NCBI GenBank assembly: GCA_024641475.1
Contig: JAHECZ010000020.1
Location: 1 to 48,597 of the forward strand
DNA length: 48,597 bases
Source of the DNA: Gammaproteobacteria bacterium
GTDB taxonomy: Bacteria > Pseudomonadota > Gammaproteobacteria > UBA6429 > Thiohalophilaceae
Direction of reading: 5' to 3'
The notes under the pieces are model-generated. The model made no database searches and had not been told where the DNA came from. It worked only from the letters and a program-made list of their open reading frames with translations. Both the position numbers and the translations under genes were made by a program. This document shows positions 1 through 48,597 of this stretch, one piece after another. The stretch's first letter is position 1; every line of letters begins with the position of its first letter.

Positions 1-763
1 TTGTAACTACCGGCGTGTGATCTGACGGGCGTTCCAGTTTGCGTGGTGTGGTGTCGATGGTGCAGGTTTGACAGGTTGCCGCCAGGGCGGGCGACAGCAG
101 TATATGGTCGATACGCAGGCCGCGGTTGCGCACAAAGGCGGCGGCGCGGTAATCCCACCAGCTATAGCTTTCGGCGGGTTGCTCAAATAAACGAAAACTG
201 TCCTGTAAGCCGAGTTCGAGTAACTGCGTAAAGAAGGCGCGTTCCTGCGGGCTGACCAATACCGAACCTTCCCAGGCTTTGGGATCATGCACATCGCGAT
301 CGTCGGGGGCGATATTAAAATCACCGACGATAGCAAGCTTCGGGTAGATGCTCAGCGCAGCTTTTATATAAGGTATAAATGCGCCTAGCCATTGGAGCTT
401 GTAAATAAATTTATCTGAACCAACTTCAGCGCCATTGGGAATGTAAACATTGATAAAACGCATATCGCCATAGCTTGCGGCGATCAAGCGGGATTGTGGA
501 TCATCCTCCATGCCCGGCAGACGCGTATGAATATCCCGGGGTTGATCTGGCTGTTTTGAAAGTATCGCCACGCCGTTATAGGTTTTTTGACCGTGCGCAA
601 TGGCGTGATAGCCAATTTGCTGCAAGGCGTCATGTGGAAATTTGTCATTCGTCAGCTTGATTTCCTGCAAACCGACTAAATCCGGTTGAGCTTGCTGCAG
701 CCAGTCGACAAGGTGTGGCAGGCGGACGTTGAGGGAATTTACATTCCAGGTGGCAAGGCGCAT
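1..763 (-). CDS. xthA: Exodeoxyribonuclease III (3' end cut by window edge)
   Basis: A Mg-dependent 3'-5' exonuclease and AP endonuclease of base-excision repair, acting on damaged double-stranded DNA. About 254 codons are visible and the reading frame runs off the left edge without a stop. It opens with MRLATWNVNSLNVR; the metal/catalytic glutamate falls at residue 34 in LVGLQEIKL, as in E. coli ExoIII. The conserved NVYIPNG and VGDFNIAP motifs follow. The last visible residues, DHTPVV, are the terminal SDH motif, so only a few residues are missing. The start codon overlaps the stop of the upstream SH3-domain gene by one base (TAATG), which implies translational coupling and fixes the start. 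Family assignment is secure. Confidence 0.95.
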   Translation of the reverse strand, partial: MRLATWNVNSLNVRLPHLVDWLQQAQPDLVGLQEIKLTNDKFPHDALQQIGYHAIAHGQKTYNGVAILSKQPDQPRDIHTRLPGMEDDPQSRLIAASYGDMRFINVYIPNGAEVGSDKFIYKLQWLGAFIPYIKAALSIYPKLAIVGDFNIAPDDRDVHDPKAWEGSVLVSPQERAFFTQLLELGLQDSFRLFEQPAESYSWWDYRAAAFVRNRGLRIDHILLSPALAATCQTCTIDTTPRKLERPSDHTPVVT

Positions 764-1569
764 TAAATCCGGAATCCACCATGACGTTTGCGAACATAGT
801 AATCATAAGCAAAGATTCCAATGCCGGTTCCCATGGCCAGCACCAGCACCAGAATTAACCAATACCAGATCGGAAATTTCGGTCGTATCGCTGCGAGTTC
901 TGCCGTAGTCGGAACTTTCTCACCTTTGAGATTGGCCAGCGCAGCCTCGATGCGAACGCGCATAGCCTGATTTTCTTCATCAATTTGTTGTAATTTTTTA
1001 GTCGAATCGGATGGTGATACAGGTTGAGCAGCAACGGCTTTCTCTGCGATGAGTTTGGCGAGCTGGTCTTTTGTTGTAGCAAGCTCAGCTTTGGTCTTGA
1101 TAAGTTCTTCACTATTGAGCGGTACGGGTTCGGCGTTACTGATTTTTTTTAGGGTTTCCTTGAGTTCTTTTATCGTGGTTTTAGCGTTGGAGGCTTCATC
1201 ACGGTGTACCTGCATTTCACGTTCAACCCGATCGTAGTCAGTACTTAACTTTTGATTGTTGGCCTGTTCTTCGCGTAACTTGGCTTGTAATGCATCAAGT
1301 TCAGCGCCGGCCGGTTGTTCTTTTTTGAGGAACTTGCTGCTGACCCAACCTTCCTGGTTATCTGGCGTACGTACGCGTAGAAAATTATCATTACGCAATA
1401 ACACCGTAACCGCTGTGCCACTGGCGATGCTGGTAATCACCGGACTTTGTTCCGAGGGCATCTGGTGTACGCCAAGTAAAATCCGATCCGTGACATAAAG
1501 CGTTTCAGCGTTGCCAGTCAGGGCAATTAATAAAAAGCTAAGAATCAAACTAATTTGCTGCTTCATCAC
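763..1569 (-). CDS. Periplasmic SH3-domain protein with coiled coil and C-terminal membrane anchor (TIGR04211/YgiM-like)
   Basis: 268 residues. An N-terminal signal peptide (to about residue 21, ending GNAE) is followed by a bacterial SH3 domain (about 23-85, with the typical EGWVSSKFL ending). A long charged coiled coil comes next (about 90-215, rich in K, E, L and A), then one transmembrane helix near residues 235-255 and a short basic tail (YYVRKRHGG). This is the architecture of the SH3 and anchor-domain family to which E. coli YgiM belongs, whose role is poorly defined. It probably sits in the periplasm tethered to the inner membrane. It is the first gene of a coupled pair with xthA, which need not mean a shared function. 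No enzymatic motif is visible. Confidence 0.85.
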   Translation of the reverse strand: MMKQQISLILSFLLIALTGNAETLYVTDRILLGVHQMPSEQSPVITSIASGTAVTVLLRNDNFLRVRTPDNQEGWVSSKFLKKEQPAGAELDALQAKLREEQANNQKLSTDYDRVEREMQVHRDEASNAKTTIKELKETLKKISNAEPVPLNSEELIKTKAELATTKDQLAKLIAEKAVAAQPVSPSDSTKKLQQIDEENQAMRVRIEAALANLKGEKVPTTAELAAIRPKFPIWYWLILVLVLAMGTGIGIFAYDYYVRKRHGGFRI

Positions 1570-1607
1570 TACGGGATCATTTCCTGATTAATGATTAATG
1601 TTTAGAT

Positions 1608-3668
<2,061 letters not shown>

Positions 3669-3830
3669 TTATAAAATCACCACGAGTTAATGAATAAGTA
3701 CAGTTAATCGAGCGTACTGCTCGGGAATAAGATTACTGTACGAAAGGTTACATACAGGATGCATTTATTATCCGGATATGTATCTTAAAGCACATATGGT
3801 AATGAAAAAATAAGATAAGTCATTAATTTG

Positions 3831-3854
3831 TAATAAAATCATTTGATTTTATTA
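3831..3854. repeat. Perfect AT-rich palindrome, two 11-bp arms
   Basis: The arms TAATAAAATCA (3831-3841) and TGATTTTATTA (3844-3854) are exact reverse complements around a central TT. It lies in the long non-coding stretch between prlC and the copper-protein genes. There is no U-tract after it and it is too AT-rich for a good terminator, so an operator for a dimeric regulator is more likely. Which regulator cannot be read from the sequence. Confidence 0.6.
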
Positions 3855-3948
3855 TGCAGCAAATAGTTCGCATACTCCTCCTCGCTTACATTATAACAAT
3901 AGTTAGTGTTCACACTTGCGTACTTATATTATAGAACCAGGAGGTTTT

Positions 3949-4104
3949 GTGACGCGTCGTAGCATTCTTAAGACGCGTGGCACAGGAAAGGCCACCCGCG
4001 TGATCTTCGCCAATGGATGGTGTGGTAGTAATACAAATAACAAAGCGAGAACTCCCCTCTTGCCCTTTGATCGACAGCTAATGCGAGAATTTTCGCTGTA
4101 CTAG
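3949..4104 (+). CDS. Possible 51-residue leader peptide with GTG start
   Basis: A GTG codon follows a full AGGAGG (3939-3944) at a four-base gap, a stronger ribosome site than most genes in this window have. The frame gives a basic, hydrophilic 51-residue peptide (VTRRSILKTRGTGKATRVIF... to ...QLMREFSLY) with one cysteine and no signal peptide or membrane segment. It ends 59 bases before the first multicopper-oxidase-like gene. It matches nothing I recognise. It could be a small regulatory protein, a leader peptide, or chance within a structured RNA leader. Confidence 0.35.
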   Translation: MTRRSILKTRGTGKATRVIFANGWCGSNTNNKARTPLLPFDRQLMREFSLY

Positions 4105-4163
4105 CGTCGCTAAATCAGCAATGTCTCTATTACCCATTTAACCACGAATTTCTTGGAGAGGTT

Positions 4164-5072
4164 ATGAAAACCTATATATGCCTGTTAGGGCTGTTGTTGG
4201 GCAGTGCTATGCCCGCGTATGCAGCGAGTTATAACTTATATATTGCAGCTGGAACTCACACAATCAATGGCGCCGGCGGTACGACCATCAATGTGTGGGG
4301 TTATACCGATAATTTAAGCGCCGGTCCGATGGTCCCGGGACCTGAGTTGGCTTCAACCGAAAATGGTTCCGTCACCGTTACCGTTCATAACAACGACACA
4401 CGTCCGCATAACTTTGTGGTGTTAGGTGTAACCACCGATACCGGTTCGATTGTTGCCGGTGGCAGCAAAATCTATACCTTTACGACCCCAAACGCCGGCG
4501 TCTATCTCTATGCCGACACCTTGAACAGCAACGTCAATCGCGAAATGGGTCTCTATGGCGCGTTAGTCGTGCGTGCAGCGGGCGGTGCCAAAGTGGTTTG
4601 GACCGGTGGGCCCAAATATGATTTTGAACGTGTCTGGATCACCTCGGATATGGATAAGCCTCGCTGGAATGATATTGCCAGTAAAGGTGGCACGGTAAAT
4701 ACGTCTGTTTATAAACCCAATTATTTTATGATGAACGGTATGGGTGGGTTCGATGCGATGCGCGATACGAATACCACACTCGTTGGCTCGGTAGGCCAAT
4801 ACGGTCTGGCGCGTATCGTCAATGCCGGGTTGTTTGATGAGTCGCTGCATTTTCACGGTAACCATATGCAGGTTGTCATGGAGAATGGCAAGCGGCAAGT
4901 ACCCTCCGAGTGGACCGACACCATCAATGTCAAGGCGGGTCAAACTATGCTGATTCTCTACCAAATCAAATTCGCCAAAAATGTTTTTCCAATGCATGTG
5001 CACACGGCACAAATGGAAACATCCGGTGGGGTGTACCTAAATGGCGTTGCAACCTTGATCATTGGCCAATAA
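4164..5072 (+). CDS. Two-domain multicopper-oxidase-like protein A (no type 1 copper site)
   Basis: 302 residues with a signal peptide cleaved near residue 20 (PAYA-ASY). Two cupredoxin domains follow. In domain 1, where oxidases carry an HxH motif, there is YAD at 116-118 (context GVYLYADT...MGLYGALVV), so the copper ligands are lost. Domain 2 keeps HFHGNH at 229-234 and MHVH at 277-280 (FPMHVHTAQMETSGG), which align with the two trinuclear-centre motifs of domain 2 or 3 in laccases. The type 1 cysteine normally next to the second motif is absent. GGAGAGG precedes the ATG. The next gene starts 19 bases on and supplies the missing motifs, so the two may form one enzyme (see findings). Alone it could be a copper-binding or structural protein. 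Confidence 0.75.
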   Translation: MKTYICLLGLLLGSAMPAYAASYNLYIAAGTHTINGAGGTTINVWGYTDNLSAGPMVPGPELASTENGSVTVTVHNNDTRPHNFVVLGVTTDTGSIVAGGSKIYTFTTPNAGVYLYADTLNSNVNREMGLYGALVVRAAGGAKVVWTGGPKYDFERVWITSDMDKPRWNDIASKGGTVNTSVYKPNYFMMNGMGGFDAMRDTNTTLVGSVGQYGLARIVNAGLFDESLHFHGNHMQVVMENGKRQVPSEWTDTINVKAGQTMLILYQIKFAKNVFPMHVHTAQMETSGGVYLNGVATLIIGQ

Positions 5073-5091
5073 TTTCCGGGAGATTTGAATC

Positions 5092-6201
5092 ATGAAATTA
5101 ACAACAAGTTCGTTAGTGAATCCCCGTCTACGGGGCCACGTTCTGGCACTCGCTACGCTCTCAGCTATTGCGATGATCGCGGGTAGTGCAGATGCACGCA
5201 GCATGGGTGGTACAACTACTACCACCACGACTACAACCACAACAATGGGTACGGCCACTACAACGACAGCGGCGATTCCGGTACTCGATGCCCGAAGCAC
5301 GACGCTGGTGGTGCAGCAGGTGAATAAAACCATGCACGATGGTGTGAACGTCCCATTCTGGGTTTTCTGTGCCAATGGGATGGGCGGCGGCGGTGGTTGC
5401 CAGCTACCGAGCCCAACCTTGCAGTTGGGTGTCGGTCAAACGGCCAATATCGTGCTTAACATGATGATGGCGCCGCAAGAAGCAGCCCCGTATCAAGGTC
5501 ATACCATTCATAATCACGGTATGGATGTATCGCAAGCGGAAGATGGTGTGCCGGAAACCGGGGCCGCAGTGCTGGGAGATACTTACACCTACAAAGTGGA
5601 CAGCCGTTATGTTGGATCGCACATGTACCACTGTCATGTGCACACCGTGAAGCATCTGGAGATGGGTATGTATGGTGCGCTGATCATCAAAGATACCGAC
5701 AGCGCCGGTAATTTGCTGAATGTCATCAATCACGGTGGACCGACCTATGACTATGAATGGAACATGGTGCTGAGTGCGGTCGATCCAGCCTACCATGCAA
5801 ATAATGCCGTGGGCGACTCCACTGTTTTTTCGGACTATAACCCCAAATATTATTTGATCAATGGCAATGAAGGCCTAAGTAAAACTGCGGTGGCGCAAGC
5901 GTTTACTGCAGCAACGGGCAAGAAGGTAGCCATTCGACTGGTTGGAACGTCATCGGTGAATGCCACGTTCTCGATCAAGAACGCCAGTGGCGGGTCACAG
6001 TCATTTACAGTCTATAACGATGATGGCTTTGCACTCCCAGCGCCACAGACGGTGTCGAGTGTCACGGTATCGCCAGGGTCAAATTACGATTTGATCGTGA
6101 CCTTGCCAACGACTAGTAGCACCTGGTATCCGCAAGTGACCTATACCAGTGTACGCAATGGTATTGCGTATGGGACGGTATATACCTCACTAGCATTTTG
6201 A
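5092..6201 (+). CDS. Two-domain multicopper-oxidase-like protein B with type 1 copper motif in domain 1
   Basis: 369 residues with a signal peptide to about residue 35 (GSADA-RS). A threonine run at 41-51 and a second Thr/Ala-rich stretch to about 61 form a flexible linker. Domain 1 has HTIHNHG (H137, H140, H142) followed by DGVPETG, and MYHCHVHTVKH with EMGM (H180, C181, H182, H188, M191/M193). These are the first trinuclear HxH and a combined type 1/trinuclear HCH motif. Domain 2 (from about 240, YYLINGNEG, DDGFALPAP, SPGSNYDLIV) has the cupredoxin framework but no copper ligands. Placing type 1 copper in domain 1 resembles two-domain laccases. It is co-transcribed with protein A, is exported, and probably acts on copper or organic electron donors in the periplasm; the substrate is unknown. 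Confidence 0.8.
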   Translation: MKLTTSSLVNPRLRGHVLALATLSAIAMIAGSADARSMGGTTTTTTTTTTTMGTATTTTAAIPVLDARSTTLVVQQVNKTMHDGVNVPFWVFCANGMGGGGGCQLPSPTLQLGVGQTANIVLNMMMAPQEAAPYQGHTIHNHGMDVSQAEDGVPETGAAVLGDTYTYKVDSRYVGSHMYHCHVHTVKHLEMGMYGALIIKDTDSAGNLLNVINHGGPTYDYEWNMVLSAVDPAYHANNAVGDSTVFSDYNPKYYLINGNEGLSKTAVAQAFTAATGKKVAIRLVGTSSVNATFSIKNASGGSQSFTVYNDDGFALPAPQTVSSVTVSPGSNYDLIVTLPTTSSTWYPQVTYTSVRNGIAYGTVYTSLAF

Positions 6202-6214
6202 GATAGTCACAGAT

Positions 6215-6249
6215 AGACGGGATCCGCTTGCGCGGATCTCGTCTTTTTT
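6215..6249 (+). terminator. Intrinsic terminator or attenuator after the oxidase pair
   Basis: AGACG-G-GATCCGC (6215-6227), loop TTGC, then GCGGATC-T-CGTCT (6232-6244) forms a 12-pair stem with one mismatch, followed by TTTTT. It stands 10 bases before the lipoprotein start, so the lipoprotein and SCO genes are either read-through products or have their own promoter. Confidence 0.85.
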
Positions 6250-6258
6250 ACAAGACCA

Positions 6259-6885
6259 ATGAATAGGAAAAAACGACACAATATAGTGCGGCTGCTCGTT
6301 TGCCTGAGTGTGTTGGGTATGAGTGCTTGTCAGGGTAGCTTGTCACTCAATGCCGATGCATCAGCGGAGCCTATCGATCCGTACGATTATAATTATTGCG
6401 GCGGCGTGCCAGTGTATCCGGTAATAGGTGTCAGTTTTGCTACCTTCTGCGGCCCACGAAATCAAATAGCGGTAGGTCGTTATGGTACGTTGATGTGGCT
6501 GTTTCCCGATCCGGATGGTAGTAAAGCATTATTACAGGGTACACGCCAGCTCAGTGTACAAGAACTCAAACACTTGAGCTTGCTGGCTGAAGTGGTGCAT
6601 CTGGCCGATCCGATCGTGCCGCAACCCGGTAAGGTCAACTATCAGCTCGGTATAAATTTTCCTGGGCGCGCCAATAAACGGATACGTGGAGTCATGGATG
6701 CGCGCTATTCGCCGGCTAAAGAAATATTTCAAGTCTTGCTTGAGCTGGTGCCAGGCAAGCCCGTTTTGCCGGAATGTTCAACCCAGGCCGATTTTTTTGA
6801 TCCCGTTTTGTTACCCGGTAAACGCCATCCGCTGACGTTAAATGAAGTTATCGAATTTCAAGGAAACAGCCATGTTATTAAGTAA
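6259..6885 (+). CDS. Predicted lipoprotein of unknown function in the copper-protein cluster
   Basis: 208 residues. A basic N-terminus (MNRKKRHN) and a hydrophobic stretch end in MSAC with the acceptor cysteine at residue 24. The M at -3 is a slightly unusual lipobox. I do not recognise the rest. It has three more cysteines (one in NYCGGVPVYP, one in ATFCGPRN, one in PECSTQ), which could form disulfides or bind metal, and no HxH or methionine-rich copper motif. There is no clear Shine-Dalgarno before the ATG. Its 3' end overlaps the SCO gene by 14 bases, so the two are translated together and may serve the same copper pathway. Function inferred from position only. Confidence 0.6.
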   Translation: MNRKKRHNIVRLLVCLSVLGMSACQGSLSLNADASAEPIDPYDYNYCGGVPVYPVIGVSFATFCGPRNQIAVGRYGTLMWLFPDPDGSKALLQGTRQLSVQELKHLSLLAEVVHLADPIVPQPGKVNYQLGINFPGRANKRIRGVMDARYSPAKEIFQVLLELVPGKPVLPECSTQADFFDPVLLPGKRHPLTLNEVIEFQGNSHVIK

Positions 6886-7486
6886 GTGTAAAGCTAATCT
6901 GATAAATTTCGTTTGCGCAAATATTTTGTTATTTGTGTCATGGAGCGCATGGGGCGCCGATAATGCGGTGCAGGGTTTAAAAGTAGAGCCTGCCAAACAG
7001 ATCCAGACGCATATTTTGGTCAATCAGGATGCGCAATCAGTAAATTTTCCTGCGACAGGCAAGTGGCAATTGGCATTTTTTGGTTTTACCAGTTGTCCCG
7101 ACATTTGTCCGGTGACCATACAGAAGGCCTCACAGGTGCTAAAAAAACTTGGGGAACGGTCCCATGAATTAGAGGCCGTTTTTTTGAGTATCGACAGTGG
7201 TCGCGATCAGCCTGAAGTGGTGAAAAAATTCGTAACAACGCATGCCAGTCACATCACGGGATTAACCGGCGCAGACGGTACGGTCCAGGCGGTCGCCAAT
7301 GAGTTTGGCGTCATTGCACGGCGCTATCAGGGTAAGACCGCATTGTCATTTCGTATCGAACATTCGTCATTTTTATATCTGCTCGACCCGCAAGGTCGCA
7401 TTGTCATGTTATATCCGGAAAAGGTCGGTTATCAGCAAGTCGTGGCCGATTTCGAACGCCTGAGTACACTGCCAACGAAACCGTAA
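6872..7486 (+). CDS. SCO1/SenC-family copper chaperone
   Basis: 204 residues. A membrane anchor or signal segment (about 10-29, ending SWSAWGAD) is followed by a thioredoxin fold. The copper-binding CPDIC is at residues 75-79 (GFTSCPDICP) and the third ligand His at 164 (FRIEHSSFLYLLDPQG), so the site is complete. SCO proteins deliver Cu to the CuA site of aa3-type oxidases or act as periplasmic thiol reductants. The ATG at 6872 is preferred over the upstream in-frame ATG at 6842 because AAGGAAA precedes it at normal spacing. It overlaps the lipoprotein gene. Given the neighbours it may metallate the two multicopper proteins; there is no CuA oxidase in the window. Confidence 0.9.
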   Translation: MLLSKCKANLINFVCANILLFVSWSAWGADNAVQGLKVEPAKQIQTHILVNQDAQSVNFPATGKWQLAFFGFTSCPDICPVTIQKASQVLKKLGERSHELEAVFLSIDSGRDQPEVVKKFVTTHASHITGLTGADGTVQAVANEFGVIARRYQGKTALSFRIEHSSFLYLLDPQGRIVMLYPEKVGYQQVVADFERLSTLPTKP

Positions 7487-7500
7487 AAAAGATTGTTCCA

Positions 7501-7534
7501 GTCCGCCCTGCCATTTCAGGTAGTATGGGCGGAC
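7501..7534 (+). promoter_or_regulatory. Hairpin directly before the srkA start codon
   Basis: GTCCGCCC (7501-7508) and GGGCGGAC (7527-7534) are perfect reverse complements separated by 18 bases, and the right arm ends one base before the srkA ATG. In RNA it would fold over the ribosome-binding region. No ordinary Shine-Dalgarno is visible, so translation may be controlled here. There is no U-tract, so it is not a standard terminator for the SCO gene. Confidence 0.5.
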
Positions 7535-7535
7535 C

Positions 7536-8531
7536 ATGGAAACCCTCTTATCTGTAGATCACACGCCTTACGCTGGGTTGACGCCGGATGTCATTCTGGA
7601 TGCACTTGCAGCGTTGGGATTACAACCCAGCGGACGATTTATCGCGCTCAACAGTTATGAAAACCGCGTTTACCAAATAGAACTGGAGGGCGGTGAATAC
7701 GTCGTCGTTAAATTTTACCGTGGCGGGCGCTGGTCGGACGACACGATTCTGGAAGAGCATGCATATGCTTTGGAATTGGCGGAGCAAGGGATACCGATGA
7801 TCCCGCCGCGTGTCATTGATGGAAAAACATTATTAACGCATGCAGGATTTCGTTATGCAATTTATCCGCGCCGCGGTGGTCGACCACCGGAATTGGAACA
7901 TGCCGATGTACAGGAGCAGCTCGGCCGTATGCTTGGCCGCATGCATGCGGTGGGACGATTGCAGCGTTTTGAACATCGCCCGTTATTGAGCGTGATGAAT
8001 TACGGGCGAGTGGCAATAGAGGCAATTGAACAAAGCGGTTTTGTACCAACACATGTGCAGCATAATTATTTTTTTATTGCCAATGAATTATTAACCATGA
8101 TGGAAGATCGATTTGCCGCCATCGATGCACGCAGTATACGCTTGCACGGTGATTGCCATCCGGGGAATATTTTATGGACCGATGCCGGTCCGCACATGGT
8201 GGATCTGGATGATTGTTGTACCGGGCCAGCGATGCAGGATCTGTGGATGCTGTTGTCCGGCACGCGCGAGGAAATGACCAAACAATTACGTACACTGATC
8301 GATGGCTATGAAACTTTCAACGAATTTGATTACAGTGAATTTCGCCTGATAGAAGCGTTACGTGGTCTGCGACTAATCCACTATAGCGGCTGGTTGACGC
8401 GGCGTTGGCAAGACCCGGCATTTCCGCATCACTTTCCGTGGTTCAATACGCCGCGTTATTGGGAAGAGCAAGTGAACATCCTGCGTGAGCAATTTGAGAC
8501 GCTGCAACATGAACCGCCATTAAAATTATAG
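7536..8531 (+). CDS. srkA: Stress response kinase A (YihE/RdoA family)
   Basis: 331 residues, near the 328 of E. coli SrkA, a eukaryotic-like Ser/Thr kinase that counteracts stress-induced cell death and is linked to the Cpx response. Early conserved block ALNSYENRVYQ (about 40-50), nucleotide-binding lysine region YVVVKFYRGGRW (about 58-70), catalytic loop HGDCHPGNILW (near 203-213) with the aspartate and asparagine, and metal-binding MVDLDDC (near 221-227). The N-terminus TPDVILDALAALG matches the family, which supports this start. It is cytosolic. An intrinsic terminator follows, so it ends the plus-strand block. Confidence 0.93.
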   Translation: METLLSVDHTPYAGLTPDVILDALAALGLQPSGRFIALNSYENRVYQIELEGGEYVVVKFYRGGRWSDDTILEEHAYALELAEQGIPMIPPRVIDGKTLLTHAGFRYAIYPRRGGRPPELEHADVQEQLGRMLGRMHAVGRLQRFEHRPLLSVMNYGRVAIEAIEQSGFVPTHVQHNYFFIANELLTMMEDRFAAIDARSIRLHGDCHPGNILWTDAGPHMVDLDDCCTGPAMQDLWMLLSGTREEMTKQLRTLIDGYETFNEFDYSEFRLIEALRGLRLIHYSGWLTRRWQDPAFPHHFPWFNTPRYWEEQVNILREQFETLQHEPPLKL

Positions 8532-8536
8532 AAAAC

Positions 8537-8560
8537 GGGGACAGAATTCATTCTGTCCCC
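8537..8560. repeat. Near-palindrome with GGGGACAGAAT arms
   Basis: GGGGACAGAAT (8537-8547) and ATTCTGTCCCC (8550-8560) are exact reverse complements around TC. Similar GGGGACAGAAT signatures occur as dispersed palindromic units in proteobacterial genomes, as I recall near REP-associated Y1 transposases. It lies between convergent genes just before the terminator. Only this copy was noticed in the window. Confidence 0.55.
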
Positions 8561-8579
8561 TGACCGTTCAGGGTTTTTT
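8558..8579 (+). terminator. Intrinsic terminator of srkA, overlapping the chemoreceptor 3' end
   Basis: CCCTGA (8558-8563), loop CCGT, TCAGGG (8568-8573) and then six T. The right arm contains the stop codon and the terminal proline codon of the opposite-strand chemoreceptor gene, so the coding end and the terminator share DNA. Confidence 0.85.
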
Positions 8580-10145
8580 AAAATGTACCGAGAGTTCGCC
8601 CAGAACACTGGCGATGTCTTCTATTTCCTTGCTGAGTTGACTCACAGTCGCCAGGGTATCAACCGTTAGCTCGGTTACATCGTTAATGGTTTCAACATTT
8701 TCCTTGATGGTACTGGTCACGGCCGTTTGTTCTTCGGCAGCGCTGGCAATCTGATTATTCATGTCCTTGATGCGATCAACCGCAGAGGAAATACCGGCGA
8801 GCGCGCTGTCAGCAATACCAACCTGTTTAACCGTTTCCCTGGCGCTGTCACGACCATTTTGCATTGACGTAACCGCGCTCTTGGCGGCGTGCTGCAATTT
8901 GCCGATCATGTTGCTGATTTCCTGCGTCGATTGTTGTGTCCGCCCGGCAAGCGAACGTACCTCATCAGCAACGACGGCAAAGCCACGCCCTTGTTCACCT
9001 GCGCGTGCTGCTTCAATTGCTGCATTCAGTGCCAGCAAGTTGGTTTGTTCTGCGATAGCTTTAATCACATCGAGAATTTTGCCAATGTCCTTGGTATCGG
9101 TAGCCAATTGATTGATCACGGCGGAGGATTCTTCAACCTGCGTGGCCAATTGATTTATCGATTGAATCGTCTGCGTAACAATCTGACCACCCTGCTTGGC
9201 GTGGGAATCGGCATCATTAGCCGCCTGCATGGCTTGCTGGGCATTTGCTGAGACACTTTCTGCAGCTTGCAACAAATCAGACATGGCATGAGAGAGTTTA
9301 TCGGTTTCCACACGCTGATGTGTTGCGCCCTGGTTGGATAATGCGACGGAATTGGATAAATCATTGGCACCGGTTCCCAGCGTGGCACTAAAATCATCCA
9401 CGCGCGCGGCCAGAGCGTTCAGCTGCATCAACAGGATCTTGATTGCATAGTTAATCGCGCCAAATTCGCTGGTACAGGGTGAATACATTTGCTGCAAAAC
9501 GGGATCGTCGACAATGCCCTTGGCCATACGATGCAAACGTTGTAATGGACGTAGTACCAGGCTGTTAGCAATGGCAATGAGTGATGTGCAACCGGCATAC
9601 AGCGTGACCGACCAAAGTGGCGACAAACCGCCGAACAGCCACGGTAAAATTCCAACCGGTAATAATAATAGCGCCGCAATAAAATTCAGGCGGCTGCTGA
9701 CGGAGAATTTGCCAAGAGCTGATGTCAGTTTGGGTTTGGGGGCCCATAATTCCCGATACAATTTTTCGGCGCGTGCGATATCGGCACGATCGGCACGAAC
9801 CCGCACCGATTGGATCTCAACGATCTTGCCATTACGCTTGATGGGGGTGGCAAACGCATTCACCCAGTAGTGGTCGCCGTTTTTACAGCGATTCTTGACG
9901 ATACCCATCCAGGACTGACCCGCCTGGATTTTCTGCCACAAATCAGCGAAAGCTAGCGGTGGTACATCCGGGTGGCGGACGATGTTATGCGCCTGGCCCA
10001 ATAATTCTTGTTTGGAAAAGCCACAGACATCAATGAAGGTGTCATTGACGTAGGTAATACGGCCCTTTGGATCGGTGGTCGACAGGATCGACTTATCGGC
10101 GGGAACATCCTTTTCGACACCGGTAACGGGAAAATTTTTGCGCAT
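8568..10145 (-). CDS. Aer-like chemoreceptor with N-terminal PAS domain
   Basis: 525 residues. An N-terminal PAS domain (about 15-125) has the Aer-type sequence ending [16 protein letters not shown], which in E. coli Aer binds FAD and senses redox and oxygen. A membrane hairpin follows at about 155-200 ([19 protein letters not shown] and a second hydrophobic stretch), with no periplasmic domain, again like Aer. The HAMP-like linker leads to a signalling domain with the invariant hairpin tip around [20 protein letters not shown] (about 370-390). It should govern aerotaxis or energy taxis through CheA/CheW, which are not in the window. It is transcribed convergently to srkA. The ligand or cofactor is inferred. 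Confidence 0.9.
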
Positions 10146-10306
10146 AGCGTCTCTACAGTAAGCAATATGGGTTGATACTGAGGCACTTATCGGCAGAATA
10201 GCCTTATAGCTTTAAGGTATTTGTGTGCGGTCAGTAGGGACAATTTGTCTGCACAGTGGAATAAAAATGGTTTAAAATCAGCAGTCTACATTGGAATACA
10301 ACTACG

Positions 10307-10840
10307 ATGACAATTCGGGCTTTTAAGGATATTCATCCGCAATTAGGCAAGGATGTCTATATCGACGACATGGCCTTGTTGCTCGGGGACGTTCATATCG
10401 GGGATGACAGTTCCGTCTGGCCATTCACCGTCGTGCGAGGCGATGTGAATCAGATCCGCATCGGAATGCGGAGCAATATCCAGGATAATTGCGTAATACA
10501 TGTGACGCATGACAGTTACTATCAACCCGATGGATTCGCGACGCATATCGGCGATGAAGTGACGGTGGGGCATCAGGTCATCCTGCATGGATGTCAGATC
10601 AAGGATCGATGTCTGATTGGCATGGGTGCCATTATCATGGATAACGTGGTGATCGAATCCGAAACCATCATCGGCGCCGGCTCACTGATTACCGAAGGGA
10701 AAAATCTGCAGGGCGGATATTTGTGGGTAGGACGGCCCGCCAGGCGAGTGCGTGAACTGACAGCTGAGGAACGCCAGCGGCTCGAATACTCTGCACACCA
10801 TTACGTTCGTCTAAAAAATCAACACTTGAGTTCCCGATGA
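10307..10840 (+). CDS. Gamma-carbonic-anhydrase-like hexapeptide-repeat protein (YrdA family)
   Basis: 177 residues folding as a left-handed beta helix, judging from repeated hexapeptide turns (IGDDSSVWPFTVVRGD, IGMRSNIQDNCVIH, IGDEVTVGHQVILHGC). The three zinc-ligand histidines of gamma-carbonic anhydrases are present (VIHVTH, VGHQVILHGC). Many YrdA-type proteins bind zinc but show little or no carbonic anhydrase activity, so the activity is uncertain. It is followed by a four-base ATGA overlap with the HPP gene, indicating an operon. This partner might suggest a role in bicarbonate or ion homeostasis, but that is inference. Confidence 0.88.
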   Translation: MTIRAFKDIHPQLGKDVYIDDMALLLGDVHIGDDSSVWPFTVVRGDVNQIRIGMRSNIQDNCVIHVTHDSYYQPDGFATHIGDEVTVGHQVILHGCQIKDRCLIGMGAIIMDNVVIESETIIGAGSLITEGKNLQGGYLWVGRPARRVRELTAEERQRLEYSAHHYVRLKNQHLSSR

Positions 10841-11796
10841 GAAAAAAATTATTTAATAAATCAACACGTCATTACCTGGTCGATGTGCTTGGTATTGATC
10901 TGGATAGTGTCAGTCACCGTGAACGAATTCTTTCGACACTCGGTGGTTTTCTGGGGATTTTTTTAATCATTTATGTAAATCATTTTATTATTCACGACTG
11001 GAGTGCGGCACTCATCGTGGCATCAATGGGCGCGTCGGCTGTCTTATTATTCGCCGTACCACACGGTAAATTATCGCAACCCTGGCCATTGATTGGCGGC
11101 CACCTGGTATCTGCTGTGGTTGGAGTTACCTGTTTCAAAGTGATTCCTGATACCGCCGTTGCAGCCGCACTGGCGGTAGGCTTGGCGATTGGCGCGATGC
11201 ATTATCTGCGGTGTATTCATCCGCCCGGTGGTGCAACAGCGTTGACGTTTGTCATTGGTTCCGCACAACTGCATGCCTATGGTTATCATTATATTGTTGA
11301 GCCGGTACTAATTAATGTTGCAGTGATTCTGGCCGTGGCAGTTTTGTTTAATTTGCCGTTTGCCGCACGGCGGTATCCGCAAGGCTTGCAAAATTTATTG
11401 ACGGACAAAACCAAACAGGAAGATAGTGAGCTGCAGGCGTTTGAAATTGAGCGTGCCGATATTGCACGTGCGATTGAGAAAATGGACATCGTCGTGGATC
11501 TCACCGACGAAGATTTGGTAAAGTTATTTCACCTGGCCAGCAGTGAAGCCAGGCAACGCCATATGTCGACACAACAAATCCTGCTGGGACATTATTTCAG
11601 CAACGGCGGTGAGCAGTGGTCGGTACGCCAGATTGTTGATGAGTCGATGGATCGCGATCAGGTTATTTATCGAATTATCGCTGGCCATGAAAAACGCGGT
11701 ACCGGCGTTTGCAGTATCGAAGAATTCGCCCGTTGGGCACGCATCGAAGTGGAACGCGATGGACAAAACTGGAAACAGGTAAAGTTTAAAGCTTAA
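10837..11796 (+). CDS. HPP-family integral membrane protein with C-terminal soluble domain
   Basis: 319 residues. The first 170 or so residues hold about four to five transmembrane helices, including the signature IHPPGGATAL near residue 127 and the GASAVLLF...PWPLIGGH blocks. Family members have been linked to nitrite transport in chloroplasts and cyanobacteria. The C-terminal 130 residues (from about 190) are soluble and charged (FEIERADIARAIEKMDIVVDLTDEDLVKLF), unlike the CBS pair often found in this position, and I do not recognise them. It is translationally coupled to the gamma-carbonic anhydrase homologue. The substrate is unknown; a small anion is a plausible guess. Confidence 0.8.
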   Translation: MRKKLFNKSTRHYLVDVLGIDLDSVSHRERILSTLGGFLGIFLIIYVNHFIIHDWSAALIVASMGASAVLLFAVPHGKLSQPWPLIGGHLVSAVVGVTCFKVIPDTAVAAALAVGLAIGAMHYLRCIHPPGGATALTFVIGSAQLHAYGYHYIVEPVLINVAVILAVAVLFNLPFAARRYPQGLQNLLTDKTKQEDSELQAFEIERADIARAIEKMDIVVDLTDEDLVKLFHLASSEARQRHMSTQQILLGHYFSNGGEQWSVRQIVDESMDRDQVIYRIIAGHEKRGTGVCSIEEFARWARIEVERDGQNWKQVKFKA

Positions 11797-11848
11797 CTAA
11801 ACTAACTCGCCAATGCTGGCAGAAAATCAATGGCAACCGCAATGTTGC

Positions 11849-13426
11849 TTAAAATCGAAATTCGTATTCCAATGTTGCCTTGAGTGTGCCAGACGGAGCT
11901 GCCGAGCCGATACCAAATAGATAACCGAGTTCATAGCGCCATTTACTGTTATCAGCGCCTTTAAGCTCACCATAGAGGACCGGTCCGGCGCGATGATCCT
12001 GCTGTGTGCCCGGTAAAACATGGCCTATTTCACCCATCTCACCATAGATTTCGAAGCCAGGATTGAAATGTTTGTTGAGTAAATACTGGCTGCGCCAGGC
12101 GTATTCAAAATTTGTGGCGCTGCTCGCACCACTGCCAATTTCACGTACAAAGACCAGGTTGAGGCTATGAACAAAATGACTGAGGGTTTTTTCCAACAGT
12201 AATTTTGTTTCCAGCACATCATTCGCAGTCGAATCAGCAGGATGTTCATATTCCACATAGATGCCGACATCAAGCCAGAATTGTCCAGGCTCGGTGAGTT
12301 GCAAAATGTTTTCCCAGGCAGTGGCGCTATGCTGGCGCGATGCACCGGGCTGGGCTTCTGATTCTCCAACGAATGCAGTGAACCAGCGATCCGAAACACC
12401 ATAACCGACCTCAAGCTTGGTTTGTGCGGTGCCATCTTTCGCGGTATTGCTGTCAAATGTACGATGACTGCGCATTTCGATTTCAACCTCACCCGCACTC
12501 ACGGTTGGTGAATACACTTTATGGCTGGCGTGGGCAGGATCGCTTTGCAGTGATAACACAATGATCAAAGCAGGAATGGCGACCAACATGCGAGTTGGCA
12601 CCAGAGCAGATGAGTTATTCATAAGTCGAGTGAGTAAAAGAATCGTAATTATGGTCAGTGCATAGGCCAGCAACTGGATGCCCATCGGTTGATCCAGATA
12701 ACCCAAGGTAATATGCAAAAACTGACCAAACAGGCTGTGTTGGGACAAAAGTGATGAGCTGTCCCAGATTTCATAACCTAACGCCGGTAAATAATTTGCC
12801 TGCACCAGATAACCGGCCGATTGTGCCGCCAGACCTGCTGCAAGAAACAGGATCAACCAACCCGTGACACGAAACAGTGTATGAACCGGAATGCGCAACA
12901 AGCCAAAATAAAGTATAAAACCAATTAAAATTCCCGCGCTCAAACCAAATAACGAACCAAGTAATAAAGTACCTGCATCTGAACCAGAGGCAGCGATGCC
13001 ATACAGGAACAGTACCAGTTCGCTGCCTTCACGCAGCACCGCCAGGCCAATGATGATGGCCAACGCGGAGGGCGCCTGCTCCCCTGCTATCACCGATGCG
13101 CCAACACGACGAATGTGTTGGGAAATTTGTGCGGCATGTTTACGCATCCACACCAAGTGCCAGGTGAGCATAATGACGGCAGCAAATAAAATTGCAGCGT
13201 TGAGCAATTCCTGGCCCGCACCGTCCATGGCAAGGTTGATGTGCCCGGCAAAACTCGCCAGCAGAATCGCACCGCTGAGACCGGCAAGAATTCCTAACAG
13301 GATCCAGCGCCCACGGCCAGACATGCCACGCGTGGCGGCAAGCATCAATGAGATGATGAGGGAAGCTTCCAGGACTTCGCGAAAAACAATAATGGCTGTT
13401 GCTAACATGATGGCCTCACTTAACAA
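11849..13426 (-). CDS. FTR1/EfeU-type iron permease fused to a C-terminal outer-membrane-type beta-barrel domain
   Basis: 525 residues, about twice the usual length. Residues 1-268 are an FTR1 permease with REVLE (16-20) and REGSE (132-136), the two iron-coordinating REXXE motifs, and seven membrane helices. Residues 280-300 (MLVAIPALIIVLSLQSDPAHA) look like a signal peptide with an AHA-S cleavage site. From 301 there are alternating amphipathic strands ending EYEFRF with a C-terminal phenylalanine, as in outer-membrane barrels. The frame is continuous; the in-frame ATG at 12622 has no ribosome site. It overlaps the upstream cupredoxin gene by 11 bases and lies behind a Fur box. It presumably imports iron in the inner membrane, with the barrel either cleaved off or a second product (see findings). 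Confidence 0.85.
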   Translation of the reverse strand: MLSEAIMLATAIIVFREVLEASLIISLMLAATRGMSGRGRWILLGILAGLSGAILLASFAGHINLAMDGAGQELLNAAILFAAVIMLTWHLVWMRKHAAQISQHIRRVGASVIAGEQAPSALAIIIGLAVLREGSELVLFLYGIAASGSDAGTLLLGSLFGLSAGILIGFILYFGLLRIPVHTLFRVTGWLILFLAAGLAAQSAGYLVQANYLPALGYEIWDSSSLLSQHSLFGQFLHITLGYLDQPMGIQLLAYALTIITILLLTRLMNNSSALVPTRMLVAIPALIIVLSLQSDPAHASHKVYSPTVSAGEVEIEMRSHRTFDSNTAKDGTAQTKLEVGYGVSDRWFTAFVGESEAQPGASRQHSATAWENILQLTEPGQFWLDVGIYVEYEHPADSTANDVLETKLLLEKTLSHFVHSLNLVFVREIGSGASSATNFEYAWRSQYLLNKHFNPGFEIYGEMGEIGHVLPGTQQDHRAGPVLYGELKGADNSKWRYELGYLFGIGSAAPSGTLKATLEYEFRF

Positions 13427-13739
13427 TCAGAGTGCCGTGCGCAGTGTCTTCATGAAACTCGCCGACGAAGCGATACTTGCCTGGCTGTAGCGGTCCCACC
13501 CTGATTATTGCGCGGCTGTTACCGGGGATGATTTTCTCGCGGTGTAAATCGTGGCTTTCAAATTCTTCTACAGTGGCGTCTTGATTGATGATGGCCAGCC
13601 AAACCTTGGTGTCTTTGGGTATGGTGATCTCGCTGGGCGTAAAGCGATGGTCTTTGATCGTAATATCAAAAGACGGTTCTTCAGCAAAAGACAGTGAGCC
13701 ATAGAGGAACATGGCTGTAAGCAGGACGAGGCGCAACAT
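13416..13739 (-). CDS. Small periplasmic cupredoxin, EfeO-cupredoxin-like
   Basis: 107 residues with a signal peptide ending SLSFA-EE (about residue 19). The rest is a single cupredoxin fold (FDITIKDHRFTPSEITIPKD, NQDATVEEFESHDLHRE, PGKYRFVGEFHEDTAHGTLIV). Instead of a CxxxxH type 1 site it has acidic and histidine residues (EEFESHD, EFHEDTAHG), like the cupredoxin part of EfeO, which is proposed to bind and oxidise ferrous iron, or copper. It is the first gene of a two-gene unit with the FTR1 permease and has a Fur box upstream, so it probably hands iron to the permease. It replaces the missing EfeO and EfeB of a full EfeUOB system. Confidence 0.85.
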   Translation of the reverse strand: MLRLVLLTAMFLYGSLSFAEEPSFDITIKDHRFTPSEITIPKDTKVWLAIINQDATVEEFESHDLHREKIIPGNSRAIIRVGPLQPGKYRFVGEFHEDTAHGTLIVK

Positions 13740-13778
13740 AGAAAAATTTCCTTAGTATATTAACAATAGTACATATAC

Positions 13779-13797
13779 TAACGAGAATCATTCTCAT
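13779..13797 (-). promoter_or_regulatory. Fur box before the cupredoxin-FTR1 operon
   Basis: GAGAATCATTCTC (13783-13795) with flanking A/T is a near-perfect palindromic Fur-binding core (consensus GATAATGATAATCATTATC). It lies about 45 bases before the cupredoxin start with a -10-like TATACT next to it, as expected for iron repression. Confidence 0.85.
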
Positions 13798-13885
13798 TCG
13801 CAAGTATTATAAATAGTGCAAATTCAATCTGTTAGTTAAATTGATTAACCAAGTTAGCAAAAATATTATGGATTTATAGTGAATT

Positions 13886-14818
13886 TCAGGTCGTATGGGC
13901 GGGATTGCCATACGTACGATGATAAGCAGGGCGGTTGGTGGATTTCGTGGGAGCGAGGCCGGTAGTGTCATTGAAAAAATCAAAATCATTTGGCTGAGTG
14001 TTGGGTTGACTACCATTATCAGGCAGGAGCCAGCGATAGATCGCATTGGCCTTGCGAGTGAACACTTTGGTGCGGGTAGCGGGATTATCTTTTTTGGGTG
14101 CGGGCAGGGTCGCGACCAGTTCGGCGGCCTGGCGTTCATTGAGTTCAGCTGCCGTGATCCCATAATAATGACGCGCGGCAGCTTCAATGCCATAGATACC
14201 TTCACCAAATTCAACAATATTCAGATAAATATCGAGAATGCGGTTTTTGTTTAAGTGCTGTTCCATGCCAAAGGTGAATAGCATTTCATGCCACTTGCGG
14301 AACAAGGTGCGCTCTGGTGAAAAATACAGGTTCTTTACCGTTTGTTGCGAGATGGTGCTGGCACCGTACTTCCATTTTTTAAGGGCGATATTGCGATCAA
14401 TCGCATCAACAATAGCATCGGTGTCGATGCCGCTATGAGAATAAAACCGTGAGTCTTCGCCAACGACAGCAGCGCGTTTAACGAAAGCAGGAATTTGTTT
14501 ACCTGATATTGGTTGCCACTTAAGGGCTGGCATATCGTTGTCATGGCGCGCTTCCATTTGATAGGCCTGAATAAAGCTGGATTTGGGAATATCGCTACGA
14601 CGTAATGCAGCAAAATCAGGCCAGATCGACCAGACATAAAATACATCAATCAGTAAAAGCAGTAACAGTAAGCGCCAGCCGAAAACCAGACTACGCCAGA
14701 AGAGTGTTGGTTTAGAAGAGCGCGGATGACGCCGATAGAGCCATAACCATTGCGCTGGTCGCAGCAACCAGGTTAGCCAGTTAGTGGGTTTGAGCATGGT
14801 GAGAATGGCTGTCGTCAT
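13886..14818 (-). CDS. mtgA: Monofunctional biosynthetic peptidoglycan transglycosylase
   Basis: 310 residues, longer than the usual 230-250. It polymerises lipid II into glycan strands at the outer face of the inner membrane. A basic N-terminus and one transmembrane helix (about 45-68, LVFGWRLLLLLLLIDVFYVW) anchor a GT51 domain. The catalytic glutamate motif is EDSRFYSHSG (about 121-130), followed by GASTISQQTVKNLY (about 153-166), RKWHEML and the ILDIYLNIVEFG motif. The extra length is a longer N-terminal cytosolic segment (over 40 residues, with an alternative ATG at 14797) and a Pro/Asn/Thr-rich tail of about 45 residues after the catalytic domain. No transpeptidase domain is present. Confidence 0.93.
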   Translation of the reverse strand: MTTAILTMLKPTNWLTWLLRPAQWLWLYRRHPRSSKPTLFWRSLVFGWRLLLLLLLIDVFYVWSIWPDFAALRRSDIPKSSFIQAYQMEARHDNDMPALKWQPISGKQIPAFVKRAAVVGEDSRFYSHSGIDTDAIVDAIDRNIALKKWKYGASTISQQTVKNLYFSPERTLFRKWHEMLFTFGMEQHLNKNRILDIYLNIVEFGEGIYGIEAAARHYYGITAAELNERQAAELVATLPAPKKDNPATRTKVFTRKANAIYRWLLPDNGSQPNTQPNDFDFFNDTTGLAPTKSTNRPAYHRTYGNPAHTT

Positions 14819-14979
14819 GGCGCCGCAGATACGATTCCTGAGTAAATGCTATCCATAGCGGAGAAAGATTAAATTGGACAGTCATTATAAGCGGCCAACA
14901 AAGTGAGTAGAGAAAAACATCGTAGTATTACGCGACCGATGTCACGTATTCGTTGTGGAGTACTTGGCAATTTATGGTC

Positions 14980-15261
14980 TTATTCCCTGGGTGAGGCGAC
15001 TGCTGATGGATCCAGGCAGGGGCGCTGAAAGTAACAGGTTAATGCACAGGAAGATGAAGTGAGCATCCAGAAAAGAAAAAAACCGATGGTATAGCCACCC
15101 AAGCGGGAAATTTCGCTATAACCGCTGACGGCTAATATAATCTGGGGATCAAATGCCGTGAAAAATAAAATCGTAGCAACACCGGCAGTCAAGAATGATG
15201 GCCAGAGAACGGCAATAACGCGCTGTGTTATTGGAGTGGATGTTGTATCGGTATTGGTCAT
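14980..15261 (-). CDS. Small membrane protein at the end of the ccoG-fixH unit
   Basis: 93 residues with two predicted transmembrane helices (AVLWPSFLTAGVATILFFTA and GGYTIGFFLFWMLTSSSCAL). The start at 15261 is chosen because ATGA overlaps the stop of the FixH-like gene and AGGGA lies before it; a longer frame to 15339 is not needed. The C-terminus has three cysteines (SSCALTCYFQRPCLD), the CALTC pair sitting at the membrane border. I do not recognise a named family. Its place behind ccoG and fixH suggests a part in cbb3 oxidase assembly or copper/heme delivery, but that is inference from context only. Confidence 0.7.
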   Translation of the reverse strand: MTNTDTTSTPITQRVIAVLWPSFLTAGVATILFFTAFDPQIILAVSGYSEISRLGGYTIGFFLFWMLTSSSCALTCYFQRPCLDPSAVASPRE

Positions 15262-15785
15262 GTGGCATCCCTTTGTAGAGTCGATGTAAATTGCCAGGCA
15301 GATTGTTGCGGTAGAGTGATATGCGTGGATAATTCCCAATGCTTGTCAGTATCTGTAAGCAAAGTCTGCCAGCGAATATGACTCTGTGCGCCGAATTGTA
15401 ACGGCCATGTCGCACTATAATGTCCATCAGAACTGCGAAGCAACGTAAGTGTAATATCCTGGCCAGATAAGGTCGGATGGATCAGCCGCAATATCAATGT
15501 ATCCGGCGGTGAAGTGAAATTACCGTGCAGGTCAATAAAGACCATCGATGTGGCAGCATCTAAACGAGCTTGTGCAGTTATTCCCAATTGAGATGCAGTG
15601 CGCTGGGCGGCGAGTTCCTTATTAATAGCCAAGCCTGCTTTATAGTAATCATCTGCAACCAATGCATCCGGTTTATGTGCGGCCAAATAGGCAGTGAAAA
15701 GACTGGCAATAACTGCGCTAGCGGGGAGGGCAATCAAAACCCATGGCCAGAATTGTTTGTACCAGCGTGTATGGGATGTCGTCAT
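15258..15785 (-). CDS. FixH-family protein
   Basis: 175 residues. One N-terminal transmembrane helix (about 13-31, FWPWVLIALPASAVIASLFTA) is followed by VADDYYKAGLAINKE, the hallmark of the FixH family, and a periplasmic beta-rich domain. FixH/CcoH is needed for assembly or stability of cbb3 oxidase. The gene begins 7 bases after ccoG ends and overlaps the next small gene by four bases, so the three are co-translated. No copper-ligand cluster is visible. Family assignment rests on the DDYYKxG motif and location. Confidence 0.85.
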   Translation of the reverse strand: MTTSHTRWYKQFWPWVLIALPASAVIASLFTAYLAAHKPDALVADDYYKAGLAINKELAAQRTASQLGITAQARLDAATSMVFIDLHGNFTSPPDTLILRLIHPTLSGQDITLTLLRSSDGHYSATWPLQFGAQSHIRWQTLLTDTDKHWELSTHITLPQQSAWQFTSTLQRDAT

Positions 15786-15791
15786 AGTGTC

Positions 15792-17186
15792 TCAATGAGT
15801 ACGTGGGCCGACAAAAGCGCCGGTTTGAGTCAAGCTTAATTTGGGATTATCCGTGGCAGTCAAAGTAAAGGAAATTTTTTGACTTAAGCCAGGCAGATTG
15901 GCTGGATCAACCGCGAGCTGTACGGGTAGCACCAGCGAATCACCCGCGTTAATCAGAATATCGGTGGAGCGCATAATAATATTGATACCGGTAACACCAG
16001 CAACACTCAGTGTATAGTGATGCGGAATTTTATCCATGTTAATCATTTTCAGAGTGTAGCTATTTTCAATTTTGCCTTCTGGCGTGACACGATACAAAGT
16101 GTTGCGATCACGCAATATATCCAGTTTCAGTGGCAAGCGTGTGCTTATGCTGTATATGAGTGATCCACTGATAATCGTTAATAGAATGGCATAGATGATA
16201 ACACGCGGGCGCAACAGGTTAGTCTGAAATCCATCGATGGCATGTTGGGTCGTATATTTGATTAAGCTGCGCGGATAATCCATTTTCGCCATAACTTCAT
16301 TGCATACATCGATACAGGCAGCGCAACCAATACACTGATATTGCAGGCCATCGCGAATATCAATACCGGTGGGGCATACCTGCACGCACAACGTACAATC
16401 GACGCAGTCACCCAGTGCCATGGCGCGAGGGTCAGCACTTTTTTTGCGGGAGCCGCGTGGGTCACCGCGGGTTTTGTCATAGGAAATAACCAGTGTGTCT
16501 TTATCAAACATCGCACTCTGGAAGCGAGCGTAGGGACACATGTAAATGCATACCTGCTCGCGCATCCAGCCGGCATTACCGTAGGTAGCAAAACCATAAA
16601 ACAGTACCCAGAAGGTTTCCCAGCTACCCAGGTTGAGCGTATAGATTTCCTTGGCTAAATCGAGGATGGGAGTAAAGAAACCCACAAAGGTAAAGCCGGT
16701 CCACAGAGAGAAACTAATCCACAGAAAATGTTTGAGAAACTTACGTGAGAATTTCACTCGGGAAAGCGGTGCGTTATCGAGTTTGATTTGTTTATTGCGG
16801 TCACCTTCAACTTTACGCTCAATCCACAGGAAGGCTTCCGTCCATACCGTTTGTGGACAGGCATAGCCGCACCATAAGCGACCGGCCAAGGCGGTGAAGA
16901 AAAATAACGCAAACGCCGCAATGATTAACAAGGCGGCGAGATAAAAGAAATCCTGTGGCCAAAAGATTAAACCAAAGATATAAAATTTGCGTGCCGGTAA
17001 ATCAAAAAGAACAGCTTGATGACCTTCCCATGATAGCCACGGAACAAAATAGTACGAACCTAAAAGTATTAAGACTCCCAAGGTGCGGAAAGTGGCAAAA
17101 ATGCCATGCACCTCACGCGGATAGACTTTTTTATGTTTGGCATAAAAAGAACCGGCTTCATCATGTGGAGTTGTGTGCGGTTGCAT
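15792..17186 (-). CDS. ccoG: Cytochrome c oxidase accessory protein CcoG (FixG/RdxA)
   Basis: 464 residues. The membrane protein has about five helices and a ferredoxin-like region with two 4Fe-4S motifs, CVDCTLCVQVCP and CIGCAACIDVCN. An earlier conserved CGYACPQTVWTE (about residue 105-116) sits in the YccM-like domain. The C-terminal part (about 365-464) is a periplasmic immunoglobulin-like FixG domain. CcoG has been shown in other bacteria to act as a cupric reductase supplying Cu(I) for cbb3 assembly. It follows ccoP after 115 bases that contain a large hairpin, so its level may differ from that of the structural genes. Confidence 0.95.
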   Translation of the reverse strand: MQPHTTPHDEAGSFYAKHKKVYPREVHGIFATFRTLGVLILLGSYYFVPWLSWEGHQAVLFDLPARKFYIFGLIFWPQDFFYLAALLIIAAFALFFFTALAGRLWCGYACPQTVWTEAFLWIERKVEGDRNKQIKLDNAPLSRVKFSRKFLKHFLWISFSLWTGFTFVGFFTPILDLAKEIYTLNLGSWETFWVLFYGFATYGNAGWMREQVCIYMCPYARFQSAMFDKDTLVISYDKTRGDPRGSRKKSADPRAMALGDCVDCTLCVQVCPTGIDIRDGLQYQCIGCAACIDVCNEVMAKMDYPRSLIKYTTQHAIDGFQTNLLRPRVIIYAILLTIISGSLIYSISTRLPLKLDILRDRNTLYRVTPEGKIENSYTLKMINMDKIPHHYTLSVAGVTGINIIMRSTDILINAGDSLVLPVQLAVDPANLPGLSQKISFTLTATDNPKLSLTQTGAFVGPRTH

Positions 17187-17234
17187 GTGTGCTGATTAAT
17201 GGGCGAAAAGTTAGGCTACAAGGTTAGTAGAAAT

Positions 17235-17282
17235 CAGAAATCGCGACGCCGAAAGTATATCGATTCGGTGTCGCAATTTCTG
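17235..17282. repeat. Large imperfect hairpin between ccoP and ccoG
   Basis: Arms 17235-17253 and 17264-17282 are complementary over 19 positions apart from one C/A mismatch and one G-T pair, around a ten-base loop. No U-tract follows on the minus strand, so it may stabilise the ccoNOQP message or attenuate read-through into ccoG rather than terminate fully. Confidence 0.6.
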
Positions 17283-17301
17283 GTTAAACAATTATGAAAA
17301 A

Positions 17302-18198
17302 TTATTTATTACTTAGGCCATAAACATACGCGGCAAGCAGGTGGACTTTATCCTCGCCTAATAAATCGCGGTGAGCAGGCATAACACCTTTGCGTCCTTT
17401 GGTGAGTGTTTGTTTGATGGTTTCCACACTGCCGCCATATAACCAGATATTGTCGGTGAGGTTGGGGGCACCCATCGCAACATTGCCCTTGCCATCGGCC
17501 CCGTGACAGCTCACACACATTGAAGCAAACAGGGCTTTGCCAGCACCAGCACTGTCAGCATTGATATTGGGCTGGTTACTCAAGCTGCGCACATAATCCA
17601 CCAACTGATTCAGTTGTGGCTCCGGCATACCCATCGCCATGGCGGGCATACCAATGGAATTTCTGCCATTGAGGATCGTTTGCTGAATCGCGGCCGGTTC
17701 GCCACCAAATATCCAATCGTTATCCGTCAGATTGGGGAAACCCGGTGCGCCGCCACCATCGGAACCGTGGCAGGTTGCGCAATTATTCAAAAAGAGATTT
17801 TGCGCCGCACGCATGGCTTTGGCATCTTTTGCCAGCGATGGAATCTCCTGCTTGGCGAAGGCAGCAAACAAGGGTGCGTAATCACGATCAGCTGCCGCCA
17901 TTTCCTCCTGATATTGACCGGTTTGCGTCCAGCGAAATTTACCCTCGAAACTGCCCAGGCCGGGATAAAAGATCAGATACACGATTGCATAGACGATCGT
18001 CAGGTAAAACAACCAGAGCCACCAGCGCGGTAGAGGATTGTTGTATTCCTGCAGATCGTCATCCCAGGTGTGTCCGGTGACATCCCCCTCGGCGGCTTCA
18101 TTGGGTCGATTCTTGGTGGTCCAGCGAATTATCCAATAGCAGGCTGCGATCACCGCTATCGTGATGATGGTGATATATAAACTCCAGAATTGGCTCAT
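17302..18198 (-). CDS. ccoP: cbb3-type cytochrome c oxidase subunit III, di-heme
   Basis: 298 residues. Two N-terminal transmembrane helices (about 6-24 and 60-80) mark the two-helix CcoP type. Two c-type heme motifs follow, CATCH at 140-144 and CVSCH at 228-232, with methionine ligands expected in PAMAMGMPEP and KGVMPAHR. CcoP carries electrons from soluble cytochromes to CcoO and the active site. The start overlaps the ccoQ stop (ATGA). It is the last structural subunit gene; ccoG follows after a hairpin. Confidence 0.97.
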   Translation of the reverse strand: MSQFWSLYITIITIAVIAACYWIIRWTTKNRPNEAAEGDVTGHTWDDDLQEYNNPLPRWWLWLFYLTIVYAIVYLIFYPGLGSFEGKFRWTQTGQYQEEMAAADRDYAPLFAAFAKQEIPSLAKDAKAMRAAQNLFLNNCATCHGSDGGGAPGFPNLTDNDWIFGGEPAAIQQTILNGRNSIGMPAMAMGMPEPQLNQLVDYVRSLSNQPNINADSAGAGKALFASMCVSCHGADGKGNVAMGAPNLTDNIWLYGGSVETIKQTLTKGRKGVMPAHRDLLGEDKVHLLAAYVYGLSNK

Positions 18199-18374
18199 CG
18201 CTCGCCTCCTTCTTGTTTGTTTGGCATCGCGGGTGAATCGGGTTCATTAAACGGTAAATTGGCGGCTGCATCAAAATTGCGTTTGCGGCTGTACGCCCAC
18301 CAGGCGATGCCGACGAACACCAGAATGAGTAGCAGCGTATACCAGGCACGAAAGTCATTCATATCCATGGTCAT
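18195..18374 (-). CDS. ccoQ: cbb3-type cytochrome oxidase subunit IV (CcoQ)
   Basis: About 56-59 residues. One transmembrane helix (AWYTLLLILVFVGIAWWAYS) and a charged C-terminus containing FNEPD, typical of CcoQ. It stabilises the CcoNOP complex. The ATG at 18374 overlaps the ccoO stop; ATGs at 18365 and 18359 are also possible, and the AGCAGG upstream suits the 18365 start best. Coupling with ccoO and ccoP on both sides is tight. Confidence 0.88.
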   Translation of the reverse strand: MTMDMNDFRAWYTLLLILVFVGIAWWAYSRKRNFDAAANLPFNEPDSPAMPNKQEGGER

Positions 18375-18979
18375 CACCTGCTTTTAATGCTCGTGCCCAT
18401 CACTTGCAAATAGGCAACTAACGCATCCAGTTCAGATTTATCTTTTACCGCTTCGCTGGCTGCAGCGATGTCGGCATCCGTATACGGCACGCCCAATGTA
18501 CGCATGGCGCGTACTTTTTTGGGCGTCATTTTGTCATCGAGAATATTTTTTTCTAACCAGGGAAACGCCGGCATGTTCGATTCCGGTACAACCAGGCGTG
18601 GATTGGTTAGATGGACACGATGCCAATCATCGGAATAACGCCCACCCACGCGCGCCAGATCCGGACCGGTGCGTTTACTGCCCCATTGGAAGGGGTGATC
18701 GTAAACAAACTCACCGGCAACCGAGTAATGACCGTAGCGTTCGGTTTCAGCGCGAAACGGACGAATCATTTGCGAATGACACACGTAACAACCTTCGCGG
18801 ACATAAATATCGCGCCCTTCCAGTTGCAACGCCGTATAAGGTTTCAATCCTTGGACCGGTTCAGTGGTATCTTTCAGGAAAAACAGCGGAACGATTTCCA
18901 CCAGGCCACCAAAGCTGATGACAATTATGACCAGGATGATCATCAGTCCGACATTTTTTTCGACTTTTGCATGACTCAT
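18374..18979 (-). CDS. ccoO: cbb3-type cytochrome c oxidase subunit II, mono-heme
   Basis: 201 residues, with one N-terminal transmembrane helix (about 10-33) and a c-type heme motif CYVCH at 64-68 in the family context [17 protein letters not shown]. The axial methionine is expected in the SNMPAFPWL stretch. It receives electrons from CcoP and passes them to CcoN. It starts 11 bases after ccoN and is coupled to ccoQ. Confidence 0.97.
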
Positions 18980-18990
18980 TGTTGTCTCCT

Positions 18991-20394
18991 TTATGCAGCA
19001 GCGGTCTTGGCGGTTTTACCCTGAATCGTCATCAGGACGTTATAGGCCATGATTAACATGCCGCCTAAATACATGACGCCACCTAACAGACGTGCCATAT
19101 AGTAGGGATAGGTTTCTTTGAGTGATTGCACAAAGCTGTAAGTGAGCGTGCCGTCATCGTTGACCGCGCGCCACATCAAACCTTGCATCACACCGGCTAT
19201 CCACATCGAGGCGATGTAGATCACAATGCCCAGTGTTGCCACCCAGAAATGTAATTCGATTAATTTGGTGGAATACATCTGGTCACGATTAAATACTTTA
19301 GGTATTAAAAAGTAGATGCAACCCATGGAAATCAGTCCGACCCAACCTAACGCGCCGGAATGTACATGGCCAATCGTCCAGTCCGTGTAGTGAGACAGTG
19401 CATTGACTGTTTTGATCGACATCATCGGGCCTTCAAAGGTCGACATGCCGTAAAATGATAACGACACAATCAGGAATTTCAGAATCGGATCCGAACGTAA
19501 TTTATGCCAGGCACCCGAGAGGGTCATGATGCCGTTAATCATGCCACCCCAGGATGGTGCCAGCAGCATTAACGAAAATACCATGCCGAGATTCTGGCCC
19601 CACTCGGGAAGCGCGGTGTAATGCAGGTGATGCGGGCCGGCCCACATATACAGTGCAATCAGCGTCCAGAAATGTACTACCGAAAGACGATAGGAATAAA
19701 TCGGTCGACCCACTTGTTTGGGAATGAAGTAATACATCATGCCCAGAAATCCGGCTGTCAAAAAGAAGCCCACCGCATTGTGACCGTACCACCACTGTAC
19801 CATCGCATCGATCGTCCCGGCGTATGCCGAATAGGATTTGGTGAGACTGATCGGAAGTTCGGCGCTGTTAACGATATGCAACACGGCAACGGTGATAATA
19901 AAAGCACCGAAAAACCAATTGGCAACATAGATATGTTTGACCTGACGCTTCATTAGCGTGCCGAAAAACACCACGGCGTAGGCAACCCACACTACTGCAA
20001 TCAAGATATCGATTGGCCATTCCAGTTCGGCATATTCCTTACCGCTGGTGAAACCCAGGGGCAGGGTGATAGCAGCCAATACGATTACTAAATTCCAGCC
20101 CCAGAAGGTAAAGGCAGCCAGTTTGTCGCAAAACAAGCGTACCTGACAGGTGCGCTGCACAATGTAATACGATGAGGCAAATAAGGCCGATCCGCCAAAC
20201 GCAAAGATCACGGCGTTGGTATGCAACGGACGAAGTCGACTATAGGTAAGCCAGGGAATGTCAAAATTCAGCGCTGGCCAGATCAGCTGGGCGGCAATGA
20301 TGACACCGACGAGCATGCCCACTACGCCCCAGATCACGGTCATTACAGAAAATTGCTGGACAACTTTATAGTTGTAGCTTGTTTGTGTCTCCAT
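18991..20394 (-). CDS. ccoN: cbb3-type cytochrome c oxidase subunit I (catalytic)
   Basis: 467 residues with about 12 transmembrane helices. It holds low-spin heme b and the high-spin heme b3-CuB centre and reduces oxygen with high affinity. Conserved histidine blocks are [14 protein letters not shown] (about 55-68), [15 protein letters not shown] with the active-site tyrosine region near 205, [13 protein letters not shown], and [10 protein letters not shown] near 345. It begins the ccoNOQP operon. The intergenic DNA before it has an FNR-type site, so expression should rise when oxygen falls. No ccoI or ccoS is present in the window. Confidence 0.97.
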
Positions 20395-20474
20395 AGGATT
20401 CCTCTATGTATTTAAGATATAAGTCGTACGGCAAAACAAAGTGCTAACAATACTGGAGCGATACTACACCCGAG

Positions 20475-20488
20475 ATGATCTGGATCAA
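20475..20488 (-). promoter_or_regulatory. FNR/Anr-type box before ccoN
   Basis: ATGAT-CTGG-ATCAA matches the TTGAT-N4-ATCAA consensus with one mismatch. It is centred about 87 bases before the ccoN start codon, between the fnr-type gene and ccoN. That placement would fit activation at a -41.5 type promoter with a leader of about 45 bases. Confidence 0.75.
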
Positions 20489-20617
20489 AGCAGGTAGCAA
20501 TTGTCAGGTTGAAAAACTAGAAAGACAGTAGGCGTTTCAGAGGAAATTTAATAGTAGACGCAAATAAGATTTAATTGCAGAACGAAATATAGGTTACCCA
20601 TGGAATTATCGCGGAAA

Positions 20618-21343
20618 TCAAGCGGTTTGCACAATCTCACTAAGGCGTTTGATATCGAGCAATTTAATATGTTTGCGATCCGCGGTTAACAGGCCTTCCT
20701 CTTCAAAATGCGTAAACAAACGACTGATGGTTTCGACGGCTAACCCAAGCATATTGGCGATATCGCTGCGCGACATGCTCAGATTAAATTCCGTTGCGGA
20801 ATAGCCACGATGATGAAAGCGATCTGAAAGCGTTAATAGAATACTGGCTAGCCGTGCCTCGGCCGGTAATTTATGACATACGGCAATCTTCTCGTGGTCT
20901 TCCTGGATCTCACGGCTCATGATTTCCATGATGTGGTGCTGTAAGCCATGTATTTCCTGACACAGGTCTTCGAGTTGTGTAAAAGGAATTTCACATACGC
21001 TGCTGGTTTCCAGTGCAATCGCCGAATTGGTGTAGTGGCTGCCGCTAATACCGCTCAACCCCAGCAGGTCGCCGGGTAGTTTAAAACCAATGACATGTTC
21101 AACACCGCTGACATGATTAAGATAGGTTTTGACTGAGCCGGAGCGCAGTGCATAAATGGAAGAAAAGTCTTCACCAGCGCGGTAAAGATGCTCGCCTTTG
21201 GCAATCGGCCTGCGACGTTTAATAATCTCATCGAGTTGGTCAATATCGCCTCTTTCCAGGCCAATGGGCATGCACAAATTATAAATTCCACATTGTTGGC
21301 AGATACTGCGAACACTGGCGAGATCGATGACGGTGCTGGCCAT
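20618..21343 (-). CDS. fnr: Fnr/Anr-type oxygen-sensing transcriptional regulator
   Basis: 241 residues. The four cluster cysteines of FNR are all present at C15, C18, C24 (CQQCGIYNLC) and C117 (SSVCEIP), with the same relative spacing as in E. coli (20, 23, 29, 122). A cyclic-nucleotide-like sensor domain (about 30-150) is followed by a Crp-type winged helix whose recognition helix is VETISRLF, with E and SR at the base-contacting places for TTGAT half-sites. It should dimerise with an intact 4Fe-4S cluster at low oxygen. It is encoded directly upstream of ccoN, whose promoter has a matching site. Confidence 0.95.
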   Translation of the reverse strand: MASTVIDLASVRSICQQCGIYNLCMPIGLERGDIDQLDEIIKRRRPIAKGEHLYRAGEDFSSIYALRSGSVKTYLNHVSGVEHVIGFKLPGDLLGLSGISGSHYTNSAIALETSSVCEIPFTQLEDLCQEIHGLQHHIMEIMSREIQEDHEKIAVCHKLPAEARLASILLTLSDRFHHRGYSATEFNLSMSRSDIANMLGLAVETISRLFTHFEEEGLLTADRKHIKLLDIKRLSEIVQTA

Positions 21344-21537
21344 GGTGGGGAAGAATCCTAGGTAAGAAGTTAAGGCTACTTTAACGAATCGCCAAGCCGA
21401 ATAAAACCCATGTATCGTGTGATTTTATCCGGCAGGCCCTGGTGCTGCAGGCTATAATAGCCCACTTTCAGAATCGGGTAGCTGGCGCAGGCCGGTGAAA
21501 CGCCTGGTTCTACCATTAAACAGTTCGAGGAGAGCAC

Positions 21538-22131
21538 ATGGTGGGGCGCACAGCCAGTGTCGAGCGAAATACCCTGGAGACCAAAATACAGGTAGATATC
21601 AACCTGGATGGGCAGGGCAAAGGACAGTTTAATACGGGCATCCCGTTTCTGGAGCATATGCTCGATCAGGTAGCTCGTCATGGCATGATTGATATTGCGG
21701 TGCAGGCTCAGGGTGACCTGCATATCGATACCCACCACACGGTAGAGGATATTGGTATTGTCCTTGGGCAAGCGTTTGCCAAGGCATTAGGCGACAAAAA
21801 AGGCATTCGTCGTTACGGCCATGCCTATGTCCCGCTGGATGAGGCGTTATCCCGCATCGTTATCGATTTTTCAGGCCGTCCCGGTTTGGAATATCACGTG
21901 TCTTACCCGCGTGGCCGCGTTGGCGATTTTGATGTTGACCTGTTCCATGAATTTTTTCAGGGATTCATCAACCATGCCCAGGCCACTCTGCATGTGGATT
22001 GTTTGCGAGGTAAGAATGCCCATCACATTGCCGAAACCATATTCAAGGCATTTGGCAGGGCGGTACGGATGGCGGTCGAGGCCGATCCGCGCATGGCAGG
22101 TATCACACCTTCAACCAAGGGCTCGTTGTAA
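21538..22131 (+). CDS. hisB: Imidazoleglycerol-phosphate dehydratase
   Basis: 197 residues, the usual monofunctional size. It catalyses dehydration of imidazole glycerol phosphate in histidine synthesis. The metal-binding histidine motifs are present: [13 protein letters not shown] (about 41-53), DTHHTVED (about 67-74) and the second repeat [16 protein letters not shown] with GKNAHHIAE (about 155-175). It is the first gene of a hisBHAFIE block and lies divergently from the fnr-type gene. A clear GAGGAG precedes the ATG. Confidence 0.97.
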
Positions 22132-22167
22132 CCCTGCGCATTTTCTATAGCGAGATAATTTCAGACC

Positions 22168-22818
22168 ATGACGACGGTGGCAGTAATTGATTATGGTATG
22201 GGCAACCTGCATTCCGTTGCCAAAGCCCTTGAACACGCGAAGCTTGCGTCGCGTATCACCGTAACCAGTGATCATCATGACATTGAGTCTGCCGATCGCG
22301 TGGTGTTGCCCGGTGTGGGTGCAATCCGCGATTGCATCGGTGAGATTCGTCGTCTGGGAATCGACAAGGTCGTGCAGGATGTAATCGCCATGGGCAAGCC
22401 ATTATTGGGTGTTTGCGTCGGCCTGCAAGCGCTGATGCGTTCCAGTGAAGAAAATAATGGCGTGGCCTGTCTGAATATTTTGCCGGGAGAAGTAAAATTT
22501 TTCGGCGAGAATATGCGCGACTCGCAAACAGGTGAGCGATTGAAGATTCCCCACATGGGCTGGAACGAAGTCGAGCAGACGCAAGCGCATCCGTTATGGC
22601 AAGGTATTCCACAGAACAGCCGATTTTATTTTGTACACAGTTACTATGTGCAGGCTGATGACGCTGCATTAATCTCTGGGCGCTGTACCTATGGCGTCAG
22701 TTTCGCTGCTGCACTGGCGCGCAAGAATATTTTTGCAGTGCAATTCCACCCGGAGAAGAGTCAGCATGCGGGCTTGAAATTGTATGAAAATTTTTTACGA
22801 TGGGATGGCTCGGTATAA
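22168..22818 (+). CDS. hisH: Imidazole glycerol phosphate synthase, glutamine amidotransferase subunit
   Basis: 216 residues, class I amidotransferase. The N-terminus is [12 protein letters not shown], the nucleophile cysteine lies in [11 protein letters not shown] (about residue 79 to 89), and the His-Glu of the triad in VQFHPEKSQ near 190-198. It supplies ammonia to HisF for ring closure. It sits 36 bases after hisB. The stop lies just before the hisA start. Confidence 0.97.
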
Positions 22819-22832
22819 TCAATGGTGCCTGC

Positions 22833-23573
22833 ATGTTATTAATTCCTGCAATCGATTTAAAGGACGGACGCTGCGTACGCTTGCGGCAGGGCCGGATGGA
22901 CGATGCCACTGTATTTTCCAATGATCCTGTTGCAATGGCGCGGCAATGGGTTGATGCTGGTGCGAGGCGTTTGCATCTGGTGGATCTCAACGGTGCGTTC
23001 GCCGGTGCACCGGTGAATCGGGAAGTGATTAAACAAATCGTCAAAGCCTGTCCATCGATTCCGGTGCAGGTCGGTGGCGGAATCCGTGATGCTGCCACCG
23101 TACAACAGTATCTGGATATTGGCGTGCAGTATGCGATCATCGGTACCAAGGCCGTGCATGATCCGGAATTTGTGCGACGTTTATGTGAACAATTTGCTGG
23201 ACACATAATTGTCGGTATCGATGCCAAAGACGGCAAAGTCGCAATCGATGGTTGGGCCAAAGTTTCCGAGCTCAGCGCCGTTGAGCTGGCAAAAAAATTC
23301 GAACATGATGGCGTGGAAGCAATTGTCTATACCGATATCAGTCGTGACGGCATGATGAAAGGTGTGAACGTCGAGGCCACGGTGAATCTGGCGCGTGCCG
23401 TGAGAATTCCCATTATCGCGTCAGGCGGAATTACCAATCTGGATGATATCCGGGCATTGTGCACGGTGGCGTCTGAAGGAATCGATGCAGCAATCACTGG
23501 TCGTGCGATTTATGAAGGCACCCTGGATTTTGCTGAGGGCCAACGTTTGTCAGATGAATTATCCAAACGCTAA
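22833..23573 (+). CDS. hisA: ProFAR isomerase (HisA)
   Basis: 246 residues from the ATG at 22833 ([17 protein letters not shown]), which is the canonical HisA beginning; the frame stays open to 22800 but that extension is not family-like. It is a TIM barrel that converts ProFAR to PRFAR. The catalytic Asp is in IPAIDLKDG and the second in VYTDISRDG; phosphate-binding loops are VGGGIRD and ASGGITN. It is located between hisH and hisF, as in most gammaproteobacteria. Confidence 0.97.
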
Positions 23574-23609
23574 AAATTAATTAATCAGAGTAGCGGTAGA
23601 TATCAATTT

Positions 23610-24383
23610 ATGTCATTAGCCAAACGCATCATCCCTTGCCTCGATGTCGATAACGGTCGTGTCGTTAAAGGTGTCAAGTTTGTCGAGATTCGCGATGCAG
23701 GTGATCCGGTGGAAATTGCGCGCCGCTATGATGAACAAGGTGCGGATGAATTAACATTTCTGGATATCACAGCCAGTTCCGGAGATCGTGAAACCATGGT
23801 GCATGTGGTAGAGCAGGTTGCCAGTCAGGTATTTATCCCGTTAACGGTGGGTGGTGGCATTCGAACGACTGCAGATATACGTCGCATGCTCAATGCGGGT
23901 GCTGACAAGGTTGCAATTAATACGGCAGCAGTATTCAATCCGGAATTTGTAAAAGAAGCCGCGGAAAAATTTGGTTCACAATGTATCGTCGTTGCCATCG
24001 ATGCAAAAAAAGTCAGTCAGGCCGGTGAACCGGATCGTTGGGAGATTTTTACACATGGCGGACGCAAACCCACCGGATTGGATGCGGTGGCGTGGGCCAG
24101 GAAGATGGTGCAGTACGGGGCCGGTGAAATATTACTGACGAGCATGGATCGCGATGGCACCAAGATAGGCTTCGATCTGCCCTTGACGAGCGCGATTGCG
24201 GATGCGGTCAATGTCCCGGTCATTGCATCCGGTGGTGTTGGTAATTTGGATCATCTGGTCGATGGCGTCACCAAGGGGCATGCCGATGCGGTATTGGCCG
24301 CCAGTATTTTCCATTTTTGTGAATACACCATCGAACAGGCCAAACAACATATGCGCGCGGCCGGAGTTGAAGTGCGACTTTAG
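23610..24383 (+). CDS. hisF: Imidazole glycerol phosphate synthase, cyclase subunit
   Basis: 257 residues, TIM barrel starting [21 protein letters not shown] with the catalytic Asp in CLDVD and the second in [10 protein letters not shown]. Phosphate-binding loops VGGGIRT and ASGGVGN are present. It works with HisH to make imidazole glycerol phosphate and AICAR. Length and order fit a normal enzyme. Confidence 0.98.
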
Positions 24384-24414
24384 TATCGAAGTGCAATAGT
24401 GACAGGGTGACATC

Positions 24415-24801
24415 ATGCAGAACAATTGGCTGGATCAAATCAAGTGGACCGCTGATGGCCTGGTGCCGGTGATTGCCCAGGAAGAAGGCAGTGGCAAGGT
24501 GCTCATGTTTGCCTGGATGAATCGAGAATCGCTTAATCTCACTATACAAGAAGGCAAAGCTGTTTACTGGTCACGCTCGCGCAATAAACTTTGGCGCAAA
24601 GGTGAAGAGTCCGGTAATGAACAGATCGTCAAGGATATGCGGTTGGATTGTGATAACGACGTTATTCTGATTGCCGTTGAGCAACGCGGTGGCGTGGCTT
24701 GTCATACCGGCCGGAAAAGTTGTTTCTATCAGCAACTGCAAGAAGGACAGTGGGTCAGCGTCGATCCGGTTTTGATCGATCCACAACAGCTATATAAATA
24801 G
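24415..24801 (+). CDS. hisI: Phosphoribosyl-AMP cyclohydrolase
   Basis: 128 residues. The zinc and substrate motifs are [10 protein letters not shown]-like ([10 protein letters not shown]), [23 protein letters not shown] and the cysteine pair [14 protein letters not shown]. It opens the purine ring of PR-AMP. HisE is a separate gene just downstream, so this is the split hisI/hisE arrangement. Confidence 0.97.
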
Positions 24802-24810
24802 GTAACAGAG

Positions 24811-25137
24811 ATGGATTCCAATTCAGATATTCTTAAGTCGCTGGCTGCTATATTAGAAGAACGCAAAGGCGCCGATCCCGACACCTCGTATGTCGCAAAG
24901 CTGTACCACAAGGGCCTGGACGCCATTTTAAAAAAAATTGGCGAAGAGGCCACTGAAACGGTCATGGCCGCCAAGGATGGGGATTCCAAACAGGTCATAT
25001 ATGAAGTGGCCGATTTGTGGTTTCATACGCTGGTTTTACTGGCACATCAAGGACTTAGCCCGGATCAGGTGCTTGCGGAGCTGGAACGGCGATTCGGTGT
25101 TTCGGGGATCGACGAGAAATCCAGCCGCGGCACTTAG
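24811..25137 (+). CDS. hisE: Phosphoribosyl-ATP pyrophosphatase
   Basis: 108 residues, a MazG-like all-alpha fold. The E-x-x-E metal motifs are in [15 protein letters not shown] and [14 protein letters not shown]. It hydrolyses PR-ATP to PR-AMP. It begins nine bases after hisI and ends the his block; tatA follows after 89 bases. Confidence 0.96.
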
Positions 25138-25226
25138 CCATCGCTATTTGCGGTAGAATAGTATTTATCTGGCTACCTGCATGATCGTTGGGTAGCGAAA
25201 TTAATTCATTAGAGGAGCACGTCATC

Positions 25227-25487
25227 ATGGTTTGGGGCGCAATTACACCCACAGCACTAATTTTGGTTCTCATTATCGTCATTCTGTTATTCGGTACGAG
25301 TCGGTTGCGCAGTATCGGGTCAGATCTCGGCGAAGCGCTGAAAAATTTCCGCAAGTCCGTTAAAGATGGCGAGAGCAAGGACAAGGAAGGCGAGTCGTCA
25401 CAGAAAATTGCGCAGGACGAATCCAAGAAACAAGGCAACGTCTACCAGGGCGAAGTCGTCGATAAAGACAAAGACAAACAAGGCTAA
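25227..25487 (+). CDS. tatA: Sec-independent protein translocase subunit TatA
   Basis: 86 residues from the ATG at 25227, which follows AGAGGAG; the frame extends further upstream but without a ribosome site. One transmembrane helix ([15 protein letters not shown]) is followed by the short amphipathic helix beginning [18 protein letters not shown], the hallmark FG and GxALKxFRK positions of TatA, and a lysine/glutamate-rich tail. It forms the variable pore of the Tat export system. Confidence 0.96.
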
Positions 25488-25523
25488 TGCACCGCGACGG
25501 GTTTCGACCCGGAGCACACCATC

Positions 25524-26042
25524 ATGTTTGATATCGGGTTTTGGGAGCTGGTTGTTGTCGGAGTCGTTGCCCTGATTGTTCTGGGTCCGGAACGGCTGCC
25601 GGTTGTGGCGCGTAAAGTTGGCTATTGGGTTGGGCGAGTCCGCCGTTTCGTCAATGATGCCAAACAAGAAGTGGATCGGGAATTAAATCTGCGTGAAGTG
25701 CGTGATGCCATCGAACGCAATGCCAGTCTCGACGAAATAAAACGCCTCATCGATACCGAACGCTATCGAATTGAGGATGAATTTACCAAAACAGAACATG
25801 TCGTCAAAGCGCGCGATGACGAACCGCGTGTTGCCATACCTTCAGCACCAGCCGAAGTAGATGAAAATCTGCAATATGGGCATACAGAGCATAAGCGGGA
25901 TCCGATGGATGATCTGGAACCACCCGTGCAGCATGAGAATGCCGCACCGATAGTCAAAACCGATGCGCCTGCCGCACCACAGGACGCACCTACTTCTCCA
26001 ACGCCAAGCACAAGCGACCATGACAAACACTCCGGCGGATAA
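25524..26042 (+). CDS. tatB: Sec-independent protein translocase subunit TatB
   Basis: 172 residues. A short N-terminal membrane helix (MFDIGFWELVVVGVVALIVLG) with the conserved GPERLP turn is followed by an amphipathic helix and a long charged, proline-rich tail. TatB binds twin-arginine signal peptides with TatC. The end overlaps the tatC start by 23 bases. Confidence 0.96.
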   Translation: MFDIGFWELVVVGVVALIVLGPERLPVVARKVGYWVGRVRRFVNDAKQEVDRELNLREVRDAIERNASLDEIKRLIDTERYRIEDEFTKTEHVVKARDDEPRVAIPSAPAEVDENLQYGHTEHKRDPMDDLEPPVQHENAAPIVKTDAPAAPQDAPTSPTPSTSDHDKHSGG

Positions 26043-26889
26043 AACCCCTGCGGGTGAAGAAGACATGTCATTCTTTTCGCATCTGGGCGAATTGCGAGAT
26101 CGTCTGGTTCGCAGTGTGCTCGTGGTGGCGGTGATTTTCTGCGTGTTATTTTATTTTGCCAACGATATTTACAGTGCGGTCGCCCGCCCGATGCTGGAAC
26201 AGTTAGCCGGGCAGAAAATGCTGGCAACCCGACCGGCGTCGACCTTTTTTATTCCAATGAAACTGGCATTGATGACATCGTTGTTTGTTGCCATTCCATA
26301 TTTACTTTATCAGTTCTGGGCGTTTGTCGCACCGGGCCTGTATAAACGCGAAAAACGTTTGGCGATGCCCTTGCTCGTATCCAGCACGCTATTGTTTTAC
26401 ACCGGGATGGCATTTGCTTATTTTGTGGTTTTTCCGTTGATATTTAGATTCTTTGCGCATGCCGCACCGGCAGGTGTAGAAGTGCGCCCGGACATCACAG
26501 AATACCTGGATTTGGTGCTGTCGTTGTTTATGGCCTTTGGAGCCGTTTTTGAAGTGCCAGTTGCGACCGTGTTGTTTGTAGCGATTGGTGTGGTAACCCC
26601 CGACCAGTTAACGCAAATGCGCCGCTACATGATCGTTATCGCATTTGTTGTTGGCATGCTGTTAACGCCACCAGATGTGGTGTCGCAATTTTTACTTGCC
26701 ATCCCAATGTGGTTGCTATTTGAAGTTGGCATAATTATGTCACGATTTGTTTATAAACAACGTGGGGCATCTGCGACAGGCGCAACATCTGCCGATGACA
26801 TCGATCCGGATAAGGAATTTGAAAATGCAATCGCTGATGAAGCACAGTTAGTTAAAAAATTGTCCGAACGCGAAGATAAAAAATCATGA
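26020..26889 (+). CDS. tatC: Sec-independent protein translocase subunit TatC
   Basis: 289 residues with six transmembrane helices. Key motifs are the N-terminal HLGELRDRL, the conserved FVAPGLYKREKR loop and the helix-4 region MAFGAVFEVPV with the conserved glutamate. It recognises twin-arginine signal peptides. ATG 26020 lies inside tatB; ATG 26065 (MSFFSHLGE), after GAAGAAG, is a possible alternative. The stop overlaps the next gene by four bases (ATGA). Many plausible Tat substrates, such as copper proteins, are encoded nearby, but no twin arginine is seen in the multicopper proteins here. Confidence 0.96.
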   Translation: MTNTPADKTPAGEEDMSFFSHLGELRDRLVRSVLVVAVIFCVLFYFANDIYSAVARPMLEQLAGQKMLATRPASTFFIPMKLALMTSLFVAIPYLLYQFWAFVAPGLYKREKRLAMPLLVSSTLLFYTGMAFAYFVVFPLIFRFFAHAAPAGVEVRPDITEYLDLVLSLFMAFGAVFEVPVATVLFVAIGVVTPDQLTQMRRYMIVIAFVVGMLLTPPDVVSQFLLAIPMWLLFEVGIIMSRFVYKQRGASATGATSADDIDPDKEFENAIADEAQLVKKLSEREDKKS

Positions 26890-27284
26890 TCGCGCGCGGA
26901 GTTAAAGTCATATCTAGTATGAATTTAATATTGGTTTGCCTCTATCTATTGCTGGGCTATCGTTACGGTAGCGCATTGCGTAATGTCTATCCCATTGCGG
27001 CTTATGCGGCTGCTGTGACGTGTGGCGGGATTATCGTATTGCAGATAATTTTAAGTTTACGCTTGCGTGCATTCGTTGGATTTGTCCGTGTGCTGATCTA
27101 TGCCATGGCTATTTTGCAAGGGCTACAGGTTATGTTGGTACTTAAGGATTTATTTGTGCCCGTGGCTGCCATACTAATCGGTACAGCGATCGTGTTGGTG
27201 ATCTATCTCATTGGTGTGCGCGGTTATCTCGCTAGTGCAACTGCCATGCAGTACTTCGGCATAGCGATTAAAAAATCTCAATAG
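26886..27284 (+). CDS. Small membrane protein coupled to tatC
   Basis: 132 residues with four likely transmembrane helices (SSMNLILVCLYLLLGY, AAYAAAVTCGGIIVLQIIL, VRVLIYAMAILQGLQVMLVL, AAILIGTAIVLVIYLIGV). No family is recognised. The start overlaps the tatC stop (ATGA), so it should be made together with TatC. Its end is nine bases from the convergent lexA gene. A link to Tat export is possible but rests on position only. Confidence 0.7.
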   Translation: MIARGVKVISSMNLILVCLYLLLGYRYGSALRNVYPIAAYAAAVTCGGIIVLQIILSLRLRAFVGFVRVLIYAMAILQGLQVMLVLKDLFVPVAAILIGTAIVLVIYLIGVRGYLASATAMQYFGIAIKKSQ

Positions 27285-27292
27285 TCGTCGCG

Positions 27293-27898
27293 CTACTCAT
27301 AGTGGCGCATCTGGCCGATCACCACACCCTGGATTTGTACTCGTTCAGCACTAAAATTCATTGGTGCGAGTGATGCATTAGCCGGGATTAACTGAATGTT
27401 ACTGCTGTTTTGGCGTTTATAGCGTTTTAAAGTAGCTTCTTCGTTATCGATTAATGCCACCACGATGTCGCCGTCACTTGCCGTATCCTGGCGCCGGATA
27501 ATTACGACATCACCATCAAGAATTCCCGCATCGATCATGGAGTCCCCCTTTACTTCCAGTGCAAAACGATCGGCCTGTAACCAGTCACCAAAATTGATTT
27601 CATCGCGCTGGGGAATGGCTTCAATGGGCCGGCCGGCAGCAATTCGACCCGCCAGGGGCAGGGCAGGGTGGGGTGGGGAATTAGCAGATCGAATGCCGCG
27701 CCAGCCGCGCTCGGTATGGAGCAGATGACCTTTACTGATCAGTGCCTGTACATAACGGTGTACTGTCCCCTTGGAGCGGATGCCCACGGCAGTGCCGATT
27801 TCTCGGAGGGTGGGTGAGTGGCCATGCCGCAAATTGAAACTCCGGATATAGCCCAGAATTTTCTGCTCGGTCAGGGTAAGTCCGTTAATGTTCTCCAT
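27293..27898 (-). CDS. lexA: LexA repressor
   Basis: 201 residues, close to the 202 of E. coli. A winged helix-turn-helix occupies residues 1-70. The self-cleavage bond is A88-G89 (RIAAGRP), the catalytic serine is S120 (VKGDSMIDAG) and lysine K158 (EEATLKRY), so SOS autocleavage should work. The recognition helix region RSKGTVHRYVQAL differs clearly from the SPNAAEEHLKAL of E. coli, in agreement with the unusual half-sites just upstream. It is transcribed alone, convergent to the Tat-coupled membrane protein. Confidence 0.95.
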   Translation of the reverse strand: MENINGLTLTEQKILGYIRSFNLRHGHSPTLREIGTAVGIRSKGTVHRYVQALISKGHLLHTERGWRGIRSANSPPHPALPLAGRIAAGRPIEAIPQRDEINFGDWLQADRFALEVKGDSMIDAGILDGDVVIIRRQDTASDGDIVVALIDNEEATLKRYKRQNSSNIQLIPANASLAPMNFSAERVQIQGVVIGQMRHYE

Positions 27899-27900
27899 AC

Positions 27901-27930
27901 GTTCTCAATCATAGAGAACCTTTAGAGAAC
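27901..27930 (-). promoter_or_regulatory. Candidate LexA operator with GAGAAC half-sites
   Basis: GTTCTC (27901-27906), GAGAAC (27914-27919) and GAGAAC (27925-27930) lie directly before the lexA ATG. The last two contain GAAC-N7-GAAC, the form of the alphaproteobacterial SOS box, and the first two form an inverted repeat with a seven-base gap. The E. coli-type CTGT-N8-ACAG site is not present here. Autoregulation is inferred. Confidence 0.65.
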
Positions 27931-28036
27931 TTGCAAGTCAGGAAGCCGTTTATTTTTACCATGCTTTACCCATGGGCAGGTCAATTGCGCGAGAGTATCG
28001 TAGCGGCCAATCGAATTTCAAATTGGGAGAATCAAT

Positions 28037-28363
28037 ATGATAAAGGGTGTATTAGTTGGGCTGATGTTGGCGGTAGCCGCCACCACCATGGCATATGGCA
28101 AAGACGATGCAGCCTCGGCAAAGCAGGCAACGCCACAGGAGCGGCAACGTATGGCGGAATGCCATAAGCAAGCCACGACCCGTAAACTCAAAGGAGCAAC
28201 GCGCGCTAAATTTGTGCAGGAATGCATGCATCAGAAGTCGCTGGATAAAAAAGCCGATCAACGCGCCAAGATGAAGGAATGTGATGCCAAGGCGGTGGAT
28301 AAAAAGCTGAAAGACGAAGCTCGGCGTACGTTCATGACAGATTGCATGATGCCTGGTAAATAA
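28037..28363 (+). CDS. psiF: PsiF-repeat periplasmic protein
   Basis: 108 residues with a signal peptide ending TMAYG-KDD or near it. Two PsiF repeats follow, each with a cysteine pair about 20 residues apart (MAECHKQATTRKLKGATRAKFVQECM and MKECDAKAVDKKLKDEARRTFMTDCM read as repeats). E. coli psiF is induced by phosphate starvation; the molecular role is unknown. A GGGAG ribosome site precedes the ATG. No Pho box was recognised upstream. Confidence 0.88.
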   Translation: MIKGVLVGLMLAVAATTMAYGKDDAASAKQATPQERQRMAECHKQATTRKLKGATRAKFVQECMHQKSLDKKADQRAKMKECDAKAVDKKLKDEARRTFMTDCMMPGK

Positions 28364-28542
28364 TGAATTGCCGTTAACTGCAACTCTATACAGCAGATGC
28401 ACAGGGATGTGCTCACTACGTCAGTGAATTCTTACAACAGTTTCAGCGTCGCCCGACAGACCTGTCGCTCGTATATTCCCTAATCTGTAAATGTGACATA
28501 GGCAGTTTTGCCGGCATAAATACAATGATGAGGGTAAGAAAT

Positions 28543-28782
28543 ATGTTAACGCGTAATCGATATAATGAATCCGGCGCGGTGCCATTCCGTACCGGGCGAT
28601 TTTATAGCGTGGATGGTGCGTGGTGGTTTGCAATTCGGCGCGGGCCGGATCAGGGACCATATACGAACAAGTCGATGGCAAAACAAGGCTTGATTGAATT
28701 TCTGAATGATCAGTTTGCGTTTGATAAATTCCTGAATAGCAAAACACATCTGCAGAGCGGTAATGGTAGTCAGTTTGCCTGA
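28543..28782 (+). CDS. Small conserved protein, DUF6316-like
   Basis: About 79 residues. The core PFRTGRFYSVDGAWWFAIRRGPDQGPY followed by a helix (KSMAKQGLIEFLNDQFAF) resembles a small gammaproteobacterial domain named DUF6316, recalled rather than searched. No signal peptide or membrane helix. The ATG at 28543 is preferred over 28525 because GAGGGTAAG lies at suitable distance. Function unknown. Confidence 0.65.
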   Translation: MLTRNRYNESGAVPFRTGRFYSVDGAWWFAIRRGPDQGPYTNKSMAKQGLIEFLNDQFAFDKFLNSKTHLQSGNGSQFA

Positions 28783-28803
28783 GCTTATAGATAGGTATTA
28801 GCT

Positions 28804-30552
28804 TTACAAGCTGGTCCAAACCTTGGCAAAGCGGTCTGTTGCGGCAACAGCCGGCGACGAAGTAACTGCAGCTGGTTCAGTTTCCGGAATGTGATTTAAA
28901 TGAATGTGAAAAGCATTACCCTGCATCGTGCCCTGTAACGTTGCGTCAAACACAAAGTTGTGTTGTTGACCGTTGTACTCCATTGACAAGCTGCGGCCCT
29001 CCAGATTAGTGGGCAGGGAAGGCATAAATAGCGTCAGGCCGCGCTCCTGTTCACCAACCAGCGCACGAATAGGTTGAGTCTGCGATTGGCCAGTGTCCAG
29101 ATGGAGCTGTGCCTGATCAACGCGGTTACATAAACGTTTAACACCGGCACGGATCGGGCCGGTGACCGGGCAGATCATCCAGCGTATTTCGCCTAATAGC
29201 CATTGGCCATTTTTACCACGCAATGAAATAAGTTCACCTGTTTGTAAATTCTGGATGCTTTCCTGTGGAATGCTAATGCAAAAACCACCTTTGCTGACAT
29301 TTAAAACACGAACTTCCAGGTAGCTGTATGCTTTAAGACTGATACTTTCAGTCCACGAAGGAGGCGGAGCGTCTGGCTCGAAAAATGCGGTTTCCCAAAC
29401 ATCGTGTGTGCCATCTCGATCAGTATGAAATGTGGCGGTATCCAGGCTGTTTGGTGTGCGCTTGCCTGCTGCCGTATCAAAAGAAAAACGTGATGAGGAT
29501 TGAGAATTGTTAGTCGTCGTCGTGACAGGTTGAATTTTGTTGCGGCCTTCTGCAAGCAAATAATGTATAGCACTCATGCCAATCGCCAATTCTGCCTGGC
29601 CTGCCATCGGACGGCGTTCGCCATCACGGATGGGTGGACGACCCCATGTATTGAGTAAGAGCAACAGTGTCCGGCGGTCCGTTGCTTCTTCATGCCAGAA
29701 GGCACGCTTCGTTGTGTCTGCAGCAGTGTGTGCCAGTTGGGTTTTGATGTGGTCAATCAATGGTGCAACATCAAAGTATTGCATTTGTAAATTGTGCGCA
29801 GACAATACCTGATTATCGGCCATCAGGCCTGGCGATATATCGGTATCGCCCAGATAAGCATAAACGTGGGTAGAATTTTCCGGCCGTTGGTGGGATAAAG
29901 AGGTGAAGGTTGGCCAACGATCCATGTCATTGAGTACAGTGTGTAACTCGGTTAAGCGAAACAGGTTCGGTGAGAGCAGGCTGATGAGGAGTAATTTTTT
30001 GTACTCATTTTCAAGTGTTGTTTTTACACCTGGCCTGGATAGTGACGCGACCTTGCTATCCAGCAATTCATATTTCTCAATCAGTTGATAAAGCCAATAA
30101 AGCTGCTGCCATGTGCCACGGGGAAAAGGCAGGTACAATAATCGATAGTTACACAGCATTAAGCTTTGATAAAACAAAATACGATGCACGGCAGTCGTGA
30201 CCACTTTTTTCCAGCCAAACAATACCAGCTCAATACTGGAAGAGATAACCCGTTGGTAGCCTTCGATGGATTGGAGCAGTAGTTGGCCATAAAGGCTGGC
30301 TATTTTGCGGCGCTTTTCGGTAAGCGGGAGGGGTTTGCCAGCATAGTGTTTGTGTAATTCCGGTAAAATCTGATTTAATGGCTGGGATACACACTCAAGA
30401 AAATGAAAAAGGTTTTTTACCGGGAGATCATCTTGCAGATTGACGTTGCGTAAAGCCGAATATACCTGGCGCGCTGTTTCGCCCACGCTGGCAAGCGGTA
30501 AATCTTCCAGCCATTTATCTACACTGGCGGGGCGGGTGTCAAAAAGATCCAT
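28804..30552 (-). CDS. PilZ-like domain protein with long helical N-terminal region
   Basis: 582 residues. The first 330 or so are helical and leucine-rich with no recognised domain. Residues about 410-510 contain YLEVRVLNVSKGGFCISIP, which carries the N-x-S-x-x-G motif of PilZ domains; the R-x-x-x-R motif that binds cyclic-di-GMP is not evident, so binding is uncertain. A Ser/Thr-rich, proline-containing linker lies at about 340-400. No signal peptide or membrane helix, so it is cytosolic. It is a single gene behind a perfect CRP/Vfr site and next to an RpfG/RpfC-like pair, which supports a signalling role. The exact function is unknown. Confidence 0.7.
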   Translation of the reverse strand: MDLFDTRPASVDKWLEDLPLASVGETARQVYSALRNVNLQDDLPVKNLFHFLECVSQPLNQILPELHKHYAGKPLPLTEKRRKIASLYGQLLLQSIEGYQRVISSSIELVLFGWKKVVTTAVHRILFYQSLMLCNYRLLYLPFPRGTWQQLYWLYQLIEKYELLDSKVASLSRPGVKTTLENEYKKLLLISLLSPNLFRLTELHTVLNDMDRWPTFTSLSHQRPENSTHVYAYLGDTDISPGLMADNQVLSAHNLQMQYFDVAPLIDHIKTQLAHTAADTTKRAFWHEEATDRRTLLLLLNTWGRPPIRDGERRPMAGQAELAIGMSAIHYLLAEGRNKIQPVTTTTNNSQSSSRFSFDTAAGKRTPNSLDTATFHTDRDGTHDVWETAFFEPDAPPPSWTESISLKAYSYLEVRVLNVSKGGFCISIPQESIQNLQTGELISLRGKNGQWLLGEIRWMICPVTGPIRAGVKRLCNRVDQAQLHLDTGQSQTQPIRALVGEQERGLTLFMPSLPTNLEGRSLSMEYNGQQHNFVFDATLQGTMQGNAFHIHLNHIPETEPAAVTSSPAVAATDRFAKVWTSL

Positions 30553-30697
30553 ATAGTCACTGCATTTGTAAATTAAGTTGTGTTGTTACAGCAATAAACC
30601 TGCCAATGCGCACAGTAACTTGAAAAAAATGTCACTACTGGGCGTGTATAAAATCCAGGCTGCATATTTAAAACCCTTAATTTTATTCAAGGTTTTT

Positions 30698-30713
30698 TGT
30701 GATACAGCTCACA
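30698..30713 (-). promoter_or_regulatory. Perfect CRP/Vfr-type site
   Basis: TGTGA-TACAGC-TCACA is an exact match to TGTGA-N6-TCACA. It lies about 150 bases before the PilZ-like gene and 120 bases past the end of the kinase gene, so the PilZ-like gene is the probable target. Confidence 0.75.
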
Positions 30714-30832
30714 GTTTAGTCTAATTTCTAGTTACTGTGATATGTGCGTGAAACAATGCAGCTTGGATGAATTTGTGTCAATTGAGGGAATACCCCATAT
30801 TTTCAACAATTTAGATGTAACGAGACTTATTC

Positions 30833-33016
30833 TCAAGATTTAACGGATGTGGGAGCTAAAACGTCATTGTGAAAGGTGCGTAGTGTTGAGTAATAATTTG
30901 ATTTTATATGTCCATAATAGTTATTAGTGCACTCATTCAGATAATCAATAACATGAAGAAGTGTTTCATCGAGTCCAAAATTATTGCAGGCAATGATCTG
31001 ATCGCAGCGATTGGAGACAATGCGGTGGAGGCGTGCATCGGCGGCATCGGAAAGCAAACAAATAATTCGAAATGACTGATTACTACGCTGTAACGAGAGC
31101 GTTTTTAATGACCGAATCTTTTGTATATTGGGGGTTGTTAAATCCATTAACAAAATATTGTATCCGGCTAAACCGTCAGGCGCAGGATTAAAGTGAGCTA
31201 AATCAACATGATTGGTATGTACATGAATCGCGTGGCACACTTTATCCAAAGCAGTATAAAAACGTTGGTTATCGCTAACTACAAGCATTCGATTATTTAT
31301 GGTTCTGCGTAGTTGCGTGATGATGGTTGTTGCTAATGCATCCATATCCAGAGGTAGGTTGAGACAAACTGTCGCATTGCTAACTTCATCGGTAGCAAAT
31401 TGATCTTTCATGGCTAGCAATACTATTGGAATAGTAGCGATTGCCAACTCCGCATTTAATTCCTGAATACGCTTGATGTCGTTGTGTTGTGCCGTACGCA
31501 TATCAAGCACGATTAAATCCGGTATTTTGGTGTGAATTTCCAGAAGCGATTTGGCGACTGATGATGCAAAGATAAGTTGCAAGTCCAGAGCTGAAAAATA
31601 TTTTTCTATTATTCTGCAATCTGCTGGTTCTGAAATGATCATAAGTATCTGGCTGATTTTGCCCCGACGCTCTGCTGATGGCGTAGTAATATTTTTTAAT
31701 TGGTTGGCAGCGCGAATATGAATTTTTGAGTTAGTTGAATGTTCAGGCCGAAGCTGTATGGTAATTGGCACAGATACGTAAAAGTTTGAACCACAGTCAG
31801 GCTTGCTGGTGACACGAATTGTACCTGCTAATAGTTGAACTATCTGTGCGGTGATCGCCAGGCCAAGACCGGCACCTTCATATTTTCGGGTAGATGAAGA
31901 ATCTGCCTGTTCAAACGGTTTGAATAAATGTGGTATAGCGTCTGGTTCAATCCCAATGCCAGTATCGCTCACTATGATATCGAGCCAGGTGGTGCGGTCA
32001 ATGTGGATTGATGTATTTATGGATAATGAAATCTGCCCCTGATTGGTAAATTTATTTGCATTATTAACTAAATGTAGCAAGGCATTATGTAGCAGTAGTT
32101 GATCGGTATTAACCATGGCAATGTCAGCCAGATATTGCACACGGAAATCATTCTGTTTTAACAGTAAAGCAGGTTGAACAGTGTTAGCAATAGAACTGAT
32201 GATATCCGGCAAGTAAAAGGATTCGTGTGTGGCGGAGATTTTACCCGCTTCCAACCTGGATAGTTCCAGCATGGAATTGATGGAAGTTAATAAATGTTGT
32301 GCTGCATTGTGAATTTTCTGCAGATCTGTAGCAAGTGCAATATTTTTGTGTTTGGTGGCGTCATCAGTCAGCATTTCACTATAACCAAGTATTGCAGATA
32401 AGGGAGTGCGTAGTTCGTGGCTCATATTGGCCAGAAATTGACTTTTAACTTTATTGGCATGATGGGACTGTTGCAATGCAATCTGTAGATTGTTGAGTAA
32501 CTTTACAAAATACACCGGTAGTAACGTCATCCAAAAAAGATTGCCTAGTCCAAGAATGAGTTTATCGTGCCAGTAATGGCTGAAAGCGATAACCAGTGAA
32601 AAACACAGAACGGTCAATAAATTTGCTGCAACCAGATAGTTCCGGCCATAGCGCAGGCCATTGGCAATCGTAATCCATACATAACCACCGAGGAAGGGAA
32701 GCGCCAGCTCATCAGCTAACAACAGACCCAGAGAAATGACAGCGCAGTCAACGACCAGGGTGAGTATGCGGCGGACCGTATAGGGACCTGGCCAGCGATA
32801 ATTACTAAGCAAAAGAACGATGCTATAGAGTAAAAAAGAAAGCGATAAAATCAGGGTAAGCTGATGTTGCAGGGAAACGAGAGCGGTTACATATCCTGAG
32901 AAAAAGACATAGAGGAAGACAATGGTTGCCATGCCAACATGAATTAACGCTGCACTGGTATCGACATCCTTGCCGAACATGGAAGTTATGCTAATGGCCC
33001 GTCTTGTGGCTGACAT
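30833..33016 (-). CDS. RpfC-like membrane histidine kinase with two degenerate receiver domains
   Basis: About 727 residues from ATG 33016; a TTG at 33061 overlapping the upstream gene is possible. Five to six transmembrane helices (about 15-180) include GGYVWITIANGLRYGRNYL, as in RpfC-type sensors of diffusible fatty acids. Then come a HisKA domain (SQFLANMSHELRTPLSAIL, phospho-His in SHELRTP) and an ATPase domain with N-box LVNNANKF and G-boxes. The C-terminal 250 residues hold two receiver-like folds: the first keeps LIVLDM but lacks the acidic pair and the lysine (VCLNLPLD), the second keeps only ILLMDL. No HPt domain. Its partner is the adjacent RpfG-like regulator. The ligand is unproven and no rpfF is in the window. 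Confidence 0.85.
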   Translation of the reverse strand: MSATRRAISITSMFGKDVDTSAALIHVGMATIVFLYVFFSGYVTALVSLQHQLTLILSLSFLLYSIVLLLSNYRWPGPYTVRRILTLVVDCAVISLGLLLADELALPFLGGYVWITIANGLRYGRNYLVAANLLTVLCFSLVIAFSHYWHDKLILGLGNLFWMTLLPVYFVKLLNNLQIALQQSHHANKVKSQFLANMSHELRTPLSAILGYSEMLTDDATKHKNIALATDLQKIHNAAQHLLTSINSMLELSRLEAGKISATHESFYLPDIISSIANTVQPALLLKQNDFRVQYLADIAMVNTDQLLLHNALLHLVNNANKFTNQGQISLSINTSIHIDRTTWLDIIVSDTGIGIEPDAIPHLFKPFEQADSSSTRKYEGAGLGLAITAQIVQLLAGTIRVTSKPDCGSNFYVSVPITIQLRPEHSTNSKIHIRAANQLKNITTPSAERRGKISQILMIISEPADCRIIEKYFSALDLQLIFASSVAKSLLEIHTKIPDLIVLDMRTAQHNDIKRIQELNAELAIATIPIVLLAMKDQFATDEVSNATVCLNLPLDMDALATTIITQLRRTINNRMLVVSDNQRFYTALDKVCHAIHVHTNHVDLAHFNPAPDGLAGYNILLMDLTTPNIQKIRSLKTLSLQRSNQSFRIICLLSDAADARLHRIVSNRCDQIIACNNFGLDETLLHVIDYLNECTNNYYGHIKSNYYSTLRTFHNDVLAPTSVKS

Positions 33017-33047
33017 CGACTTGTCGGTGGTCGTGGCTGTGTGTGAA

Positions 33048-34196
33048 TCAGCCTGGAACAATCCGTAAGGGCGGTAGATTGCGCTTTACTTCCTCGTCAT
33101 CACGATATTGTTGTTTGACTTCAATAAAGGTTTGTTCGCAGCGCAGAAAGGCCTGGACGATTTCCGGATCAAAATGTTTGCCCGCGCCCTCCAGAATTAT
33201 CTGGCGGCTTTCGGCGTGTGTAAATGCACGTTTATAGCAACGTTCAGATGTCAGTGCATCGTAAACGTCTGCTAAAGCAAGAATTCGTGCCGATAATGGA
33301 ATGGTGTCACCTTTCAAACCATGCGGATAACCCGAACCATCCCATTTTTCATGGTGTGACTCGGCAATTTCGATTCCCATGCGGATGAAATTATTGCCGG
33401 GATGTTTTGCTGCAACCGCGCGTAAGGTATTGGCACCAATCATGGTGTGGGTGCGCATGATCCGCCACTCATCAGCGGTTAATTTATCAGGCTTGAGCAG
33501 AATATTATCAGGCACGCCGACCTTGCCAATGTCATGTAATGGACTGGCAGCATAAATACAATCGATAAAATCCGGGGTTATCTCCGCAGCAAAATGTTCA
33601 TAGCGCGCCAAATCGGTTGCTATGATTTTACAAAAGATGCGCAGTCGTTCCAGGTGTGCACCGGTTTCCGGATCTTTTGATTCAGCGAGTTTGGAAGTGG
33701 CAAAGATAGCCGCCATTTGTGCAGAGGTAATTTCAACCACTTGTTCAGCGACTTTGATCTTGAGGCGTTCATTGTATTGCTCAAGTTCCTGGCGATAGTG
33801 GCGTTCACTATCGTGCAGACGCTTTTTGCTGAGACTGCTATTCACCCGTGCGCGCAGCAATACTGAATTAATCGGTTTGGGCAGATAATCATCCGCACCG
33901 GCTTCAATGCAACGAACAATCTGCTCTTCCTCATGCAGCGCAGAGGCCATGATGACCGGGATATGTTGTAAGGCAGGATCGGTTTTAATTTTATGCAAAA
34001 CGGTATGCCCATCCATTTCGGGCATCATGACATCCAGGATGACTAAATCCACCTCGAGCTTCTGCATGGTCTGCAATGCCGCAGCGCCAGTTAGCGAGGT
34101 GAGCACGTGGTAACCATCACGCTCCAGACGGCGTTGCAGCATATCCAGGTTCATTGGATTATCGTCGACAATCAGAATTCGCGTCAGCGCAGACAT
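33048..34196 (-). CDS. RpfG-like response regulator with HD-GYP phosphodiesterase domain
   Basis: 382 residues from ATG 34196 (after GGGGA); an ATG at 34214 is less likely. The receiver domain is intact with D11/D12, phospho-acceptor D55 (LVILDVMMPEMDG) and K107 (YLPKPIN). A coiled linker follows (about 120-165), then HD-GYP with ETGAHLERLRIFC, the metal motif HDIGKVGVPD (about 220) and the GYP loop GSGYPHGLKGD. It should hydrolyse cyclic-di-GMP when phosphorylated. It is first in a two-gene unit with the RpfC-like kinase, which overlaps its stop if TTG is used. Confidence 0.92.
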   Translation of the reverse strand: MSALTRILIVDDNPMNLDMLQRRLERDGYHVLTSLTGAAALQTMQKLEVDLVILDVMMPEMDGHTVLHKIKTDPALQHIPVIMASALHEEEQIVRCIEAGADDYLPKPINSVLLRARVNSSLSKKRLHDSERHYRQELEQYNERLKIKVAEQVVEITSAQMAAIFATSKLAESKDPETGAHLERLRIFCKIIATDLARYEHFAAEITPDFIDCIYAASPLHDIGKVGVPDNILLKPDKLTADEWRIMRTHTMIGANTLRAVAAKHPGNNFIRMGIEIAESHHEKWDGSGYPHGLKGDTIPLSARILALADVYDALTSERCYKRAFTHAESRQIILEGAGKHFDPEIVQAFLRCEQTFIEVKQQYRDDEEVKRNLPPLRIVPG

Positions 34197-34300
34197 GGTT
34201 CCCCAGTAAGCCATTTCATTCGGGACGGCAGTCCATTGCTGACAGTCCTCAGCATTAAGTTATCGCCATAACAAGGAGCTACTTTAGGTGGCGAAATTCA

Positions 34301-34309
34301 TGTGGATAA
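34301..34309 (-). promoter_or_regulatory. DnaA box
   Basis: Exact complement of TTATCCACA, in the intergenic region before mnmG. Confidence 0.65.
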
Positions 34310-34434
34310 ATGCTAACCTGTTGTTTAAATTCAGTTATTCCTTATAAATCTGCAATTCGCCGAGCGTTCAGGAAGGCGAGGTGTGATCTGGGACATGAAA
34401 ATGATTAAATGAAAATGAACCGCGAATGGCAATA

Positions 34435-34443
34435 TGTGGATAA
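34435..34443 (-). promoter_or_regulatory. DnaA box
   Basis: Second exact complement of TTATCCACA, one base before the -35 element of the mnmG promoter, where DnaA could also influence mnmG transcription. Confidence 0.65.
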
Positions 34444-34444
34444 A

Positions 34445-34474
34445 TTGGCGCCATCCCAGGGCTCACCGTACAAT
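34445..34474 (+). promoter_or_regulatory. Sigma70-type promoter of mnmG
   Basis: TTGGCG, an 18-base spacer and TACAAT, about 38 bases before the mnmG ATG. It matches consensus at four and five of six positions. Confidence 0.6.
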
Positions 34475-34511
34475 AGCGTCCCCAAGTCGAGTGTCGAATT
34501 CAGGGTAAGTT

Positions 34512-36407
34512 ATGTTCTATCAGGATACGTTTGATGTCATCGTCATCGGTGGTGGCCACGCCGGTACCGAGGCCGCGTTGGCGTCTGCCCGGATGGGCGT
34601 TCGAACCCTGTTATTAACCCACAATATCGAAACGCTCGGACAGATGAGTTGTAACCCGGCAATCGGCGGTATCGGGAAAGGCCATTTAGTAAAAGAAATC
34701 GATGCGCTCGGTGGTTTGATGGCACGCGCAGCCGATCAGGCTGGTATCCAGTTTCGGGTACTCAATGCCAGCAAAGGTCCGGCGGTACGTGCGACACGTG
34801 CGCAAGCTGATCGCGCCCTGTACAAACAGGCGGTTCGCCGCGTGCTGGAATCCACACCAAATCTGACCTTGTTTCAACAAGCCGTTGATGATCTGATCGT
34901 CGAACAGGATCGTGTCACGGGCGTGGTGACACAAATGGGATTAAAGTTCGCAGCGCGTGCCGTGGTATTGACCGTCGGCACTTTTCTGGCAGGACGAATC
35001 CACATCGGTTTGTCGAATTACGAGGGTGGCCGTGCCGGCGATCCGCCTGCCAATGCACTCTCACGCCGGTTGCGGGAATTACCTTTCCGCGTGGCGCGGC
35101 TGAAGACGGGGACGCCACCGCGCATTGACGGCAGAACGATCGACTATTCGCAATTACTATCCCAGCCCAGTGACAATCCATTGCCGGTGTTTTCCTATAT
35201 GGGCAAGGTGGAAGATCACCCCGAACAAATCGTTTGCCATATCACCCATACCACCGAGCAGACCCACGAGATTATTCGCAATGGCCTGGATCGTTCGCCG
35301 ATGTATACCGGTGTGATCGAAGGAGTTGGACCGCGATATTGCCCGTCCATCGAAGACAAAGTCACACGGTTTGCCGATCGAACTTCCCATCAGATTTTCA
35401 TCGAACCCGAAGGTCTGAATACCACTGAGATTTACCCCAATGGTATCTCCACCAGTTTGCCCTTCGATGTGCAATTTAATTTTGTGCGTTCAATAAAAGG
35501 TTTTGCCAGGGCGCACATTACCCGCCCGGGTTATGCGATTGAGTACGATTATTTTGACCCGCGCGATTTGCAGCCCTCCTTACAAACAAAATACCTGCAG
35601 GGACTATTCTTTGCGGGACAAATTAACGGCACAACCGGTTACGAAGAAGCGGCTGCACAAGGCTTGATTGCCGGCATGAACGCCGCGTTATTTACCCAGG
35701 AAAAAGCCGCCTGGACACCACGCCGTGATGAGGCCTATATGGGCGTACTGGTGGATGATTTAATTACGCGCGGCACGACTGAGCCCTATCGTATGTTTAC
35801 TTCACGCGCGGAATACCGTTTATTGCTGCGTGAAGATAATGCCGATCTGCGTTTGACTGAGAAAGGTCATGAGTTGGGCCTGGTTGACGCGTCACGCTGG
35901 CAGGCATATAGCGACAAACGCGAAGCCATTGAACGTGAACGCAGTCGCCTGCAAACTGTCCTGATCCACCCCGAGCGCATCTCGGCCGACGAGTTACAAC
36001 GTGTGTTTGGGCAAACCTTGTCACGCGAGGCGCGCCTGTGGGAATTATTGCGTCGACCTGACATTACTTATCTGGATCTCATGCAACTTCCGGAAACTGG
36101 TCCGGGTATTACCGACCAATGTGTCATTGAACAGCTGGAAATTCAGGCCAAATATGCCGGTTATATTGATCGACAACACGACGAAATCGAACGGCAGCGC
36201 CGTCATGAAGAAACCCTGCTGACCCAGGATTTTCCCTATAGCCAGGTCAATGGGCTATCCAATGAAGTGCGCGAGAAATTGTTACGTATACGGCCCACCA
36301 GCATCGGTCAGGCGGCGCGCATCCCCGGTGTTACACCCGCCGCAATTTCACTGCTGCTCATCCACCTCAAAAAAATGCGCCTGGCTGGCGAACGGCAGCG
36401 CGCCTAA
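34512..36407 (+). CDS. mnmG: tRNA uridine-5-carboxymethylaminomethyl modification enzyme MnmG
   Basis: 631 residues, near the usual 629. It is the FAD-binding partner of MnmE in making cmnm5U at the wobble position of tRNAs. The FAD motif is [20 protein letters not shown] (residues 8-27). The conserved blocks [32 protein letters not shown] and [17 protein letters not shown] are intact, and the C-terminal MnmE-binding helices follow. It is preceded by a recognisable promoter and DnaA boxes. Unlike in many relatives, rsmG is not next but about 9 kb away. Confidence 0.98.
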
Positions 36408-36410
36408 ACA

Positions 36411-36477
36411 GATAATTTTCGTCGGTAATTCAGCGCGAGCCAGGGATATCCACCTAAGGAAAATTATCGTTTTACCG
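36411..36477 (+). repeat. Interleaved inverted repeats, possible RNA pseudoknot, before the PhnD-like gene
   Basis: GATAATTTTC (36411-36420) is complementary to GAAAATTATC (36459-36468), and CGGTAA (36423-36428) to TTACCG (36472-36477). The order is A, B, A', B', which is the arrangement of an H-type pseudoknot rather than a simple hairpin. It starts right after the mnmG stop. Confidence 0.5.
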
Positions 36478-36533
36478 ATATAGGTAAGACACTCTTGCAG
36501 AGATCCCGTTTTCAGGGACGAATTCACTACACC

Positions 36534-37358
36534 ATGCGATTAATATGGAATTTAACTTCGGCGATATGGCTACTCGGGGCAGCGTCACTCGTATGGGCTG
36601 AGGTAAAGCCAATACGATTTGGTTCCGTCGCGATGGATACGCCCGCGGTCATGCAGCAACGGCTCAAGCCTTTGACGGCCTATCTCAGTGATGTACTCAA
36701 ACGACCGGTGGTATTACGACTGTCACCGGATATGCCCAGCGCAATTCGCAGTGTGGCTAACGGTGAAGTTGAGTTGGCATATTTGACGCCGGTGGCGTAT
36801 CTCAATTCACACCAGCAAGGTAAGAGTCAGTTGATCGTAAAGGTTGTCACGGATCAGCAGCCTTCATTCAAACTGGTCATTGTCGTTCGCGATGACAGTA
36901 GCATCAGGTCAGTACAGGATTTGGCGGGAAAGCGCTTCGCCTTTGGTGACCGCGCCGCAATTTTGCAACGGGCGGTAGTCGCCGCCGCCGACATGCCCTT
37001 GGAGCGTCTGGGGAGTTATGATTTTCTGGATCACTACGACAATATCGTACGCGGGGTACTCAACAAGGATTACGACGCCGGGATTCTTACCGATCTCGAA
37101 GCCTATCGTTGGCAAGAGCGTGGTGTGCGAATTGTATATAGCTCTGCGGATTTGCCACCGTATAACATAACCGCCAGCAGTGTGGTCAATGCGGAGCTGT
37201 ACGCTACACTGCGGCAAGCATTTCTGGCGCTGGATATAAACAAGCCTGAACACCGTCCTATTATCGAGTCTTTAGGCAAGCATTACACGGGTTTTGCGCC
37301 GACCAGTGATGCGGAATACGATGTCATTCGCAAGCTCATCAAGCCATTTCAAAAATAA
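36534..37358 (+). CDS. PhnD-like periplasmic phosphate/phosphonate-type binding protein
   Basis: 274 residues from ATG 36534 with a signal peptide ending SLVWA-EVK. The mature part is a type 2 periplasmic binding fold of the PhnD/PF12974 family: PIRFGSVAMDTPAVMQQRLKPL, then ELAYLTPVAYL, then SSIRSVQDLAGKRFAFGD. No permease or ATPase gene is near. Instead a hybrid sensor kinase follows immediately with overlap potential, so it probably acts as a ligand-binding partner of the kinase rather than a transporter part. The ligand is unknown. Confidence 0.88.
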   Translation: MRLIWNLTSAIWLLGAASLVWAEVKPIRFGSVAMDTPAVMQQRLKPLTAYLSDVLKRPVVLRLSPDMPSAIRSVANGEVELAYLTPVAYLNSHQQGKSQLIVKVVTDQQPSFKLVIVVRDDSSIRSVQDLAGKRFAFGDRAAILQRAVVAAADMPLERLGSYDFLDHYDNIVRGVLNKDYDAGILTDLEAYRWQERGVRIVYSSADLPPYNITASSVVNAELYATLRQAFLALDINKPEHRPIIESLGKHYTGFAPTSDAEYDVIRKLIKPFQK

Positions 37359-37392
37359 GATTAATTATGTCTGCCTGTCAGCAATTAGATTT

Positions 37393-40017
37393 ATGCTAAC
37401 TCTGCAAAATAAATTGGTGCAAATAAAAACAAGATTGGCAGGGTTAGTGCCGCGACGCCTGAGTACACAGCTGATTCTGTTATTTTCGTTATTACTGGTC
37501 GTCTCGATGAGTGTGTTTACACTTTCAGTGATGAATCAGGAAGTTGAACAAATCACTGCAGCGAAAAAACTCCAGGCGCATGTCTTTGTCAACAATCTGG
37601 CAGCGACGAGCGGCGATTATCTGTTGAGTCGGGATTATTCATCTATCGAAAACATGTTGTTGCGCGCCATTGAGTTTCCGGGAGTTAAGGAAATTCAGGT
37701 TTGTGATGGCGAGGGTAAACGCCTGGGCGACGTGATGCGCGACAAGCACGGCAAGATCAGGATTCGCTATGGTGAGCCCAATTTGATTATGCCCGCAGGA
37801 CATGAGCACACCATGCTGATGGCCGATGGAAATATGGTGTTATGGCAGCCGGTTATTTTGGGCAATTTGCTTGGATGGGTTAAGCTGACATTTGGAATGG
37901 AAGATATATTGCAAACGCAACAACGCGTCTGGAATAGTAATGTCACTGTGGGTATCGCCAATATTTCTATTGCTGCGCTGCTACTTGTTTTACTGATACG
38001 TCGACCGTTACTGTCAATTAAAAAATATACAGAATTTGCCGATCAACTTGACAGTGCGGCAGGTAAGCAGGTTGTTGTCAACAAACAATCGCTTGAACTT
38101 GAACATCTGGGCAATGCCTTAAACTATGTGTCATTGCGTTTACAGGCGCAAAGCAAGGAAATTGCGCATGCGGTGACAGAACTGGAAAGACTGGCATCAT
38201 TCCCGGAAAATAATCCGAATATCGTTTTATCAATGGATCTGCACGGTGACATCGTTTATCTGAATCCGCATGGTAAAAACATGCTGCAACAACTGGGCCT
38301 GGGAGAAGATCAAATACTTCAGCTGTTTCCAACGAACCACCGGGAAATTATCAGCACCTGTCTGGAGCAGGGAATAACCTTGCGTGCAATGGAAGTAACC
38401 TGTCAGGACCATGAGTTATTGTGGACTTGTGCGCCAGTCGCGGGGCAGGCCGGCGTGCATTGCTACGCGCATGATATAACGGCAAAGAAACGCGCTGAGC
38501 AACAGGTGAAGGCCGCGATGCTTGAGAAGCTTTCCGCCGAAACCGCCAATAATGCCAAGAGCTCATTTCTGGCGCATATGAGTCACGAAATTCGCACACC
38601 GTTAACGGCAATAATTGGTTTTTCGGAGTCGTTACTCGACAGCGACCAGACCATGAGTGAACGAGTCGAGACAATCCATCATGTAATTCATGCTGGCAAG
38701 CACCTGATGAATATCATCAACGATATTCTGGATCTTTCCAAAATAGAAGCAGAAAAACTCGAGCTGGATATTGGTAAAGTCGCATTGTTCAATTTACTGC
38801 ATGATATTAAATCGCTGGCAGGTCTGCATGCGGAAGACAAAGGCATCACACTTTTATTCAAATATGACTTTCCCCTGCCAGAACATATTCTTACAGACGC
38901 CTTGCGCCTGAAACAGATTTTGTTAAATCTGGTGAGTAATGCCATCAAATTTACCGAAAAGGGCACGGTCTTGCTGCATGTGAAAATGTCACCTGACTCG
39001 CAACATATTCAATTCGATGTGCTCGATACCGGGATTGGTATCAGCAAGGAAAAGCAGGCGCGCCTTTTCCAGTCATTTGCGCAGGCAGATTCTTCCACGA
39101 CGCGTGAATATGGTGGAACCGGCCTGGGCTTGTATTTATCCCAGATGCTGGCTAAAAAACTCGGTGGCCAGATAAGTCTGGAGAGTGAACCGGGGAAAGG
39201 CAGTTGCTTTAGTGTAATGGTGAGTTGTGGATCAAGTGATGAAATTAAAATGCTGCATGTGGAACCGCGAATTCAGCGTGAAGTATCTGGTGATCAGAAT
39301 CAGATAGTGCAGGCGACGGGTGAGATATTGCTGGCCGAAGACAATGAGAACAATCAACGTTTAATCAGTCTGTTTATTCGAAAACTGGGTGCAAAGGTTG
39401 TCATTGCCAACAATGGTGCCGAAGCGGTATCCATGGCCATGGAAGGTAAATACGATCTGATATTAATGGATATGCAAATGCCGGTGATGGATGGTATCGA
39501 AGCGATGCGGCAATTGCGCGCACGGGGTTACCAGGGTGCCATCGTGTCGCTCACAGCTAACGCGATGCAAGCCGATGTCGATGCCTGTATGGCGGCGGGT
39601 TGTAATGAGTTTTTAGCAAAGCCGATTGACCGGGAACAATTTAATCAGCTTGTTCGCCGTTATCTGACGGTTAAAAAATCAGATAGCCATGCGGTTGAGT
39701 CAGAAGCGATATATTCCACATTAATCAATGAGATGCCTGAAATGGTGGATCTGGTGCAGAATTTTATCGAAAAATTTCCCGAAATGATCGCCGAATTGAC
39801 CCGCGCAGTCGACACAGGCGACTGGGTATTGATAAAGCGAAAAGTGCACGATTTGAAAAGCATCGGTGGCAGTTACGGTTTCCCGCAAGTGAGCAAGGTC
39901 GCCGCCAGGATTGAGTTTGAATTGACCAAAAAGAATTATCAGGTTCTGCCGGCCTGTATGACAGAACTGACGCAGTTACAACAACGCATTACTCGGGGTT
40001 CGACGCGTGTTGCCTGA
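37393..40017 (+). CDS. Hybrid sensor histidine kinase with PAS, receiver and HPt domains
   Basis: 874 residues from ATG 37393. Two transmembrane helices (about 21-43 and 193-212) flank a periplasmic sensor of about 150 residues. A PAS domain (about 265-370), HisKA (SFLAHMSHEIRTPLTAIIGF), ATPase domain (LVSNAIKFTEKG, DTGIGI, GGTGLGLYL), receiver (LLAEDNENNQ, LILMDMQMPVMDG, FLAKPID) and a C-terminal HPt (VHDLKSIGGSYGFP) follow. The phosphorelay is complete inside one protein. It is paired with the PhnD-like protein 35 bases upstream. The output regulator is not evident here. Confidence 0.9.
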   Translation: MLTLQNKLVQIKTRLAGLVPRRLSTQLILLFSLLLVVSMSVFTLSVMNQEVEQITAAKKLQAHVFVNNLAATSGDYLLSRDYSSIENMLLRAIEFPGVKEIQVCDGEGKRLGDVMRDKHGKIRIRYGEPNLIMPAGHEHTMLMADGNMVLWQPVILGNLLGWVKLTFGMEDILQTQQRVWNSNVTVGIANISIAALLLVLLIRRPLLSIKKYTEFADQLDSAAGKQVVVNKQSLELEHLGNALNYVSLRLQAQSKEIAHAVTELERLASFPENNPNIVLSMDLHGDIVYLNPHGKNMLQQLGLGEDQILQLFPTNHREIISTCLEQGITLRAMEVTCQDHELLWTCAPVAGQAGVHCYAHDITAKKRAEQQVKAAMLEKLSAETANNAKSSFLAHMSHEIRTPLTAIIGFSESLLDSDQTMSERVETIHHVIHAGKHLMNIINDILDLSKIEAEKLELDIGKVALFNLLHDIKSLAGLHAEDKGITLLFKYDFPLPEHILTDALRLKQILLNLVSNAIKFTEKGTVLLHVKMSPDSQHIQFDVLDTGIGISKEKQARLFQSFAQADSSTTREYGGTGLGLYLSQMLAKKLGGQISLESEPGKGSCFSVMVSCGSSDEIKMLHVEPRIQREVSGDQNQIVQATGEILLAEDNENNQRLISLFIRKLGAKVVIANNGAEAVSMAMEGKYDLILMDMQMPVMDGIEAMRQLRARGYQGAIVSLTANAMQADVDACMAAGCNEFLAKPIDREQFNQLVRRYLTVKKSDSHAVESEAIYSTLINEMPEMVDLVQNFIEKFPEMIAELTRAVDTGDWVLIKRKVHDLKSIGGSYGFPQVSKVAARIEFELTKKNYQVLPACMTELTQLQQRITRGSTRVA

Positions 40018-40147
40018 ACAACTGGCAGACAGCCGAGTCCATGCAACTCGTTTATAAGTAACAGGTCCAGGATACCATCAAAATGATGCGCGCCCGTGCC
40101 GCTGCGTATATCATAGCAAACATCATCAGCTGATTTTCGGAGTAGTC

Positions 40148-40774
40148 ATGAGTTCCGGGCGAGAGGCCTTGCAAAAACTGCAAGAGGGCAATGCGCGCTA
40201 TGTTGCCAAAACAATGAGTCTGGATAACCTGCTAAGTTACAGTCGTCGTGCGGATTTGGTCGCGGGTCAGACACCTATCGCGATCATTCTGGGGTGTTCC
40301 GATTCACGTGTACCGGCGGAGATGGTCTTCGACCAGGGCCTGGGCGATCTGTTTGTCATTCGCGTGGCAGGTAATATTGTGGCGCCTTCGCAATTGGCGA
40401 GTGTGGAATTTGCAGCCGAACGCTATGGAGCGCGACTGGTTGTCGTTCTGGGACATACCCAGTGCGGCGCGATCCTGGCAACGCTGGAAGAGTTACAAAG
40501 TTCCGAGAAACACCGTTCCCCGAATATGAGTTCGATTGTCGATCGCGTACGTCCGTCTGTGGAAGGACTGTTATTGAGCGATACGCTCAAAAAGAATATG
40601 GACGCCCTGATCCATGAAGCGGTACGTGCTAACGTACGAGCTTCAGCCAATCAAATGCGCCATGGTTCCAAAATTCTGGAAGAACTCATCGATAAGAGTG
40701 ACTTATTAGTGGTTGGCGCCGAATATTCATTGGAAACCGGCGTGGTGGATTTCTTTGATGGCTTACCCGATTAA
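40148..40774 (+). CDS. Beta-class carbonic anhydrase
   Basis: 208 residues. The zinc ligands are the Cys of ILGCSDSRVPAEMVFDQ (with the Asp-Arg pair) and His/Cys of VLGHTQCGAI, about 55 residues further on. It interconverts CO2 and bicarbonate in the cytosol. The ribosome site CGGAG precedes the ATG. The C-terminal LLVVGAEYSLETGVVDFF is typical of the clade that includes proteins from aquatic proteobacteria. It lies alone between the kinase and a nuclease-like gene. Confidence 0.95.
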   Translation: MSSGREALQKLQEGNARYVAKTMSLDNLLSYSRRADLVAGQTPIAIILGCSDSRVPAEMVFDQGLGDLFVIRVAGNIVAPSQLASVEFAAERYGARLVVVLGHTQCGAILATLEELQSSEKHRSPNMSSIVDRVRPSVEGLLLSDTLKKNMDALIHEAVRANVRASANQMRHGSKILEELIDKSDLLVVGAEYSLETGVVDFFDGLPD

Positions 40775-40904
40775 AGAAAAATTCGCAATTCGGAGAATAT
40801 AAAAGGCAGCGCAAGGAAGCTGTCAAGCCAACTCCATAATCCGCGCGCACGGTTGCATGCTTGTTGTTGTAATCAGAAAGTCTTCATGACGGATGGAGGT
40901 GTAA

Positions 40905-42290
40905 ATGAAACTCTCCTTTCACGGTGCTGATCGCGGCGTCACTGGTTCCTGCCATCTGCTGGAATGCGCGGGTAAGCGTGTGCTCATTGATTGCGGCATG
41001 TATCAAGGCAGTCGCGAAATGGATGAAGAAAATGCCGGAGCCTTTGGGTTTGAACCAGCCGAAGTCGACTTCGTGCTGCTTACCCATGCGCACCTGGATC
41101 ACTGCGGGCGCTTGCCATTATTGGTAAAGCGCGGTTTTCGTGGCGAAATTATTGCGACCGCAGCAACCCGCGAACTGGCACGTATTATCATGCTCGATGC
41201 GGCGCATCTTGAAGAAGAAGAGGCACGCTATCAGTCACGCAAATCCGCACGTCATGGCAATCACAAACATATCGAGCCTTTATATACCACACTGGATGCA
41301 CTCAACACGCTGGATTATTTTGGGCGGACCGCTCACTACAATAAAGTAGTGGAGCTTGCTCCTGGCTTGCGTGCAGTTTTTCTGGATGCCGGGCACATCC
41401 TCGGTTCGGCCAGTATTGTGATCTATGGCGATGTCGATGGGGAAAAGCGCAGTGTGGTTTTCTCCGGAGATCTTGGCAATGCTGGTCGTATGTTATTGCG
41501 TGATCCCGTTGTACCGCCCAAGGTCGATGTGGTGGTGATGGAAACCACTTATGGGGATCGTCTTCACAAGGCCCTGGTGCCCAGTGTCGATGAACTGTAT
41601 GAGGCGATCACGGCGACATTCAAGCGCGGCGGTAACGTCATTATCCCCACCTTTGCACTGGAACGTGCCCAGGAAATATTGTTTTATCTGCGTGCGGGTT
41701 TGCAACAGGGAAAGTTGCCCGGTTCCATGCAGGTGTTTCTGGATTCGCCGATGGCCATTTCGGCCACTAAAATTTACAAACGTCATCCCGATTGTTATGA
41801 AAGCAAAACAGCCGAGTTATTTCACGAAGGCGAAGATCCATTTGAATTTCCCGGCTTGCATTTTGTGCAGGAAACCGCCGCATCAATGGCATTGAATAGA
41901 ATAACCGGTGGGGCGGTCATCATGGCGGGTTCAGGCATGTGTACCGGTGGTCGGGTGCGCCATCACCTTAAACACAATTTGTGGCGTAACGAATCCAGTG
42001 TGGTATTCGTGGGATTTGCGGCAATGGGCACACTGGCACGCCGCATCATCGACGGTGCGGAACGGGTAACAATATATGGCGAAGATATTCCGGTGCGTTC
42101 GAAGATCTATACCATTAATGGATTTTCTGCACACGCCGATCGCGATGAGTTGCTCGCATGGCAGCAACGCATTCAACCGACGCGTACTTTTCTCGTCCAT
42201 GGCGAAGCAGAGGTGATGCAAAAATTTGCGCAGCGACTGCAGGGTTCAGCGGTGGAGATGCCCGAACGTGGGCAGAGTTTTGAGGTCTAA
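40905..42290 (+). CDS. Metallo-beta-lactamase/beta-CASP RNA-processing-type hydrolase
   Basis: 461 residues. The MBL metal motif is LLTHAHLDHCGRLP (about 57-70), with further ligands in DAGHILGSAS and SGDLGN. The beta-CASP features METTYGDR, SGMCTGGRVRHHL (the GSGM motif) and FSAHADRDELL, and LVHGE at the end, match the YSH1/CPSF-like bacterial family, related to RNase J and archaeal CPSF. No KH domain. It is probably a nuclease for RNA, but the substrate is not known. GGAGGTG precedes the ATG. Confidence 0.92.
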   Translation: MKLSFHGADRGVTGSCHLLECAGKRVLIDCGMYQGSREMDEENAGAFGFEPAEVDFVLLTHAHLDHCGRLPLLVKRGFRGEIIATAATRELARIIMLDAAHLEEEEARYQSRKSARHGNHKHIEPLYTTLDALNTLDYFGRTAHYNKVVELAPGLRAVFLDAGHILGSASIVIYGDVDGEKRSVVFSGDLGNAGRMLLRDPVVPPKVDVVVMETTYGDRLHKALVPSVDELYEAITATFKRGGNVIIPTFALERAQEILFYLRAGLQQGKLPGSMQVFLDSPMAISATKIYKRHPDCYESKTAELFHEGEDPFEFPGLHFVQETAASMALNRITGGAVIMAGSGMCTGGRVRHHLKHNLWRNESSVVFVGFAAMGTLARRIIDGAERVTIYGEDIPVRSKIYTINGFSAHADRDELLAWQQRIQPTRTFLVHGEAEVMQKFAQRLQGSAVEMPERGQSFEV

Positions 42291-42446
42291 TTCGTTATTA
42301 TCAGATTCACTGCACATAACTTAAACAAGACCGTAGGATGGATAAATTACTTACGCACATTCGTCCACAGTTAATCAATAAGTGACTTGCAACCGGGTAT
42401 GTATTTAGGCAGCATCTAGGGGTAGACATAAACACAGGAGGATGTG

Positions 42447-42905
42447 ATGCGATGCACTTTGATGACAATATTATTGACGTTGGGATTGATTTCTACAATG
42501 ACCGCCGAGGCCGCTTTGATCAGTAAAAAAAGCCCGCATTCCGTTGCTGCCACGATGGATAAGATCGAGGCAACACTCAAGGCCAAAGAAGTTTGGGTGG
42601 TGGCACGAGTGAATCATGCGGCAGCAGCCAGGAAAGTTGGCATGGATATGCGGGATACCGAGCTGGTCATCTTCGGCAATCCCAAGCTGGGCACGCCGTT
42701 GATGGTGAACCAGCAATCCACCGCGATGGATCTGCCAATGAAGATTCTGGTTTGGAAAGACGACAAGGGCCAGGTGTGGGTGGGCTATAACGATCCACAG
42801 GAACTGGTAAAAGTTCATGGTCTGACCGGTCAGGATGAAATCATCAAAAAAATGCAGGGCGCACTCGAGAATTTTTCCAATGCAGGAATTGCAGACAAGA
42901 AATAA
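42447..42905 (+). CDS. Periplasmic DUF302 protein
   Basis: 152 residues. Signal peptide ending MTAEA-AL. The mature part (SKKSPHSVAATMDKIEATLKAKEVWVVARVNHAAAARKVG, read as two pieces) matches DUF302, an alpha/beta fold of unknown role, ending before GYNDPQELVK. The ATG at 42447 follows AGGAGG; the adjacent GTG is an alternative. An intrinsic terminator lies 28 bases after the stop. Confidence 0.88.
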   Translation: MRCTLMTILLTLGLISTMTAEAALISKKSPHSVAATMDKIEATLKAKEVWVVARVNHAAAARKVGMDMRDTELVIFGNPKLGTPLMVNQQSTAMDLPMKILVWKDDKGQVWVGYNDPQELVKVHGLTGQDEIIKKMQGALENFSNAGIADKK

Positions 42906-42933
42906 GCAAGGCGTGTGCGTAAATAAATCCGAA

Positions 42934-42957
42934 CCCCGCTTAAAGCGGGGTTTTTTT
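42934..42957. terminator. Bidirectional intrinsic terminator
   Basis: CCCCGCT (42934-42940), TTA-type loop and AGCGGGG (42944-42950) followed by seven T on the plus strand and flanking A before it. It closes both the DUF302 gene and the convergent multicopper-oxidase remnant, whose stop codon starts at its edge. Confidence 0.9.
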
Positions 42958-44011
42958 ATATTGGCAAGTTTAGCGTTGCGAAACTTTTGCCGCTGTCGCG
43001 AGAATTAACCCGAAACTCCATGACAGGTTGAATCAAGTTGTTTTCAGGCAAGGTGTTTGGGCCGGACACATTGACCAGGCGTATCTGCTGGCCACGAAAG
43101 CTGCTGAAATCAATTAATATGTCAGCTGCTTCTCCCGCCGCCAAGGGCAGTGTCTGATGAGCAGAAAAATATATTGCACGATTCAGTCGGCCATGTATCG
43201 TGCCGAGTTGGCCAATCGCTGAGTTGCGCGGAGTATTTCCGGCATCATGCAACAGTAATTGATAATGGGTCGATGCCGAAGCATTAAGCAGACGAAAGCG
43301 ATACGGTCGTGCCTGCACCTCGGCAAAAGGCCAGATTTTGCCATTTACCAATGTATGGCGGTGACTGCCGTCGTTTTCAGAAAGTAATTTGCCAGTAAGT
43401 CTGCCAGTGTCGTCAGCTTCCAGATAACAGTCCTGCATAAGCAAAGGTAATTCGTATTTGTTCAATGCAGCAAGAATTGCCTTGTCCAGCGCATCACGAA
43501 TGATCCATATGCCCACCACCTGGGTGCAGTTGCGATCATGATTTGGATGACGCAATGGCGTGAAATAAGCGGTGGCTGCAGCGGGCAGGTTATTCGGGTA
43601 GGTAACCATGATGGATGGCGCTTCCGGGAAAACCTGTTGTGCCGGTTCCGTCTTTTCATGCGCAACCACTGCGGCAGATGGGTTGGTATTTTCTTTCGGC
43701 AGTCGATCAATCCATTCAATATTGAATGGGTGATCCTGGGTAACTTCAATGACCGGTCCGGGAAATTGTCGGTTAAATCCCGGCATGATGGTTGAAGGCA
43801 AGGCGGCGTGCAGCTGAGCCTCGATGAGGCTAAATGAGACGCGCATGCAAGGCGATAGGGCCTGATTATAGGCGTCAACTTGTAATACGTGAGGCATGAC
43901 CAATTCATCAGTGAATGGTGTTAGCTGTTTGGGCCCGATTGTTGGAGATGACGGAATGGTTCCTCCTTGTCGTTGATACCGTGCCCTGGCCCCATCAGGA
44001 TGAGCAGACAC
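42956..44011 (-). CDS. CotA/bilirubin-oxidase-like protein lacking copper ligands and third domain
   Basis: 351 residues. It aligns by eye with the first two domains of CotA-type oxidases: MPGFNRQFPGPVIEV, then NIEWIDRLP, then VVGIWIIRD, NGKIWPFAEV and PYRFRLLNAS. The HLHGG and WYHDHA copper motifs are replaced by unrelated residues (IMVTYPNNLP, HDRNCTQ), and the third domain with the type 1 site is absent. So it cannot be a multicopper oxidase as written. No signal peptide. The GTG start lacks a ribosome site, whereas AAGGAGG lies four bases before an in-frame ATT at 43957, an alternative start. It could be a decayed gene or a repurposed binding protein; the frame is intact. Confidence 0.7.
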   Translation of the reverse strand: MSAHPDGARARYQRQGGTIPSSPTIGPKQLTPFTDELVMPHVLQVDAYNQALSPCMRVSFSLIEAQLHAALPSTIMPGFNRQFPGPVIEVTQDHPFNIEWIDRLPKENTNPSAAVVAHEKTEPAQQVFPEAPSIMVTYPNNLPAAATAYFTPLRHPNHDRNCTQVVGIWIIRDALDKAILAALNKYELPLLMQDCYLEADDTGRLTGKLLSENDGSHRHTLVNGKIWPFAEVQARPYRFRLLNASASTHYQLLLHDAGNTPRNSAIGQLGTIHGRLNRAIYFSAHQTLPLAAGEAADILIDFSSFRGQQIRLVNVSGPNTLPENNLIQPVMEFRVNSRDSGKSFATLNLPI

Positions 44012-44120
44012 GTTGAAACAATGACTCTACTGCGGAGAATACAGCATTAATAGAAAAGTAATTCACAGCCAAGAATGGGCATATTCACGGTGAAATTGTG
44101 AAAAATTCACAGAAATGAAA

Positions 44121-45245
44121 TCAGCCTGCCACCGATTCCCGGAATTGCTCCTGGATAGTTTCGATTTCAGTGCGGTTAGAAATCAGGGCGTTGACACAAT
44201 CACTATCAAGTTTTTCTCCCGACAGGCGCTGTAATGTTGCAAAGGCTTCGTCGTTGGTCCACGCGTCTTTGTAAGGACGGCGTGAAGTAAGCGCATCAAA
44301 GACATCGGCGACAGCAACAATGCGTGCTTCCAGTGGAATCGCCCCGCCACGTAAACCTTTGGGATAACCCTGGCCATTAACGGCTTCGTGATGGTATTCG
44401 GCGATGTTGCGCAGGATATTAACGTGTTGCAGTGTATCCAGCCCGAAATTCACCAACAAATCATCGATCATGACGCGGCCGCGCTGGGTATGGGTTTGCA
44501 TCACCAGCATTTCCTGATCCGTCAACGAGGCAGGCTTCAGCAAAATATGATCGGGAATACCGATTTTGCCGATATCATGCAACGGCGAATACATGAAGAT
44601 GTGCTCGATGTAGTCATCGTTTAATTGATGTACCGGTGCCAATGCCATGGCAATGAGTCGCGCATAGCGCGACATACGATCCAGATGGGTGCCGGTTTCC
44701 GGATCGCGTTGATGCGCCAGATGCGTCGCAGTGGAAATCGCGCCCATCAGTGAGCGCATGTTGGATAATTCATTTATGACCATCAACGACACGACGTGGC
44801 CGAAAACATCCAGCTGATTTAAAACGGTTTCGGTGAAGACATCGGTATCATAGGAATTAAAAAAAATGAAACCAAAGAACACCCCATTCGAAAACATCGG
44901 CAAGGTATAACTGGCCGCGTAACCTTGGCGGCCGATGCGATGGGTGTGTTCCTGCTGGCCGCCCTCGAAGGTCAGCATGTTGTTTATCACGCGTGGCTTG
45001 CCGGATTTAATAATGGCGGCCAAAGAGGGTGCGTTACGTAAAGGCGCCTGATAATGTGACAGCGGATCATCATCACCGCTGCTGTGCAAATAAGTTTTGA
45101 GCACACCGGTTTGCGGATCATACAGCGCAATCGCAATGCGGGCGATAAACGGCAAATGCGTTTCCACGGCGCGATGGGTATGAACCAGTTTATCGCGTAG
45201 CGGAATATTTTTATTTAATGACTCAAGGGTGTCCTGGTATTCCAT
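44121..45245 (-). CDS. HD-GYP cyclic-di-GMP phosphodiesterase with GAF domain
   Basis: 374 residues. A GAF-type sensor (about 15-160; PFIARIAIALYDPQTGVL, GYAASYTLPMFSNGVFFGF) is followed by HD-GYP. The HD part has ETGTHLDRMSRYARLI and HDIGKIGIPDHILL (about 223), with AEYHHEAVNGQGYPKGL as the GYP loop. It should degrade cyclic-di-GMP in response to a small ligand or redox state. It is a single gene, transcribed toward the multicopper remnant, and together with the RpfG-like protein makes two such enzymes within 11 kb. Confidence 0.9.
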   Translation of the reverse strand: MEYQDTLESLNKNIPLRDKLVHTHRAVETHLPFIARIAIALYDPQTGVLKTYLHSSGDDDPLSHYQAPLRNAPSLAAIIKSGKPRVINNMLTFEGGQQEHTHRIGRQGYAASYTLPMFSNGVFFGFIFFNSYDTDVFTETVLNQLDVFGHVVSLMVINELSNMRSLMGAISTATHLAHQRDPETGTHLDRMSRYARLIAMALAPVHQLNDDYIEHIFMYSPLHDIGKIGIPDHILLKPASLTDQEMLVMQTHTQRGRVMIDDLLVNFGLDTLQHVNILRNIAEYHHEAVNGQGYPKGLRGGAIPLEARIVAVADVFDALTSRRPYKDAWTNDEAFATLQRLSGEKLDSDCVNALISNRTEIETIQEQFRESVAG

Positions 45246-45450
45246 AGGGATGACTCAGTGATAGTCAAATGAGTATGGCCGATGTGTCAGAATATTTCAC
45301 GGTACCGTCAGTCAGGTACACAATGCGAACTCAGCGAAGCGAGCCTGCCGTCCTGAAACCGCAAACAAAGACATACATACATCCGGTGAATTTTCAGCTG
45401 TGATATAAATTCACATTGTGATGCACTGACGATTCGTCGATCATATATAT

Positions 45451-46089
45451 ATGGTGTCCACTCAACCCGGCGGTTATGCCCCTCTGCTATCTACAGGACT
45501 CACAGCCATCGGCTGTGAGTTAGCGCCCGCTATTCAACAGCGATTGCTGGAATTTCACGCACTGCTGATCAAATGGAATCAGGCGTATAACCTCACCGGT
45601 ATCCGTGATCCCGAGGCGATGATCCCCCAGCTCATCCTTGATGCCTTGGTGGCCCTGCCACTGATCGATCATGGCCCGGTCATCGATGTCGGCAGCGGTG
45701 CTGGCCTGCCGGGTTTACCCCTGGCGATTGCCCGTCCGGATATCGCCTTCACGCTGATTGACAGCAACGGCAAAAAAACCCGGTTTATCAAGCAGGTAGT
45801 GACGATGCTACAGTTGCCGAATGTAGATGTGATACAGTCCCGCGTAGAAGCGTACACCCCGGCGGTGAAGGCGCATTGGATTATCAGCCGGGCCTTCAGT
45901 GAGTTAGCCCAGTTTGTGAAAGTCACGCGCCATCTGCTGGCCGATGACGGTCAATGGCTGGCCTGGAAGGGCGACCCGACGGCGGAATTACCGGCGGTGA
46001 GCAGCAACACAGTATTACGCCAGCACCTGCCGGTACACTTGCCGGGTATCAGCGCCGCGCGCTGTTTACTGGTGTTAGCACCAAAATAA
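45451..46089 (+). CDS. rsmG: 16S rRNA (guanine527-N7)-methyltransferase
   Basis: 212 residues. It methylates G527 of 16S rRNA using SAM. Family block IKWNQAYNLTGIRDPEAMI (about 40-58), SAM motif VIDVGSGAGLPGLPLAIARP (about 73-92), and SRAF near 150. No Shine-Dalgarno is visible before the ATG. The 3' end lies 22 bases before parA. Its early coding region contains a perfect 10-base inverted repeat. Confidence 0.96.
   Translation: MVSTQPGGYAPLLSTGLTAIGCELAPAIQQRLLEFHALLIKWNQAYNLTGIRDPEAMIPQLILDALVALPLIDHGPVIDVGSGAGLPGLPLAIARPDIAFTLIDSNGKKTRFIKQVVTMLQLPNVDVIQSRVEAYTPAVKAHWIISRAFSELAQFVKVTRHLLADDGQWLAWKGDPTAELPAVSSNTVLRQHLPVHLPGISAARCLLVLAPK
45498..45520. repeat. Perfect 10-bp inverted repeat inside rsmG
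   Basis: ACTCACAGCC (45498-45507) and GGCTGTGAGT (45511-45520) enclose ATC. It falls in codons about 16-24 of rsmG and forms a strong hairpin close to the start. Confidence 0.6.
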
Positions 46090-46111
46090 TGACATGGGTG
46101 AGGAGAAGTCG

Positions 46112-46906
46112 ATGGCACGGATAATCGCAGTAGCAAACCAGAAAGGCGGGGTGGGCAAAACCACCACCTGCATTAATCTGGCCGCCTCGCTTGCCGCGAC
46201 CCGGCGCAAAGTCCTGCTGGTGGATTTTGATCCGCAAGGCAACGCCACCATGGGCAGCGGTGTAATGAAAATGAACGTGCCGCACACCACCTATGATGTG
46301 TTAATGGGTGAGGTCAATATCAAACAGGCCATCATTTCCGCGCCCGAACTCGATTACCATATTCTGCCGACCAATACCGATCTGACCGCCGCGGAAGTGG
46401 CCTTGTTGCAAATGCCGGATCGTCAGGCGCGTTTGCGCACGGTGCTCAAGGAAGTGGTCAATGACTACCAATATATTCTGATCGATTGTCCGCCGTCGCT
46501 GAACATGCTGACCTTGAATGCATTAGTGGCGGCACAATCGGTGATGATCCCGATGCAATGTGAATACTATGCATTGGAAGGCTTGTCGGCCTTATTGGAA
46601 ACCGTCAATCGCATCAAGGAAACGGTGAATCCTGAACTGAAAGTCGAAGGTCTGTTGCGTACCATGTTCGATCCGCGCAACAACCTCGCCAACGATGTGT
46701 CCGGTCAATTGATCATGCATTTCCCCGAAAAAGTGTATCGCACCGTGATCCCGCGCAATGTCCGCCTGGCCGAAGCACCCAGTCACGGTATGCCGGTGAT
46801 CAAGTACGACAAGACCAGTCGTGGCGCACTGGCCTATTTAGCATTAGCCGGTGAGTTGTTGCGCAAACATGAAAACACCACCTTGATCGGCGCGACGCGC
46901 GCATAA
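46112..46906 (+). CDS. parA: Chromosome partitioning ATPase ParA (Soj)
   Basis: 264 residues from ATG 46112, which follows AGGAG; an in-frame ATG at 46094 is unlikely. The Walker A motif with the extra lysine is NQKGGVGKTTTCINLA (residues 8-23), Walker A' is in VDFDPQGNATMG, and Walker B in YILIDCPPS. It moves the ParB-bound origin region. It is part of the conserved rsmG-parA-parB unit. Confidence 0.97.
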   Translation: MARIIAVANQKGGVGKTTTCINLAASLAATRRKVLLVDFDPQGNATMGSGVMKMNVPHTTYDVLMGEVNIKQAIISAPELDYHILPTNTDLTAAEVALLQMPDRQARLRTVLKEVVNDYQYILIDCPPSLNMLTLNALVAAQSVMIPMQCEYYALEGLSALLETVNRIKETVNPELKVEGLLRTMFDPRNNLANDVSGQLIMHFPEKVYRTVIPRNVRLAEAPSHGMPVIKYDKTSRGALAYLALAGELLRKHENTTLIGATRA

Positions 46907-46921
46907 GAGTAAGATTTAAAT

Positions 46922-47797
46922 ATGAATATGAAAAAACGAGGATTAGGTCGCGGGCTCGATGCCTTACTCGGTGACAGCGCGTTAACCCGCGATGATAATG
47001 TTGCGCCGGCAGCACCGGTCATCGGTGCGCAGGAACTACCGGTCGATTTGATCGCCCGCAGCCGGTTTCAACCGCGCCAGGAATTCAATCAGGAAGCGTT
47101 ACAGGAATTAGCCGATTCAATTCGCGCCCAGGGTGTGGTGCAACCGATCGTGGTACGACCCTATCCCGGTCAGGAAGGCCGCTATGAATTGATCGCCGGT
47201 GAACGTCGCTGGCGTGCGACGCAACTGGCCGGGATGCATAATATTCCCGCCGTGATCCGCAATGTTGATGATCAGGCTGCCATGGCCATGGCGCTGATCG
47301 AAAACATCCAGCGCGAAGCATTGAATCCGATCGAAGAAGCGACCGCCTTGCATCGTCTTATCGATGAGTTTGGTTTGACCCACGAAGAAACCGCCGAAGC
47401 CGTCGGCCGCTCGCGCGTCAGCGTCACCAACCTGTTACGATTATTGCAACTCGAACCCACCGTAAAGCAGTTCGTCATGAAAGGGGAACTCGAGATGGGT
47501 CATGCGCGTGCCTTGTTAGGCTTGCAAAGCCTGGCGCAGATCGAGGCGGCAAAAACCGTCGTGAATCGCGGTTTGTCGGTGCGTGAAACCGAAGCATTGG
47601 TAAAGCAAACGGGCAGCAAACCTGCGACCAAAGCCAAAGTCAGCGTCGATGCAGACACACAACGCTTGCAGGCGGATCTGGCCGAAAAACTTGGTGCCAA
47701 AGTCGAAGTGCAGTACGCCGGTAAAGGCAAGGGCAAGCTGGTCATTCATTACAATTCACTCGATGAACTCGATGGGATTCTCGATCACATCAAGTAA
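46922..47797 (+). CDS. parB: Chromosome partitioning protein ParB (Spo0J)
   Basis: 291 residues. The N-terminus KKRGLGRGLDALLGD is the ParA-stimulating peptide. The CTPase motif ENIQREALNPIEEA and GERRWRATQLAG (about 79-90) are present, followed by a helix-turn-helix (LTHEETAEAVGRSRVSVTN). The C-terminal dimer domain ends LVIHYNSLDELDGILDHI. It loads on parS sites, of which none was recognised in the window. It starts 15 bases after parA. Confidence 0.97.
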   Translation: MNMKKRGLGRGLDALLGDSALTRDDNVAPAAPVIGAQELPVDLIARSRFQPRQEFNQEALQELADSIRAQGVVQPIVVRPYPGQEGRYELIAGERRWRATQLAGMHNIPAVIRNVDDQAAMAMALIENIQREALNPIEEATALHRLIDEFGLTHEETAEAVGRSRVSVTNLLRLLQLEPTVKQFVMKGELEMGHARALLGLQSLAQIEAAKTVVNRGLSVRETEALVKQTGSKPATKAKVSVDADTQRLQADLAEKLGAKVEVQYAGKGKGKLVIHYNSLDELDGILDHIK

Positions 47798-47878
47798 TCG
47801 CGTTCATTCTTTTATTTTTTGAATGCGGATAGCTCGCGTCCAAATGTCAAATGTTCACCTGTACAAATAAATTGCAGT

Positions 47879-48597
47879 ATGCCAACCGAATTTGAACCCA
47901 GGCAGATTACCGCAAGTGATGCGCTGGCCTGGTTCAAGGAAGCGTTTGGTTTGATCCTGCGCCGTCCGCATTATTTTGTACTGCCGGTATTGCCGGTGTT
48001 ATTGCTGGCGTTTGAGCCGCTGATTTATCTGGTTCTCTATCCCATATTTTATCTTCTGCTGTTTACGATTCAACTGAGCCTGAGTGAAGTGGCGGATAAC
48101 GGCAACGGTGTGCAGCTAACGCGGTTATGGCATCAGCTAAAGCAAGTACTGGTGCTGAATGCAGGTTTATACGGTGGCATGATGCTCATGCGTATCATCG
48201 TGCTGGTCATGTTGCAGATGGGTTATACACCACCACTGGTGGAGCAGGTGAACATAGATAAAATGCCCGAATGGATGCAACACATTAACGAGCTGTCATC
48301 ACTTGGTATCGTGTTGCTGATCTTTTTGCAATTCATCCAGGGACTGTTCCGGCACGCGTTGCTGATCTTTCACGACTTGCCTGCTGATGTAGCCAAACAT
48401 CTGTCGCGCAAGGCAACGCTGCTGAACTACATGGTAATCTGGCGGGTGTCTGCGGCAATATTATTCGTGCATTTCCTGTCGTTCTTCGCGCCGTCCTGGG
48501 CGGGCTTTATTATTCAGGATGCCATTTTGTTGCTGTTGCCCGCTTATCTTTATGTGGCCTACCGGCATATCTTCTTGGGTAAAAAGGAAAATGCACC
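47879..48597 (+). CDS. Integral membrane protein, EI24/CysZ-like in appearance (3' end cut by window edge)
   Basis: About 239 residues visible, with no stop before the window end. Four or five hydrophobic segments (FVLPVLPVLLLAFEPLIYLV, FYLLLFTIQLSL, MRIIVLVMLQMGY, LGIVLLIFLQFIQGLF, WRVSAAILFVHFLSFF, AILLLLPAYLYVAYRHIF). The early SDALAWFKEAFGLILRRPHYF is like the N-terminus of a group of uncharacterised gammaproteobacterial membrane proteins; I do not assign a family with confidence. It lies 82 bases after parB and may be in the same operon. The atp genes often found near this locus are not visible. Confidence 0.65.
   Translation, partial: MPTEFEPRQITASDALAWFKEAFGLILRRPHYFVLPVLPVLLLAFEPLIYLVLYPIFYLLLFTIQLSLSEVADNGNGVQLTRLWHQLKQVLVLNAGLYGGMMLMRIIVLVMLQMGYTPPLVEQVNIDKMPEWMQHINELSSLGIVLLIFLQFIQGLFRHALLIFHDLPADVAKHLSRKATLLNYMVIWRVSAAILFVHFLSFFAPSWAGFIIQDAILLLLPAYLYVAYRHIFLGKKENA

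Follow-up and report, generated by a model that had tools for sequence, protein, structure and literature searches.

Two adjacent cupredoxin proteins that very likely form the complementary subunits of one hetero-oligomeric multicopper oxidase

Can two neighboring genes, each encoding an exported two-domain cupredoxin protein with only half of the ligands of a trinuclear copper center, specify one multicopper oxidase (MCO)? This question is raised by the genes termed here A and B in a 48,597-nucleotide stretch of gammaproteobacterial DNA, the whole of which is referred to below as the window (Table 1). Two-domain MCOs of types A, B, and C are described as homotrimers in which the trinuclear center lies between two protomers (PMC3192119, PMC13151041). 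A sequence-only reading of the window had proposed that A and B are one such oxidase split into halves. We consider it very likely that the two proteins are subunits of one hetero-oligomeric MCO that originated in the duplication of a type C-like enzyme; what we observed directly are the complementarity of the sequences, the fixed pairing, natural fusions, an asymmetry of the signal peptides, a shared origin, and a confident co-fold of related proteins.

Table 1. Features of the A-B locus and of the region 3' of it, in positions of the window
Feature	Position	Strand	Remarks
Subunit A	4164..5072	+	302-aa exported two-domain cupredoxin protein, predicted from the sequence
Subunit B	5092..6201	+	369-aa exported two-domain cupredoxin protein, predicted likewise
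A D118	4515..4517	+	former type 1 Cys position in domain 1, from the alignment
A motif HFHGNH (229-234)	4848..4865	+	H229 and H231, trinuclear; H234, invariant in 20 A
A motif MHVH (277-280)	4992..5003	+	H278 and H280, trinuclear ligands, domain 2
GGGAGA	5078..5083	+	likely ribosome binding site of B, in the gap between the genes (inference)
B motif HTIHNHG (137-143)	5500..5520	+	H137, type 1; H140 and H142, trinuclear; roles by homology
B motif YHCHVHTVKHLEMGM	5626..5670	+	H180 and H182, trinuclear; C181, H188, and M193, type 1; roles by homology
Intrinsic terminator after A-B	6215..6250	+	strong; 13-pair stem, then T run; -24 kcal/mol, z -6.55
Lipoprotein-like protein	6259..6885	+	no Pfam match; also 3' of the pair in the nearest relatives (L022, L061-L065)
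SCO1/SenC copper chaperone	6872..7486	+	CPDIC motif; Pfam SCO1-SenC, 116 bits

According to the reading of the open reading frames (ORFs), A and B are neighbors on the same strand, separated by 19 bases. Both halves of each protein matched Pfam MCO domains above the cut-off, and no NCBIfam family was matched above its cut-off by either protein. Domain 1 of A has neither trinuclear ligands nor the type 1 cysteine, and its domain 2 contains four trinuclear-center histidines; domain 1 of B contains the type 1 site and another four trinuclear histidines, and its domain 2 is devoid of copper ligands. The motifs had been placed at these residues in the sequence-only reading, which also stated that A lacks a type 1 cysteine; the ORF translations confirmed the former, and the aspartate at the cysteine position of A confirmed the latter. 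Methionine 193 of B was not included in the ligand counts given below, and its type 1 role is likewise assigned by homology. Since a strong predicted terminator closes the pair, A-B is probably a transcription unit of its own. The genes for the lipoprotein-like protein and for the SCO protein are both located beyond this terminator.

The division of ligands was assessed in an alignment of 76 A and 70 B proteins, with 11 canonical single-chain type C two-domain MCOs that came from the same survey as controls. The survey had yielded 81 ORFs for A and 74 for B; L084 (Ns inside the gene) and L129 (a fusion) were set aside, and truncation at contig ends removed three A and four B from the count, none being removed for a missing motif. 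All four domain 2 histidines were present in every A, whereas the trinuclear positions of domain 1 were entirely lost in 69 of the 76 and reduced to a single one in the other seven. The type 1 cysteine position is occupied by aspartate in all 76 A, and the second type 1 histidine by asparagine in 73; the first is retained in 74. In B, the type 1 histidine, cysteine, and histidine were present in 70/70, and the four trinuclear histidines of domain 1 were intact in 69/70, with an asparagine at one of them in L113. The corresponding positions of B domain 2 contained no histidine in 67 proteins and one histidine in three (L110, L114, and L115), and an HxH motif outside domain 1 was absent from all 70 B. 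Indeed, none of the 76 A or 70 B retained the histidine pair of a lost site, single residues being all that remained. A frameshift ahead of the final histidine pair was noted in the A gene of L187 (genome G536). Together, A and B thus retain the ligands of one type 1 site plus eight trinuclear histidines, with four in each protein, whereas each of the 11 canonical type C proteins has all trinuclear ligands within one chain. The postulated complementary split, in which the two proteins jointly supply four HxH motifs and one type 1 site, therefore extends to the whole alignment, and it is not a matter of chance, because the same ligands were kept and lost throughout the aligned proteins.

The loss of copper sites from two of the four domains is also what a decaying type C oxidase with both copies on the way to becoming pseudogenes would display. 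We give this explanation practically no credence, since identical ligands were retained and lost across distant genomes and since A and B maintain long open frames with invariant residues, an argument that does not include dN/dS values.

The second line of evidence is the pairing of both genes. A scan of 84,980 genomes retrieved 252 relatives of A, and the best 80 of these 252, corresponding to 79 distinct loci, were analyzed. In 72 of the 79 loci from these best relatives, B is located 3' of A in the same orientation, at a distance that is usually no more than 40 bases; the remaining seven comprise one fusion, five loci that end no more than 500 bases from the end of their contig, and one that runs into Ns. 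Among 274 genomes drawn from the window's class, hits above 200 bits to B were obtained in 16 and to A in the same 16, with neither in 258 (Fisher test, 3e-26), and the coordinates place A and B next to each other in all 16. The 200-bit limit was chosen after the scores were known; the lowest accepted best hits per genome were 222.7 (A) and 281.7 (B), and the highest rejected were 140.2 (A) and 139.5 (B). In a second class, matches were obtained in 23 of 195 genomes; the coordinates show the halves side by side or fused in all 23. No intact locus with A or B alone was found among the 16 and 23 genomes of the two classes and the 79 loci (of which 72 are adjacent, one is fused, and six are cut or masked), so that the strict co-occurrence expected of two halves was met. 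Genome G471 contains A-B-B, contiguous across two contigs with overlapping ends; it had appeared to carry a B without an adjacent A, which was discarded since both contig ends encode the same stretch of B. Two actinomycetotal matches (L217 and L218) were rejected as members of A or B, being complete single-chain enzymes of another type, and A was not confirmed in viral contigs (31 pattern matches, none confirmed). Many genomes of the survey are metagenome assembled; the pair was also present in records not labeled as metagenome assemblies, namely, those of Methylobacter sp. BlB1 (L071), Thiobacillus denitrificans RG (L120), and two plasmids of Indioceanicola profundi. In the one annotated example of a complete plasmid, from I. 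profundi, B is labeled a multicopper oxidase domain-containing protein and A a hypothetical protein. With such labels, B might be cloned singly and judged dead.

In two distant genomes the two halves form a single protein. In the metagenome-assembled L129, which belongs to the Myxococcota according to its tree label, a single frame of 854 aa covers both A and B, with an extra linker of coding-like base composition; L140 is the same gene, and the relative L151 has separate A and B genes (58 and 61 percent identity). Genome G714, of the same phylum as the Thermoleophilia genome L132, carries two copies of a 782-aa A-B fusion. L129 branches together with L151 and L152, neither of which is fused, and the tree places the proteins of G714 outside that group, from which it follows that at least two fusion events, or a fission, took place. 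G085, G086, and G162 had appeared as fusions on account of open-frame lengths and were dismissed when the ORFs were read as separate genes; Arthrobacter FW305-BF8 (L210), with overlapping ORFs of the same kind, was likewise excluded.

The export signals differ between clades, as judged by a hydrophobicity rule and not by a trained predictor. In the window, A and B each have a signal-like hydrophobic N-terminal stretch. In clade 1, to which the window belongs, 33 of 34 B had such a stretch, the exception (L061) being an over-long ORF, and a twin-arginine pattern was seen in only one of 36 A. In clade 2, a twin-arginine (Tat) signal was present in 45/45 A, and 39 of the 40 paired B had no hydrophobic N terminus even when read from the first possible start; the only signal-like one (L096) is an over-long ORF. 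Because this signal-less B sits beside an exported partner, binding of A and B in the cytoplasm is suggested, and the pattern points to clade 2 proteins that would be assembled there and then exported in folded form, an inference made without export data. A signal-bearing subunit of NXR is proposed to carry its signal-less partner over the membrane (PMC3578206); this Tat hitchhiker resembles the clade 2 pair in the combination of both types of partner but is a molybdenum enzyme, whereas A-B is copper oxidase-like.

These data also bear on the idea that the two proteins act separately and do not reduce oxygen, B being a blue copper carrier or copper-binding protein and A a periplasmic copper-binding protein. 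Each does lack half of the trinuclear ligands, and no activity is known; nevertheless, we regard separate action as quite improbable, since it leaves unexplained why eight trinuclear histidines are kept, four per partner, as well as the fusions, the Tat hitchhiking, and the strict pairing.

The origin of the pair was addressed with a 63-row tree for which two NirK rows served as the root. The A side (27 rows) and the B side (24 rows) each form one branch, with support values of 97/90 and 93/84, respectively. Both sides are sisters (94/88, just below the star of the tool) and lie outside the canonical type C proteins and the unsplit Deinococcus proteins; these unsplit relatives have all four motifs per chain (3/3). 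The order of the main clades is the same in A and B, namely, the three-gene form, clade 1, clade e, and then clade d plus the fusions versus clade 2, and A-A and B-B distances correlate with an r of 0.958 (65 pairs; 0.81 and 0.79 within clades). A shared species history contributes to the mirrored trees and to this correlation. Identification of A and B as copper nitrite reductases was rejected: A scored 30.8 bits against a cut-off of 296 for TIGR02376, and the two NirK rows fell outside A and B in a midpoint-drawn tree as well. The findings are most simply explained if a type C-like homomer was duplicated once in the distant past, the copies then underwent complementary loss, and both were co-inherited thereafter. 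Taken together, fusions, Tat hitchhiking, mirrored trees, and pairing lend strong comparative support to the original proposal that A and B are one MCO in halves.

The ancestor would have been a homomeric type C-like two-domain MCO with the type 1 copper in domain 1 and the trinuclear center between subunits, and the gene copies would have shed complementary ligands until a single complete site remained where A domain 2 meets B domain 1. In MCOs in general, electrons pass from the type 1 copper via a Cys-His bridge to the trinuclear center. In A-B, the type 1 copper of B would take up the substrate electrons and pass them on via the Cys181-His bridge to the trinuclear center, which would reduce O2 to water. 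In the absence of biochemical data, copper binding and catalysis by A-B are inferred, as are its substrate and its stoichiometry.

Structure predictions were obtained for relatives and not for the window pair. Subunits A and B of L063 (64% and 68% identical, respectively, to those of the window) lie in the same frame, unlike the window's own A and B, and AlphaFold modeled them as one chain with a mean pLDDT of 90.5 and a pTM of 0.88; values below 50 were confined to the N terminus and to the linker containing the B signal, and a beta-rich pattern extends along both halves. The natural fusion L129 gave a pLDDT of 77.2 and a pTM of 0.83. The fusion alignment consisted of rows from same-frame neighbors read through the stop; the B row of L131 was the only single row to align incorrectly, and L131 and L113 were left out. 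In the model, the halves of L063 are thus confidently predicted to pack as one unit, because halves of undefined relative position would be expected at a much lower pTM, an expectation for which there was no control. No coordinates and hence no histidine distances were available, no negative control was included, and AlphaFold may readily dock homologous cupredoxin domains. Foldseek ranked six-domain rings first for the L063 model (factor V, factor VIII, ceruloplasmin, and MnxG), with loose matches (TMq of 0.58-0.60 and rmsd of 8 to 12 for the best factor V, ceruloplasmin, and MnxG rows), and MnxG first for L129, also loosely (TMq 0.51, rmsd 11). The best two-domain match to the L063 model was 3g5w, the blue copper oxidase of Nitrosomonas europaea (Z 30.3, rmsd 2.8, 268 residues), followed by 2zwn, a metagenome laccase (Z 30.1, rmsd 3.0, 269 residues), both of which we take to be type C enzymes. 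The 50 VIA-align rows contained two-domain and NirK-type chains; that six-domain chains are missing from them is not evidence, since Foldseek ranks these first.

How many subunits the complex contains is suggested by a three-gene form, found in the window's own genome (G000, contig 77, locus L040) and in L055, L056, L057, L059, L183, L184, and L186, L185 being cut early. Its three tandem genes encode a B-like protein with the type 1 site and half a center, an A-like protein that carries the complementary half, and a third protein that is MCO-like but has no HxH pair; the third gene of L059 has one HxH unlike the motifs, and those of L057, L059, L184, and L186 continue past the end of the sequence. 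At the three loci placed in the tree, the third protein and the A-like one are sisters (100/97). The assembly is likely to be a ring of three subunits with a single active site, and its composition is probably A2B. If three two-domain subunits form a ring, the A-to-B interface is the only one that could be complete; with two A and one B, one A would therefore be free to shed its ligands, which is how the third gene looks, and A2B is favored because the motif-free third subunit is the sister of A. A 1:1 or AB2 complex nonetheless has an even chance of being correct: G471 carries A followed by two B genes, and AlphaFold packs a single A with a single B, although the affiliation of the third protein is the one expected if it replaced a second A.

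To approach function, we inspected 66 loci that include the pair and its flanks; many flanks are short, and the counts are lower bounds. A CusA/CzcA-like gene was present in at least 14 of the 66 loci (11 of 37 in clade 2), a CusB-like gene in at least 12, and a Crp/Fnr-type regulator in at least 13, the identities of the CusA/CzcA-like and CusB-like neighbors resting on one identified example of each. Besides A and B, T. denitrificans RG has a CusB-like adaptor that contains a heavy metal binding domain, as well as CusA/CzcA, which scored 964 bits (cut-off, 701), and in Methylobacter sp. BlB1, A and B are followed by a MacB-type permease; no Cus genes were found beside the window pair. The linked SCO gene had been taken in the sequence-only reading as fitting copper delivery. 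The linkage does exist in the window, but elsewhere an SCO gene was seen 3' of the pair only in five of the 79 loci (L061-L065) and in G031 (L022); in addition, that of the window lies beyond the terminator, and a Cus-type efflux pump is the commoner neighbor.

In Escherichia coli, CueO works beside Cus. Because of this model and of the Cus-type neighbors, oxidation of periplasmic Cu(I) is the likeliest role of A-B, and we favor it moderately, by analogy and from the neighborhood only, there being no activity data. That the heteromeric MCO acts instead on Fe(II), Mn(II), or phenol remains a real, if less probable, possibility. An FTR1 iron permease and a cupredoxin are encoded approximately 6 kb away in the window, and Foldseek places the Mn oxidase MnxG at the top of its matches for the fusion; however, likeness to six-domain rings is uninformative on the substrate, and the neighbor clusters of the 66 loci (at least three loci each) included no FTR1, whereas Cus-type efflux was present.

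A-B can be compared with several known systems. (i) Like type C MCOs, the pair has two cupredoxin domains per protein, the type 1 site in domain 1 (a type C trait present in B and absent from A), and all four motif types; in type C, however, one gene holds the four motifs, whereas A and B hold half each and two of the four domains have no trinuclear ligands. A-B is thus outside type C, because its ligands are divided over two chains. (ii) CueO, which acts in periplasmic Cu(I) oxidation, and CopA are single chains of three domains; A-B probably has the same role, alongside Cus efflux. Membership of B in either family was rejected, given 34 bits against an NCBIfam cut-off of 525 (CueO) and 44 against 479 (CopA), and A likewise fell far short of both cut-offs. 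(iii) Fungal heterodimeric laccases of the POXA3 type combine a subunit that is a laccase complete in itself with an unrelated small subunit; these enzymes are heteromeric like A-B in name, but the complete laccase resides in one subunit, unlike in A-B. No heteromeric MCO with a divided trinuclear center turned up in a search of open-access literature that covered no preprints and few subscription journals. (iv) Bacterial six-domain MCOs have one trinuclear center per assembly, located between domains 2 and 3, the other equivalent sites being lost, and the type 1 copper in domain 2 (PMC3600357). MnxG resembles A-B in that the center would, by prediction, also lie between the second and third domains in the A-B order; it differs in being a single six-domain chain, whereas A-B consists of two two-domain chains (four domains in the natural fusions), and in having the type 1 copper in domain 2 instead of in the third domain, that is, domain 1 of B. 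Because of this type 1 position, A-B is a type C-like assembly and not a broken MnxG, and differences in chain number and in type 1 position keep it outside the six-domain family. (v) Ceruloplasmin and hephaestin, according to the same source (PMC3600357), also have a single trinuclear center in a six-domain ring with the equivalent sites lost; they are, however, single chains with the center between domains 1 and 6 and up to three type 1 sites.

The working mode of A-B is very probably like that of both type C and six-domain MCOs, a statement made without protein data. The pair, which recurs in many bacteria, provides a natural system for the transition from a symmetric homomer to an obligate heteromer. 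It could just as well be as not be a living intermediate between homotrimeric two-domain oxidases and six-domain ring oxidases, namely, an obligate A2B complex with one active site that is maintained by a ratchet of complementary losses that cannot be reversed and whose outcomes include re-fusion (L129 and G714), Tat hitchhiking, and the three-gene B-A-C form. If so, this three-gene form, in which C is a paralog of A without copper motifs, would mimic the one-site ring of ceruloplasmin. The pair may be a missing step in the evolution of the large copper oxidases, and it bears on the question of how six-domain oxidases with a single site, MnxG and ceruloplasmin among them, came about.

The site in A that corresponds to a type 1 copper center has been remodelled in the same way across the A proteins. 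In the ligand alignment, the type 1 cysteine is replaced by aspartate in all 76 A sequences and the second type 1 histidine by asparagine in 73 of them, and the first type 1 histidine is retained in 74 of 76. The remodelled site could possibly serve as a structural network or as another metal site.

Two A ORFs, L089 (1,119 amino acids) and L090 (1,256 amino acids), carry very long N-terminal extensions. In the A gene L187 of genome G536, the C terminus with its final two histidine ligands lies in a different reading frame from the rest, which reflects either decay or an assembly error. The two natural A-B fusions of genome G714 had no evident signal peptide at the N terminus, as judged by eye; they may therefore be active inside the cell or be exported by other means.

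Features of the window and the surveyed loci
Feature	Location	Strand	Basis or remark
Former type 1 site of A (residues 82, 118, 125)	window 4407-4538		ligand alignment
Lipoprotein-like protein	window 6259-6885		no Pfam family
FTR1 iron permease	window 11849-13739	minus	Pfam, 132 bits, residues 7-288
Long A ORFs	L089:2511-5870; L090:367-4137
Out-of-frame A gene	L187:3507-4472
G714 A-B fusions	L216:1474-3822; L219:1429-3777
Second divided multicopper oxidase	L040:6730-11604 (contig G000:C77)
Deinococcus plasmid multicopper oxidases	L211:4827-6146; L213:1315-2652; L214:1321-2643

The A-B pair in the window is flanked (1608-8531) by oligopeptidase-like and kinase-like genes, named by eye only. Relatives of both adjoin the clade 2 pair at loci L096, L122, L123, L128, and L133, where the kinase-like gene lies upstream of the pair, whereas it lies downstream in the window. 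The lipoprotein-like gene between B and the SCO gene was found only in the window and at loci L061-L065 and L022. A cupredoxin-like protein adjoins the FTR1 ORF, whose C-terminal half, past the permease part, has no Pfam match.

The window genome contains a second divided multicopper oxidase, in which three tandem genes encode a B-like protein, an A-like protein, and an A paralogue that lacks copper motifs and carries C-terminal cadherin-like repeats. A layout resembling this three-gene form was found at L055, L056, L057, L059, L183, L184, and L186. The Deinococcus plasmid enzymes carry all four motifs on a single chain and are placed outside both A and B in the tree; they are possible models for the enzyme that preceded the duplication.
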